Below, one piece after another: positions 1 through 64,000 of a stretch of DNA of 64,000 nucleotides. Every line of letters starts with the position of its first letter. The first letter of the stretch is position 1. Source of the stretch: Sordariomycetes sp. S80-01Y (taxonomy: Eukaryota > Ascomycota > Sordariomycetes); contig JAXQJY010000022.1 of NCBI GenBank assembly GCA_037042185.1, positions 558,001 to 622,000 on the forward strand. Direction: 5' to 3'. A model generated the notes under the pieces. That model did not search any database and was not told the DNA's origin. It saw only the letters and a program-made list of their open reading frames with translations. The position numbers were made by a program, and so were the translations under genes.

Positions 1-149
1 CTCAAGGTCGAGGGGCACTCGTTGTAGAATTACCAGCAAATTTTCTAGATAGACTAGTTATGATCTGATGAACCAAGGAAACACCTTATATCTACCAACT
101 GAGGATGGTGCTGACTAGTCCAGTACGTACATGAAGCCCTGAATTCAGT

Positions 150-1157
150 CTACCAAAGACTCAACGTCCACACGTCACCGAGTCTGACATTCTCTTCACT
201 CAAGCCGCCGTGAACCACGACGGTGCTCATCTTGTCCTCGGTCGTATCGACATCAGCATCGAACCATCCACGAGCCGCAGGCTGAGCCCCGTCCCTTGAT
301 GCTTCCACTTTCTGCCAATACCGGCCTTCGATGTCCCAAGCCCAAACATCGTCCAACATCTTGCCCGCCCCTGCATGGCCGAGAGAACTTGGATCACGCT
401 CGCCGAACATGGAGATCAGGAAGCCCTTGCCCTGCATATCAACAGACAGTAGAGCTGCTACGCTCCTTGGCTCGGGCCCATTGACGTTGTCCGCAGGATA
501 GGTGATGGAGCTCCACTTGTTTTGGCCAATGTCCAAGATATCCAGTGCACCACCCTGCTCGGACTTCCCATCAAACCCTCCCGAGCGGTAGATCTTTTCC
601 CCAACGTAGGCGATAGATGTACCGCCTCTAGCAGGCTCCGGCGCCGAAGCCAATTGTTGCCATTTCAAGTCCTCGACATCGAACACCCAAAGGTCTGATA
701 GTCTGCCGGTCTCAGGGCATCCTGCATGAATGTAGATCTTTCTCTTGCTGTCCGAGGTGATGGCATGATAGCTTCTACCCGCAGGGACTGGAGCTTGGGG
801 ATCGGCAGGCTTGAGGGACTGCCACGTATTTTCCTTCACACAGTACGACCACAAGGTACCATTCTCCTCAACAGGTCTCATCTCGAGACCTCCGCGTCCA
901 GAAAAGATGTAAAGGTTTTGGCCAATTCTAGTGCTCGGGCTACCAACTCGAGGAGAGGGTGCAAGAGTATTGGCAGCGACAGTTCGTAAATCTGGGGTCT
1001 CAACGTTGAGAATATCCGTCATATTATCGACGGGCTCTCTCGGAGCGAGCTCGCCGCCGAATATGTAGACATCAGAGTCAATGACGGACACTGCCTGAGA
1101 AGACCGACGAAGGCGATCCTCTGAAGCAAGATGCGTCCATTTTGCACTGATGGCCAT
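150..1157 (-). CDS. Kelch-repeat beta-propeller protein
   Basis: A single-exon gene for 335 aa. About six Kelch blades are visible, each with the characteristic glycine-rich turn after a hydrophobic strand: YIFGGELAP near the N-terminus, then YIFSGRGG, YIHAGC, YRSGGFDG, ISMFGERD, and VVVHGGLSEE near the C-terminus. Together they should form one closed propeller with no extra domain. The start is the ATG of MAISAKW at 1157. An upstream in-frame ATG at 1211 would add 18 residues without family resemblance. Stand-alone Kelch proteins of this size in fungi resemble plant nitrile-specifier and epithiospecifier proteins, but the sequence shows only the fold and no substrate or partner. No signal peptide is seen, so it is probably cytosolic. 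It is divergent from the Zn2Cys6 gene at 1605, with 447 bp between them. Confidence 0.85.
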   Translation of the reverse strand: MAISAKWTHLASEDRLRRSSQAVSVIDSDVYIFGGELAPREPVDNMTDILNVETPDLRTVAANTLAPSPRVGSPSTRIGQNLYIFSGRGGLEMRPVEENGTLWSYCVKENTWQSLKPADPQAPVPAGRSYHAITSDSKRKIYIHAGCPETGRLSDLWVFDVEDLKWQQLASAPEPARGGTSIAYVGEKIYRSGGFDGKSEQGGALDILDIGQNKWSSITYPADNVNGPEPRSVAALLSVDMQGKGFLISMFGERDPSSLGHAGAGKMLDDVWAWDIEGRYWQKVEASRDGAQPAARGWFDADVDTTEDKMSTVVVHGGLSEENVRLGDVWTLSLW

Positions 1158-1604
1158 GATGGGTAATTGAGGGCGCGACACGGGGCAATATGTTGAGAAG
1201 AAACTAATCATCGAATGCCTGGCCGTAAATGATGCCGGGATTCTCGTCTCTTTATATATCTACCCAAAGCAGTCCCTCACCGTTTGTGGCCTTGACTTCG
1301 TCACTAGTGACTCTTTGTTAGGCGAAGCACGGAACGGTCAAGCCCGCTCGCGTAAGCACCCAGCTTCGCGTGGCAGCCCCATTGTACGAAAAGCCAAGTT
1401 CTCCAAGACCAAAAGCCTTTACATCAATTTGTTGGCCACGTTCCCGCTTCGGAAGCTAAGCCTGGAACGTGTGCGCTCTGTTAACTGCTCGGATTATGTC
1501 AGCGGAGGTTGGCTTCCGAAAACCCTCATCCTCGCCTCTCGAGACGCGGCGTGTTAGTCCGAAACCTCCGAAACCTCCTTCGCTGGGAGGTCATCACTCA
1601 GAAA
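1158..1604. other. divergent promoter region, Kelch gene / Zn2Cys6 gene
   Basis: This 447-bp gap separates the divergent ATGs of the Kelch gene and the Zn2Cys6 regulator. Apart from the TATA-like element listed separately, I see no gene or repeat. Confidence 0.5.
1251..1259 (-). promoter_or_regulatory. TATA-like element of the Kelch gene
   Basis: Read on the minus strand the sequence is ATATATAAA. It lies about 95 nt upstream of the Kelch ATG at 1157, a normal distance for a fungal TATA box. Confidence 0.5.
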
Positions 1605-3684
1605 ATGCCGCTCCGACGAGCGTGCGACATATGCTACAGGAAAAAGGTACGGCAGTCCCAGATTTTCCGTATTTTAATGTCTAACATCGGTACGACCAGA
1701 TCCAATGCCTGGTCTCTGAAGTAGGCTTACCGTGTGATTGGTGTAGACATCATGATATTGCATGCACGTTTGGTAGAATCTCTCGGACCAGTCGAGAGAG
1801 CAAGAAGTCAGTCTTTGCGGTCTTCTCTGTGTATATGATTTTAGCCTGACATTTTTTCACAGCAAAAATGAACAAATATCGAGTTTAAAACGCCGCATCC
1901 GCGAGTTAGAAGACGCTCTAGCACAAGGAGGATCATCAACTTCGACGCCATCCACAGGAAACAAAGAAACATCACTGTTAGAGCCTTCTCATCCGCTTTT
2001 ATTGCTCGCCGACGCTTCGACCATCAAAGCCAGCCTCCCTGTGCCGGTACCTGCGGCCCCACAAGAGTTGGCATCTCGAACTCCTCTCCGCCATCACTTG
2101 GGCCATTTTTGGATATCCAAAGATACGCAGCTGCTGTCGAGACAGGGTCAGACGTGGATTTTCTCAAAGACAGGCAAGGAGAATGCACTCGAAAACTTTG
2201 GACTTTTCGAGAACCACACATCAGTGGCGGCGGCTTGCTGCACCCAACCTCGGCGTTCTCATACCCAGCCCACGCTTTTGGACGATCGCAACACACTGAA
2301 GATACTAGAAGCTCTCCTGAGATCGGGTAGCACCTCCAATTGTTTGTTACCGTGCGAGGAACTTTGGAAATGTATACTAAATGGCTGTGATGCTCCATCG
2401 AGAGCGCTGGTCGCTTGCGTTTGGGCCTTGTCCGCCTACATGAGCGTCCAGAGCAATGATCAAGACGGCTTCGTTGGCGTTGATAGCTATTACTGCGCTA
2501 CCATGGCTCGATCCACCATCGCACAGATGCTTGGAAAACCGTCCATGGAGCTTCTGCAGGCCGTGCTACTTTTGGTAAGTCTGCGACCACGCGATTTTGA
2601 AATCGTAATGCTGAAACTCTGGTGGTTGCAGGTCGAGTATTACAAGCTCATCGGTAATATTTTGGCCTCAGAGTCGTTACATGCCCTTGGCTGTCGAGTG
2701 GTCTGCGAACTCGGCTGTCATCGTTCCCCCATTCCGCGCTCCGTCGATAATGACCATCGCTGCGAAGCTCTTCGATTGGAGCATACTAGAAAGCTCTCTT
2801 TCGCATTTTACGCATCGGACAGCGATATATGCCTTCGCACCGGAAAGCCGCCCCTTCTACCTGAGGAGTATTGCGACTTTGCCTTTCGCACTTACCTTGA
2901 TCCGGCGGGAAAGCAGTTGAGCTCATCTGAGACGTCCAATTCTTGCCAGCATGACCTTTGCATCATCAAGCAGAGAGTGTCTCGTCTTTTACACTCGCCA
3001 GCTACCACCACTAGTACCGATGCAGAGATACTGGAAAGCATCCGCACCCTGGATGCACAATTGGAGGATTGGAGGCTATCAGTCTCTCCGGACATGCGTC
3101 CAAAGATTCTCAGTCCTCCAGAGTCCCTTCAGCACTCAGCTGTTGATTCTCATCAGAGCAGGAGATCTATTGACTTGCAACTCGACTACTGTTACGTCCT
3201 TGTAGTGCTACATAGCGTGGTAAGGAGGTGCTGTCCCTCCTTTGGGGCGAATAAAAACATCCCCGAGGACTTGCATGAGGTTATACATTCCAGCATAGAT
3301 GTATCGCTCGAGGGTGCAAGAACAATGCTGCGCTCCTTGAAGATCATTACAGAAGCGGAAGTAGGACAGGCTCATCCAAAGAGTCAAAGCCCATGCGCAG
3401 GCGCTTCGTGTCTATCAGCTTGCAGGCGGATCTTTTCCTTTGCCCCGCTGGCTACTCTATCGATTTTCATGAATATCCTACTGCATCCTTTTGATGAACG
3501 CTGTCCGGACGAGCTGGAGGCTTTAGCGGGAACGGCTAGTCTTATTCAAGGATTGCCTTTTGATGTTCTCTCAGAAGAGATGGCACTGAGTATTGAGGAG
3601 TTGTGCGAGTTTGTTGTGGAGCTGGGGAGCCTGGCCCATCAAGCAATTTGGAGGGCGAAAAGACGAGGCGTCAGTCAAAGTTGA
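1605..3684 (+). CDS. Zn2Cys6 fungal transcription factor
   Basis: Exons 1605-1646, 1700-1806, 1863-2574 and 2632-3684 encode 637 aa. The binuclear zinc cluster is at residues 7-36 with spacing C-x2-C-x6-C-x8-C-x2-C-x6-C (start RACDICYRKK, end DWCRHHDIAC). It is followed by a short coiled-coil linker (SLKRRIRELEDAL) and a long middle region typical of the fungal_trans (MHR) domain. Intron 1 splits the zinc cluster between Cys2 and Cys3 and contains a CTAAC branch point. The third intron, 57 nt with GTAAGT..GCAG ends, is stop-free and in frame, so unspliced RNA would still be readable and add 19 aa. The gene is convergent with the P450 at 3920-7264, with 235 bp between the stops, which makes the P450 a plausible target. 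Nuclear DNA-binding regulator; target unknown. Confidence 0.88.
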
Positions 3685-3919
3685 TATACGGTGATTTCAT
3701 CACAATTTTGTCAATTCAACATGCTTATTTTTTAGTTTCATGATAAAGTTTCACCCTATATATCCCATAGAAGGGCTTCCTTCTTCATTTCGACTGCTAT
3801 TCGTTGGGGCTGGTGGTTCTCAAGAAGCAGCATCATGCGAATGGGAAATGGAAAGTCATGTGGTTCTCGTTCGATTACATTTTGACGAATGTCCGATACA
3901 TTCTACCTCTACGAATGGT

Positions 3920-6900
3920 TTAATCAAACACATCGGTGACATACCGAACATTCCGCAACCCGTCGAACCATTTCCTTGTTCCTTCCTCATCGTCACTGCT
4001 TTCAATCTCCAGCCTAAGCTTTATGATAGCCTCCTTGACCGACTCGCTTACGCCCCTGGAGCCACAGACGTAGACCTTGGCTCCTTGCTTCCACAACTCA
4101 ATAAGCCTGTCTTTGTGCTTCATCATCATGTCATCAACGTGCTTGCAACCCTCACTTTTCTCTGGATCCCGGCTAAAAGACCTGAAGACTTCGACGGCTC
4201 CTTGACCCTCCCACTCATCAAGCTGCGAGCGGTAGATGTCGTCCTGGTCAGGAGAGCGGCAGCCGAAGAACAGCATGGCGGGGGCGAGTTTGCGGTTGCC
4301 CGAGGAGAGCTGCATGGCGCGCTCTTGGATGAAACCGCGGAAGGGAGCGAGGCCACTGCCGGCAGCGATGTAGATGGCAGGGGTTGTCTCGGGGGAGGTG
4401 GGCATGCTGAACGCGGCGTGGGAGGGGCGGACTGCGACATGGAGAGTATCTTTCTCGAAAAGTGAGGCAAGGTAGGATGTTGCTACTCCGATGTGAGAGC
4501 CCTGTCCCGAAGTCGAAGGCTCATTGAGGACCGAGTAGGTGACCGTGACGTGTTGGGGGTTCCAGAGTGGTGATGAGGAAATGGAACTGGATGAATGTCA
4601 GTGGGAGAAGTGACAACAGGGAGTAGAATGTGCGCTTACTATTGACGAACCCGCATAGGCGGCATCATGGACAGGAAAACACCAATCGGGATCTCGATGT
4701 CGGGAAATCTCTCGAGAAGATCCAGCACTGAAACGCGCTTGGCTTTGACGTCGGCTTCGTATCCGTCGGACGCGAGTCGCTCAACTTCTGACTTGACCTT
4801 CTCGTCTGACACGAAGGACGCGATAGTAGAGATGTTCCTCTTTGTCGCCGGTTGCGAAAGCTCAACATATGAACCAAGAACCTCGTTTGCTGGAACAGAC
4901 GAATTGGTCGGCAGGGCAGTCATGCCACCGTCTGTCGTGATTTCGAGATGCACGTCCCGAGCGAGCCTGAAGCGCCGCATAGCTCTGTGAACACTCTCAC
5001 GAGGGTTGATCGGGAGAATGGCAAGATAGTCGCCAGCTGAGTAGGTCATCCCCTCGGGCAGCTTGATCTCAATATGCTTCTTGTCGCCGGATGGTGACAA
5101 TGACTTGGCATCGATGACGACAGCCTCCTTCACATCTTGTCTCAAAGTAGTCGGGCGAGGGGTGCTGATGGCGACGTTAACTCCGCCCTTTGTGCCAGCT
5201 GTTTTGTCACCCTGGGAGACGTTGAACCGGTCAGCCAAAGATGGCCAAAGGGTGGTATCTTCCCACGTCTCGAAGTCTGTAAAAACGTCTCCAGAAGAAG
5301 CATCGGCCAGACCCAAGTCTGCCACTCGGGTAGCACCAGCCCTTTCGAGCTCGCTGTCCACCAGCTTGGGAATGCGATGGTAGGTCTGCACCCAATCTTT
5401 GTGGCCGCAGCCGAAGACAGTGTAATTTACGTCTTTGAGCGCCTCAGCTTCGGAATCTTGAATCCAGGCGACGAAATGACCCGCGTTGTCCGGGGGCTGT
5501 CCTTCGTACGAGGCCGTGATAATGACCACTGGCTGATCCTTGGGTAGCGATCCCTTCGCGCTGTCCAGACAGTCGATCTTGGACGCACGGAAGCCGTGCG
5601 CAGGCGCATCAGTCGCAACTCTCTGCGCGAGGGCCTCGCAGGTGCCGCTGTTCGATCCGTAGAGAATTGTGACAGGGTGGCCACCGGTGCCTGAATCTTC
5701 AACGCTGGCGGCGGAAGCCTTTGCGGCACCCTTGGTCTGCCCGACCATTCCGGCCAAGCGATACTGCAGACTGGTTGGGTTAAGGTTATCTCTCAGGATG
5801 GCACGCATGTGCATATCCTTGGGCTTGATTGTCAAAGTCTGCTTGACGCCAAAGACATAGCCCGGATCCATGACGAAGTTAAAGTTCTGCAGTAAAACAG
5901 CCATAACAAGCAATGCCTCCTGCCAAGCAAAGGGCCGGCCAATGCAAGCACGCATGCCATTTCCGAAAGGCTTCCAAGAATTGGGGAACTCCTGGTTCAA
6001 TTTGTTGAATGGCTCATCCAGCATGCGCTCCGGCTTGAACTCCGTTGCGTCGTCGCCGAAGACTGCGGGGTCCAGGTGCGACTTGGCCAGAAGGTTGACG
6101 ATGACTTCGCCCTTCTTGACGGGGTATTTCCCAGCAATGAGAGTGTCTTCGAACGACTCGACCGTGAAAAGCGGAATCGTGGCGTTTACACGGAGGGTCT
6201 CCCGGAGAACACCGTTGAGATAGGGAAGCTTACTCATGTGCTCAACCGTTATAGCCCCCTTTCCAACGACTTCGTCGACTTCCTTCTGGGCCTTTTGGTA
6301 GGTTTCGGGGTGCTTCAGAAGCTGGTAGAACGCAAAAGAGAGCATCCCAGACGTCGTCTCGTGGCCGGCAATGAGGAAGGTGATCAGATTGTCCATGATG
6401 CTCTCGTCAGTCATCTTCTTGCCCGTCTGCTTGTCACGGCCCTTCAACATGGCGTCCAACAAATCATGACGATCTTCGTTGCCAGCACGTCGAGAGTCAA
6501 GGACACCACGTGCCGTGCTTCGCAGAACCTCAATGTCAGTGGCGAACTTTTCATCCCTGGATCGGTAAACGAAGTTCGGCAGGGGAGGCCGCCTTGGGCG
6601 CTCTCCAGCTTCCGTCAGGAAATCGCCCATAGCCTCGATGAATGGGTGCATTTGCTCGGAATAGTAGCTGTTGAAACGGTAGCCCATCGAACAGAGGGCC
6701 AAGGTATCGAGGGTCAACCGCGTGAAGTCGTCTGTGACCATGATTGACGAGTCAGGTCCTGCCCGAGCCCATTTGAGAGCGAGTTGCGATGCGATGTCGT
6801 GCATCTCGTCGAACATGCTCCGGATAGACAGAGGCCCAAAGGCGGGCATGAGAACTCGATGTGCGATACCCCAATTCTCTTCGCCCATGAGTGCTGTGAA

Positions 6901-7264
6901 CAGGCCGTCATGGACGCCATTTCTTACTTCCTTGAGCCCGTGTCAGTTATCGTGGGTCATTTTCCGCAAGATGCCACGTACGCCAAGCGCTGAGTTTACG
7001 CTCTTTTTGAACCGCTTCTCGTCACATGTTTCGTTGACGATATCTCTTGTTGAAACAACCACGAGGCTTCTCCCTGGGAATCTTAACCGGTAGATTTCAC
7101 CTGGCCGTCATTAGCGCTGTGCCTTTTCTGGCCAAAATGAATTAAGTACCGTATTGATCTGCAAGGGACACCAGGGACCCCAGCGGAAATTCATTATCGA
7201 TAGATGTGATGTTGCCCAAGAAAGGCAGACCACGTGGCTCTGGAATATCGACGGTCTCTGCCAT
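3920..7264 (-). CDS. CYP505-type self-sufficient P450, fused to NADPH reductase
   Basis: Four exons (7264-7150, 7100-6982, 6930-4640, 4586-3920) give 1063 aa, close to P450foxy (CYP505A1, about 1066 aa). The N-terminal heme domain has the I-helix AGHETTS (about 266-272), ETLR of the ExxR motif (322-325) and the heme loop FGNGMRACIG with axial Cys at about 407. An FMN flavodoxin domain follows (TILYGSNSGTCEAL, about 499). Then come an FAD/NADPH ferredoxin-reductase domain with RQYSISSSPLWNP across the last splice junction, AAGSGLAPFRGFIQER and GCRSPDQDDIY, and the C-terminus VTDVFD. CYP505 enzymes carry out subterminal hydroxylation of fatty acids or related chains without a separate reductase. 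No N-terminal membrane anchor is seen, as expected for this soluble family. Every catalytic motif is present, so it looks functional. The neighbouring regulator and Kelch gene may form a small cluster with it. Confidence 0.95.
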
Positions 7265-8498
7265 CTTGGAACTAGGAGCGAGTCTGGATGATCTCGAATT
7301 GAATTGATGATGCTAAGTCTGTGGGTTCGCGATGGGAGCTCTAGCTATTTGAAGGGGCCATCTAGCTCCAGTTCTTCATCCCTTAGCTCAACAACGTCAA
7401 CCATCCTCGGCACTCGCGCCCCCCCTCGGACCCACGAGAGTCCTGATGCCTAGGAGGGGCCGCATCAGCCACCATGATAAACGACGCTAGGGCGCTGAGA
7501 CCTCTCCACGACGACTCATGGCTCCGGTGGCATCAGGTGTCAGCCCGAATCCCACTCCGGGGTGGGTCAAGCCGGCCTCCCCCGGGCAGGATTTCGGCGG
7601 CTCCGACGGGTTTGGATGCGAAGCGCCAACAGGCATTGACCCTCAGACCCAAAATGTTGAATCAGCATCCGTCATCTGTAACAGCCGAGGTTCGTGGTCA
7701 GCATTGCGAAGATATCGCGTCGGCGCCAAGTTGAGACGCGACGTTTTCTGCGGACTCGCCCTACTTGTAAATACCGACTCCTGATCAAAATGATCGTCCG
7801 CTGCAACTCACCGCCTCGTATTTGGGCACATGCTGTGCGAAAGTTTGACATGTGGCGGAAATCCTCGCATAACCAACGGCCGTTTCAGCCCGCCCCCCAA
7901 CGAATACATCCGCGACGATTTGCAATCATACATGGCATGACGACAACATGACATTTTCAACACAGCGTCAATGCTTTGGAGGGGAGTTTTGCAGGACTTG
8001 CTGAAGGGCGGCGCGGCCAACGGGAGTCAGCCTAGAGCCGCTGATAATGAATCAGTGCTGAATTTTACAAGACCGGTAGCAAACAGATACAATAGGATAA
8101 CACGTGTCTTGCGAGAATTTTTTTTAAGAATATGATTGATCTTATTCGGGATTCAGGGCATCACTATTCCTAGTGGGCTTAATCACACGTCGGGCTCATT
8201 TCTCCCTGAGCTTTTCAGTGCAGGGTAAGCCTTCTTGATCGACCCGTAGGCGCAAGCGGCGTCATTGATCGTCTCATCCAACGCCTGGAAAAAAGCCTCC
8301 AAGTACGATCAAATGGACCCAAACAAAGAGGGACAAAAGCGGATTGGTACCAGGAAATACAGGTCATTCGTCAATTCAAAGCTCTATTGAACCGTCTACG
8401 TAGGCTAAAGAAAAACCCTCGACCATATATCTGAGCAGCTGAAGGAAGTCATCTCTGTAGCTAAATATGATAGATAAACCCTCAGAGCGGAAAGGTTG
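7265..8498. other. gene-free stretch upstream of the P450
   Basis: This 1.2-kb interval contains the P450 promoter and only short overlapping open frames on both strands. Their translations show no domain, signal peptide or splice pattern that I recognise. Confidence 0.4.
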
Positions 8499-8822
8499 AC
8501 AGACTAACCGTCAATATCCATCTCAACAGTGAGAAATACTACTGATGCCTCAGAAAGCTCATCTTCAGGTACAGCGTCTTGTACCTCTGGCGGCAGAGCC
8601 TGCTGCGCGGCTCATTCTTGCGCCCTGCGCTCGGCTTGCATCTCCTCCCTGATCTCGTTGAACTCAGCTACAGCTCTTTCAAGTTTTTGGTTGGCGGGTT
8701 CTGAGAGCACCGATGCGCCGGTCTCCTTTGCTGATTGAGGAAGATCGCAATGACAAGCTGGCGATGACACTTTCCATGTACCCGGCATGTCAATGAGCGG
8801 GCTGCCCTCTCGATCCTTCATG
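8499..8822 (-). pseudogene. small ORF interrupted by one in-frame TGA
   Basis: Reading from the ATG at 8822 (MKDREGSPLIDMPGTWK), the frame is open to a TGA just after AERRAQE. It then continues open in the same frame for about 37 codons (AAQQALPPEVQDAV ... TVEMDIDG) to a TAG near 8499. The charged, alanine- and glutamate-rich sequence on both sides reads as one helix, QAERRAQE then AAQQALP. I therefore take this as a small gene with one premature stop. It could instead be a functional short protein of about 69 aa, or a readthrough gene. I do not recognise the family. Confidence 0.35.
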
Positions 8823-9351
8823 ATGGAATTCGGAGAGCTTGAAAGACAACTGATGAGATGTGAGATTTGAAGGGGCCAGCCCATGGAGAGAACATCTTAT
8901 AGAAGGTAGAAATGAGATATTAGGTACCATGGTCAGCAGTAGGAAAATTAACGATAGCTTTGGGCCGCAAACACATATAAACAATTAGAAGTCTATCCCA
9001 GGTGTATTGAACAAGGATTCGGAGCAACGGACATGCCGGTGCCGCATCACTCCTTTGTCTTTAAACGAAACTGCAAGCTCCCCGTAAACTGTTTTTTGTC
9101 TTCTCCAGAAATTATGCCTGAAAGAAGGTGTGGCTATATTATATGATTCAGTATCGTCAAATCATTTTACGGGATCGACAGAAGACGAGCAAGGTGACGC
9201 GCGATACAAAACACGGAGTGGAAGCAGCCAATCAAGCTGGCGAAGAGACGAACCTATTGGAAATGGACATGGAGTTCTCAATTATGGAACCAAGGTAACG
9301 ACAGCCACAATGAAAGACTAGCTAAAGTGTTAATGTGAACCTCATCAACAG
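8823..9351. other. gene-free stretch
   Basis: It lies between the interrupted ORF and the methyltransferase stop codon. I see no gene, repeat or RNA. Confidence 0.4.
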
Positions 9352-10244
9352 TTATGAGTCCGAAGACCGCGACTCTTTTACAGCCTTGGCCAAGAACAGC
9401 TGCTTTTCACCCCCCAGCTCACTAGGCAGTTCCGACCTCTTCGAGAACCACTTCCAGCCAAACTCACCTAGCTTTGCGCTCTTAAACCAATCGTCTAGCT
9501 CTTTCTGCTCAAAGCCCATCCGTGCCACAGTGTGCATAACTGGGCTGTCCGTCGGTGCGACAATGGGCGAACAACCACTCTCCGTCGGCGCGACCCAATC
9601 AACAATCAGCAAAGCGCCGCCATGAGCAAGTCTTTCAGACAGTCTTTGTATCATCAGCCTCGGATCTTCTACATGATGTAGCGCCATGCTCATAACAATG
9701 AGGTCGAAATTGGTAAGCGCTGGGTCGACCGCAGCGGGATCGCTGACGAGATCACCTGCTACGGCATGCATTTTGGCCGCGCTGTACCCAGCTTCTTTGG
9801 CTTTGAGATTGTATTGATTTGCCATGCCCTCTGAAATGTCCATGCCACGAATCATCGAGAAGTATGGTGCAAGTGCCTGTACAACATAGCTTAGCTGCGC
9901 CGTTCATATGAGTTCGTGAAATAGGTATCATGACATACCCTCGAAGCGACACCGTCACCACAAGCGTAATCAAGCATCTGGGTCTGACGCCCAGGGATGT
10001 GTTGTAGATGTCCTATCCAATCGATTTGCTGATGCAGCTCGTCATGAATTTGATGGGCGAGCTTCGCGATCCAGGGGACATCGAAGATGTGGCCTGCAAC
10101 ATCACTGAACAATACTCATTAAGCGACTGATAACAACAGCTATGAAGTGTAGAGAGAGACTTACTTAAAATGACTCCTGTTCTTCTCTCCGATATCTGCA
10201 TGGTCGTGGTCGCCGTGATGATGATGGTGGTGCGTGGGAGCCAT
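9352..10244 (-). CDS. SAM-dependent class I methyltransferase with N-terminal His run
   Basis: Exons 10244-10165, 10104-9939 and 9876-9352 encode 256 aa. The SAM-binding motif I is at about residue 70 (MLDYACGDG), with an acidic motif II (RGMDIS) and a post-motif stretch (FDLIVMSMALHHVEDP), as in ubiE/Methyltransf_11-type enzymes. The C-terminal third (LLIVDWVAPTE ... FGWKWFSKR) completes the Rossmann-like fold. The N-terminus is MAPTHHHHHHGDHDHAD, a natural metal-binding-like histidine run encoded entirely by exon 1. No signal or membrane segment is present, so it is probably cytosolic. Acceptor substrate unknown. It lies tail-to-head with the Zn2Cys6 regulator at 10790-13032 on the same strand, about 545 bp apart. 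Confidence 0.88.
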
Positions 10245-10789
10245 CGTTGCAGTTGGTGCCAGCGTGCAAAATATCTTCTAGGATCGGAGTCAGGAGAGGC
10301 AAAAGAAGGGTCGAATAGATCATAATCGTTCAATAGCACAAGTCGTTCTGAGCGAAAGAGGGGGTTTTAAGCATAGCTGGATGCTTTCAGTCACGAGGAG
10401 GAAGTGACCGGAAAGTCGCCGACAACTTCCAGCAATACCAGCCATTCGGTTGACGCTGGAGCACGAGATAATGGAGACTTTTCCAAGAATCAAGCATATT
10501 TCGTGCAGGAATCACGTGAGAGCCTTGAAACATCCGCGGTGGCATTTTTCTTGGAGCAGCCAACGACTTTCAGTGCGGACAACATGTCTCCGGGTAGGGA
10601 GACCAGTCGCGGCCGCGGTATCTCTCCGCAGCACTCCGAGTGGGGCCGAGATAGTTTCCGACTCCTCACAGTTCAACTCGTATAATGTCATAGAGGTCTT
10701 TAGATTGTTCGTTAATCGTCAAAGTTCGTGGGTGGCCTCGGCGGAGGAAAATCCGAAGTGCTGCGCACCCGTTGTTGCCACGCAAAACA
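10245..10789. other. promoter region of the methyltransferase
   Basis: This 545-bp gap lies between the regulator stop and the methyltransferase ATG. Short plus-strand frames here are unconvincing and no other feature is seen. Confidence 0.4.
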
Positions 10790-13032
10790 TTATTGTACAT
10801 ATTGGGACTGTTGTTGCTGCCAGTCCACGGGAATGTCGAGATCCATCGCAAAATCCCAGGTAGTTCCGAACACATCCGATATCCAAGGCTCCTCTGCCAG
10901 ACCGCTCAGAAATTCCTGAGTGAATGAAGGCTCTTCCATATTGATGTCTGGCGCAGTGTGTAGGTCTCCCTGCTTCATCAACTCATCGATGGGCTGCTTG
11001 CCCGCCGCCTGTTCTTTCTCCTCATAATTGGGGTCGAGCTCCTTGACGAAGAGCTTTTTGAGCGCCTTCATCAGGTACGAGGTCTTGAAGAACATGCCAC
11101 TCCGAGGCCCAGGCGCATCCACCATACCGGTGACCTTGTGGACTTGGTCGAGCGTCACAGCATAGTAGTCCAGCAAACCCAGAATATCTGCGCGACGTCT
11201 GACGTCCTCATTGTCCCAGTCGGGATCTTCAAGGGTCGTGAGTCTGAAAAGCACAGATAGACAATGGGTGAACTGCGAGAAGCTGTCAACGGAAATGCCG
11301 ACCCAGCCATCAATTGGGATCCCTCGGAAGATCCCAAGCCAATTCTCAATGCAGATGAGAGTTTGCTCAAGTTCCTCAAGCCTTTGGAACTGTCCAAGGC
11401 TACTGGGACCTGCTGACTTTACCGTTCCGAGGAATTGGTCTCGGATAGTGAGCTCTGTACCGTAAACATACATCAATGCGCATGCTAGGACTGTGGTCAG
11501 CTCAAGGTTCTCACACGTGATATGGCGGGTGGTCTCACTAGACTTTTGAAGCGTTTCGGGCATAGCTCGCCTGATCTCCTCTAGTTGCCTTAACATGGCG
11601 GTCTGGAGCATTTTGGATGGCGCACCGAGGGGTGCAGCATCAGCTGCACCGGTAGCTGGGCATGTGAGTTGGTTCTCAATGATGTGAGTGCGAGCTTGAA
11701 AAGCTAGCAATGCATCCAGCTCGGTCTCATTTGCATCGCTGAGGATCTTAATACATTCCTCGATGTACGGCGTCAGACGAATCGGCTCCGTCTTTCTGTA
11801 ACTCGACCAGGCTCTGTAACTGCGTTAGACCACCTGATACTTTCCAAAACCTTGCTGAGTACTCACGATGAGCTGAGGTGGAACACAGCAATTATAGTTC
11901 GTCGCTGCTCCAGAGACATCTCTTTTTCGACAGGCACGATGTCAGTGAGGTATCTGGTCTTCGTGCGGAGCATCTTGGCTTGAGAGTCTTTGTGTAGATC
12001 GGCATCGTATGCCATCCCAACAGCGAGCTGTACGAGAGTTACCATAAAAGGTTTGTCTTGTTTGAAGTAATGTGACCTTTTTGTCATCAGTGACTGAGCG
12101 ACTCTGACCGAACAGGAGGGCCTACCACGCAGCAAAAGCGACAATACCTTGCATCAAATCAAGACTGACGTGATGCTGAACAACAATCCTTTGAGATATC
12201 ACCTTCCAGACAGTCTCCTCCATGGCGAACTGCTCGGCAACATTCCTGTTCGTTAGGGACATGATGACCAGCCATAGAAATGGCTTTTCTGTCCGTAACT
12301 CCGCCGCCTTCTTGTCCTTTGGGATGTAGACAAGAGGAAAAAAGGTCAGGAAATGTTTCCGGAAGATCTCAAGTTGTTCTTCAGCCTGGCGCTCAGATAT
12401 GTTGTGAGTGGACACGTCTTGAAGAATAGGGGAGTTATGCTCGGAATATGTAGCAAGTTTGTCGGAGCGGATCAAGTGCATCACATTCGTCTCTTTGTCG
12501 AGCATAAATCTAGGTCCCTTTGGACCGATAAAGCAGGCTTCGTTAGCTTCTGCGTTTGGAGAGTCGTGGTTGGCCGAGTTAACCAAAGTGCTGTTATTGG
12601 AAGGCGAGGTGCCATTGCTGTGCCCGGGTTGAGTAGCAGCACCGACGGATCCGCTGGGATTCGATTGAACGCTAGTGGACTGGGCCCGCAGGAGTGATAC
12701 AACCTCATCAAGCTTTGACTCTAGTGACAGCTGCTGCGGCTCTTGATGGGCTGCATGGGTTGTTGTGGCTGGTGCGCCCGCAGGCTGAGGTGGTGATTGT
12801 CTCCGAGCCTTGCGCTTTCGAACAGCAGCTGATGGCTCACATTGTTTCCCCAAACGAAGACATCTGAGAAACATCAGCAGCTAATCATAACCACATGCTT
12901 CTAAGCTTACCGCTCGCACCCCGATCCATTCGGGTGATAGAAACATTTGCACTTCGCTCGCGAGCACCCAACGCACGCCTTGCCATATGGTGCCGGGCTC
13001 CACTGCTCGGAGGGTTTAGGGCGGGATTCCAT
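10790..13032 (-). CDS. Zn2Cys6 fungal transcription factor
   Basis: Exons 13032-12911, 12863-12126, 12076-11867 and 11819-10790 give 699 aa. The zinc cluster is at residues 20-49, beginning KACVGCSRAKCKC and ending CERCLRLGKQC, with spacing C-x2-C-x6-C-x8-C-x2-C-x6-C. The first intron falls between Cys4 and Cys5. A basic patch (RKRKARR) and a long Ser/Pro/Thr-rich linker follow, then a fungal-type middle homology region that includes the segment around VFHLSSSYRAWSSYRKTEP across the third junction. The C-terminus (DFAMDLDIPVDWQQQQSQYVQ region) is acidic and Gln-rich, possibly an activation segment. The neighbouring methyltransferase is a possible target; nothing in the sequence proves it. Confidence 0.9.
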
Positions 13033-13521
13033 TGTGCCGTCAACTAACTTGTTATTTGGGTCAAAGAAGATAGACATTCCGTTGAAATGGAGATCGGAAT
13101 GGGTTTTGAGAGAGATTCCCTCGGGCTTTCGAGATGTAAGATGGGCTGATGCACTGATAAACGAGTGTCAGCATGAGACTTAAATCCGCGGAGTTGGCGC
13201 TGCGGAGTTCGGGGATTGCGGTTAAGGCCGCGGGTTTCACAGTGCCCAGATGCGGTAGTCTGTTTGTGTAAACAGCCCTATGCTTGGCGGTGTCCCCCAA
13301 GACTTCAGGCAGAAATTGTATCTATTGACGGAGTGATGAAATATGAGTATTGAATATTCAGATCAACCACAGCTCCTCCTCAGGTATATGCGTAAACGTA
13401 ATTTGGCATTTGCTTTCAATGGCTGTCCCAAAACTTTGATCCGGACCTATCTCTTGGCATTTCCACTGTTCAGTGAGCAGTGAGACTACTCGATGTCTGC
13501 CATGCTAATATCATGGAAAAC
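13033..13521. other. promoter region of the 10790-13032 regulator
   Basis: A gap of 489 bp. No gene, repeat or TATA-like element stands out. Confidence 0.4.
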
Positions 13522-13971
13522 TCACAGCTGGTTTCGCCAATAGAGCACAGCCATGGCGTGGCCTGTGATGATGGCGCCTGGAATGCCATGGTAGCGCGCG
13601 AGACTCGGTTTGTTCGCACGGTGGAGATTGTAAGTGTCTACACCAGCAGCGCAGACACCATAGACGCTCAACACAGTGGCGATTGAAACCCATTCGCCCT
13701 GGGCGGCGAGGGCTAGGATCGTGCCGCCGGCCGCGAACTGGCGCATGCCCATCATCATTACGAAAGACAGCGCGACGTTGTGGTTGGTCTCGGCAGCGTT
13801 TACAACCGCCTTGTTGGCCTCGATAAGCGTGCTCGTAGACGTTGAATCCAGGGGCAGCCCGAAAGTCTCAGCAAAGGCAAGAGGGGTCCAGAACGCTTGT
13901 CCGCCAGTTTGGAGGGCCAAGATGGCGAATATCACGCTGACTCCCTGGAAGCTTGGGAGGAGGTAGTCCAT
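13522..13971 (-). CDS. DUF4267-like small integral membrane protein
   Basis: A single exon encodes 149 aa from the ATG of MDYLLPSFQG at 13971. A longer in-frame ATG at 14124 would add 51 polar residues with no family pattern. Four hydrophobic segments are visible: GVSVIFAILALQTG, VALSFVMMMGMRQFAAG, GEWVSIATVLSVYGVCAAGV, and the C-terminal IITGHAMAVLYW. The MMGMRQFAAGG segment followed by a short polar loop resembles fungal DUF4267 proteins, which often lie near secondary-metabolism or detoxification genes. Function unknown. The last codons CAG CTG TGA are followed by a GTGAG-like context, so a small 3' exon cannot be excluded. Confidence 0.7.
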   Translation of the reverse strand: MDYLLPSFQGVSVIFAILALQTGGQAFWTPLAFAETFGLPLDSTSTSTLIEANKAVVNAAETNHNVALSFVMMMGMRQFAAGGTILALAAQGEWVSIATVLSVYGVCAAGVDTYNLHRANKPSLARYHGIPGAIITGHAMAVLYWRNQL

Positions 13972-14712
13972 GATTAGGTACCTATGGCGTCCGACTGTGA
14001 CCTTTGATGGGTTGCGATGCTTTTTTTTGTTCTGACAAAGTGTCGAAGAGGTACGAAGGGCGTTTTGAATCCGGACAGGACCCCGAGAATTGTTATACAG
14101 GATGGGAGTGTAAATGTTCGACACCTGATGTTAAGGATCATTGCCAGTGACATCATCGAAATTCATCGTGAATCCTACGGACTCCGCCAGCCTCGCATAC
14201 GCATATATAGACCAATACAGATCTATTGTTACTTCTATCATATTTTCCTCATTCAAACATTCGATAGATACAACCAGAGAAATATGTGGCTCAATTTTCT
14301 TCGGCTTGCTCGTTCCCCGCGCCGGTGGAAGGCGAGAGGAGACGCCGAGGGCGAGCTGAGCTGACGTGCTTCGGCTCTAAGTATTACTCGTGAGTTGGAG
14401 GAATAGTGCATAATTTCCTAGGTAGTCAATCACTCTTATCTATTACGAATCAAGAGACGTTACTCTCATCATCAATGTACGGACCTTCAAGACGTAGCTT
14501 CCCAAGACGCTTAGCAAAACAAGGGATATGTTCCTTCTTCCGCCCATCGCGGTCCTATTTGCGCATTAAACGGACGTTTTACACAAAGGCCATGTCTGCA
14601 GAGACTCTCACAATAAATTGCGGAACTATCAAATTGCCTAAGCTACCTGTGACAGTACTCCCTCAAATGCTTGTCCAAGCAGACAGAGCGCACGATTTCG
14701 GACTGAAAGGCT
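13972..14712. other. gene-free stretch
   Basis: This 741-bp gap lies between the DUF4267-like ATG and the stop of the glycoside hydrolase. It has a TATATA-containing stretch near 14200. A plus-strand frame from 14406 runs into the hydrolase on the opposite strand and is judged a shadow. Confidence 0.4.
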
Positions 14713-16386
14713 TCATCGATTTGACTCATCCTCCTCCACCCAATAGGCTTCGACCTCTGCGATACATGTTCTTGCAGGGATGGTCACTGCGATGGGAAAA
14801 CCTCCGTAGTCAGGGTCATCATTTGGCATGATGACGAATTCACCGCTTCTCGTTTCGTCGCCATTCAGTATGCGCAGTGTCTCAAGGTCGCCCTCCTCGT
14901 TAACTTCTTTCTCTTGCGCCCGCAAGATGCCAGTGAAAGTCGCTTCCTTGCGTGTGCTTCTGAAAGAAGCATTGAAGCCACGACCGACGAGCAGGAAACG
15001 TGCGTTTCCAAGATGGATGACCATGCCACCACCCGGACCGGCTTTGCCAAATACGAAGGCTCTTTCGACAATGACCTCCATGTCCCCAAAGACTCTTGTC
15101 CACCTCTCTTTCCCCGTACCATCGACTTCTTCATCGAAGTAGAAGCCCATGCGGTCCTCCGGGGGAGCAGCGAGAAGATACTTTTGCATTTGCGCCATCA
15201 ACTTGAACTCACGCCCAGCTACCTCCGCGCCGGTGTCGATGCCGAACGGACTCGCTCCGAGGGCGCCATATGTAGCATAAGAAAGCCACATACGTCGAGC
15301 GCCCGTTTCATCCCTGCGTTGCTCGGGGATAAAAAGTGGGTTATCTTGCTCGGTGTAGTTTTTGCAGACCATTTCGTACTCGTGGAAGTAAAGATCGGGA
15401 GATAAGAAATCGAGAGACGGCGTGTTGTAACGCCATATATCCAGCATGTGTGGGCAGGGCCCGCCTGAAGGATACACACCAGGGTCTGCGCCGCCACCGA
15501 CGACGATTGGCGTGCCGCGCATATCCAGTTGTGAAGGATCATCAAAGTTCAGCCAAGCATTAGTGTACAGAGGAATCGGATACTCCTTCTTTCCAGCAGC
15601 CGCAACACGGCCGACGAAGGACGAGATGTGATAAGCCATAAATGCTTCGTTTCCTGACACGCCTCGTCCGAATACGTGGTCCCAGGTTTGGCTTCCTGAA
15701 GGTGGAATGCTCCCAAATCTAGATGAGAATTGCGAATGAACGTTTGTCGTATTTAGGTGCGTCAGGAGATCCTGAGGTACTGGCTCGGTGAACGCCCGAT
15801 CCGCTCGGTGTGATCGATCGCGAGAATCCCCCAGGAGGCCAGTCTCGTTCTCAACTTGAACCATGAGAACGGTATGATGCTCCCCATCGACCTCTTTCAG
15901 ATGGCGCATAAGAGCACCAAAGGCCTTGGCATCAGCCGTGCAAGCTTCATCACTTAAGGGGGTCACCATCTCAATGGTGCGCTTAACTCCACCGGCTTCC
16001 AGAACTTGCACACGAGGGAAACGCTGGGTGTCTCGTTTGACCCATCCTGGCGCATAGGTAGAGATGCCGTTCTTGTAGGTGCCGAACCATAGAAGCACAA
16101 GGTGCATACCGTGCTTCCGTGCGCCTTCAAATACTTTGTCCAGCTCGGTGAAGTCAAAATGGCCCTCGTGCGGCTCAATCGTCTCCCAGGTCACAGCTCC
16201 TAGCAAAGTATTGATTGACTGTGCCTTCATGGCAGGCCAAATCGCGTCCATGAACTTAGCCGAGCTGAGGGACGAGTTGTGGAGCTCGCCGGGAAGCATG
16301 AGAAAAGGCTTTCCCTTGACAAAAAGCTGGATGTTGCCATTGTTGAGTCGGCGAATATGAGGTGTTGTGTTTTCAAAGGCGGTCAT
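14713..16386 (-). CDS. beta-galactosidase-like glycoside hydrolase (GH35/GH42 superfamily, DUF5597 type)
   Basis: An intronless gene of 557 aa. The N-terminal TIM barrel begins with a substrate-loop motif (LMLPGELHNSS, about 30-40) and continues with INTLLGAVTWETIEPHEGHFDF, the typical strand and 'WxxxEPxxGxFDF' signature of this superfamily. The acid/base glutamate sits in VQVENETG (E181). A second glutamate in PLFIPEQRRD is the likely nucleophile. The C-terminal beta domain contains the DUF5597-like strands (GFPIAVTIPARTCI). There is no signal peptide, so the enzyme is probably intracellular and would act on imported oligosaccharides. It lies downstream of a Zn2Cys6 regulator and a sugar transporter. 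Its single exon and bacterial-type architecture contrast with the intron-rich neighbours and could reflect transfer from bacteria. Exact sugar unknown. Confidence 0.88.
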   Translation of the reverse strand: MTAFENTTPHIRRLNNGNIQLFVKGKPFLMLPGELHNSSLSSAKFMDAIWPAMKAQSINTLLGAVTWETIEPHEGHFDFTELDKVFEGARKHGMHLVLLWFGTYKNGISTYAPGWVKRDTQRFPRVQVLEAGGVKRTIEMVTPLSDEACTADAKAFGALMRHLKEVDGEHHTVLMVQVENETGLLGDSRDRSHRADRAFTEPVPQDLLTHLNTTNVHSQFSSRFGSIPPSGSQTWDHVFGRGVSGNEAFMAYHISSFVGRVAAAGKKEYPIPLYTNAWLNFDDPSQLDMRGTPIVVGGGADPGVYPSGGPCPHMLDIWRYNTPSLDFLSPDLYFHEYEMVCKNYTEQDNPLFIPEQRRDETGARRMWLSYATYGALGASPFGIDTGAEVAGREFKLMAQMQKYLLAAPPEDRMGFYFDEEVDGTGKERWTRVFGDMEVIVERAFVFGKAGPGGGMVIHLGNARFLLVGRGFNASFRSTRKEATFTGILRAQEKEVNEEGDLETLRILNGDETRSGEFVIMPNDDPDYGGFPIAVTIPARTCIAEVEAYWVEEDESNR

Positions 16387-16704
16387 CGTTGCGGTGCACG
16401 ATCGTCGGTCTGAGTATGAAAGTTGACGGAGACAACTCGTAGAAGCTGCTTCCTGGGTTTTTTAGTCTCACATCTTGAATCGAGTTTGGTACATAGGCCC
16501 GAAAGTGAAAAGCTGGATTCCATCGAGAAAACCCGGTGTTGCATAGCGCTGGAGGGACTCGTGGTTGGGTCGAATGCACCGGGTAAGTCTATTGGTCTGG
16601 ACTTGGGGACGCGTGTAATTAATTGTGGAAATCGGATATTCTCAGCTATTCCATTTATCCGAGATACTGAAGGCTGGAAGACACAAAAGATCCGAAGTTC
16701 CGTA
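16387..16704. other. promoter region of the glycoside hydrolase
   Basis: A gap of 318 bp. Nothing other than the presumed promoter is seen. Confidence 0.4.
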
Positions 16705-18487
16705 TCACCCTGACGCATGGCCTAGATTCGGGCTATCTATCGTCTCCAAAGCTGTCCAACAGTCTAAATCCTCAAGTTTACGAAGCAGACGCTGCATCTT
16801 GTCTTTTGCGCTACTCGCGATAATATCCCCGTGTCCCTTAGCAAGCGCATTCTGCTCAAGATAGGCTCCGCCTATGTCTCTGACTTTTGGGACAATGCTG
16901 CTGCCGTTAGAGTCGAAAACCTCCCGCGGCAAATGATACAAGATCTCGAGGAGATCGTCTACAATGCGTTGGTGCTCTGGAAGGGAACCTGTGGGTCTGA
17001 ATTTCTGCAAGAGGTTTGACCGCACGTGGAGGCTCGTAATGAATATGTTTGCGATCTGGGCATCGTGGCTATGTGTGACGTTAGCCGGTCGAGAAAGTCC
17101 GCCGCGCCATCGTAGTTCAGGCGGTAGTGAGTCAATAACGTTTTGCACCTTGGACTGATACGCCAGGAGCGCAATGTCGGGATCCGGATGCGGGTTTGAT
17201 TGAACGTCGTGCCATACGAGGAAGAGGTCACTCAAAGAGTTCAGACCCGGCGTGAAGGGCATATGATCACCATACCAGGGCTTAGCGGTTGGGTGATTTT
17301 CATCCCCATTGGGATCTAGGTCGTTGTCCGAAACGTCCACCGGCCGTAGATGGCTAAGGCTCTCCGGATACAACTGCAAGCCAACCGATAAGTGACCGAA
17401 CATATCCATACTCCTGATTTGATATTAGCGCCGACACCGTGTCTCACAATGCATTTTATACTCACGTTGCACCTGCAAATAGCAACCAGAACAGCCGCTT
17501 CAGAAGCTGTTGATCCACAAAATCGAGATCAGCCATGCAGCAGTACAGAAGGTATCTTGTCGATGTTGCCGACTCGCTGACTGCATGAAAGGCACGTAAA
17601 TCACGCGAGCCAATCGGCGAAAGTGCAGCGATCGCAACACCCATGTTGTACATAGCTATGCTGCATTCGACCGTGCATGTAGGTGTGGAAATACCGCGTG
17701 GCAGTAAACGATAGTCATCAATGAAGCTGATGCAACGATTCAATGTCACCGGTGCGTAATTTTCCCTTGGCAAGGTCGATAGCGTTGCAGCGCAAACACT
17801 GATAACGAGACCGCAGAAGACCGGATTAATATCAGCCAACCCAGTTTTTAACTGACGGATGTACCTCCGACGGTAGAGGATAGGCGCGATGGCATGAGAT
17901 CTTTCGAACCAGTCCTCGGTTATGCGCTCGATGAGCTCGACCGGGGCAAAGCGTTCCAAAACCCCTAGACTCGATCCACTCAAAGTGCCAGAGACGGTCG
18001 AATAGATTTGGGAATGTGGAGTGGACTGAGGCGTGATGTCTTCCGATGGTACTGCCGCAGGTGTCGCCAGCGCCATGTCTGGCGATCCAAAGGAAGCGCG
18101 TCTAGTCGTGGCCGACAACCTTTCATCGATTCCTTCGTAAGCACATAATACTTTAAATTGGTGAGCACCTTTGGCGAATTACCTGCTCGGGGGTCCCCGT
18201 TTTCGTCTTGGCCTGTCTTGAGTGCAGGCGACATCCAACGCTAGACAACTGTTGCATCTCTCATGGCCAGGAGCCGAAAAACACTGTGAATCGAATCAGC
18301 ATGGTTGATGAGCCTTCAAGTCATCACCACTCACTTTCACTTTCCTAGATCGACATCTATCGCATGCTTTCTGATTTCGGACCCCGTTCCGGCTTTTTGT
18401 GGCGCTCGTGGTTGGATTGAGTCTGGGAGAGTCCAACGCAGGCGACCCTCTCCGGTCATCTCCAGTGGAGACTTCTGTTGCATTCAT
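16705..18487 (-). CDS. Zn2Cys6 fungal transcription factor (sugar-cluster regulator candidate)
   Basis: Exons 18487-18335, 18283-18183, 18119-17466 and 17413-16705 encode 538 aa. The zinc cluster runs over KACDRCRSRKVK (end of exon 1) and CFSAPGHERCNSCLALDVAC (exon 2), spacing C-x2-C-x6-C-x8-C-x2-C-x6-C. The first intron lies exactly before the Cys3 codon. A basic tail follows (RPRRKRGPP). The middle region includes ERITEDWFERSHAIAPILYRRRYIR and a RLFWLLFAGATSMDMFGH stretch across the third junction, as in fungal regulators of carbohydrate genes. It is divergent from the sugar transporter at 18980 (492 bp) and points toward the glycoside hydrolase. I infer that it controls both in response to the sugar; the sequence does not show the inducer. 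Confidence 0.9.
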
Positions 18488-18979
18488 GCTGTACCGGATA
18501 CGTAGAGATTAATCGATAAAGAGACAGGGTTGTAGCTTAAATTGCAAACGAGCTTCGAGAGTATGTATCGGACGAGGAGGCCAGTGGGATTCATCCGAGG
18601 ATAAATACCCACCTAGCGCGGGAAATCCCCTCATGCCCTCGGATTTGATCACCCAGCTTTCAGGGACGACGAGTCATGTTTATCCGAGTCCCACAATGCG
18701 GGAATATGCAATATTTGCCTGCATTAGTTCTCATATGCCCTCCGCATCATGCTGTTCCCCACGGGGACCTGGACGCTGCTGCCACTATACCATTGGGCGT
18801 GGATGGTCAGGCCGGCCACTGAACCTGTCGTCCGACTGGCGCCCTCTGGCCGGTCTCGCCCTCTTCGGGGAGGCCCTTAGCAGACCATATAAGCTTGGAC
18901 ACCTTCCCCCTTCGCAGAGCTTGTCACTCAACCAGCAAGTCGTAAAACATCTACGACCGATACTCCTCTCCTGCAACCT
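18488..18979. promoter_or_regulatory. divergent promoter, regulator / sugar transporter
   Basis: This 492-bp interval holds a TATA-like CATATAAG at 18886-18893, about 90 nt upstream of the transporter ATG. It also has two CGG/CCG-type elements, the palindrome GGCCGGCC at 18810-18817 and a GGCCGG near 18849. Zn2Cys6 proteins commonly bind CGG triplets, so these are candidate sites for the adjacent regulator. No binding evidence beyond the pattern. Confidence 0.4.
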
Positions 18980-20739
18980 ATGACGATGGATTCCAAAAAT
19001 CCCACGGGGAATAGCGTTGATATTGCTGGCAGAGTCACTGATCATGTCGACCATATTGGAGAGCAGCCAGCAGCCTGCCCCCTTCCTTGGTGGAAGCAGA
19101 AGGAACTCCGAAAGCTATACGGAATGACTATCTTTCTATTCCTGGCTTCTACTACTCTCGGATACGATGGGAGTCTTCTCAATGGCATGCAGACGATGGA
19201 AACGTGGAGGAATTGTGGGTTTACTCGTTGCAACGCGCCATAGACGTGCTGACTCTTCTTAGACTTTGATGATCCGAAGGGAAGTCGATTAGGTATCTTC
19301 GGGGCTGTTCCAGGATTTGGCGGCCTATTCGTTCTCCTTTTCGCCCCCTACATCGCCGACGGTCTTGGTCGAAAGAAAGGCACAGCTATCGGTTGCTTCT
19401 TTGTCGTGCTTGGGTCCCTACTCCAATCTTTCCCGCCTCCCAGACCCGGAATCAGTCGGGACGCAATGTATCTCGTCGGGCGGTTTATTATGGGCTTCGG
19501 CTCCAACATCTCAAACGGCACATGTCCCCTATTGATCACCGAGATCGCTCACCCTCGTCACCGCGGAAAGATCACGACCCTCTACAACACCCTTTGGTAC
19601 CTGGGTGCTATAATGGCTGCATGGACATGCTTTGGTACTCTGCGTGGACAAACAGGCAATTTGCAATGGAAGATCCCGACTGGTCTGCAGTGTGCAATGC
19701 CTGGCATTCAAATGTTTGCCGTCTGGATGTTACCTGAATCACCTCGGTGGTTGATTAGCAAGGGAAAAGAGGAAGAGGCGAGGAAGATGTTAATCAAGTA
19801 CCACGCCAACAATGATGAAGATAATGACTTCGTTCGGTGGGAGTATGCCGAGATTGTGAGTACTCTCAGACTTGAGCGTGAGAGTAGCGGGAACGGCTGG
19901 GCTGAGCTCTGGAGGACGAAGGGTAATCGCAAAAGGAGCGGATTGGTCATTGCCACTGCCATCTTTTCGCAGTGCAGCGGCAATGGATTGGTCTCCTACT
20001 ACGTGAGTACATCGATCTCATCATATGTTTGCCTTCCACTGACATGGCGCAGCTCGCGCAAGTCCTCAACACAATCGGTATCACGGAATCTATAACTCAG
20101 GCCTACATCAACGGTGGCCTCACAATCTGGCAGTGGCTCGTCTCTCTTTGTGCAGCGTTCTTTGTAGACAGAATTGGCCGCCGAACCTGCTTTCTTACCG
20201 CTGGTATCGGCATGCTTGTCTCTTTCTCCGTCTGGACAGCCTGCAGTGCTGTGTACGAGCAGAGCCAGTCTCCTGCGACAGGTATGGCTGTGGTGGCCAT
20301 GATCTTCGTCTTCTACGGCTTCTCTGGGGTGGCGTGGCCGGGATTAACAGTCAGTTACACCGTTGAGATTTTGCCATACGGGATCCGCGCGAAGGGTTTG
20401 ACGCTGTGCTTTTGTTTCACGGCTCTAAGCGGCGTGTTCAACCAATGGGTCAATCCGCTGGGACTTCAAGCATTAGCGTGGAAGTTTTACTTGGTTTACG
20501 TCGCGCTGTAAGTTCTTCAATCCACGGAGCGTGTCTGGTCTTGAAATAATGGACTGACATAAAGTAGCCTGATCATACAATGCCTCATCATTTATTTTTT
20601 CTTTGTCGAAACCCGTGGTCCAACGTTGGAGGAGATCGCGATGCTCTTTGACGGAGAAGAATCTGCCGCTGCCATCGCCAAAGCCCAAGCGACCGATGAA
20701 ATGAAATGTGGGCACGGCGCAGGGAAACGCAGCGTCTAG
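18980..20739 (+). CDS. MFS sugar transporter, lactose-permease / hexose-transporter-like
   Basis: Exons 18980-19214, 19263-20002, 20053-20507 and 20568-20739 encode 533 aa. Family signatures: GYDGSLLNGMQTM in TM1, DGLGRKKGT in the TM2-3 loop, GRFIMGFG in TM4, PESPRWLISKGK after TM6, SQCSGNGLVSYY in TM7, DRIGRRTCF in the TM8-9 loop, and VETRGPTLEEI at the end of TM12. The TM7 sequence SGNGLVSYY is of the kind seen in LAC12-like disaccharide permeases and fungal hexose transporters. It should import a sugar with protons across the plasma membrane. Divergent from the Zn2Cys6 regulator and near the galactosidase-like enzyme, it fits the uptake step of a galactoside-use cluster. Confidence 0.93.
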
Positions 20740-21749
20740 AGATTTGTGATGAAGTTCTTCTACCCGGGCAACGGGTAGTATATTGGGCGCTTCCAATATC
20801 TAAGCTAGCATCACTAGTGAAGAGCTGGAAAAGAAAGAAAGAGGAACATCGGGAACCGCAGAAGTATAACAAATTGAAGCCAGTCGAAATTGATTAATTT
20901 TTATGTTGGAACTTAACTTACGCGAAGTGATCGTTATCTTTACTTTCTATCGAATGCCTTATAAATTTCTCTAGGCGCCATAGCCTCCGGTCAGTCTTTA
21001 CTTAGTGACCTAGCTTACTATCTTAGAGGCAGCGCCGGGGATTTAGTGAATATTATTTAATGATATTGAAACATAAGTTATTTATAATTGAGAGTTGATA
21101 AGAGAGCTTTTAACTGATCCGGTCTGATCACGAAGCTCTATACACCGACACTAATATCTCCGAGATTAACTCCGCTAGATAATATTAATAGTTCCCGTAT
21201 TACCCTAAACAAAATCTATGTATGCATATATTATGATTTCAAACATCCTAATGGGGTTCGCGGGGAAAGAAATAGAGGAGTATCTGTACATCGCGCCGTC
21301 GGGGCGGCGATACTAGTTTTACGGAAGGCGTCTGTGAAGATTATTCTATGCTACCGCAGGAAAAAGAGCTTAAATACTGCAATGAGCACGTCATGCCAAG
21401 TGATAAATGATTCGTTCGATTGTGGCCACAGTTCAGCTTGTTCACCAGTTGAAATTGATGGCCAGAGGTTTTCAGGCACCACGGAAGGTTGCGGAATTCG
21501 AATGAGTTAAAAGCGATTACAACGTGATAAACTCAAGCTCAAAGTACTACCCAACTAGTAAGGTTGGACGGATATGACTCGATCAGCAGTCCCGACACCC
21601 ACCGCCTCCGGCGCCTTGCGAGTGCACGAGACTATCATTTGGAGGACTACATGTAGTGGAGAGGAACAAAGACCGCAAGAATTTAATGAGTCCAGCTGGA
21701 CTGAAAATATGTAATAAGTGATTTTGCATTCTGATAGCGTCTCGGGAAC
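20740..21749. other. AT-rich gene-free stretch
   Basis: About 1 kb between the convergent stops of the sugar transporter and the flavoenzyme. The part from about 20890 to 21250 is distinctly AT-rich and has no open frame of interest. It could be an old, mutated repeat, but I found no terminal repeats or coding remains. Confidence 0.4.
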
Positions 21750-23201
21750 TTAGGTATACCAGGTTGGCTCTGGAATCTCCTGCAGCAAAAGGAATCTTCC
21801 GAGCTCCCGGTTCTTGTAAGCAACAGGGTCATGCAGTGTATGTGTCCGAATATCTCTCCAAAAACGGTCCAAGGATACTTTCGTTGCAGTCGACTTCGCA
21901 CCGGTCAGTTCGAAGATACCAGAGGTAACACGAAGGCCGGTGTCAGTAGCCGTCACTTTGACACTGGCGACCCATTCAGCCGCCTCACCACGCGCTTGAG
22001 CAGTGACTTTGGCTCTGCTTTCAAGATCTACAGCCCCTTTGTAGATAGAATCGATTTCAGCACCGGCGCGGTCTGCCAACGTTGTGGCGGCGCGTAGGTG
22101 GGCAAAAAAATTGCCATATGTTGACAAAATATAGAACTCATCGGTGGCCTTTTCCTTATTCTAGGGATATGTCAGCACCAAGCAGTCCGTATGCGCTTCA
22201 GGCCTCATACGTCACCACCGAAGGGCCAAGCCCTGGTAGCCTTGTTCGTGTAGGCGGCGCCCTCATTCAATGCACCCCACGCGATTCCCAGATAGAAGTT
22301 GCTGAACACAAGTTGGATACTTGAGATTAAGTTAGCTCCAATGCATCAGATACGTAGGGAATGACCTTACGTGGGTAGCAAAAGAGTTGCAAAAGGTATC
22401 CCTAAAACTGCTGGATCCGGCTTCTTCAATTGAGGATCCCAGCCCAGCGCATTCGCCCAAGGGGTTTTCACGTCAGTAATCTTGACGCTACCTGACTCGG
22501 TAAGACGAAGTCCAACATTTCTCCAGTCGTGACCGAATTGGATCCCGACCTGGTCTGTTGGCACGATTGCAAAGATGTGGTCTCCGGTTTCCTCGAAGGA
22601 GCCTTCAAGAACAGTCAAGTCAGAAATAACTCCACCAGTGTTAAAATATTTGAAGCCGTTGAATACGATGTTGTCCCCATCAGAGGAGATTTTCAAATCA
22701 TTATCTCGGGGATTAACTGCTCCGCCAACAAAATAGTTGTTGGAAATGATGTTGTACTGTGCGGCTTCTGCCTGTTGGGGGCTTCCAACGACGTTTGCCG
22801 TGGTGGACCAAAGAAGGTGGTAACCCAGAAGCATGCCCAAAGACCTATGAAAAGTTTAGATTCCGATAATTTTGTGGGCGCTTTCTCGACAGCACGTACC
22901 CATCTCCTTTAGCAACTTCGCGAATAGCTTTGTAGCCAACGCTCCAAGGCTGTTCGCCTCCCCCAAACTTCCGAGGACCTAGGATCTTGAGTAGTCCGGA
23001 GTGTTTGAGAAGAGCCACTTCCGCTTTGGGAGACTTGTTCTCTCTGTCACGCAATCCTGCATCTTTGGCTAAGACATCCGCAACGTCTTGAGCCCGCTTT
23101 ACCCAGCTTTCCTCATTCTGGGGCAGTTCCGACCACTTCTCATAATACTCGTCATAGACTCTGGGATCCGTGTGCGGTACAGCGTCTTTGTTGGAAGACA
23201 T
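21750..23201 (-). CDS. acyl-CoA-dehydrogenase-fold flavin monooxygenase, DszC/SfnB-like
   Basis: Exons 23201-22900, 22844-22371, 22319-22211 and 22160-21750 give 431 aa. The N-terminal helical domain (WVKRAQDVADVLAKDAGLRD) leads to the central FMN/FAD-binding region (LGMLLGYHLLW, NNYFVGGAVNPRD, GFKYFNTGGVISDLTVL) and a C-terminal four-helix domain (LVFSNFYLGIAWGALNEGA, ATDTGLRVTSGIFELTGA). FKYFNTGG and the 'G(I)FELTGA' helix match the DszC/SfnB branch. Bacterial relatives oxidise dibenzothiophene (DszC) or act in sulfone/sulfur acquisition (SfnB). Flavin-dependent and needing reduced flavin from a partner; probably cytosolic. It shares its 8-kb neighbourhood with an SfnG-like monooxygenase. 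Intron 2 uses an AAG acceptor, chosen because it restores the conserved TIQLVFSNFYLGIA. Confidence 0.88.
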
Positions 23202-24388
23202 TTTGGGCTGGGCTTGTGACAGGTGAAAGCTTGGCGTGTGCGTTGTTGATCCTAGCTGTGCGTGGACAACAATTGACGCTGAAGAACGTCAAACAGGTCG
23301 TGATCGAGATGGCTCACGTCATTGCTTATACTCGGAGAGACCCTATGAATATTTACATTTACTGTCTCAAATTGTCAATCCGGGTGGTGAATGGCGTTGC
23401 TCGAGTCGGATGACCCCATCCAGACTAATTTGCTGCCATCGGTGCCTACCTGCATTTGGGCTCACAGGCGCGGGGCCGGATGACAACTTGCGAGGTTTTT
23501 ATGACGTGCTCATGCTAAGTATTTTCGAATAAGAGCCAACGGACATCCGAGGAGAGAAAGATCCAGAAAGCTATCGCACGGAGGCCTTCAATTGGCCTGA
23601 CACGACCAAGGGAGTCAACGACGGGGCGGGTAGATCATACTTGTTACTCCGTACGTCCGACCAATCGCTTGGAGAAGTACGTGCTCACGAAGACGCAATG
23701 GCCAACGCGACGGAGGAACGTCTAGCGTTGGCACGGGCGCCCGGCTGTATGTATCGTGACTTAATGCTCGAGTCGCGGAGCGCGGCCCAAACACCCCCAC
23801 AACACCTATGGTGCCAAGAGCACCCAATAGACTAATGCAAGTCCTTTCTATGTCGGATCCTGGGGAAGGCTGTCACTTGGGCCGGAGACACAGACCATGC
23901 TCACATACGAAGCGCTAGGTGCGGAAAAGAAAGCCCCCCGAGCACGCCATCGGGTTGCAATTTTGCGTCGCTCTAGCCTCCATCGAAGTTACGGCTTCAC
24001 AAGATTTGAGACGAAGAACCTGAGCCCAGAAGTAACCTTTCAGGCCAATAATATCGTTTTCAGAAACGACGGCGACTCATTGCTGATGAAGGCATTCTGT
24101 GCGTTTAATTTCTTTCTGGTCCATTCCGGATTCGTTGGATCAAGGCTATGGATTGAATTACGATCAATTCCCCGTGACTAGCACCAGGAAAAAATATCGG
24201 CGACGGCAGTTTCTTGGTATTGAATAGAATTTGAGCAGGATTTGACCACTGTCAACACCTTCGCCGGACTTGATACCCCTGCCGTTCGCTACTGAAGCCC
24301 TTGCGAAGTCCCTGTCTCCGGCAATTGTGATCAAATTACCCCGATATACAGATCCAGGACCATGAGAAACCAGCACTTGGAATAAGAA
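23202..24388. other. gene-free stretch upstream of the DszC/SfnB-like gene
   Basis: This 1.2-kb stretch is the presumed promoter of the minus-strand flavoenzyme. An ACGTCAT half-site (CRE/bZIP-like) lies near 23315, about 110 nt from the ATG. Short frames here are not convincing. Confidence 0.4.
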
Positions 24389-25350
24389 TCACTCGGCCAC
24401 TTTTCTTGCTTTTGCGAAGTAAATGGAAGTATCTCCTAGAGGAAGCTCAATGATCGAGTCTTTGATCAAGAGATGAATCGTCAAGTACCTTTGATTACTA
24501 GTCAGAACACCAGTTCTTATGGAACTCATAGATGGGAAAATTTCTAAACTTACCACCCAGTAAGGCCAGCCAGAAAACTAAAAACGCCGCCGGCTTTCTT
24601 TAACCCAACTGAAGATGTAGCATAGCCATCTGCCAGCGCGAAGTAGCTCGCGCCAATGAATAGGAATGCCAAAAAGACGAAGGTAAAGATGAGGATGTAA
24701 ACGACATTCGTGGGTAGCGAGGCAATGAGAAATGCGAGTACGAAGACCGTCCATACTATATAAGAATCAGCGAAGAGGAGCAAGAGCTGAGGAAAAGTGG
24801 CGTGTACTCATGACGAAAAGACCGAGGGCATTATTAAGTTGAACTTCGTCATTACCATAGGCTGCGGTGATCCCGAACGCAGGTGTAAGGATTGCACCGT
24901 ACCCGGCGTAGAACAAACCTGTGATCCTGTCAATCATTGATTCTTGCCGACCAAAGTTTCTTTGAGGACCCTTACCAAACGCGCTGAAAACACTGTACCC
25001 GAATCCATTACCAGCAGCCAACTCCCATTGGGCGCTGATCAGAAGGCCAAAAGCAGCGACAAAGAAGAAGTTTGCCACGTGTATATTACTGATAGTCACG
25101 CCCCTCCATTCCATGAGACTGAAAGAAAGCCCTGTCAAAGTTGTGGCAAAAGCGCCGATGGGTAGAGAGGTCTGGAAGTTGTTAGCTGCTTTGGTGCCAA
25201 GGTGCGCTCATAACTCACCGCTGCTGTAGGGAGAGGACGAAAGGCTTGGACTGGGACCTTGACTGAGCCTGAAAATTCTCCATGGTCAGTCTGTCGGCCT
25301 ACGGTCTTTATGGCCTCGTCGGTGTTGCTGGTGCTCAAAGAATGAGACAT
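24389..25350 (-). CDS. GPR1/FUN34/YaaH (Ato) family plasma-membrane transporter
   Basis: Exons 25350-25219, 25171-24976, 24918-24808, 24755-24554 and 24488-24389 encode 246 aa. After a polar N-tail come six hydrophobic segments in the Ato pattern: LPIGAFATTLTGLSF, NIHVANFFFVAAFGLLISAQWELAAGN, YGAILTPAFGITAAYG, NNALGLFVMIWTVFVLAFLIAS, VVYILIFTFVFLAFLFIGASYFA, and AGGVFSFLAGLTGWYLTIHLL. Members transport acetate and succinate or export ammonium in fungi. The N-terminal signature is altered: LPIG where the family usually has a NPAPLGL-type motif. The 57-nt second intron (24919-24975) is in frame and stop-free, so unspliced RNA would add 19 polar residues within the conserved core. The gene lies between two flavin/redox genes of the apparent organosulfur cluster, where it could handle a small acid product. 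Confidence 0.9.
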
Positions 25351-25779
25351 GTTGGCGGGTTGCAAATTCAGGTCGATGCTGTGAGATAATAATATCTTTA
25401 GATCCTCATAAACGGGAGCGTGGAGAGGAGAAATACCTGAACATAAGCGGACCGCGGGAGAGTGTCTGCTTATAGAGCAATCATATGGACACGCGGTGGT
25501 CTGCCCTTCTTTTCCCAGAACGCTGCCACGCCCCTAACCTAGTCCCGTCACGCTATTTTAGTGCCTTATTCGTGATCTTGTCTGCCAATGCGACCTCCTG
25601 CTCGAGTCTTTCGAGATTATCGAAACCAACCTTGCCATAATGCGATCGACAAAGGAAGCTGCGGGTAGAAATTACGGATAGCAAGCACTCTGATTTAAAA
25701 GTTCACCACTCAACAACCGTAACAGCCAGGTTAAACAACCACTAAGATACACTGGGGGGTTTTATTTATGCGAAAAGTA
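25351..25779. other. promoter region of the Ato-family gene
   Basis: A gap of 429 bp. Nothing else is seen. Confidence 0.4.
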
Positions 25780-27301
25780 TCATACGCTAACCTGCGTGTC
25801 TTTGGTCCTTACAACTAAGCGTTTACCAGAAACAGTGCCGTCTCTCAACCTCTCCAGCGCTTGGTTAACCGCACCGAGACCGCCGTCAACATATTCAACT
25901 TCCGGCAGTTTCAAAGCTCCTTGGTCCAGCAACTCGTAAAGCCACTTGCTCAGGTGACCCCCGATTTTCTGATGCGCATGGAATAGCTTGATTGGCACTT
26001 GGTGCACCTGTACGTTCGAGCACGGTGTTTTGGGGGATCCGGTGAGCGTCACGAGGTGGCTCAACTTACTCCCACTACCACGAGTCAAAGGATCGACAGT
26101 CGGGGGGCTGCTGGGGGAAGACGAGGTAGAAGAAGAGTAGCGAGAGCTGCAAAAGGCTGCGAGAACTTCCTGGCACCAGGATGCGGTCTCAGAACCGACG
26201 ACGTCGATAGCGAATCGCAAGTAACCTGGTATGCGTTTTCGTAGGGTTCTCTTAGCTTCCTCGAGGTCGTTTCGGTCAATCAGTAGGTCTGTTGAGAAAA
26301 CCATTAGTTTCTGAAGTGCTGAATCTTTGCATTTAGTCCGCTTACCTGTTCCTAGGGACATCAAAAGTTGGCGATGCTTATTTAAGTCCGCAACTCCAGC
26401 AACTTTGAGTCCAGCGCGCTTTGCGAGCTGTGTTATTATTTGCGCTGTGATCGTTGAGGCTGCCATTTAGTCAGTAACCGCAATCAAGGATGTCGAGCAG
26501 TTGAACTTTTACCTCCGTATACAAGAATCCACTCTCCTGGATACGGTCTGGAGCTTGGTGAGATGCCTGGCTGGATCTCAGGGAGGACGTCCTCTGGCAT
26601 TTGCTGAATGTCTCTCTGGGCAATCTCTAGTAGGTTGAATGGCCTGCTATGCTTTCCCTTCGTAAAAGAGACCCCAAGACATGCTGAAAGAGCTAGTCCA
26701 GCGGCGACAAATGCAACTCCGATCGATGCTACTCGAAACTTGTCGACTTGGGGCGGGATTCGAATGGCATTGTAGCAGCATACAATGGCAAACTCTTGAA
26801 AGGCTGCTTTCCGAAAGTCTCGATAGTCTGTAGACACGGCAAGAACCTGGTAAATGTTAGTTTCTTGAGGGACACCTGAAGGCATTGGAACCTTTACCCA
26901 TTCTCCTGGTTTGAGATCACAAGCTTCTTCCACTTCGGAAGCTACGATTCGACCGACAAACTCTCGGCCATTCATACTAGGCAGTCGAGGTAAACCGAAA
27001 CCAAAAGCGCTACGTTGTGCCGTTAGCCCATATAGCGTTGCATCAGTCGATGACCCAGCTTGACGTACGCTGACTTCCAGTCAATGGGATTAAGCCCGAT
27101 GGCATGGATCTCAACCAAGAGGTCTCCGAAGGCAAGCTGAGGGAGCTCGCCCCCTTCATGAACTTGGTACGACTGTCCCTTTCCATGTAGAAGCAGAACA
27201 CTCTGTGTCTCCGGTATACCCCGTGCTCTGATAACGTCGGAGTCCGGGCGTGGAACACCGGGAGTTTCCAGTTGCGCAGCAGTAATTGACGCCTGAGGCA
27301 T
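25780..27301 (-). CDS. medium-chain zinc-less/zinc-binding dehydrogenase-like oxidoreductase (MDR, enoyl-reductase-like)
   Basis: Exons 27301-27069, 27009-26513, 26459-26346 and 26288-25780 encode 450 aa. The N-terminal GroES-like domain contains GDLLVEIHAIGLNPIDWKSA and SMNGREFVGRIVASE. The nucleotide-binding domain starts with WILVYGASTITAQIITQLAK across the second junction and continues to VAGVADLNKHRQLL. The LNPIDWK form is typical of fungal trans-enoyl-reductase-like MDRs, which lack catalytic zinc. NAD(P)H-dependent and cytosolic. A serine-rich low-complexity run (YSSSTSSSPSSPPTVD) interrupts the C-terminal domain. I chose the ATG at 27301 (MPQASITAAQ); an in-frame ATG at 27589 would add 96 residues without family character. 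In context it could reduce an intermediate or supply reducing power near the two monooxygenase genes. Confidence 0.82.
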
Positions 27302-28352
27302 ATCGGATTTCCGGTTGCTTGATGACAGCTTTTGAGGAACCAATTTGTGCTTGAGTAAAGCGAAGAGTTCATGCAACCGTGAAAAAATTGCGATGATCAT
27401 CTCCATCATGGACTTCAGATAGTTCTGTCCTTCCATCGCGCTGCTGAGAACAAGACCTCGAAGCACTGTCACGTCACCGTGGATTGGGGACTTGAGAATG
27501 GAGCCATTTGCCCTCTTCCAAGTTCGGATGTGTTGCCGAGACTTGATTAGACCTAGTTTTCGCACGCGATGTACCGGTACATGGAACAAAGTACGACCAA
27601 TGAAAAGGAATGGATCTAACCCGTGAGATGTTTACCAGCCTACTCAACGTGGAGAGATACCCTCCAGATAGCTTGCGGGATTATCTTTCCAGCATTAGCC
27701 CCTGCATCCCATGTTGTGGTACTCGCAATTTTCACACGAAGGGGCGATCGGTTGATGATGAGATGCTCTTCCCCCACGATGTCGCGTTGTCATGTGCCGT
27801 TCCCCACCGAAGCTCGAGAACTTGGAAGTCCACTCATATTGCGTTGATCCCCTGCTGTGTGCTGGCGGTTAAGACTATGATCTGACGCAACTGCTACCCA
27901 TTATAGCCAGCCAATTGGGTTGCAGTATCATCCACCTAGTTACTTAGTGGCGGTCGCATCGCGACCCGCTGTAGTCAAACTAGGGGTCATTGTACGCTTG
28001 CGCCATCACGTCCTGAAAGGCGTGATCATGACCGAGCACGCCACGTCGCGCGTCCGCTATCAGATTGCGCAAACAGGTACTACACTTAGAAATACTACAT
28101 CGCAAGAAGATGTCTGCTTCCGCCATAGTTACGCAGCATGACATGACGTCGCCCGCTAGCCCGATTGCCATCCTCAGGAGAACGGCACTTTAGGCCCGCT
28201 CCATTTGAATAGTTCGATGCCTCCTAGGAAACTTTGTTCAATAATCGATTTGTTTTTTCGGCTTTTCCACGTTCTCCAAAGCCTCTGCATTATATGGAAC
28301 CGTTCCTTACAGCCCATAGACTTCGTGAACAAAGAGCCATTCAATCTCCACG
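27302..28352. promoter_or_regulatory. divergent promoter, MDR gene / SfnG-like gene
   Basis: About 1.05 kb between divergent starts. It contains a TATA-like TTATATGG at about 28290-28297, roughly 60 nt before the SfnG-like ATG. An inverted repeat, ATCACG at 28004-28009 and CGTGAT at 28020-28025, is separated by 10 nt. A CCAAT box lies near 27911. The repeat is a candidate operator for both genes. Confidence 0.4.
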
Positions 28353-29575
28353 ATGACCGCCGCAGCTCATCCCTTAAACACGGCACCGGACCGTCTGCAG
28401 TTCGCGTAAGTATATTGCGCACTTCAAAGCTCTTCAATCCTCTCTGATACTATATCTACAGCTACTGGGTGCCTAATGTGTCGGGCGGTCTGGTGATCAG
28501 CAAGATTGAGCAGAAAACAAGCTGGGATCTCGAGAGCAATGTCAGATACGCCAAAGCAGCTGAGCGGGCAGGAATCGAATACGGGTTAACGCAGATCCGT
28601 TTTCTTGCCTCGTACGGGGCTGCAAAGCAACACGAGTCGGTCTCGTTCTCCCAGGCCATCCTAGGGGCCACAAATTCCATCAAGATCATTGCCGCGCTTC
28701 TCCCTGGCATATGGAACCCGACAGTTGCCGCCAAGCAGATTTCCAGTATCGACAACTACAGCAACGGCCGGATAGCTGTCAATGTTGTGAGTGGGTGGTT
28801 CAAAGGGGAATTTACGTCTGTGGGCGAGTGGTGGCTCGAGCACGCTGAGCGTTACCGAAGAAGCAAGGAGTTTATTGATGTTCTCAAAGGCATCTGGACT
28901 TCTTCCGACGAGAAGGGGTTCTCATACTCGGGAGACTTCTACAAGTACAACAATTACAACCTCGAGCCGAAGCCGTTGCAGCAGCCTCACCCCGAGATCT
29001 TCCAAGGAGGAAATAGTGACGACGCCCGAGACAACGCGGCCACCGTGAGTGACTGGTACTTTATGAATGGCAACGACCTCGATGGCTTCAGGGATCAGAT
29101 CGAAGATGTCAAGAGTCGCGCTGCGAAAAATAACCACAAGGTCAAGTTTGCTGTCAACGGCTTCGTGATCGTCCGGGACACAGAGGAGGAAGCGGTCCGA
29201 GTTCTCCAAGAGATCCAAGGCAAAGCAGACAAAGCCTCAGTGGAAGCCTTTGGCGAGGCAGTTAAGCAAGCCGGCTCAAGCACCTCAAACAAGAAAGGCA
29301 TGTGGGCGAATAGTTCGTTTAATGACCTCATCCAGTACAACGATGGTTTTAAGACGAAGCTCATCGGGACAAAGGAGCAGGTGGCGGATAGGATTCTTCT
29401 GCTCAAGAGTCTCGGGGTTGATCTCGTCTTGACAGCATTCTTGCACTATGAAGATGAGATCGACCAGTTTGGGCGGGAAGTTCTCCCTCTTGTCAGGCAG
29501 CTTGAGGCAGATGGTCGTGGCAAGAATGCTGAATTCGAGATCAAGCGGACTGGGGATGTGTACAGAAAGGTTTAG
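28353..29575 (+). CDS. flavin-dependent sulfone/alkanesulfonate monooxygenase, SfnG/SsuD-like
   Basis: Exons 28353-28405 and 28462-29575 give 388 aa. The sequence is a luciferase-like TIM barrel. FAYWVPNVSGGLVISKIEQ spans the intron and is the diagnostic start of SfnG-type dimethylsulfone monooxygenases. It is followed by AKAAERAGIEYGLTQIRF, IKIIAALLPGIWNPTVAAKQ, GRIAVNVVSGWFKGEF, EIFQGGNSDDARDNAA and an FMN-phosphate contact region near FAVNGFVIVRDTEEEA. Bacterial SfnG and SsuD use reduced FMN and O2 to cleave sulfones or sulfonates and release sulfite or sulfinate for assimilation. Cytosolic; it needs an FMN reductase, not obvious in this window. Together with the DszC/SfnB-like gene it strongly suggests organosulfur scavenging. 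Confidence 0.93.
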
Positions 29576-31083
29576 GCTGTTAAAGAACATTACTCACGTT
29601 TTCGCTGCTTTCTTAACCCGATCGTCGACTGTAGCTTACCGAACTCCCTCCGTTGCTCGTGAGTGACAGGCCCTTCTAATGGACCTGAATTTGGACGACC
29701 GCCGAATACCCTGCAAGAATAAGCAATGGTGTCTTGACTAATATCAGCATCACCAAGAGTACCTTATACTTCAATTTGATTTCTGTGAGTTTCTCAAGTA
29801 TCAAAGCGTAGAAGACGAATGTATTGTACAAAAGAATCACCATAGAATAAAAGGCCCAGGGTAGAGCCTTCATTGTTTGTATAAGGGCCTTCCTAATTAC
29901 AATTACTAGGAACTTCAAGTTTATCCGTTTCCTATGTATAGCGACATGACACGTATGTCATGGAACTCGCCAGGATATTGCTGTGGGAGCGCGGAGACTC
30001 CGTAACCAGCGTTGTGCGTGCACAGTGGTATCAAGAGCATCTAAGGCCGTTATGCTGTCGTACCTTTTGCTCCACCTTTGGCCAGAGAGTCCTTATCTAG
30101 TCCAGTCCCAGGCCAGGAAAGGTAGGTACTCAAAATGCGGACCTGCTAGGAAGATAAACGATTCTGATAATTAAATCTGACTGTTGATCTGCCAGAAAGG
30201 ATAACATTCTCGTGTTTTGCGTAACTTCGTCTTTGACTAAGGTTTCCAAAGAACATCTAGCCTTTACCCTATGCCGAAGTTCAGTTTGCGCTGTACCCTT
30301 CTATATATGCCTCTTTGGCAACTTTGCTTCTGGCAAGACGGCACTAGAGTGTGTTTAGCCTTCTGAGAAGTAGTCATAAGCATTCGTGAAATCTTTCAAT
30401 GGAGTCCTGCTAAATAACTTATCAGGCTCGCTGAGCAGCCACTTGGGAGTAGATGGGGAGGTGTTTCCATGATCGCATAACGCGAGCGCGGAGTCTTGCT
30501 TCCGATGGAAAATTGTGTAAGAAGCTCCGAGAAGTCTCCTTATCGAGAAACCAACATATATTGGGAAACGCGCAACAGGTCGAGGATCTGTCCCTACAGG
30601 AGTACGATGGCAAATGTGTCAGACATTAATGATCAACGTAATAAGGCGTCTGATCTCACGAGACGACCGAAGCCCCGTTGCGAACCCAGTCTTGACCTCA
30701 ACACTATTGGCCAATATCGTTACGGAAATCTGTCAGTTCCTAGTGCCATGAGTACCTTCAGTCGCAATCGTATTTGATGGTCTGATAGGTTTACCGCACT
30801 TGGGTGATGTCCTACCATACCTCTGCTTCGAAAAGTCAGCGAAAGGCTTGGCGGTGTTTTTGTATGTATAGCCACATAAATAGATGGCCTGCCTGGTGTC
30901 AATGCAAAGGCGCAAACAGTTGCTCGTAGATTATTTGTCAGTGTTGGTTCCAACATTGCCGAGAGACCTGAAAAGTCTAAATGTAAGGTTGTGTTGAAAT
31001 CAATTGTGTCTAGGTCATCATCTACAAGTGGTGAGACAAATTTGGCTACCTCATCATAGTAACTTGCTGGGAAAAGTATGCGT
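29576..31083. other. gene-free stretch
   Basis: About 1.5 kb between converging genes, partly AT-rich. A hydrophobic 80-codon minus-strand frame at 29676-29918 and a minus-strand frame at 30720-31184 have no recognisable family. I do not call either one. Confidence 0.4.
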
Positions 31084-32556
31084 CTACAAAAGAGCCTTTG
31101 TAGCTCCGGTCTCTTCCACCAGCCATGCTGCAACAAACTCAGTAAATATATCCATCTTCTCGTACAGAATCTGGTGCATTGCATCCGGCACCCAATGTAC
31201 GCTTGTCTTCTGCTTCATCTTGGACACATCTGCTTTAAATGTTCTGGGCGGTACAGCAAATGGGCGACTCGGCATGACAGCGTGGAATGGAACGCTGACG
31301 TCAGTCAGGCGGTCGTAGCACTGGGCAGGCGTCTGCTTGTCATAGTATAAGGCCCATTCAAGGCGCGGCCGCGTGGCAAGCCGTACAGCCTTCCCGGGAG
31401 GTGCTCCATCCGGCACAACGCCATGCTGTGCAAAGGCATTTGCAACGCGTGGATCCCAGCCTCGAGTGCGCTTGTTCTTGCGCAGTTCTTCCTTCAGCGC
31501 CGATCTGTCAGGGTACCGCTCGGGCAAGCCGAGGCAGAGGACGTCCTTGGGCAACTTGGCCATTGCGCCATTAATCTTTCCAGCGGGTATTATGGCCGGA
31601 TCGGCGACTGTGAGACTGCTGAATATGGCTGGAGCGTGGACAGATGCCAGGATAGCAGCCTGGGCGCCGAGGCTGTGCGCGACGACATGGAGATATTGTC
31701 TCGTGGGCTGGCTTGGGTCAGACCCTGGTCGTCGTGGCTCGAGCTGGGCCTGCAAATTCTGGCCGGGATAGATTGGAAGGTATGCCGTGACAAATAGTAG
31801 AAGGTCTCGCGCTATGTCCTTTTCGTTTGCTGGAAATGGTGAGCGAGGCCTGGATTACATCCGGCATGGGCGATCAAGTACCCACCGTAGAGATACCCGA
31901 TCGGGTTATTCTGGGCAGTCTCTCCGCTCAGAGGCATATCGAGCGCCCATACCTCTTCCACCTTGACGCCTGAGTCTCGAAGCTTTGGTAGTAGATCTTC
32001 GAGCATCGGCTCAAACATCTGCTTGACGGTTAGCGGGAGTCTGTCCGCGAGGTTCAACCAGTGTGTTCCGCAAGCCTTTCCTCTTTGATAGACCCCATAC
32101 CCGAGAGCATGAGCAGTGTGATGCCTTGTCCAGCCTGGTCCGCCTGTTGCTTCGGAACATAGCGTTTGACTATGATCCGTGGGGGCGGCACGTTAGAAGC
32201 CTGGTCATTCCCGCCACGGTACAACCTGAAGTGGCTGTCATTCTCTTTCTCGCTGGCGGGATCATACGGAATGTCGTGTGCTGGATTGTCCTGGATGTCG
32301 GCTGGATCGTCGTTGAATCTTGTCGGCGGCCACGCGGTGGACAGGTCGCGGTCTCCCGTGCCAATGAAACTGTGAGTCGAGGCGCTCCAAAGCTGCGAGT
32401 GCGCCTGCGAATCTTCGATAAGGGTTTGCGCCTGCCCTCCGCTGGCAGTGGCCGCTGATAAGAGGTAATGAGGTCAAAGGACATGATGTACACTTCTGGG
32501 CTGCTTCCGACTGTCTCTGCCTCTACGAAATCGTATGGAAGAGTAAACTGATCCAA
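31084..32556 (-). CDS. alpha/beta-hydrolase
   Basis: My model has exons 32556-32492, 32369-32094, 32040-31886 and 31829-31084, giving 413 aa. The core is clear: PPRIIVKRYVPKQQA, GITLLMLSGMG (oxyanion region), KVEEVWALDMPLSG, ANEKDIARDLLLFV across the third junction, and the nucleophile elbow VVAHSLGAQAAI. A late His in VHWVPDAMHQIL is the likely catalytic base. Fungal relatives are annotated as alpha/beta hydrolases or toxin-biosynthesis-like hydrolases; substrate unknown. No signal peptide. The two C-terminal junctions are well supported. The first intron would be 122 nt, long for this locus, and the 53-nt second intron has a weak donor (GTCTAT), so the N-terminal 22 residues are uncertain. 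Confidence 0.8.
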
Positions 32557-33780
32557 GTCGTTGTAAAAGCAGGACTAAAATCTTCAGCGAGTGCGGCTGG
32601 CTGGAACAAAGCTGAGACTGAGAAGCGCATCGAGCAAATGAAGCTCCTCCGAATGCCGCATATCCGCTACGTCGCCAACTGTTGCCCAATTTGGCAAACC
32701 GGTCCTGTGTATTGAAGGACACAAAAATCGGGGCAGTGGACCAGACGACTCGAGAGGGGGGTGAGCTTGACATCATGAGCCTGACTAGATCAGGTATGGC
32801 GAGTGGAACCAAGCTCAGTACCACATTGACGAGTTGACGCCAGGAGTTACAAGGTGAAGCGTAAGCAGATCTCTACTCTCGACAAGTCGACGTGTGGCTT
32901 CCCGTTAAAAGAGAAGAGAAACTCGTGAACGTGGCGGGCCCGAAACGCCAAAGGCTCAGTCAATCCATCAGTTACGAAGGGTTAGATTCGCCCACGACGG
33001 TGTGCAGCTTCCCATCTCAACCCTCAACCATTGACAAAAACTACGACACTTAGCTCGCTCAGCTACAACCCGCGAGAATAGGACGAAGCCTCCATAACAG
33101 CGTAACCCTGGATCTGGATTTGACCCACAACACCTTTCGGGGTAAGTCACAGGCATTCATTCCCTAGATTACAACTTCACTCTAAACGATTCAAGACCTT
33201 CATATTTCACCCTTCGTCTGTTTCTCCACTAAACTATCTCTTACCAAGCCCAAATCGTCCACACTTGCCATGCACCACACGCGCACTAATGGATCATTAG
33301 GTCATGCCTTCTGTATACAATTTGCAGCCAATAGGTCACCGCAGCTACTTGCTTTTCTCACATCGAGGTAAATGCACACCAGGCAATTGGTAGACATTGC
33401 GAGGAACTTGGTTCATGACGCATAAATTACCAGTCGAGAGCTCTGTATAAAAGCACTTCGCGAGAATGAACAATCAAGACGCTTTGGGAGGATGACATCT
33501 TGGAAGTATTGGAGTATGTTTTCACGTCGTTGTCGATTTAACAATTCACAAGCGGCCATGATTTGTCGATTTGTCAATACATCGAATATGTGCCCCAAGA
33601 CCCTTCCCATGCATCCACCACCTGACAAAGGAATGCCTCCAAGGTCACATTGGTTCGAATTCCATCTGGAACCGAACATTATACAAAGTGATCGCAAACT
33701 CCCCTTCCCTTTCTCCCCCGCTTCCAAGTCCGTTAGAGTAACTGTAGCAGATAATTCGTTGAATACTCAGCCAAAGGGAG
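32557..33780. other. gene-free stretch
   Basis: About 1.2 kb between the hydrolase start and the opsin-related stop. Only short unconvincing frames; nothing else is seen. Confidence 0.4.
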
Positions 33781-34869
33781 TTAGACAGCTGTGCCGGCAG
33801 GGTATTGTCCGGTTGCGGCAGTTTGATTGTGACTAGCAGGAGTATCGTTGTAACCAGAAGTAGCCTGCGGGTAGCCCGCAGTAATACCAACACCACCGCC
33901 ATTGCTTGGAGCGCCGGCGCCGGTCGGTTCGGAAAATCCAGCACCAGCCCCGACTCCTGGCCCGCCGACGACGCCAGGGCCCTTCTCGGGGAAGGTACCC
34001 GTGGTCCTTTGAACTCGTCCATACTGGGTGAAGTGTAGACCCATCAAGCCGTAGTCCCATCTCTTCGAGAAGAAGAGGAATGCAAAGGCGAGTACAGGCA
34101 GCAGGAGCACATCAAGGATGCCGAAGTAGATAGCCATCTGTGTGACGCCTATGACGTTTCCACCATCGCTGACAGCCCAAGCAATTGGATAGAGCAACCA
34201 GAGGAGATTGGCGTAGCCTGCAAGTAAGGTGTAGTCGCGCCTAAGTGTGAAACGCTTGCTAGCAGACAAGCCAGACAACATGATCTGGTATGCGAGGAGC
34301 AGGTAGGCCACGGTGCCGAAGGTGAAGAACCCCCATTTATAGCGAGAAGGGGTATAGGCACCGACGAGGTAGGAGAGGACCCAGATCCAGGCCAAGAACA
34401 CGTTGTAGACGATGGTCGCCCAGCTAACGCCACTAGCGAGGCCCAGCGCGATGACAATGGTAGGAAAGGCTACCACCCAGTATATGTATTTTGCGAAGAA
34501 AACTTGGTATGTTGCCGCTTCACTGACACGGAGGTGCTGCGCTACGACAGACCAGCCTAGATCACTGGCCATGGCGAAATAGGCGATGGCGCCAACAAGG
34601 AGGGCGATAACGAAGAGATAGTGGAAGATGCGCTCGCCATTTCGGGGACGCAGGCCGAGGACGGCATAGACGAGCTATATGGGGCTTAGTAAGTGCTCTT
34701 GAGGATCATTTAGGGTATCCAGGTCCAGGAAGTAACGTACGAATGAGAGGGCAAAGACGGTGGTGACAGCCCAGAGCCAGTGAGAGCCGTTCAGGGTGAG
34801 TGAGCGTGCTCCCCCAGGAGGGTTCACGTCGAGAACATTGTCTCTAATCTGCATGAACATGAGACTCAT
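33781..34869 (-). CDS. opsin-related seven-helix membrane protein (HSP30/MRH1/YRO2 type)
   Basis: Exons 34869-34741 and 34674-33781 encode 340 aa. An N-terminal DNVLDVNPPGG tail is followed by seven transmembrane helices, including SHWLWAVTTVFALSF, ERIFHYLFVIALLVGAIAYFAMASDLG, and PSRYKWGFFTFGTVAYLLLAY. RYKWGFF in helix C and GILDVLLLPVLAF in helix G identify the microbial-rhodopsin fold. In bacteriorhodopsin the helix G pattern D-x3-K carries the retinal Schiff-base lysine. Here D231 is kept but the lysine position is Leu (about 235). The protein therefore belongs to the retinal-free opsin-related group, which in fungi includes heat-shock or stress-induced plasma-membrane proteins. The C-terminus is a Gly/Pro/Ala-rich cytosolic tail. 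The start at 34869 (MSLMFMQIRDN) could instead be 34860. Confidence 0.9.
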
Positions 34870-37270
34870 GGTGATAAGTTGCGTGAGTGGCTTTTTGAAG
34901 CCGGTAGGCTGTGATTTTGCGATTTGAATATCAAGTCGGATAATGTCTATCCAAGACCTCCAGGCTATCAGCGTACCTAATCCGGGGTTGATATAGACCT
35001 CAATCACAAAACTGGCAGATCTCGTCATCGCGTCGCCATGGCCTCGCTGACGTATCATTCCCCTCAACATTGTCAAAACCAAGCACAAGAGTCGTCGGTC
35101 GACCCTATAGACTGGACCAGACAATGGCGTTCTTCCTACTCGTCCGGACCATACCTTCCGGTTCGTGTTAATGCGGTGTTTCGAAAAGAAGAACAGGTTT
35201 TTCGGTACACGTCTTGTACGATCTACTTACGAGACGAATGGCCATAGAAGAGAATACGTCTGGGCTTGGCACAGGGTACAGCTTATGCACATCGAAAGTC
35301 AAAACCAGCTTGGTTTGATTCACTGCCCAGGTTTGCCTCATCAATGCCTCCCGCCCGTCCTTTGTCAATCAAGGTAGATCGTGGAACTTGGCTAAGACCG
35401 TAGATGCAAGATTCTAGGCCTCTGGCGGCGTGTAATTCCCTCTTTTCCCACTACATACAAGGCAAAAATATGACCTGTGTTTGCCATTTGCAGGGTTTTA
35501 GATAATGTAGGATAAGATGTGCTAGGCCGTGCCGATTGTTGGAATCAGAATCATAACAGCCTTGCCCCTTAGGAGGAGGTTCTACAAGACCTCCTCCAGC
35601 GGATGCCTGGAGTTGAGCGCCGGCCGATGACAGGTCAATACTGACATGGACCAAAATCTTGAGCTATCAGGGGCTAGTCGACATCGGAGGTTTTGTCATG
35701 CGCGCCCATTCTTCCTGGTAGCATTGACCGCGGCGCACGGCGTAGATGATATAACGGCTCTAAAAGTTCTTCACAATCTCAATTCAAATTCAACGGGGCT
35801 GGCTGATTTTTCTGCGAATTCACGGAAACCTGGACTGGACCGAGAGCCACTGGGCACTCTCGGAATCGGGGACAGGGGGAGACGAGGAGAGGGGAGACTT
35901 GAACTTGACCGAGCACGTGGACTGTCGAGGCGTGACGTAATTCACTAGCGGTGAGTTTGATCTATCCTTAAGGGCGGATGGTTCTATGTCGGGCGGAAGC
36001 CACATTTGCTCGCAGGCATCAGATAGGTCGGGAATTGGAAGCAGGCAATGTATGCGAACCCAGCACGTCATCGATCTTCCGCAATGACTGATGAGTTTCA
36101 TCACAAGTTACACAATCTGGGACCTGATTGATTCAGTACTACGACTGAAGGGTGTCTTCGCATAATGATGCGATACGTGACAGGTCGTTATCGACATCCA
36201 GCGATCGGATCTGTCGGTCACTCGAAAGTGGCCTAGCCGCCACTCGCCAGCCAATTCGTGCACAGAGACACGCTGGGGATCAAGCCACATGATGGACAAG
36301 TAAACCGAGGCATAAGATTGATTTGGGGAGTTGTCTGGCCAACAATTCGCGTTCAACAAGGCGAGCTTGCCGTTGAGCACACAAGCGGCCGCGCAAGCCT
36401 CGGTCTGGAGTGGCGCGACCGACGCGATGTTGTACCGTCCGAGGTCACTCGTCTTGTGTCTTTCAGAATGCCTTGTGGCCTCAAATCACAGGTAATCGAT
36501 TTCCCAGAGTGTCAGGGAACCTTCTGTAGATTTTGTGAAGGTTGACCTGACAGGCGCGCCCGGCATGTACAGCATGGCTTTATTAAGCAGAGAAGATGCG
36601 AAAGTTGAGTGGCTTGATAGTCAGACCGTTGTTCTTAGCAGTTTGCCCCACATCAACAACCCTTTAGAACACTTGGGATGGCAGCAACGTTTCATCACTC
36701 TTTGGATTCGTCTTTGCTATGCGGTCCTTCAACGCCGTGACGCCAATGCGGAGCGTGCACAAACCAGACCCTTCTTTCGCCTCCGATCTCCCTGTTTTTT
36801 GGGGGGTGGTTCTTTGTGTAACCCTTTCTTGTGAAGTTTAGAGTTTGACTTGTGACGCGGGAATATCGAATTAACATACTCTAAGCTCCCCGGATGCGTT
36901 TCTCTGTTTGTTTCACTAGCGAGCATCTAGTCTAATCATTTGTGCTGGCTGGGACCACCTCGGATAGAATCGTGACGGTATGACGTACATGCAAGGGGAC
37001 GATATGTCGCTGGTACTTGATCATTTGGTGCAAAGTCAAGGTTCCTTTCCTTGTCCACCCCTCCACCCCACCTTCACAATATTGAGGTACGCTGGTCCTC
37101 AACAGTTTGAATCCATTCATTCAACAGTAAATACAACAAATCCTCGGCTCCAATGGTCGACCTCAACTCCGCAAATATTTCTTCTCCTAGACTGCACATA
37201 CGATTAAAGCTGACGTTTTCTGAATATCTCTTAAGCTCATCATTAAACGAAAATACCAACCTCCTCCGCC
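34870..37270. other. gene-free stretch
   Basis: About 2.4 kb without a convincing gene. The first part is the opsin-related promoter and the last part the hydrolase promoter. Minus-strand frames at 35820-36104 and 36108-36380 and several plus-strand frames have no coding character that I recognise. Confidence 0.4.
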
Positions 37271-39005
37271 ATGACAGAGGCATCCCTTTGGACTTATGTC
37301 TTCATCCGAGCGTCTGTGGTATTTTTGCAATCAATCGCCCCTTTCAGTATCTTCTACGTGCTCAATATCTTGGTTGCCCGACCCCTCTTCCGCCTCCCCC
37401 ACGTGCTAGCGATATGGTGCACTCTCGAGGCAGCCTTCTACTTGTTCTTCTTCCTCCCGCACAGGGCCTACCTCCAGCGACCCGCAAATCATCCTACGCT
37501 CCCAGGTCGTGAGTATCGCCGGGAACTCTTTCGGCGTTGTCACCGGAATGTCCCCGATCCGGAGCGGTATTTAAAGAAATGGTTCCGTGACGCTTCGGCG
37601 ACCGAGATCAAGCGTGAGAATGTCAAGGACTTCCTGCGATGGGCGTTCCTCAGCATGAAACACCACGACCCGGCTTTTGACGAGGAACTGGAGGAATACG
37701 TTGCGGAAATGGAGGTGTTCCTCGGCAGGAAGCTCGAACCAGGGTACGGCAAAGCGTCATGCCTAAGGTTGACATATGACAGGGTTGATATGTGGCATAG
37801 AAGTCTGACGTGGTATTTGGTACGTCTTAGAAAACATATCCGTTTGCTCAATCAGGTCAGTTCACCGTCGCTAATATTTCTTCTAGTGTGTGTTTGTCGT
37901 CGATACAATAGCATTTTGTTATCTACGTTATTACGGCTTCGACTTCTACCAGGGCTCGCTCATCCCGTCCGTCTTTCCTCTTCGCCCCTTCGGCCTCTTG
38001 AGCCCTCATCGTTCTCCTGCTAAGACCCTGACCTACTGGCACCGGCAACATACAGCTAAGGGGAGGCTCCCAGTCTTCTTCATTCATGGCATCGGCGTTG
38101 GGCTGTACCCATATATAAACTTTTTAGCCGACCTAAAGGCTCGAGATGACGAGTCCGACGATGGGCAGGTTGGCATCATTGCTGTGGAACTTATGCCTAT
38201 AAGCTCTAGAATAACGCACGAGTCACTATCGAAGGAGGCGATGTGTGAAGAGATCGAATGCATATTAAAGGCGCACGGCTGGGAGAAATTCGTGCTTGTT
38301 TCTCACTCGTATGTGCCTCCACGTCCTTGTCTGAGCGTCTCTTCACTGATGTTGTAACTCACACCATAAAGTTACGGAAGCGTCGTAGCGACTCACCTCC
38401 TTCGTACCCCACGAACTTCTGATAGAATTGGATCAGTCTTATTTATCGATCCAATCTCTATTCTGCTACATCTCCCAGACGTAGCGTATAACTTTGTTCG
38501 TGTCCCTTTTTTTCACTGCGCAGGCTCTCTTCGGCTGACGTCCTTCACACTCTAGACCTACCGTAAGCCAAAGCGAGCCAAGGAATATACAATCTCGTAC
38601 TTCGACTCCAAAGACATCGAAATCTCACATACACTTTCTCGACGCTTTTTTTGGGCGCACAATATCTTGTGGAAGGAGGACCTCGAAAACCATCACGCCA
38701 CTGTGGTGCTCGCTGGGCGAGATCTAATAGCCAATACGCACGCCATTGCAGCGTATTTGACAGGCAAGGATAGCTGGGCTCCGGAGACAGGACCGTGTGG
38801 AGATGGAGCATGGAAGAGTGATATGCTAGACGTGTTGTGGTTTGGGCATTTGGATCATGCACAGGTGTTTGAAGGAAAAGGGGAGAGAGCGAGGTTGGTG
38901 GACATCGTGGAGAGGTACTGTGCAGAAAGAAACTTTCATAGAGAGCAGGCTCCAGAAGTGATGCCGCAGAAGTGCGATGCTATGGGTAGGGATGTGTTCA
39001 GGTAA
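37271..39005 (+). CDS. membrane-anchored alpha/beta-hydrolase
   Basis: Exons 37271-37819, 37887-38308, 38372-38495 and 38556-39005 give 514 aa. The N-terminal half carries hydrophobic segments (VVFLQSIAPFSIFYVLNILVA, then AIWCTLEAAFYLFFFLP) and a conserved helical region with KWFRDASATEIKRENVKDFLRWAF. The C-terminal half is an alpha/beta hydrolase: PVFFIHGIGVGLYPYINFL (oxyanion loop), the nucleophile elbow VSHSYGSVVATHLL with Ser at about 324, SVLFIDPISILLHLPDVAYNF, and a C-terminal FGHLDHAQVF providing the likely His. The fungal family is widespread but uncharacterised and is probably a lipid- or ester-handling enzyme of internal membranes. The third intron uses a rare GTTCGT donor, accepted because it restores YNFTYRKPKRA. 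Confidence 0.87.
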
Positions 39006-39704
39006 TACTTTAGACTTGTGAAATATGATTACCACGATCAAGGCGGCTGTCAGGAGCTTTTAGGTCAAGGTCCGAGCCTCGGAATGCCGGGAGAATGCGC
39101 CCTCTTGTCTTCACGTAACGTAATTTATCTACCTGGGGTTTTGAGGCTGGCGAGCCACAATAGTGGGTAGGTACAGGAGCGCCGGTGCGCCGGTGCGCCG
39201 ATCAATGGCAGGCCGCGGTTGAAGTAACGTCCCCCAAGCGGCGGATAGTAGACGTCAAAGGAAGGCGAGAAATCATACAACCAGGCTTATCAGGGAGCAG
39301 GTTGTCGAGGCGAGTTGCAGTGTCTAGGGATAGGGCCCGACTGCGGACGGGGCGTAAGTAGGTACGAGTGACATGTTTCGCGGGAATTCCCTGAGCCGAT
39401 AGACTGAGATGCTGCCAGGGCCAGGATTCGAACATCGACGGAGCGATGGTGTACCCGGCGTGGACCAGCCTTCCTCAATCTCCATACAGTTCAAACATGT
39501 AGAAATCGCATTTCTCAAAGAATCAAATCTCCAACCTCGCGAAGATTCCGCATCTGAGAGACTATCACGGAACGCAGTTTGTAAGGTTAAGGATCGCCTG
39601 GTTGTGTTGTTCACCTCTGCAACATCTTTGATCGAAATATTCCACCACTCTCATCACACTACGACGAGCTTGCCATTGTGGTTCCGCTGAGTACGTAGTA
39701 GCCC
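39006..39704. other. gene-free stretch with a short GC-rich tandem repeat
   Basis: The 8-nt unit GCGCCGGT is repeated about 2.6 times at 39179-39200. Near 39413-39445 the minus strand has a tRNA-like T-loop sequence, but no acceptor or anticodon stem forms, so I do not call a tRNA. Confidence 0.35.
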
Positions 39705-40013
39705 TCAAGATATTGGCTTAGCGCCGTCTACTATAGCTTTCTCTATGGCGCCCAGTACCGGCGACTTGCTATCTTTTGCCTGAGCATTCTCCCATCCCAT
39801 TTCTCTGTGAATTGACGCCACGCCGACAGCGCCACACTCAACGCCCAGTAAAACAGGGTCAAGCGCTTGACGAAAGTACAGTGTTCTTCCCCGTTTGCGC
39901 AGCATGGGAGAGTTGCTCCAGAGTTTTGTCGAGCTTCCAGCCCCAGCCCAGATATCGAGTGTAGCATCCCCCGTGTTTCTCTTCTGTAAGACCATGATCT
40001 TCTTTTGGGACAT
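39705..40013 (-). CDS. hypothetical ORF of 102 aa, unrecognised
   Basis: An open frame from MSQKKIMVLQ to VDGAKPIS. The amino-acid mix looks like a soluble protein, with an alpha/beta-like stretch (LLGVECGAVGVASIHREMGWENAQ). The frame stays open for about 15 codons before the first ATG (IPEFSKHQPAFLN), so a further 5' exon is possible. I do not recognise the family. It could be a small gene, a 3' exon or a relic. Confidence 0.3.
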   Translation of the reverse strand: MSQKKIMVLQKRNTGDATLDIWAGAGSSTKLWSNSPMLRKRGRTLYFRQALDPVLLGVECGAVGVASIHREMGWENAQAKDSKSPVLGAIEKAIVDGAKPIS

Positions 40014-40325
40014 ATTAAGAAACGCGGGCTGATGTTTGGAGAATTCCGGAATGAACGTGGTTCAAGACGTAGGCCTATGCGAACATACCTCAGGGATGTT
40101 TACGGTTCACTTCACTTTATTGTGACGTTTATACGGCCCATTAATTCATATCAACGTTACATTGGGCAGCCTCTATAAAAATCAATTTTCGAGACGATAT
40201 AATCGGAGGACCATGGTTATATTCCTAGCCCGGAGTTCACGTTTGGTACCAATTATACCAAGTATACCGGTCGACAAAGAATATTGAACTCACAAAAACG
40301 CTTCCTTCAATCTGGAGGTTTCGCG
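40014..40325. other. gene-free stretch
   Basis: A gap of 312 bp in which nothing is seen. It might hold a 3' exon of the secreted-protein candidate at 40326-40595. Confidence 0.35.
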
Positions 40326-40595
40326 TTAGATACGCAAGTCGATGATACAGGATTGCAAGAACCTACTTTTCAGTTCAAATTGATTACCTTCCGGACCACG
40401 CTGCAGAGAGGGGAGACACGAGTAACAGGAGCCATCACGCTGAGATCCGCAATCCCAGCAGGGATCCTCTCCTTCGTCGGCGCAGGAAGATGAACAACAG
40501 GGTGTTCCGCCCGTAATCATGGTTTCGGAGTTTTGAAAAGAAGACACTGGCTTGAGCACAACCACAAGAAGCAACAGTGCGTTAGTGGATTTCAT
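40326..40595 (-). CDS. candidate small secreted cysteine-rich protein (effector-like)
   Basis: 89 aa from the ATG of MKSTNALLLL at 40595. A good signal peptide is visible: a lysine near the start, the hydrophobic core NALLLLVVVL, and a likely cleavage after PVSS. The mature part is short and cysteine-rich, with seven cysteines in the first half (TPCCSSSCADEGEDPCWDC, then GSCYSC) and one near the end. This profile fits fungal small secreted proteins, including effectors and antimicrobial peptides. A possible donor (GAAG/GTAATC) after QRGPEG could lead to a downstream exon, so the C-terminus is uncertain. It sits in a gene-poor region, where such genes are common. No family match is claimed. 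Confidence 0.5.
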   Translation of the reverse strand: MKSTNALLLLVVVLKPVSSFQNSETMITGGTPCCSSSCADEGEDPCWDCGSQRDGSCYSCLPSLQRGPEGNQFELKSRFLQSCIIDLRI

Positions 40596-41798
40596 CTTTA
40601 AACCTGTGGCCAAGGTCGGTCAGGTATTCTAGCAAAGGGGAACCCAGTTCAAACTGTCTTACTAGAGCGGCATTGAAATAGCCGTTCGTACTCCACCAGG
40701 TAATTCAAAGCTTCTCATCGATCGATATGAGACATTTGGAACATTCGCGATCCCCTTGGCTGCAGCCGGGTAGGAATACTTCTAACAGGGGTCCCGAGCT
40801 AACAAGATGGCTCCAAGACACAATAATCTAGTCATAAACCGGTAATGGGCGGTGATAAAAGTACCAGAGTTGCTTGAGATACGCTAAGCATCCCGAGGAG
40901 GTCACAACCTTTCTTCAGCATTTCTCCATTTTGTGTCCAGACGTACGATTCAGTTTATCGTCGATCTTCAGGGGCTACGGATGGTTGTTTAGGCCGTTGC
41001 GGTGCCATTAAAGTCGGTAGAACACACATTCTACGTGTTCTGAGAAGCAAGGTTCAAAGCGCGTGGTTATGTTTCAACGGTTTTCCCATGTGACAGTGAG
41101 ACGTGATACGGGCGACAGACGTCTTGTCTCCTTTGCTGCAGTCAGCGGGACGTGGACTCGGCGAGGTCCATCAGGGTGGTCACATCGATTGGCTACTCGG
41201 CAGCGTTGGCTGCAATAAGAACAGATGGGTTTATTCAATTGGCTAGGCTTTCTTAGTTCATTAGCTAGACCGCGGAAGTACATAGCGGCGTGAACGTCAG
41301 ATTGGTTCATTTCGGTCAAAGAGGGCCGACTTATGCAAGGTCGGAAGGAAGGGTGTGAAGCAATGTGACATTGGCTAAAAGGGATTTATTGGCCATAACC
41401 ATAGAAAATCAACACATGAAAGCTCGGGAAGGCTGATGGGATGTTTGTTCATGCATGGGCCAAATGAAAACACCACGTATGAATCTCATTCCGCTTCCTG
41501 CGGCATCTGCGCACACTTAGCTCTTATCTCCGCAGTTCTATTGCACTTTCACCAACCCAGTGTTGGCTGCATTCGTATTAAAGACATGAAGTTTAGCCTT
41601 TGCAAAATCAAGGCTAAGCAAAACAGACGCACACCCGACGACTCACAGCCAAACATAGGGTCGGACCGACAAGTGAGGTTATTACTGACTGCTTTCTGTG
41701 AAATCAGGGGGCACGGAGCTTTGTGGTGTTTCATTCTGGGTTATTACTTAAAGAGACCCTGCGAATCACGTCAATCCTTAGCTTCTCCTACAAGGAGG
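40596..41798. other. gene-free stretch
   Basis: About 1.2 kb upstream of the secreted-protein candidate. No gene, repeat or RNA is evident. Confidence 0.4.
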
Positions 41799-42587
41799 CT
41801 ACATGAAATCATGCGTGATAACAGGCACTAAGGGGTAATAAGGAATGGCCAGCTCTGAGCCTCCAAGCGCCCGCGACTGTGGTAACCATAGCGTCAACAA
41901 CATGCTGGTTCTGTCAAGTGTCGGCTCTAGAAGGAGGTTGCTGGAGATCAAGGCGGCGACTCCTGTCTCTAGTCCCACGGAATGGAGCGTGTGAGTAGCA
42001 TCAGCCGGTTCATAACCTCCCAACTTCTTGAAAGTCAACTGGAGTCCAATATCCCTCGTATCTGGGTTGAACAGAAGCCATACAGACGCGGCACCATCAT
42101 TCTCGGCGGTTCTCTTGAGATTTTGATAGATCGAACGAAGCTTCGACTCAGCGTCGACATCCTCACACCTCCATATCTGCAGCCGAACAACTGCATTGGC
42201 CTCAATTGGCGCGAAGCCATGAGCACCAATCACCTTCCACACCTGAGACTTTACGGATTCGAACATCGGTTGCTCAGTGAACTTGACAGGCGGTTCACCA
42301 ACTTCAAACTCCTTGTTCGCCCACTGTACGTAGTCTTTTGCATTCTCATAGGTGTCAAACAAGTAGGAGCCTCCGGTGAGAAGCTTGCCGGTAACTCCGT
42401 CATAGAGGTAGGGGAGAAACTTAAGAATCATGCCGGGCCGACGGGACATGGTTTTGCTGTCGAGATACTGGCAATCAATGAACTCTTGTAAAGACACTCC
42501 GAGACCCGCGACAACGATATCGATGATGGTACAGCCTTCGGCTGCGATCTCACCGGGCTGGTAGCCCAGGATATTTTGGTTCACCAT
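41799..42587 (-). CDS. conserved-looking hypothetical protein, 262 aa
   Basis: A single exon from MVNQNILGYQ to PVITHDFM. It starts with hydrophobic TIIDIVVAGLGVSLQEF, then has a ferredoxin-like alpha/beta pattern (MILKFLPYLYDG, GGSYLFDTYENAKDYVQWANKEF), a second alpha/beta half (NAVVRLQIWRCEDVDAESKL, ASVWLLFNPDTRDIGLQLTF), and a helical end. The YLFDTYENAKDYVQW segment resembles the strand-helix of dimeric YdhR/ABM-type alpha+beta barrel proteins, but this is a pattern resemblance only. No signal peptide is likely, as the first hydrophobic stretch is preceded by about 19 polar residues. Function unknown; the sequence composition makes it a likely real gene. Confidence 0.65.
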   Translation of the reverse strand: MVNQNILGYQPGEIAAEGCTIIDIVVAGLGVSLQEFIDCQYLDSKTMSRRPGMILKFLPYLYDGVTGKLLTGGSYLFDTYENAKDYVQWANKEFEVGEPPVKFTEQPMFESVKSQVWKVIGAHGFAPIEANAVVRLQIWRCEDVDAESKLRSIYQNLKRTAENDGAASVWLLFNPDTRDIGLQLTFKKLGGYEPADATHTLHSVGLETGVAALISSNLLLEPTLDRTSMLLTLWLPQSRALGGSELAIPYYPLVPVITHDFM

Positions 42588-42791
42588 CGGTACTGGCCAT
42601 GCGGATCAGCAATGCAACAATCATCAGCCTTCTTTTCGGGTAATTACTCGTTGTTTCCAATGGAAGATGCGCAAAGTGCAGGGTAATTGTCGAAGTCGGT
42701 TTCAAGACGCGGATCTGGGGCGGTCGGCTCGCTACTCCTTTATACTCTTAAGTCGAGAGCTCAACGCGGCCACTAACGCATCCCGTCAGCA
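42588..42791. other. promoter region of the 262-aa gene
   Basis: A short gap in which nothing else is seen. Confidence 0.3.
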
Positions 42792-43060
42792 CTACGAGGC
42801 AGCGTAAGCAGCCGCAAAGCCATCAAAAAGCTTATTCTCAGACTTCTGTAGATCTGGCCACCTTCGGTCGAGCAGGTCGGCAATTCGACTGATCATCTCG
42901 GTGGGCATGGTCGCCATGCCGTGGAGCTCTGAGTTTGACATCTTGTCAGGCTGAGCTTTCAGACGCATAGAATTACTTGGCGAGGCAGGATGAAGCAGGT
43001 ACGTCTGAAGATGTCCATGGTCCAACGTGGACAGTTGAGCCAGTGGACGATCCAGTCAAG
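42792..43060 (-). pseudogene. coding remnant or terminal exon, unrecognised
   Basis: The frame LDRPLAQLSTLDHGHLQTYL ... ELHGMATMPTEMISRIADLLDRRWPDLQKSENKLFDGF ... AAAYAAS is open for about 87 codons to a TAG and reads like a folded, mostly helical protein. It has no ATG at its 5' end and is preceded at once by an in-frame stop. A different frame upstream (from an ATG at 43192) also looks coding but ends shortly after. This could be a terminal exon whose upstream exons I cannot place, or a gene broken by a frame change. Family not recognised. Confidence 0.35.
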
Positions 43061-43956
43061 CCTCCGTGCAAAGCTCATCTTGTGCCGCCGGGTAGATGGT
43101 TGCTCGATGACATCCTGCAGTGTGCATAAGTTGAGGAGACACAAGAACTCAGAGACACATGCTTTCTGACAGTGGTTGCTTGCGTGCTCCACACTGCAGG
43201 CTATGTGTGTGGCTGGCGACTCAACGATTGGCAGCTATGGCTGAGCGTGTTTGGCTAAAGTAGTCACGTGTAATAAAGTACTCAAGAGTTGAGATTTTCT
43301 GTCTATCTAGTGTATCTCAGTGGTCCCTAAATTGTTTGAAAGCTGATAGCGTATTTCACAAGACACGGCACCCTTACCGAGCGAATTCTTAGCTTCAGAC
43401 GGATTCCCCCTTCTTTTCACTCCTTACATATTGTCTCGATGGATACGCTGCTCTCCACTGGCGCCCGGGCACTCGTCGTCTCTGGAGCTCAGCCGTGCGC
43501 GTTCCAAGCAGAACGCGTCCAATCAGCTCATGATGGTACTATGGGGCTTTTGCTCTCTCGCTTTCGCTAGTGCTCAAAGCTCTCCCGAAACTAGCGTCTG
43601 CTCATGAGCCTATATGGCCCAACATTAGGGGGACGGTGTCCGAAACGTTGCCTCCTACCAACGGATGACTGTATGCTATGCTTGATTAGCGTGTGGAACG
43701 TCATGGTAGTGGTTCTACTCAAGTTAGAGTGGGGTAATGACTGAAGGGCCCCGAACAGTCTTTGGTGATGCAGACGGACATTTTGGGACACCAAGGCCTC
43801 TTTCTTTTTATGAAATTTGAGGACTCTGCAATGTACTCACTAAACTTTCACCGTAGTTAAACGCCATTATGTATATATTTGATGTTGATGTGTATCTCTA
43901 TGTGAATTTAAACCATCACTCCACGGCGCGCACGATCGCAGCTCTTTCCCTGTCAC
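43061..43956. other. gene-free stretch
   Basis: Contains TAGTCACGTGTA (E-box CACGTG) near 43262, a 12-mer that occurs again near 46299. No gene is seen. Confidence 0.35.
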
Positions 43957-44890
43957 TTACACAGGCGCTGAATTATACTTTGAAGCTTGCTTTAGATGTT
44001 CAGGAGTTCCTTGAACCTGCATACCTTTGCTTCCATATTTTCGGTAGGCGACCTTACGGCCACAATTATTGCAGTAGTGAGCTAGATGATTCAGCCAGTG
44101 GAAGATGTAGGGTGCAAGGACACCGCACAAGGTTCCAAAAAACAGTCCGGCTGCAAGAACGCTAAAAGTACATTAGTCCAGGTGGCATCGAAGGAAGTCT
44201 GGTCCATACTGTGTCATGAATGACGGGTGCTTCTTGACCTCGGTTAGTGACGCCTGTCGACAAAACGGACAATCAATCATTTCAGGGTAGTCCCCGAGCA
44301 GGTGCAAAGGAGTCACGGTTTGCAACCCCTTCGCGGGAACCCTCATAGTAGGCTGTTGCACATAATTGTGTCCGGCTTGATTGTGTGTGGTCCCTGGCAG
44401 ATGCTGGTTTTGTGCGGTCACCGCCGAATTCTGGACGATGGGCCTTTCGTTCCTTTGAGGGGGATTTCCCGAATCAGTTTCGTTCTGAAACTCCGTCGTA
44501 GGCACTCTCATTTTAGGTTGTTGCCCGTAGTCATGACATGCTCGATCGTGCGTGGTCGGTGGTAGATTCTGGCTTTGCGATGGTGTCGACGGGTACTGGA
44601 CGATTGGCCTTTCGGCGGTCTCGGGAAGATCGCTCGGAACAACCTCTGGGTAGGAATCGTAATCGATTGCGCGGGCCTCGTTGGTTCTGCAAGTGTTAGG
44701 CTTCGGCTTCCGTAGTTGAGAGTGCCTCGGCGGCTTGGTCGACGAACTCTAGCCCTTCTTGGTGGTGAGCCACTGAGTGTCTCGTTACAGGCGCTTGTTC
44801 AGGCTCGCATGCTATTTTCTCCTCAGGAATTGAAGACGACGATAATATCGGGATCCCCGATGAGCTGAGCTCTCGCGGTGGCAGAGACAT
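43957..44890 (-). CDS. LITAF-type zinc-ribbon membrane-associated protein with internal repeat
   Basis: The 3' end is well defined: a large exon ending at 44210, an intron 44162-44209, and a last exon 44161-43957. The LITAF-like domain starts with VTPLHLLGDYPEMIDCPFC, has a central hydrophobic hairpin (LAAGLFFGTLCGVLAPYIFHW), and ends with AHYCNNCGRKVAYRKYG. Thus the CxxC pairs sit on either side of the membrane-inserting stretch, as in LITAF domains that bind zinc and associate with endosomal or plasma membranes. The N-terminal region has two gap-free 43-residue repeats. The 5' exon is uncertain. I place the start at 44890 (MSLPPRELSSSG), with a phase-0 intron ending near 44671. Neither the donor nor the acceptor (GAG) is strong. 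Confidence 0.7.
44320..44613 (-). repeat. two-copy in-gene tandem repeat (55-codon period)
   Basis: Copy 1 (44613-44485) and copy 2 (44448-44320) each encode 43 residues starting ERPIVQ and ending MRVP followed by TTEFQ or AKGLQ. By eye, 24 of 43 positions are identical without a gap. The copies are separated by a 12-residue spacer. Confidence 0.8.
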
Positions 44891-47834
44891 GGTTTTTCCG
44901 ACTGGTGCCTTCAAGTCTACAGGCGCCGAGCTTAGTCAATGGGTGCGCGCTGACAGTGTAGTTTGGACGTTTCCAATTCGCTCTCGTGACTCTAGTTACC
45001 AGGCGGGTCGTTATTGTCCTTTTTTTTCAGCGTTGGGGAGTGATAGGTAGATGGGTGAGTAGTTGCGGTAGAATTGAACCCAAGATTTTAATAGTAGGAG
45101 TACCTGACAATCGCAACCCGGCGACCCCAGCAGATGGCACTCTGTAGGGATCATGATCCTACGCGGGGTGGCATTGGAAACGCCACTCAGTTTGGCTTAG
45201 TCCACAGTACTAGTGGTTCTAATATCGAAACCCCAAGGGTAGCGAAGGGGCATTCGCTGCGGTACAGGATTAGATCCTCGCAAGTTCCAAAATTACTGTG
45301 GTCCTTCGGGGGCTGGATTTTAGCGTACTCACCGCCTTGCTCCGAGACCCTCGGCTTCGTCTTCGATACCCCGCGGGCACACAGTCTCAATAGGAGAGCG
45401 AGGTCTGCTAGTAAAATAAGTATCATGGGTAGGCTTGTAAGCTAAAAGGTTTAGGGCAGAGGAAATGCCACCCAGTTGGGTAGCGAATCCCACTGAGTTA
45501 CGGAGGAATACGATGCCTGACTGACTGTCATTTGCAGGGTTCAATGGGTTGCAAATGTTCTAAAAATAGTAAGAATTGAAACTATACCAGTGAACGGTCT
45601 CCATTAATTAAATATAAGATGACCTTTGTGGATATCATGCGCCACACCTCGGAGCTATCCATGTATCATAACGGCGCCACGCTGGCGCCCGCCCCGCTAG
45701 GCCAACATGACTCCCAACAAGTGCGAAAGAACGAAATTTATCAGACCCTGGAGGAGGCCAGATGCGCTAAGCTATTTATGGCTCCAGGTCTTATCAGGTG
45801 TATCGGCCCGTGCCTCCCATCCTGGAAACACCCCCTCGTGGAGCCATAGCTGTCCGCTGGTAGGATCAAGGGAAATAGGATGAAAGGGTATTGTGGTGAA
45901 GGCTTGATTTTACCAGATGCACGAGGCATATGGTTATTATAAATCCGACTATACTTATTAATCTGTTCTTTCTTAAATTAAACGCGAGCAGTTTATAGCG
46001 CCTAGCCTTTCAATGATAGTCGCGACCACTTCGACCGTCAACATGAGCCACGATATAGCTCAACACTCAGTCGCCTTTTCGACTAAGCCCATACAAAGAT
46101 ATGATGGTGTAGTCACATGATGTATGGAACTAGATATACCAGTGAACCATGCATTCTAGATATGAGTAGTGTTTGCGTGTGGTCACTGTAACGAGTAGAG
46201 TCTCGTTGTGAGCCAATAAAAGTGCTCACAGCGAGCAACTAAACAGCTTGGTGTAAGTTGGCGGGTCGGTCGTGGGTGAAGAAAGTGTAGGTCCCACATA
46301 GTCACGTGTAGCCCGCATGGCGGGCCGTAACAGCCTGTGACTTCTCCTGTGGAACTCTTTCAATATTGCAAATGGGAGAAGGATCATTGATGTTTTGCTG
46401 TCTTAGTTTTACAATCTCGTTTTCGTTTTCGCTGCCGTGCTCTGTCTGCATCACTGCCACGCCCTAATTTACTACTATAGCCTGCCCCACTCTCCAGTTG
46501 TCTTCAAAGCGTGGAAAGCGTCCGCACTATATATTGCGTATAATTTGGAGAGCCTCCACCATTTCATCCAGATGTGTGAAACGCATCGTCGTCCTTGTTA
46601 ATCTTCTTCTGATCAATTTGGCCTTCACATTGCTGAAGCATTCTAGCATGAGGCCGCAAGCAACTTCGTCCAGAGGTCTACGTGCCTCCGTGGCCGACGT
46701 TGTGCCTCGCAATTTGACGTGGATTATTACAGAGTATCCCGACTTATTTGTCATGGCCTGTGTCGTGACATTTGTGTTAATAATGTTTTGTCTGGAGAGA
46801 TTGCGATATTTCCGGTTGAGGTGAGTCGAAAGCAAGAAAGCAAAGTCTTCTGAGTATCATTAGGATTCTTGGCGCTAACATGGGAACTCAAAAAGCGGGT
46901 TAGCGTTGTATCCGGTAACGAGAAGATCGCCGATGGGACGAATTGTCGTGGGTTGAAATAAACTGCCCAAGAGAATCTTCGTCACATCCGGGGTTGGCAG
47001 CTGCCTGGCTCGTGATCTCATCTGGTTTCCTCAATTCATAGCATCAGGTGGCTCGCTTCTATTCACATCACTACTTCTGACATAGATGATAGCTATGGGG
47101 GTTGGAATCTTGACTTCGTATTGGCACTAAATATCGCTCTCAAAATACGTACAACGACTATTCTTCTCCGCCGGGATCGTTTACCACGCGTTCAATTGGA
47201 TTTCTGAAAGGCTCGCGATGCCGAGTTGGTCCTACCCATATAACTACAGCTCGGCATCCCAAAGGGGAAGATGGCGCTGCATCGCGAATAGAGACTGGAT
47301 AGAGTCGGTGGACTCGACATCAGCAGCCAATATGGGTATGAGTATCACATACAAATCAGTATCATGGAAAAGAAATTGCATAAGTGGTAAGAAATATGGC
47401 TGAACAAGTCTCTCACGTGGAAACCACACGCTTGTCATACGCCAAGCACCTGGTTCGACAGCCCGTGATTCACATGAGCGCTGACCTATGCTACCGGGCT
47501 ATTTCTATTCGCAATTGAATCCCCTCGAGCAAACCTGTTCAACACAAGGGTCTCTAGGTAGCCGCAGCAGGCACAAAGATCCTCGTGACAGAAAGACCAA
47601 CTTGTTGAGAATTTAGAGAGCTAGTGCATGAAATAAGTAGCAGAATTTGATTTAAGGATCTTGGCACAGCGGAAATCCAGATTTGAGAAAATGAACGAGA
47701 TATGCGAACCAGTGATATGAAAATCCTTCTATCTCTTCATGACGTATTGGAAGTAGTAAGTGTAAGTCCTGAACCATTTCACGAACATCGTTCTTCCGCT
47801 GGACGATTCCGCCTGAAAACATTGATTCGAAGTT
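44891..47834. other. long gene-poor stretch
   Basis: Nearly 3 kb with no gene that I can support. A short perfect inverted repeat GCCCGC-ATG-GCGGGC lies at 46311-46325, next to an E-box CACGTG. Parts around 45540-46000 are AT-rich. A plus-strand frame at 46648-46824 (MRPQATSSRG, with a hydrophobic LFVMACVVTFVLIMF) is possible but unsupported. Confidence 0.4.
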
Positions 47835-48883
47835 TCAATCCGAACCAGAGGCAGAAACACGCGGATCGTAGGTCAATGGAATATCCTGAGGACTAGTTTC
47901 GATTAATTCATCAACAATCGAACCAATGGTTGGGCCAATAGGAACATTGACTGGCTTCCAGCCCAACCAGGCTGGTAGTCTCTCATTTCCTATACACATT
48001 TAGTTATGCATTGATCTTTAGAGTGAAAACTTCACTTGTGCTGTGACGTAATGGTTCGGGAACGGCGGTGGCTTACGAAAGAAATACTCAACGAAGTTTC
48101 TGTTCGCTGAGGGATCATCCGGATGACCAAACACCGCAAGTATCATTGCATTTTCTCCCATAATCACTGGGATCGCGCCTTCTGTGATTTCAAACGAGGG
48201 ATTTGCGAGACTCATGTCGTAAGCATGCCTTGAGCGAGCAATCGCCAAATCGGTTGCGTTAAATTGGTCGGCATTGGGGAGATAGCTCAGCATGTTGTCG
48301 AAAACTCTCTTATCAAAAGTATTGGACGGATCGAAATAGATATCATCGCGGGATAGACTTCCATCATGTTCTATTACTCCGTGGGTATCGTGAAGCATGT
48401 CGAGATCGAAAAACTGAAGAAGCAATCAGGTATCGTTAAGCCAGGTAGAGGATGAATCTTACAGTGGAGTTTGGAATTGGATTGACAATGATACCATTAT
48501 CAAATATACCTGCAGCAAACTCGGGATCAATGTTTAACGCTTCGACGCAAGCCTTGACCAGCTGAGGTCGAGTGATGCCTCGGCCGTTGTGATTGACAAA
48601 GTCATGGTTGGCAAGTGTATTCATGAACGGACATGGCGAGCGAACTATGCACGGGGATTCAGTCAGCTTGATATATCATCGGATAGATATTGGTGTCATT
48701 ATGAATCTACTCACCATCGTTTTTACCCGGCGCTTCCCACAGAAAGTGCTTGAGCGTGAGGCCGCTGTGTTCTAGACTGGCCTGACTTCGCACCGCCAGA
48801 ACATCTTCCAAGGGCTTCACAAAATGAGGGAACGCTTGTGCGAAAGATCCCAAGAAGATAAGGAGCCCCGGACGGAAAAACAT
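47835..48883 (-). CDS. secreted heme-thiolate peroxidase (short unspecific peroxygenase / chloroperoxidase family)
   Basis: Exons 48883-48715, 48644-48463, 48413-48077 and 47989-47835 encode 280 aa. A signal peptide is present (MFFRPGLLIFLGSFAQA, cleavage before FP). The family's heme-ligand motif PCP is in VRSPCPFMNTLANHDF with axial Cys61. It is followed by GRGITRPQLVKACVEAL. The Mg-binding acidic motif EHD (E132-H133-D134) is in GVIEHDGSLSRDD. The C-terminus FFRNERLPAWLGWKPVNVPIG is typical of Peroxidase_2 proteins. The length matches the short (group I) peroxygenases. These use H2O2 to oxygenate or halogenate many substrates outside the cell. All key motifs are intact. The neighbouring divergent gene encodes a secreted flavin oxidase that could supply H2O2. 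Confidence 0.93.
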
Positions 48884-50239
48884 GTTGAAGAATGGGAGAT
48901 GGTGCTTGTTGGCTGGTTAAGAGGTTGGTGTTGGGATGTACCGTGTCTATGCCTTTGCAACATGAAAACAAACCTCAGCAGACACGGGGCAGAAACGTAT
49001 GGCCAATTTATATGTTATGTGATGGCTCGATCACGGACGAGCATGTTACGAATCATGCCTTTATCAACGTAAGCATCATGGTGTCTCTGTCGGAGAAACT
49101 CACGTACCCCAGTTGCATCACTAATTGCCGCAAAGCAATAGGTCAGAGCTGAATCAAAGAACAAGGTAAGATGTCGTAGATCAGGTGGCGCAGTTAAGAT
49201 TGCGTTGTCCTCGGTACCTATATTGTACAGCAAAGCCCTGTATTGGATTTCGTGGTAGGTGTTCCAAGGAGATGCTACTACTCAAATGCCGAGATGGGGA
49301 CCAACAATGGGTGGCTGATATCGCGTCATTCCAAGCACCTTGTTAAGAGTCCATAAGGAAACGCTAAAACAGACCTAGCATATCTGTGGGATCTGGGGTG
49401 AAAAGTAAGGCGTGCGTGCGGCAAGGCTTTGCACGTTTTAGTGACAGCTGACCTCTAGGAACCCAAGGTCAACATCTTGTGAACACTCGCAGTTACTCAG
49501 ATTGCTTTTGGAGTATAAATTGGCGCCTACTGTGCAGTTCCAGTGCGATACGATGGAGGACAGCTGACTCGTCCAGTAATCGGTTAATGGTACATGGAAT
49601 AAACAGACGCACGACCCTTCGGCACTTGGCTTGACATAGCTGCTGCACCTATACTCCAGCAAGAATAATTACAAGGGCACGTGCCTCTGGTACGTTGTCT
49701 TTGAAACGTCCACTAAATCCTGATCCATGTCGCTACACCATTTAGCGAGGACGACGACGAGAACGAGAACGACGACGAGAACGGGAACGGGAATGGCTTG
49801 ATGATGCGAATATGCGATCCCGAAATTACCTAATCCCACTCTGCGAAACTCGCACTTGGCCCGTAACCAATCCAGATGAATCGGTTTCGAGATGTAGATT
49901 AGGTTTTCCTGCGCCGCACGACGCGTCCGCAAATCGCATGGAGCCCTTGTCAAGAGGAGTAGCAGAAAGCCGCCAACACGAGCGCTAGAAACTCAGCCCC
50001 ATCGGATCAGACTCTCGCATCCAGCTAGCATTGTAGATCCCCAAATATTGGAAGCGCAGCCACAGTAAGTTCGCGTAACCCTAGACCGTCGGTGGTAATC
50101 TACCTACCCTGGATTTCGCGTTTAGGCACGCAGATGCAATGCCCAACTAGTAGGTTGCAGCACATGTATATATACCGAGGCGTGACTCTACACTGGAAAA
50201 TTACAAACTACGAAAATCCAATATTCATTGTTATACATC
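48884..50239. promoter_or_regulatory. divergent region, peroxygenase / hydroxyacid oxidase
   Basis: About 1.36 kb between the two divergent starts. A TATATATA at 50167-50174 lies 66 nt upstream of the oxidase ATG. A microsatellite-like GAGAAC/GACGAG run spans 49748-49795. No gene is seen between them; short frames here are unconvincing. Confidence 0.45.
49748..49795. repeat. imperfect GACGAG/GAGAAC/GGGAAC microsatellite
   Basis: Short purine-rich hexamer units are repeated imperfectly over 48 bases. Similar runs occur at about 52577-52596 (ACGAGA units) and, on the opposite strand, at 54352-54379 (TTCTCG units). Confidence 0.7.
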
Positions 50240-51656
50240 ATGTTTGCAGCTCTCGTTTTTTTCCTACTCTTGCAATCACAGGAGGTACTGGCCGCCTTGC
50301 CGTTCCTGAATGCCCCAGACACGGGGTAAGTCTTTCGTTTGGCTGTGGTCGCGTGAATCTAACGCTTTCGTAGGATTGAGGAAGCCTTGGATTTCCCTAC
50401 CAATGGCTCACTTCCAGGTGTTGATCGTATGCTGGGCCTCCCGGATTTCGATTACGTCGCAGAGAAGGTGTTAGATTATCAGTCCTACGCCGCCATTCGC
50501 CACGGTGCGGGAAGCGAATCTTCGTATAGACAAAACCTCGAGGCTTTTGAAAAATTTCGCTTCCGACCGAGGGTTATGGTAAACATCACTGGTATCGACG
50601 CTAGTCTTAGGTCAGAGCTTTATGATACCTATTGAAGGTGCTGTTCATAACGTTGCATTAGGACTACCATTCTAGGCCGAGAATTCGCACAGCCTTTTTT
50701 CATCAGCCCCTTCGCTCAAGCTGGATTGACGCATGTGGGAGCGGAGGGCAACCTCGTCAAAGCCGCGGGAAACGCTAATGTACTTTATATCGTAAGTTCT
50801 CGTCTCGTTACTGAACACAGTCGGGATTGCTTAGTTCTCCTGCCAGTCGTCTCAAACCACGTCGTTGACGATGGACCAAATCACGGAGCAAAAAACACAA
50901 CCAGACCAGGTCATTTGGCAACAGGTAGGACACCCACAGCTGCGCTATTCAGTGGGTTCTTCGGCTGAGCAGACAGGTTTCTCTCATGAATTTAGACGAT
51001 AAGGCGCCTATGGAGCTCTTTGCCGAGATTGAAGCCGCTGGTCGAGACGCCATCATCCTCACGGTCGATTCAGCAGCAGATCGAACAACTTACCGGGCCA
51101 AGAGACTATTGGAGGACACAAGTCTTGGGCGAGACCCTCGATACACATTTATGACTTGGGACTTCTTCAAGCAACTCCAGACCATGACAAAGCTTCCCAT
51201 AATCCCTAAAGGGATCCAGACGGTTGAGGATGCCAGAAGGGCCGTCGATGCTGGGGCACGTGCGATCTTTCTATCCAACCACGGTGGACGTGCACTCGAT
51301 GGCTCCCCATCCCCTTTGGAGATCGCCTGGGAAATACACCAAGAGGATCCCGACATCTTTGAAGAAGTTGAGGTGTACGCTGACGGCGGCATACGTTACG
51401 GCACCGACGTATTGAAGCTTCTTGCGCTGGGTGTAAGAGCTGTGGGACTTGGGAGGCCGTTTCTCTATGCCAACCTTTATGGACAAAAGGGTGTTTCTAG
51501 GGCCATCAAACTACTCGAGTTAGAACTATCTAGCGCGGCTGCCAACGTAGGTCTCGCTGAGATTCGGGATGTCGATCCGTCCTATGTAAGTCAATGCTTG
51601 TGATCTGATCAAAAGCCGGGTTCTGATAGAGTTTGCAGATACGAGAGAGGAAATAA
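50240..51656 (+). CDS. FMN-dependent 2-hydroxyacid oxidase with signal peptide
   Basis: Exons 50240-50325, 50374-50610, 50662-50791, 50835-50924, 50977-51585 and 51639-51656 give 389 aa. The N-terminus MFAALVFFLLLQSQEVLA is a signal peptide. The catalytic domain shows FDYVAEKVLDYQSYAA, FAQPFFISPFAQAGLTH, IILTVDS, the FMN-contacting lysine in PIIPKGIQT (about K259), and the active-site motif SNHGGRALDG (His283, Arg286). DGGIRYGTDVLKLLALG and GLGRPFLYA complete the phosphate-binding barrel. Relatives are glycolate/lactate oxidases and lactate monooxygenase; oxidases release H2O2. Usual fungal and plant relatives are peroxisomal or mitochondrial. This one ends IRERK, has no peroxisomal SKL signal, and appears secreted. 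SNHGGRALDG differs from the common SNHGGRQLD. Confidence 0.9.
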
Positions 51657-53589
51657 ACTCAACGCCCTCTTTTAGAACGTACGGAGCAACACAAAACCTG
51701 GGGGAGACCCGATGAGTTTGTGGATTTGTTAATTATAAGCACTGTCTCGTTCAGAGGCCCTCTCTCACGACCCTCGTAATCTGCACCAAAGGAATGAGCA
51801 GATCAAGTGTGCTCATTTCATATCATAGTCAATGTCGAGTTTCATGTTTGACCCGAGAACTTACATCGAAAATTCTATTTAGAGAATTCAGATTGCTGCT
51901 CTACCTCTACTCATTATCGCAATAAGATTTCTTGCCTCCCTTGAACACCTCGGCGAGTATAGGATAACTCCGACCAAACTTGATCCTGCAAATATTCCTT
52001 ATCTGTCAAGGTTACTTTGGAGATTACTCGATTCAAGGATCTGACAATCTGATCCCACAGGTCTTACAGTCGCTGCAAACTCGTCGGCTGCCGCATGTTA
52101 AACATGTTCCTGAATAGGGTCGTTCATTGCATTGGCATCGGCGACACGGGCCCAGTCACCAAGTGTAAATAAGCTTTCGCTTTCTGTCGCAAACGAGACA
52201 ACATTGGAAATCTCTTGAAGTTTTGCTCTTCTGTGTATCCGGACCGTACTCTCAGCAGTTTCGTCTCTAACTTTTGGAACTTCTCAGTTGCCCATCATTA
52301 TGGCAGTCTTTCACCACTGGGAATAAGAACAAGAGATTGATACCACATGAAAGGGATGATTAAAGTTTATTAAGGTAGAAATATCGCTCAACTCTTAAGG
52401 GCATCTCAGCACCAGCCCCCACCCCTCAACGGCTAATCCAAGTTGATCTATCAATGAACAACCTGATCCGGTAGGCTACTGAGACAATTGCATACGGCCT
52501 ACTGGTAGGCGAATCCTTCCATACCAGTTGACCTTTCGCGAGGTGCGGTCCCTGGCCCCGCAGCATATGGCGATAACGGAAACGAGAACGAGTACGTCTT
52601 GCCCGCTCGCAAGTCCCAAGCGTTATATTAGAGACGCGGAGCAAGACCAATTTCTGCTAAACGTTTGTGCGCAATGTTCGTTTCTCTTCATCTTCATTTG
52701 CTTCTCATTATTTGCTGAAATGCTTCCAGTTCACGACAAGCAGGATGGGAACAAGCGCGACCCGGCCACTGCATCCAAATTGTTTTTCAATGAACGACCA
52801 CGGCGACAAACCACCAACCGAATCCAACTGGGAAAGAGAGATTGATGAAGTGGAACAGATCGGAACTCTAGGTGGGCGGAGTTGACGACCATCAGCATCC
52901 CATGAAGTGGTATCTATCAAAGAAATGGACCAACATTGCAGTCATCGCTCCACTCACGATCATCCTGTGAGCTTTCATCGGATGCCATGGAACGGGGAAG
53001 GGTCAGGGTGACGGATTCGTTCCGCTTCCTCCTCTCATAGACCTTTGGTATATTATGTGTCGAAAACCTAACTCGTCTGTCCTTGACACTACGAGCTAAC
53101 GTCAGACAGGATCCTTCCACGTTCACTCCAGCCGTCCCAAAACCATAGTAGATTCAACGACTATTCGTCCATCGTCACGAGATTTGTTATATCCACCTAC
53201 TTTGCAAAACATGCTGCTGGGCCTCTGCTTTTCGACTCTATGAGCGAAACATAGAGGCAAGCTTGGCTTTATCACCCGAGGAGCATCGCATTTGTTTCCA
53301 CGTAAATTGGGGCAGCGTTCAGCGACACCAATGGTATGCTTTTGACGTTTAGGTTTCCGATGAGTGTATTTGAGTCTGCCGCCTTTGTAATACAGAAGAA
53401 GGCCGGTGTTGTTGGTATCCTTGAGGTGATCATTGTGCGCAAAGCCTACGAAAAACGCCAGCCAACATCCGACTGATAGTAGCATGGACGCGTCGAACCG
53501 TGCTGTCATCAGACCTGCTCTCTTCCGGTCGATGGGACTTGTTTTCACCACGTCATTGAGACAGCTCTCGCGCCGGATGTGGGTATAGC
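51657..53589. other. gene-free stretch
   Basis: About 1.9 kb. An ACGAGA microsatellite lies at about 52577-52596. A minus-strand 142-codon frame at 53123-53551 looks like chance and has no family. Nothing else is called. Confidence 0.4.
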
Positions 53590-53970
53590 TTACGGAGTAT
53601 TTATTGAGTTCTGCTCAGAGCAACATTCTCCTTCGTCTACGCTGCCGGGTACAGCTTCAGCCAAGGTTTGCTCAGTGTGGTCTTTTTGCTAGGTGGTCTA
53701 GCAGGAGTTTCAACCTGTGGGCATCTCGCCAACCTTCTCACCCGCAAAAGTCAAGTCGAGCGACAAGGCAATCGAGACGAATTCGTGCCGGAGGTAAAGC
53801 TGACGCGTCAGATGACAGTATTGGCCGGCATCGCACCGCCATTCGATCTCTTCATACATGGGCGGACCATTAAGAATCGATTCATTAGATTATGCCCATG
53901 ATCAGCGTTGCACCCCTTTGCTTTGGGTTGATGAGGGCCACGGGAGGTATTGCACTAATCAAAGCATTTT
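53590..53970 (+). pseudogene. relic of an MFS transporter
   Basis: The frame TFSFVYAAGYSFSQGLLSVV, then FLLGGLAGVSTCGHLANLLTR, then ERQGNRDEFVPEVKLTRQM and GIAPPFDLFIHGRT resembles the middle of a fungal 12-TM drug/polyamine-type MFS protein. TM7-TM8 is followed by a cytosolic loop of the EHRLLPA kind. A second piece in another frame (MPMISVAPLCFGLMRATGG) would continue into the next helices. No start, N-half or C-terminal helices are present, and the frame changes between the pieces. I read it as the dead remains of a host transporter gene. Confidence 0.45.
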
Positions 53971-54561
53971 GATGTGGTCGCTAGAGTTGATGCTAACAAA
54001 TGATCCCCGCGCAGATGACCGCCGAAAGCTGCCTAATCGACTCATATCCGGCATTCGCGTCCTCCAATACAGCCTCTATTACCTTGGTGCGATCGGTCGA
54101 AGGGGGGAAGGGGGGTTGTTTCCGCTGAGTGAGCTTGGGCTTCGTCTCTTTGGCATTGACGCGCATGTTGCTTACTCCTTTTCTTTTGGACAGAGCTTCC
54201 ATAAGGCGAACCGGTGAGCGTAGTGGAAAACTGAACATCTAGCAAAGACGCGTCAATCAGCAGGACAACGCAGGGAATTGCGCCTGAGACGTCTGTTGAA
54301 TGCCCCATCTAGTGCCTGAATTTGCAGCCTGAGCACTGGATGGGTCTAAATTCCCGTTCTCGTTCTCGTTCTCGTTTTTATCGTGGCTGTGTGAAGCTCC
54401 AGTTTTGGGGCTCGGTGAGCACAGCCACATCCCGCGTGTGGTATTATATGTGGGCTTTGGGCCGCGATCTTGTCCTCCTTGTCATTGCTGCAAACCGTAT
54501 CTAGCTCATGTGCCGCTGCATTGATTTGAGAGGCATGAGAAATCACCTTTCAGGCTTTGGT
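53971..54561. other. promoter region of the UPC2-like regulator
   Basis: Contains a TTCTCG hexamer run at 54352-54379. No gene is seen in the 591 bp. Confidence 0.4.
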
Positions 54562-55977
54562 ATGAAGCGGCTGGGATTCACCAAGTCCCGTAACGGGTGT
54601 CAGCGCTGCAAGAAGAGGCGTGTCAAGGTCAGGATCACCCTCTGGAGAACGCTCTGTCAAATATCCAGGCCGGGGACTAACAGATCGTGGATTTTGCAGT
54701 GTGATGAACAGGTACCCTGTTCTGCATGTCGAAGGCACTCCCTCACTTGCAGTCTAGCCCCGGAACCAGTTGCAGCAACAAGAAAACCGTCTTCTCGGAT
54801 AGCGGAAGCGGCCTCGCAGTCATGGAAACGCGGTCGTACAAGTGCATGGGATCTTGATGGTAATTTTTTGGCCTCCACGCTTAGTTCTGGACCATCATCT
54901 CCCGCATTTACTTCCAGTGGGCAACCCTCCCCCGCTGATGAAGCGATTTCGCCCCGGTTACACAAGCTCTTTCGAAACTTCAACCCACCAGATGGCAGTT
55001 GCCACAACGCCAGCAACACCTCTGCATCTGATCTCGAGCTGCTGCACCACTACACATCCAGGGCGTATTGCACGTTCTCCCTCTCTCCTGAAATCAACGG
55101 GGTTTTGCAGTACGACATTCCACGAGAAGGCTTCTCTGAAGCTTCCCTCCTTCACCAGGTGCTGGCCTTTTCAGCCTTACACCTAGCTTACCTGCATCCG
55201 AACCATCGACAGCGCTACCTGATACCGGCGTATCAGCATCAAGACGTTGCTTTAGAAAAAGTGAAATTGGCCTTGGCTGGTGAACTCGCGGAAGAACAGT
55301 GTCACGGCATTTACGCTGCCTCCATCTTTCTCGTTAATTGCGCTTTCGCCACTTTACCTTGCTCAGAGATACTTAACCCAAATTTCAACTCAATCGACAG
55401 TCTCATAGACATTTTTACCCTAGTTTCGGGCATGGCAGCAATTCTCCTTGTGTCGGAACAAAAGCTCCGGAGTGGCCCTCTACAGGGAATTTTTCCTACG
55501 CCGAACAGAGCTTTGCCGCCCACAGCAGGTGGACTCCAAGACGTATCGAGTTTCCTCGGCAAGGTCAAAACCACGCTTGCTGATCCCAAAGGAGAGTTTT
55601 ACGGCTCTGATACGCTGGTAGCCGTAAGTGCAGCTGTCGTTCTTCTTGACAGCATATCCGACGCAAGCCGCAGCTTGCTTGCGACATCCCCTGAGCTCAG
55701 GATAGTGTTTGTCTGGCCATTGCGGCTGTCACAGAGCTACCTGGACCTGTTGCAGCGTCGCCATCCTTCTGCGACGGTTGTTCTGGCGTATTATACGGTT
55801 GTTCTTCTGTATGGTGAGCGTCATTGCTGGTTCTTGACGAAATGGGCAGAAAGGTTGATGTCCAGCATATGGGAGCAGCTCTCGAATACACCATATCACA
55901 AAATGGTGGAATGGCCTTTAAGCATGGTGAATGAGATGGCAAGGGAAACGGCCAGAAAAGACGATTCTGAGCCTTAA
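54562..55977 (+). CDS. Zn2Cys6 transcription factor, UPC2/sterol-uptake-control-like
   Basis: Exons 54562-54627 and 54700-55977 give 447 aa. The zinc cluster is close to the N-terminus: GFTKSRNGCQRCKKRRVK ends exon 1, and CDEQVPCSACRRHSLTC begins exon 2, spacing C-x2-C-x6-C-x5-C-x2-C-x6-C. The FTKSRNGCQRC lead-in and short spacing are typical of UPC2-like proteins. The C-terminal regulatory domain starts DLELLHHYTSRAYCTFS and continues FSEASLLHQVLAFSALHLAYLHP. The 72-nt intron is stop-free and in frame; unspliced RNA would place 24 residues in the middle of the zinc cluster. Start chosen at MKRLGFTKS; in-frame ATGs at 54508 and 54535 lack support. UPC2-like fungal regulators often control specialised metabolism; targets could be the AKR, cupin, MFS and SDR genes downstream. 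Confidence 0.9.
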   Translation: MKRLGFTKSRNGCQRCKKRRVKVRITLWRTLCQISRPGTNRSWILQCDEQVPCSACRRHSLTCSLAPEPVAATRKPSSRIAEAASQSWKRGRTSAWDLDGNFLASTLSSGPSSPAFTSSGQPSPADEAISPRLHKLFRNFNPPDGSCHNASNTSASDLELLHHYTSRAYCTFSLSPEINGVLQYDIPREGFSEASLLHQVLAFSALHLAYLHPNHRQRYLIPAYQHQDVALEKVKLALAGELAEEQCHGIYAASIFLVNCAFATLPCSEILNPNFNSIDSLIDIFTLVSGMAAILLVSEQKLRSGPLQGIFPTPNRALPPTAGGLQDVSSFLGKVKTTLADPKGEFYGSDTLVAVSAAVVLLDSISDASRSLLATSPELRIVFVWPLRLSQSYLDLLQRRHPSATVVLAYYTVVLLYGERHCWFLTKWAERLMSSIWEQLSNTPYHKMVEWPLSMVNEMARETARKDDSEP

Positions 55978-56492
55978 GATGATACTTCAAAATGACCAAT
56001 GACCCGCATCTCATCCGACATGATGTGATGGTGGCCAAAGAATCCGTAAGAGACCGGAACGAAAACGAGGGAAGCCACGCAAATCAACTGAATGGTGGCG
56101 TATATACGGTGCTTAATACCACACACCTTATTCTCAGTGCTAGGAACGAGTTCCAGACTAATGCTGTGGCTAACCGGCTGGTTCTCGTGGTCTTTCTCAA
56201 GGCTACTCATTACCAGACACAAAGCAGCTTTAGGTGGCTTACTGTAGCACCATGGAATACAGAGCCTCTACAACTTCAAAACTTCCCTTTTTCTGCCTTT
56301 TTAGGTGCCAAATAAAGTATAATGGTGACACTGTCTTCAAATGCGCGGTGCTGTGACTGGTGCCTAATGAGCAAGAACGGTGCATCTTCAGAATGGAATG
56401 AGTTTAGCTCTCGGCATTGTGAGGGGCTCATGTGGAATTTTTTGGGCTAATCACAGACGCTAAGTATATACAGCGCAGGTATCTACATTGCA
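55978..56492. other. gene-free stretch between convergent genes
   Basis: A gap of 515 bp with nothing recognisable. Confidence 0.4.
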
Positions 56493-57605
56493 TCAAGCTC
56501 CGTTGACCATGCTCCTGCCCCCAGGTCGGTCAAGAAATCCCAGGTCAACTCCAAAAGGCGGGTAGACGTAACGCCGCGTGCCACTATGCATACACTTGCC
56601 GATGGTCTTCAAGTCTTCACTGCTCAGATCGACAATATGAAGGTTCGATGTGATTCTGGAGAGCTGTACCGACTTTACGAGGACAGTATTCCCTCTAGCA
56701 ACTGTGAGGGACTCAGTCTTGAGTCGGGAAGAAGGGAGCCGCCGCAGACATAGAAAATCAGCGAATCAAACAGTGGACAGAAGCGCACTTACCTGCGTAG
56801 CTTAGAAGAATCGTTCCAGCATTAACGCCCTTTGCCACAGCCAGTTCACCAATGACACTGTTGCTCATTAATGGACTGCCCGAGCTACCAAACGGGCTAT
56901 ATGCCATGATGTGAATTCCGTTGGCGTTTGAGAAGTCTACCACGTCTTGTTGAGGCAGAAGTGGGTGATTCTCGATCTGATTTACCGCCGGAACAACATT
57001 GGAGTTAGCAAGTATGGCTTTCAGATACTGCACGCTGTAGTTGCAGACTCCAATGCCCCTGACTTTGCCAGTCGGCAGCAAAGCCTCCATGTCTTTCCAC
57101 GTGGCTACGTGATCATGCTCATAAACAACATCTCGTTCTCCCGTCGCTAATGTTGGAAACCTGTCGTCATTGCCGGCAGGATTCATAGCAACGGGGTAGT
57201 GGACGAGGAAAAGGTCAACATAGTCGAGGCCCAAAGCCTGCAAGGACTTGCTCAAGCCTAGCTCTGCACGCGCCGAGTACGTCGTCCACAGTTTGGTGAC
57301 AACAAAGATGTCGCTGCGAGTCACGTATCCAGCCTCGATGGCTGCGCTGATACCTTGACCCACCTCAACCTCGTTCCCATAAAGATAAGCAGCGTCAATC
57401 AGCCTGTAGCCAACTTCCAGGGCATGTTGGACTGCTGCAGCTACAATACCAGGCTCGGCTTGCCACGTACCTGGACGCCGCGAAACAACACCCTCAGCCT
57501 CGATTCTTCTACATTCAACGTCAAATTGGGAACCAAGTGCGACTCACCAAAGCCAACAGAGGGCATACTCTGCCCGGTGTTGAGTTCGAATACTGCAGAA
57601 GACAT
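56493..57605 (-). CDS. aldo-keto reductase
   Basis: Exons 57605-57548, 57470-56793 and 56701-56493 give 314 aa. The AKR catalytic tetrad is complete: D45 and Y50 in RLIDAAYLYGNE, K79 in VVTKLW, and H110 in FLVHYP. Later signatures are GKVRGIGVCNYSV, VPAVNQIENHPLLPQ, MAYSPFG, and the NADPH-phosphate motif VARGNTVLVKSVQ...RITSN. The latter has Lys-Ser where many AKRs have IPKS. It should reduce aldehydes or ketones with NADPH in the cytosol. The last intron (91 nt) is comparatively long. The gene lies between a Zn2Cys6 regulator and a cupin gene. Confidence 0.92.
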
Positions 57606-58538
57606 CTTGAAATTTGGTTGGGCAGAACTCCGTTTGGTCCGTGCTATCAGATTGTTGAAGGATGAATGTGCATGTTCAGAACTAGCAGGGCAGCTATATC
57701 GAGTTCATTGTGCGGCAGCAGTTGGCTGGTTGACGTACCCCCTGGAGAAGTACCATGGCTCTTGAATCGGCAGCCATTTTCGCGCATGTAACCGAGCTGG
57801 CGATCGGGAGGGCACTGGATTGCCTGAATAATTGGACGAGGTACCATAAAGCCGAGAAGCGGGTGTATCGTATTTGGGGTGGGTACCCGCACACCAGATA
57901 TGCGCTCACCCTTTACGGCCGCGTGTCGGGTCGATGACCGTCTCGAAACAATACCGTCACGTCCGGGTTAGGCGACATGTAAGTCAGAGCACTCAGAAGC
58001 TGCGCTCCTCCTGGTCTAAGCTAATTACGGGGCGAGAAACTTTGTTTACAATTGCAATCCAGTTAAAACAAAATGTAGCCGTAGCTTCTGCGTGCTCAAA
58101 CTTGTGTTGCAGAGAAGCTGGAAAGGGGTTGCCGAGCTCCTTTCGAATCCGATTACAGCATGCATAAGGGCCTAAGATGTGTACTTGGCATGTCGCGACT
58201 CGAGCCGCTCATTCTCCACAACAAATGCCGCAGCGTCGAAGATTTGGAGGGCATGCCCATGCCCCGGCAAGGTCAATTGATCATGGTCCTTCGGATTTGA
58301 AAATCTGGCAACTTGGAAGCACGAGCGTCCTGCATTTTCACTCAAGCACTCTACTACTGTATATTAGATCGGTGCCCAACCCTGCACAACGGGCAATCGG
58401 ACCTATGGAGTGATCAGACGTATGACTTGAAGGGTAGAAGACGGCCCCTTGACTCGTTTGCTATGTGAACTGTTACCTCGACGGCCATATTCAACCTTTC
58501 ACTCCATGTTTTTTTATAATAGCTTATTGCCCAGACCA
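57606..58538. other. promoter region of the aldo-keto reductase
   Basis: About 0.9 kb with only short frames. No other feature is seen. Confidence 0.4.
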
Positions 58539-59204
58539 CTATAATTTGCGGGCTTCGCGACCCCAGACGAACCACGCAGTTTTCTTCAACTCCTCAACGG
58601 TGAAGGCAGGGATTTTGATGCTATGCAAATCATCACAGCGCTGATACTCACTCTCATTTTTCAGGACCCTCGTCTGCTCCGTCGGGTAAAAAGACGTAGC
58701 GTCCTCGTACTCATACACGGCAGTGAATCGACCCTTGGAAACAACCTCGCCCTCGCCATCTCTCTCCTCAAGCGACAACCCCAATTCTGCGCACACATCG
58801 AGCCCAGGCGGACAGGCCGTCCAAGTATGAGGAACGCCAGCGCCAATGAGAACCATGGCGTTGGGCGGGATCACGTACACCTCGCCGCTGAGTTCGACGA
58901 TGGCGACGCCATTCAGTACCAAGATCTTCTCAACAATATAGCGATGTCCACCCTTCGAGTCCCTGCGGGGAGACATGTGAACGTGTCGAGGCATGCGCAA
59001 ATGGACATCAAAGTTAAAAACACCTTGTGGGCCGCAGAAGCACGGCGAGTGGTTCGGGTCGGTGCTGTGCCCAGGGCTGAAGACGTTCAGCTGGCCAGGA
59101 ATCCCAAGCTCTGGGGGATAGGCATCCTTGACGAAAACGCCGTCGCCGTGTATGATTCTGGAGCCGTCGGGCAGTTGAAACCCGTATTCGAAAGTTTCCG
59201 GCAT
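58539..59204 (-). CDS. cupin-domain protein
   Basis: A single exon encodes 221 aa. One cupin core is visible. Motif 1 has RMPRHVHMSPRR with two histidines (about 74 and 76), followed by E92 in RYIVEKILVLNG. Motif 2 has the glycine turn and a further His in VLIGAGVPHTW (126). This gives a likely 3-His-1-Glu metal site. The N-terminal third carries PCFCGPQGVFNFDVHL and the C-terminus is a tail (SIKIPAFTVEELKKTAWFVW). Such single-cupin proteins are often dioxygenases, isomerases or decarboxylases; the reaction is unknown here. No signal peptide. It lies in the same direction as the MFS transporter upstream and is probably co-regulated with it. Confidence 0.82.
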   Translation of the reverse strand: MPETFEYGFQLPDGSRIIHGDGVFVKDAYPPELGIPGQLNVFSPGHSTDPNHSPCFCGPQGVFNFDVHLRMPRHVHMSPRRDSKGGHRYIVEKILVLNGVAIVELSGEVYVIPPNAMVLIGAGVPHTWTACPPGLDVCAELGLSLEERDGEGEVVSKGRFTAVYEYEDATSFYPTEQTRVLKNESEYQRCDDLHSIKIPAFTVEELKKTAWFVWGREARKL

Positions 59205-59928
59205 TGTTGGCTGTGTCTGCTGTCAATGCGTGGATATTGAAAGTCGAACGTAGAGAAGGAGGTTCGAGGAGGGAACGACAGTTGGCCGGGCTAGTGCGAT
59301 ATCGTGTTCTAAGGGCGACCTGGGCAGTTGATAACTGACCGAAGCTCTCCGTGTCGGTTATATGCAAGTTTGATTACTTCTCCACAAGCGGCCGAACTTA
59401 TTATACATCGGTAAGTTGAGGGGACAAGAAGCGAGCGAAAATTGTAAATGATATGGGAGCAAATGCTGCTCCCGGGCGGCAATGACCCATGCAGGAAGTT
59501 GCCCGACACATAGCCGTCCCACAGAGGCATTGTATTTATCTGCCCTTGATCAAGTTGCGGCCCAGCGGTCAATGGCAACGACGACGCCGGCTCTTCCTTT
59601 ATTCTATTCATCGTAACGCAAACTTCTTCATTTCGGTCCGTGTTACCATTAAGAGAGACTAGAGTTTCTCGCCCATGTATTTTTATTCAAGTCGCTGTGG
59701 ATCTCTAAGGTCCCCTACCCTGTAGTCTTTCCGTTCCCTGCCCCTTCTTTCACAGATGCAATAGTACGTTAAGCAACAATGATCATGATCCGTGTATGAA
59801 TAGGGTGCATTTTTGAATGACTTCTTTCGCTGAGGGGCCCAGCCCATTCGCGGCTGAGGTGGTGCGAACCTCTGTTTGACCTAAGGACAATTTAATAGCC
59901 GTTACTCACCCTTGGGTTTGGAACCATC
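59205..59928. other. promoter region of the cupin gene
   Basis: A gap of 724 bp. A minus-strand frame at 59309-59611 lies within it but has no family character. Confidence 0.4.
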
Positions 59929-61484
59929 CTAAGTTTTCCAGATCCTTTGTACGCCCGTGATATCCGGATGACCTTCCATGTTCAGCTTCTGATAGGTCAA
60001 TAGAAGCCCCAGGGTCAGAGCAGTGGTCACGAAGCTGGACACGGCACACACGATGTTGCCTGTCAGGAAACCGCTAGGTGCGTCCTGGGCAGGCCAGATC
60101 CATACCGAGACGATGGATGCTACTCCCGTGGTCGCGTTGTTGATAGCGGCAGCAAGGCCCACGGTACGCTTGCTTGGCACGTTGCTAGTGACCCAGCCAA
60201 CCATAGGGGCTGCGCTGGGGAAGGCTCCGCATGCCACCAGGAAGAGGCAACCATATCGGGAGGCGTAAGCGTCTGGCGGCAGTATGCAGCATACAAGGAA
60301 GCCGATGCCACTGAGGAAGCTGGTACACATGATGTGCAAGCCACGTGCGTTTAGCCGATCCGCCGAGTAGGCGATCAAGAGCGAGAAGATGTATCCCACA
60401 GCCCAAGGTGGCACCGTCATGAGCTGGGCCGTGATGGACTGATACCCGAGGCTCGAAACGATCGTTGGAGTAAAGTAGGCGAGCGAATTTAGAACAATAG
60501 TGTTGGTCAACTAAAACTTTTAGAAACGGTGCCTGATGCTCCCCTGTCTCGAGTCAACTCACGTAGCTTAAGTAATGGGCTACCATCCGTGGAGAGAAAC
60601 AGGTCTCGAGGATCTCTCTCCGGCTTGCATGCTCTCGGGTAAATCCACTACCCGCAGCTGCCTGTACTTGGGCGTCTATGCACTGCTTCTCGTCCTCACT
60701 GAGCCAGGGAGCCGAGCTGGGCCAGTCAGGGAGGAAACGAACAACCAAGCCTATTGAGAGCACAGTCAACGTTCCTTCGATTATGAACAGCCAGCGAAAA
60801 CCTTCCAGGCCCCCGGAATTGTTGAGGAAGCCCACACCGTAGGCGATGCAGCCCCCGAAAGCTCCAGCTAGTGTGGCTGACGCGAGAACGAAGGCGATGC
60901 GCAGGGATCGCTGGTCCGGAGGGTACCAAAAGGTAATAAGGTAGACGATGCCTAGGCTTGTCAGAATAAATCATGTTCTCTTCAGCAGCTAACCCACCAG
61001 GAAAAAATCCAGCCTCAAAAACGCCGATGAGGAAACGGATAGCAAGGACCGTGGCAAAGTTGTTGACCCAGGCGAACCCGATCGTCAGGCAGCCCCATGA
61101 CAGCATGAGAAAGCCGAGCCAGTGCGAGGGCCGCGTGTAGCGCTTCATGATCCAGTTGGATGGAATGTCGAATAGAGTGTAGGCAATTCCGAATACAGTG
61201 AGGATTATGGAGTACTGAACTTCGGTAATGCCTGTCTGCTGCAGGAGAGAGTCGCCAGTCTCCTGGTTGAGGATCTTGCTGTTGCCAATATTGCTGCGGT
61301 CGAGATAGTTCATAAGGTAGGCGAATGAACAAAGTGGAACGAGACGCATGTCCACCTTTCGAATGCAGTGACGCTTGAAGGAATTCGAAAAGTTGTCAGG
61401 GTCAATCTTGTCGACGTCGACTGGAAGGGAGGCCAATGCTCCAGCCGACTCGATGTGAAGCTCCTCAACATTGGGTTTGTTCAT
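59929..61484 (-). CDS. MFS transporter, anion:cation symporter (Dal5/TNA1-like)
   Basis: Exons 61484-60998, 60951-60563 and 60510-59929 encode 485 aa. The pattern is of the allantoate/nicotinate permease family: FKRHCIRKVDMRLVPLCSFAYLMNYLDRSNIGNSK at TM1, then QYSIILTVFGIAYTLFDIPSNWIMKRYTRPSHW, RFLIGVFEAGFFPGIVYLITFWYP across the first junction, and FLPDWPSSAPWLSEDEK in the central loop. C-terminal helices include GWVTSNVPSKRTVGLAAAINNATTG. Family members import small organic acids or vitamins across the plasma membrane. The start is MNKPNVEEL at 61484, because upstream codons begin with TTG. It is divergent from the SDR at 61846 and adjacent to the cupin gene, suggesting uptake followed by oxidation. 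Confidence 0.93.
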
Positions 61485-61845
61485 GATGAAGAATTGGGAG
61501 AATCTCAGAGTCTCTGGCGTAGTCAAATCACCAAGCTTGGTGAAACAGGAACCAGAGCGAGCGCACTAAATCGCGACAAAGGAATCCGGGGGCGGAGATG
61601 TAAAGAAGGTCGGGGCCCCATGGGGAAAACCGCCCCGAGTAACCGATTAGCTTACAACCGACACACACCCAGCGCTCGGCCCGAAGGCGCTTACGGACTT
61701 TGTTTCGGTCCCTTTGAAGTCGGCGCCAGCTGAAAAGGTGACACTCGGCGGAACTACATACCCCCATATATCAATCGGTCTTGGATGAGAGTTTCAATCC
61801 ACGCGCCCGAGCTGACACCGACACGAGCTGCAAAATCAACTAATT
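61485..61845. promoter_or_regulatory. divergent promoter, Dal5-like transporter / SDR
   Basis: 361 bp. It includes a TATA-like CATATATC at 61765-61772 (about 75 nt before the SDR ATG), a perfect 10-bp palindrome CCCCATGGGG at 61616-61625, and GC-rich CGGGGGCGG near 61588. The palindrome is a candidate shared site. Confidence 0.45.
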
Positions 61846-62921
61846 ATGACCTCTGTGAATCTGAATCCCTCCCTGCTCCGTCACATCGATGGGAAGACTG
61901 TTGTAGTGACGGGTGCTGCCGGTGGCATCGGCCAGGAAATCGTGCGCATCTTCCACTCGAGCGGCGCCAAGGTTATCGTCGCCGACCTGGAGAGAGCCCG
62001 GCCAGCGGCTGAGGCTCTGATAGCTGGCTTGTCGGATTCCTCTCGAGCGTTATTCGTGCCAGCCAGCACGCTTGACTGGGCCGAGATGAAAAATACTTTC
62101 AAGACAGCAGTCAGCCGCTTCGGCAGCATTGACGTTGTCGTGGCCAATGCAGGTGTTATGGAGAGCCACGACACTTTGGACGTCGACACTGTTGATGGCG
62201 ACGGCGACCTTGTTGAGGCAACCGAGGCGAACAAGGTCATCGACATCAACCAAAAGGGCACCCTCAACAGTATGTGCGCGCCGGACTCCGACCACACTGT
62301 GTCACACCTAAACTAGTCTAACCCCAACCTCTGCAGCGCTGAGACTTTCGCTTCACTATATGAAGGACAATACCCTGTCCCGATTCCCAGATGGCTCGCG
62401 TGGCTCCGTTGTTCTCGTAAGCTCGACTTCCGGCTACTTTGGCGGCACAGGTGTTGCTGCTTATATTTCGTCTAAGCACGGCGTGACTGGATTGCTGCGA
62501 GCATCCCAGCTCGTGGCAGCCCGCCACGACATCAGGATCAATGCCGTCGCACCCTTTGTGACCCCCACCACCATGGCCGGCTTTGCTGCCGAGTGGTCTG
62601 CTCGCGGCCATCCGTCAAATACGACGCAGCAAGTGGCCAACGTCATCGCTACCATATCTCAAGATCCTGACTGTAGGGGAGCTTGCTATTTGGTACGTTG
62701 TTGTAGATCCTGCCGAGATGATCTCGTTGGTCGGTCACTGCTAACCGCTTATGCTACCTTAGACATGTGGTCCCATCGTGAGAGAGATGGAGTCTACGAG
62801 AGCGTCTCTCCTGGGCACCTGGCTGGGCGATGATGTGAAAGAACTGATGGCCAATGCCGGGGCTTTCTTCGAGAGCCTTGGAGGGTATCCCCTGCCTAAG
62901 CTTCACGCACTGGAGTCTTAA
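61846..62921 (+). CDS. short-chain dehydrogenase/reductase
   Basis: Exons 61846-62269, 62337-62692 and 62763-62921 give 312 aa. Classical SDR features are complete: cofactor loop TGAAGGIG (22-29), acidic D47 in VIVADLER, which favours NAD+ over NADP+, NAG at 101-103, N135 in IDINQKGT, and the catalytic Ser171, Tyr184 and Lys188 (VSSTSGY ... YISSKHG). The GG loop and substrate lid lie in VAPFVTPTTMAGFAAEW. The C-terminus continues across the third exon (TCGPIVREMEST). Likely an alcohol dehydrogenase in the cytosol or peroxisome; no SKL end. Divergent from the transporter, so it may oxidise the imported compound. Confidence 0.93.
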
Positions 62922-63719
62922 GACTGGTATCCTGGAGTAGTGACGTAGGGCATAGATATGTCAACACTGTTCCTAAACAGGCAAAATCCACCGGGCTATC
63001 ATAAAGATGGCTCACTTGAGGGAGGGCACGAAGCGTCTAGTGACTTGAGCGCTTCTTTTCTCAAGGAATACCGAGCCCAGCAGAGGTTGTCGACTATTCC
63101 ACGCCTCCTGCACTGGCTTACCTCCCTCGTCACAGTATCTCCGTAAAGTGCACGCGTGGAAAATTGATGGTTGTGGATGAAAAGAACCAGATTTGGGCCG
63201 ACACATAGCTTCGCAAGTTCGCAAGCATAGGCTTTGGAAGTAAAATTTGAAAAACACTTAAGTCATGTCTCGCCATTCTTCTACTGTTCTGTCAGTGACC
63301 AAGCCTCTTCGGTCTGGTGCGTATGGTTGTCGCTGGAGCCTTCTCTGAATGAGGCGAGAAACCAAGAGTTTAGCGTAGGCTGCCACAGGCGAGTCAGATG
63401 ATGGACAGAGATAACAATATGTGTAAGAAAAGCGACAGACCTCACTGACAATTATTTTCGGGCTCTGAGGGTATTCACATCGCGTGCATGTGTCATCAAT
63501 GGTGACGCCTTTTGAGCTTTGCCGCCTTTTCAACGATCTCGCGAAACAGTGCCCAGAGGGAGCACGCTCTAGCTTGTATCTTGACACGGCAACGGTCAGA
63601 TTGATGCAAACCACGTGTAGATGGACCGACCCTATAATGGTACGCGGATTTACGGTTGTGCCAAGAACAGCCTGCGGAAAGAGGCATCGATTACTATTGA
63701 CTAAGTACGTTACGTATTG
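62922..63719. other. gene-free stretch
   Basis: About 0.8 kb between convergent genes. Nothing recognisable is seen. Confidence 0.4.
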
Positions 63720-64000
63720 CTACTGAAACACGTCCGCTGAGAAATCGACCACCTGGACCTTGTCCACAATTGCTCCTAAACTGGCTGCATAGGCCAGATG
63801 CGCAGGGTCTTTGAGCGCGTAGTAGTCCCTGTCTTCCGTCGAATCAAATTCTACCACGAACACATGAGTGATACCTCCCTGATTGATGAAGTGATTAGCA
63901 ATTTTCGGTTGTAGCGTTTCGTCTAGGGCACTGACTGCAAGTCCTTCTACGGAGTTCTCCGCTCCTCCTTTAGAGCTCTTGATGTAAGGCTTGCCGGTAG
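63720..64000 (-). CDS. Dabb (stress-response alpha/beta barrel) domain protein, partial at window edge
   Basis: The minus-strand frame is open from the right window edge to TAG at 63720-63722. It ends GGITHVFVVEFDSTEDRDYY, ALKDPAHLAYAASLGAIVDK, VQVVDFSADVFQ. The 'THVFVVEFDSTEDRDYY...DPAHLAY' pattern is the diagnostic second half of the Dabb fold, a dimeric ferredoxin-like barrel. The preceding IKSSKGGAENSVEG fits the loop between strands 1 and 2. The 5' part and any introns lie outside the window. Fungal and plant members are small cytosolic proteins, some acting as cyclases in polyketide or terpenoid pathways; function here unknown. Confidence 0.8.
   Translation of the reverse strand, partial: TGKPYIKSSKGGAENSVEGLAVSALDETLQPKIANHFINQGGITHVFVVEFDSTEDRDYYALKDPAHLAYAASLGAIVDKVQVVDFSADVFQ

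Follow-up and report, generated by a model that had tools for sequence, protein, structure and literature searches.

A divergent gene pair for a short peroxygenase and an FMN hydroxyacid oxidase family protein with an altered active site

In the window, the 64,000-nucleotide stretch of DNA analysed here, a gene for a short peroxygenase and a gene of the FMN hydroxyacid oxidase family stand side by side. On balance, the pair probably encodes two secreted oxidoreductases, the flavin enzyme being shifted in substrate or chemistry and the two proteins lacking an obligate peroxide coupling. The plus-strand protein is predicted to adopt the FMN hydroxyacid oxidase fold, with the flavin and base residues kept; because both the catalytic Tyr and the substrate Arg at the aligned site are missing from its clade, another substrate or an altered chemistry is most likely. 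It would oxidise something other than a small free 2-hydroxy acid, for example a neutral hydroxyamide, an ester or a bulkier hydroxy compound; alternatively, it may carry the reaction further without releasing all of the peroxide. The two proteins may be linked through peroxide, but the data can be explained without such a link.

Gene models and layout of the locus

In the spliced models, the two genes are divergent neighbours whose start codons lie 1356 bp apart (Table 1); coordinates, strands and both N-termini match those of the sequence-only reading. All introns of both models are bounded by GT and AG. For exon 4 of the oxidase gene, an earlier acceptor that adds four residues (389 aa) was dropped, as homologs point to the later one. 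A quick scan of the gap finds one CreA-like site and no Yap1, STRE or CGG-CCG motif, and no shared regulatory motif is evident. In a genome search that ignores common words, which does not prove single copy, no second copy of the gap is found, and the 2.8-kb left flank has one stretch of 72% identity elsewhere, so that a repeat origin of the locus shows no sign.

Table 1 Features of the gene pair, in positions of the window
Feature	Position	Strand	Details or basis
Short-type heme-thiolate peroxygenase gene (PF01328)	47835..48883	-	4 exons, 280 aa
Peroxygenase exons	48883-48715, 48644-48463, 48413-48077, 47989-47835	-	spliced model
Predicted signal peptide of peroxygenase, residues 1-17	48833..48883	-	sequence and homolog leaders
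Cys61 within PCP of peroxygenase	48631..48633	-	alignment
Glu132-His133-Asp134 motif of peroxygenase	48363..48371	-	invariant, 26 aligned sequences
Glu204 of peroxygenase	48153..48155	-	invariant, 26 aligned sequences
Intergenic region between start codons	48884..50239	.	1356 bp; TATA-like sites at 49514 and 50167
FMN-dependent hydroxyacid oxidase/dehydrogenase family gene (PF01070)	50240..51656	+	6 exons, 385 aa
Oxidase exons	50240-50325, 50374-50610, 50662-50791, 50847-50924, 50977-51585, 51639-51656	+	model and homolog comparison
Predicted signal peptide of oxidase, residues 1-18	50240..50293	+	sequence and homolog leaders
Ala69, flavocytochrome b2 Tyr143 site	50492..50494	+	alignment
Ser179, flavocytochrome b2 Tyr254 site (catalytic-dyad Tyr)	50980..50982	+	alignment, tree
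Thr215, flavocytochrome b2 Arg289 site (second substrate Arg, loop 4)	51088..51090	+	alignment, tree
Lys255, retained flavocytochrome b2 Lys349	51208..51210	+	alignment
His279-Gly-Gly-Arg282, retained catalytic His373 and Arg376 of flavocytochrome b2	51280..51291	+	alignment

The peroxygenase

The minus-strand protein matches Peroxidase_2 (PF01328) in its short form at 149.5 bits in the Pfam scan, and its relatives in the PDB include the peroxygenase 7o1r (E 3.4e-46). Its leader, MFFRPGLLIFLGSFAQA, has a best 11-residue hydropathy of 1.9, weaker than that of the oxidase. By eye, 12 of 25 aligned homologs have F/Y/I-P-H after a hydrophobic leader; in most of the rest the motif varies (FSH or FPQ, for example), and a few are without an N-terminus. 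In the alignment, P60 and P62 are almost invariant, and Cys61 between them, presumably the heme thiolate ligand, is present in every row covering the site except P0136. The Glu-His-Asp motif, which we take to be characteristic of short peroxygenases, and Glu204, presumably the acid-base partner, are likewise intact, and the identity proposed earlier for this protein holds. The closest matches listed come from Truncatella angustata (58% identity) and Eutypa lata (67% over three quarters of the length). The PCP motif is mentioned for peroxygenases in a passage of PMC8772875, and one T. angustata peroxygenase, which may not be the gene of the 58% match, is characterised according to an excerpt of PMC9322767. 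The protein is a typical short peroxygenase, probably extracellular, that would use H2O2 to oxygenate an organic substrate.

Fold and leader of the flavin enzyme

The plus-strand protein matches FMN_dh (PF01070) over positions 1-349 of the 350-position profile at 272.4 bits (cut-off 24.9), a score computed on the 389-aa model, four residues longer than the final one; the Pfam scan gives no heme-domain match. Its sequence resembles flavocytochrome b2 and hydroxyacid oxidase structures, and a Foldseek search with the model of homolog P0001 returns structures of the same two kinds (best E 1.4e-26). The C-terminus reads IRERK and carries no SKL tail, as had been noted before. The leader, MFAALVFFLLLQSQEVLA, reaches a best 11-residue hydropathy of 3.0. 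It had been thought to make this oxidase unusual, a view contradicted by the homologs: among the 120 matches listed, 104 of the 111 that can be anchored pass a simple leader rule, so a leader is typical of the fungal family and was dropped as a special mark of the window oxidase. Hydropathy and conservation in homologs bear out a leader-like start on both proteins of the pair, which are probably secreted.

Active-site residues of the flavin enzyme

In flavocytochrome b2 numbering, the enzyme retains His373, Lys349, Asp282 and Arg376, which we take to be the catalytic, flavin, partner and carboxylate residues, respectively. Among the 120 homologs listed, Arg376, Asp282 and Thr280 are kept in all, His373 and Lys349 in 119 each (one gap each), Arg289 in 105, Tyr254 in 104 and Tyr143 in 103. 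In the window protein, the last three sites hold Thr, Ser and Ala. In a 41-row tree, none of the 15 rows that form its clade has Tyr254 or Arg289, and the fewest changes on this tree come to one for Arg289, two for Tyr254 and five for Tyr143. Within the same genome, both residues are kept in 6/6 readable paralog loci; eight loci of the 16 merged places were taken, and L004 and L006 are unreadable at these two sites. The loss of Tyr143 weighs little, because eight of the 15 clade rows keep it (six lose it and one has a gap) and a functional long-chain hydroxyacid oxidase has Phe at the equivalent position, as given in an excerpt of PMC10153336.

The consequences of losing the other two residues can be gauged from p-hydroxymandelate oxidase (Hmo), for which passages of PMC6677016 and PMC6778850 describe a substrate anchored by Tyr128, Arg163, His252 and Arg255. 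According to these passages, the equivalents of His373 and Arg376 are essential for activity, Y128F yields an oxidative decarboxylase with monooxygenase-like behaviour in place of the oxidase, and R163L oxidises mandelic amide, a neutral hydroxyamide. Tyr128 and Arg163 are equated with Tyr254 and Arg289 from the family-conservation statement in the excerpted paper and from spacing, rather than from our own alignment. Taken together, the two losses and the behaviour of the Hmo mutants make the formation of peroxide from lactate or glycolate appear doubtful, and with it the label of an H2O2-making hydroxyacid oxidase that the sequence-only reading had given the protein. Two residues upstream of Thr215, an Arg (Arg213) occurs in the window and in all 12 clade rows displayed, and it may stand in for the lost Arg289. 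Around Arg213, AF2 gives no reliable model for the A. alternata homolog, pLDDT staying below 50 at residues 209-234.

Trees and adjacency in other genomes

Both trees are quick ones of selected rows, with SH-aLRT support only. The oxidase tree holds 39 of the 120 matches, a reference and the window, and the columns later counted for changes were left in; the peroxygenase tree holds 35 of 157 matches (93 and 64 further), a reference and the window. The oxidase falls among Ilyonectria, Neonectria and Clonostachys (starred), and the peroxygenase beside Truncatella and Eutypa (SH-aLRT 89, not starred).

Equal-size contigs for both homologs serve as a proxy of adjacency that can neither show nor exclude it, the contig being the longest of each 90% cluster and species names being few per cluster. 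This weak proxy yields three coincidences among the 120 x 93 matches listed, none in the window's oxidase clade, and the 64 further peroxygenase matches add none. It picks out two sister-group species, Paraphoma chrysanthemicola and Colletotrichum incanum. The coincidence in Botryosphaeria dothidea is not read as linkage, because the contig measures 3.8 Mb and the oxidase lies outside the 24-row clade. In Leptodontidium sp. 2, also of the sister group, the two proteins are on contigs of different size (P0015, 746833; P0216, 123356). Within the clade, a peroxygenase relative is named for two species, Fusarium decemcellulare and Neonectria ditissima, and in both the sizes differ too; the contigs there are short (9-123 kb), and the mismatch is therefore weak evidence.

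Discussion

A chance meeting of two genes without joint function, in a gene-poor stretch, falls somewhat below an even prospect. The different tree neighbours of the two proteins, the large gap and the motifs missing from it are consistent with this explanation; the equal-size contigs of the two sister-group species and the low expected frequency speak against it. In the 30.87-Mb genome, with at least eight Peroxidase_2 loci and at least 16 merged FMN_dh places, about 0.025 neighbours of the two families within 2 kb are expected by chance, a post hoc figure because many other pairings would equally have drawn notice. The sequence-only reading had instead proposed a module fuelled by an external acid: the secreted oxidase would convert this acid with release of H2O2, which the adjacent peroxygenase would spend on another substrate. 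The divergent pair, the leaders, the peroxygenase motifs and the missing peroxisomal tail survive from that proposal; the unusual leader does not, and the H2O2-making hydroxyacid oxidase is doubtful. The kept flavin and base residues and the equal-size contigs also agree with it, and so does the neighbourhood of other peroxygenases: a flavo-oxidase-family place lies within 10 kb of three of eight Peroxidase_2 loci versus 0.44 expected, a post hoc comparison of coarse families that include dehydrogenases, with family lists that are lower bounds and uniform placement assumed. For this count, 40 of 46 FAD_binding_4 matches were entered, and the other six, by eye, adjoin entered ones and would merge. 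In a rough control by eye (92 of 168 P450 candidates scored), P450 places lie near one of the eight. The module is rather unlikely, given the loss of the Tyr254 and Arg289 equivalents across the clade, that of Tyr143 in the window protein, the clade's lack of an equal-size-contig pair among the matches listed, the differing contigs in Leptodontidium sp. 2 and the different taxa that the two proteins adjoin in the trees.

The C1 locus also carries an AMP-binding gene, which suggests a metabolite cluster and not a peroxide device. A small secondary-metabolite or catabolic cluster, to which the two enzymes would contribute successive tailoring steps on one compound whatever the fate of the peroxide, is slightly less probable than the module. 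Some peroxygenase homologs bear names derived from the sterigmatocystin-cluster peroxidase (stcC), and the region at 54.5-62.8 kb holds aldo-keto reductase, MFS transporter and SDR genes (Pfam scan of 10 flanking ORFs) and a Zn-cluster-like regulator recognised by eye, with no Pfam match. Against this stand the distance of the nearest scanned ORFs, 2.8-3.1 kb from the pair, and the lack of a PKS, NRPS or terpene core recognisable by eye among ORFs of at least 110 aa, which is no proof of absence since only the 10 flanking ORFs were Pfam-scanned. The favoured reading, two secreted oxidoreductases with a shifted flavin enzyme, concerns the proteins; it overlaps with both chance neighbourhood and the cluster, and hence the probabilities given here do not sum to one. 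Several observations count against it: the nearby Arg213, the kept Arg376 and His373, the low chance of adjacency and the excess of flavo-oxidases at three of eight loci.

A further arrangement, very improbable in our judgement, is a self-fuelling pair, in which the altered FMN enzyme would act on the peroxygenase product and thereby form the H2O2 that drives the next hydroxylation. The peroxygenase would hydroxylate the position adjacent to a carboxyl, amide or ester carbon (an excerpt of PMC8772875 has MroUPO attacking the alpha carbon of fatty acids), the system would run on O2 with catalytic peroxide, and the pocket changes would suit the neighbour's product rather than lactate or glycolate. 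If true, it would be a natural counterpart of the engineered cascade described in part of PMC5768024, in which a P450 peroxygenase and alpha-hydroxyacid oxidases recycle H2O2 internally. What fungal peroxygenases do in nature and where their peroxide comes from are questions for which the locus offers a concrete test case. The oxidase clade amounts to a natural experiment, since both residues missing from it, the Tyr and the aligned Arg, shift chemistry or substrate when mutated in Hmo; an undescribed FMN reaction may thus exist among the secreted fungal enzymes of this clade. The literature searched, a scope with preprints and most subscription papers outside it, names no fungal peroxygenase/hydroxyacid-oxidase pairing or cluster in the portions of text available.

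Compared with known systems, the minus-strand protein resembles short (family I) unspecific peroxygenases such as MroUPO and PDB 7o1r in its PF01328 domain, size, PCP Cys, Glu-His-Asp motif, Glu and leader. The plus-strand protein shares PF01070, the fold, His373, Arg376, Lys349 and Asp282 with the flavin domain of flavocytochrome b2 and with glycolate, long-chain hydroxyacid and p-hydroxymandelate oxidases; unlike them, it has Ala, Ser and Thr for Tyr143, Tyr254 and Arg289, and it adds a leader and shows no heme-domain match. As in the cascade of PMC5768024, so far as the excerpt describes it, a peroxide-using hydroxylase is paired with a member of the alpha-hydroxyacid oxidase family; that system is a laboratory mix of bacterial enzymes, whereas the window holds a natural gene pair with predicted activities.

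The divergent gene pair and its surroundings

The peroxygenase gene and the FMN hydroxyacid-oxidase-family gene lie divergently where the sequence-only reading had placed them, as borne out by spliced models for both, with 1356 bp between their start codons. No second copy of this intergenic region was found in the genome (assembly G000; 30.87 Mb, 16 contigs), in which the window is G000:C5:558001-622000. An oxidase model with four extra residues was dropped on comparison with homologs. Among ten flanking ORFs scanned, Pfam matches identify an aldo-keto reductase, an MFS protein, an SDR and a bacteriorhodopsin-like protein; one further ORF has a LITAF-like match below cut-off and five have no domain match. 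No biosynthetic core enzyme was noticed by eye among window ORFs of at least 110 aa. The region around the pair (window ~40000-52000) appears gene-poor by eye, and GC reaches its window minimum in the three 4-kb blocks of this region (0.483-0.489), other blocks being only slightly higher. In a long open frame at window 4639-6942, a P450 domain continues by eye into a flavodoxin/reductase-like part, comparable to self-sufficient fused P450s.

Coordinates of the gene pair and of other features in the genome
Feature	Location	Strand	Details
Peroxygenase gene	window 48883-47835	minus	4 exons, 280 residues, all introns GT-AG
Oxidase gene	window 50240-51656	plus	6 exons, 385 residues, all introns GT-AG
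Bacteriorhodopsin-like membrane protein	window 33784-34674	minus	PF01036, 53.5 bits
Long open frame with P450 domain	window 4639-6942	minus	P450 part G000:C5:563860-564918
Peroxidase_2 place on contig C1 (L017-L018)	G000:C1:212000-228000		two GMC genes ~5 and 10 kb off, nearby AMP-binding gene
Peroxidase_2 place on contig C10 (L019-L020)	G000:C10:1052000-1068000		FAD_binding_4 oxidase-like gene ~10 kb off

The peroxygenase matches Peroxidase_2 (149.5 bits) and solved peroxygenases, the best being 7o1r (E 3.4e-46). Across a 26-sequence alignment, Glu132, His133, Asp134 and Glu204, which we take to be peroxygenase functional residues, are invariant, and Pro60 and Pro62, flanking Cys61, are nearly so. 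Cys61 itself was found by eye in every row covering the position except one homolog, P0136. The protein appears to be a working short peroxygenase. The PCP motif is named for peroxygenases in the accessible text of PMC8772875, which also reports that MroUPO acts on fatty acids at the alpha carbon and describes the natural functions of UPOs as almost unknown.

Clade-wide loss of a catalytic tyrosine and an arginine in the oxidase

The chief interest of the locus lies not in the signal peptide of the oxidase; it lies in the catalytic Tyr and the aligned Arg that this enzyme has lost together with its whole clade. The protein matches FMN_dh with 272.4 bits; its best homolog among the matches listed, from Alternaria alternata, is 89% identical, and a structure model of a homolog finds its matches in flavocytochrome b2 and in hydroxyacid oxidases. 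In flavocytochrome b2 numbering, Gln252, Thr280, Asp282, Lys349, His373 and Arg376 are kept, and Tyr143, Tyr254 and Arg289 are replaced by Ala69, Ser179 and Thr215 of the window protein. The same three positions are conserved in 103, 104 and 105 of the 120 listed homologs, respectively.

On a quick 41-row tree, including 39 of these homologs, the oxidase falls within a supported 15-row clade, every member of which lacks both Tyr254 and Arg289; Tyr143 is kept in eight rows, lost in six and gapped in one. At a minimum, this tree requires a single change at Arg289, two at Tyr254 and five at Tyr143. Tyr254 and Arg289 are kept in all six paralogs readable at these sites, from eight loci fetched of 16 merged FMN_dh places in the same genome. 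An annotation error in a single gene was ruled out as the cause, because the loss is common to many species. In the sublineage of Colletotrichum acutatum and C. salicis (P0009 and P0010), the Tyr254 position holds Leu, not Ser.

Arg213, two residues upstream of Thr215, is present in the window protein and in 12 clade rows compared, and it might stand in for the lost Arg289; the loop holding Arg213 and Thr215 is modelled with a pLDDT below 50 in the A. alternata homolog, too low to speak for or against such a role. The loss of Tyr143 is a weak argument, since long-chain hydroxyacid oxidase has a Phe at this position, according to the accessible text of PMC10153336.

Leader peptides

The oxidase begins with MFAALVFFLLLQSQEVLA, followed by ALPFLNAPDTG. 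The Pro-Phe anchor at this motif could be aligned in 111 of the 120 listed homologs, and 104 of these pass a simple leader rule (Met start, 14-32 residues, hydrophobic core, small residues at the cleavage site). The signal peptide, previously regarded as exceptional, is thus the norm for this fungal oxidase family, and the window's FMN enzyme is probably secreted. The peroxygenase leader is less hydrophobic than that of the oxidase; a leader followed by F/Y/I-P-H was counted by eye in 12 of 25 aligned homologs, with a variant in most others. For peroxygenase families I and II, a phylogenetic study (PMC9138132) reports that secretion is predicted for most dikaryal members.

Conservation of the pairing and flavo-oxidases near other peroxygenase loci

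Linkage was approximated by contigs of identical size among 120 listed oxidase matches (of 2818) and 93 peroxygenase matches. Three pairs coincide among the matches listed: Paraphoma chrysanthemicola (1,253,888) and Colletotrichum incanum (406,136), both with oxidases in the sister group of the window's clade, and Botryosphaeria dothidea (3,813,356), with an oxidase outside the 15-row clade. None of the three oxidases belongs to that clade, and a profile search for peroxygenases (120 of 774 listed, 64 new) gave no further coincidence. The contigs differ in size in Leptodontidium sp. 2 of the sister group, and also in two species that combine an oxidase of the clade with a named peroxygenase relative, Fusarium decemcellulare and Neonectria ditissima, whose contigs are short. 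Two Alternaria oxidase matches are named and no Alternaria peroxygenase, a weak contrast, as the matches listed carry one or two names per cluster. The tree neighbours of the oxidase are Ilyonectria, Neonectria and Clonostachys (supported); those of the peroxygenase are Truncatella and Eutypa (SH-aLRT 89, outside the supported groups). The window and A. alternata oxidases nest within the Ilyonectria/Neonectria/Clonostachys group (supported 5-row set, quick tree), which would fit a transfer between fungal classes.

The genome holds at least eight Peroxidase_2 loci and, as merged places, at least 16 FMN_dh, 21 GMC and 40 FAD_binding_4. A place of these three families lies within 10 kb of three of the eight Peroxidase_2 loci (1.8 kb in the window, 5.1 kb on C1 and 9.7 kb on C10), against ~0.44 expected under uniform placement, a post hoc count that is suggestive of enrichment. 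A P450 place lies within 10 kb of one of the eight (by eye; 92 of 168 P450 candidates scored), and the single glyoxal-oxidase-like PF09118 match is away from these loci. On C1, the AMP-binding gene and the two GMC genes point to a metabolite cluster.

Comparison with known systems

In the accessible text of PMC6677016 and PMC6778850, p-hydroxymandelate oxidase (Hmo) anchors the hydroxyacid through Tyr128, Arg163, His252 and Arg255. Activity is abolished in R163A, H252F and R255A, mandelate is converted to benzoate by Y128F and Y128C, and R163L oxidises the amide of mandelate. Tyr128 and Arg163 were equated with Tyr254 and Arg289 from the remark there on family conservation and from the 35-residue spacing in both, rather than by alignment. 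By this equation, the window oxidase naturally combines changes at two positions known to shift chemistry and substrate.

The proposal that the secreted oxidase makes H2O2 for the neighbouring secreted peroxygenase is supported in part: the two genes are adjacent and have leader-like starts, and the leader on the oxidase is no rarity. Such a peroxide-coupled module is unlikely, and a closed, self-fuelling loop of the two enzymes highly improbable. No description of a natural peroxygenase and hydroxyacid oxidase pairing was found among the open-licence papers listed; a parallel is an engineered one-pot cascade, in which, according to the accessible text of PMC5768024, a P450 peroxygenase and hydroxyacid oxidases are combined with internal recycling of H2O2.
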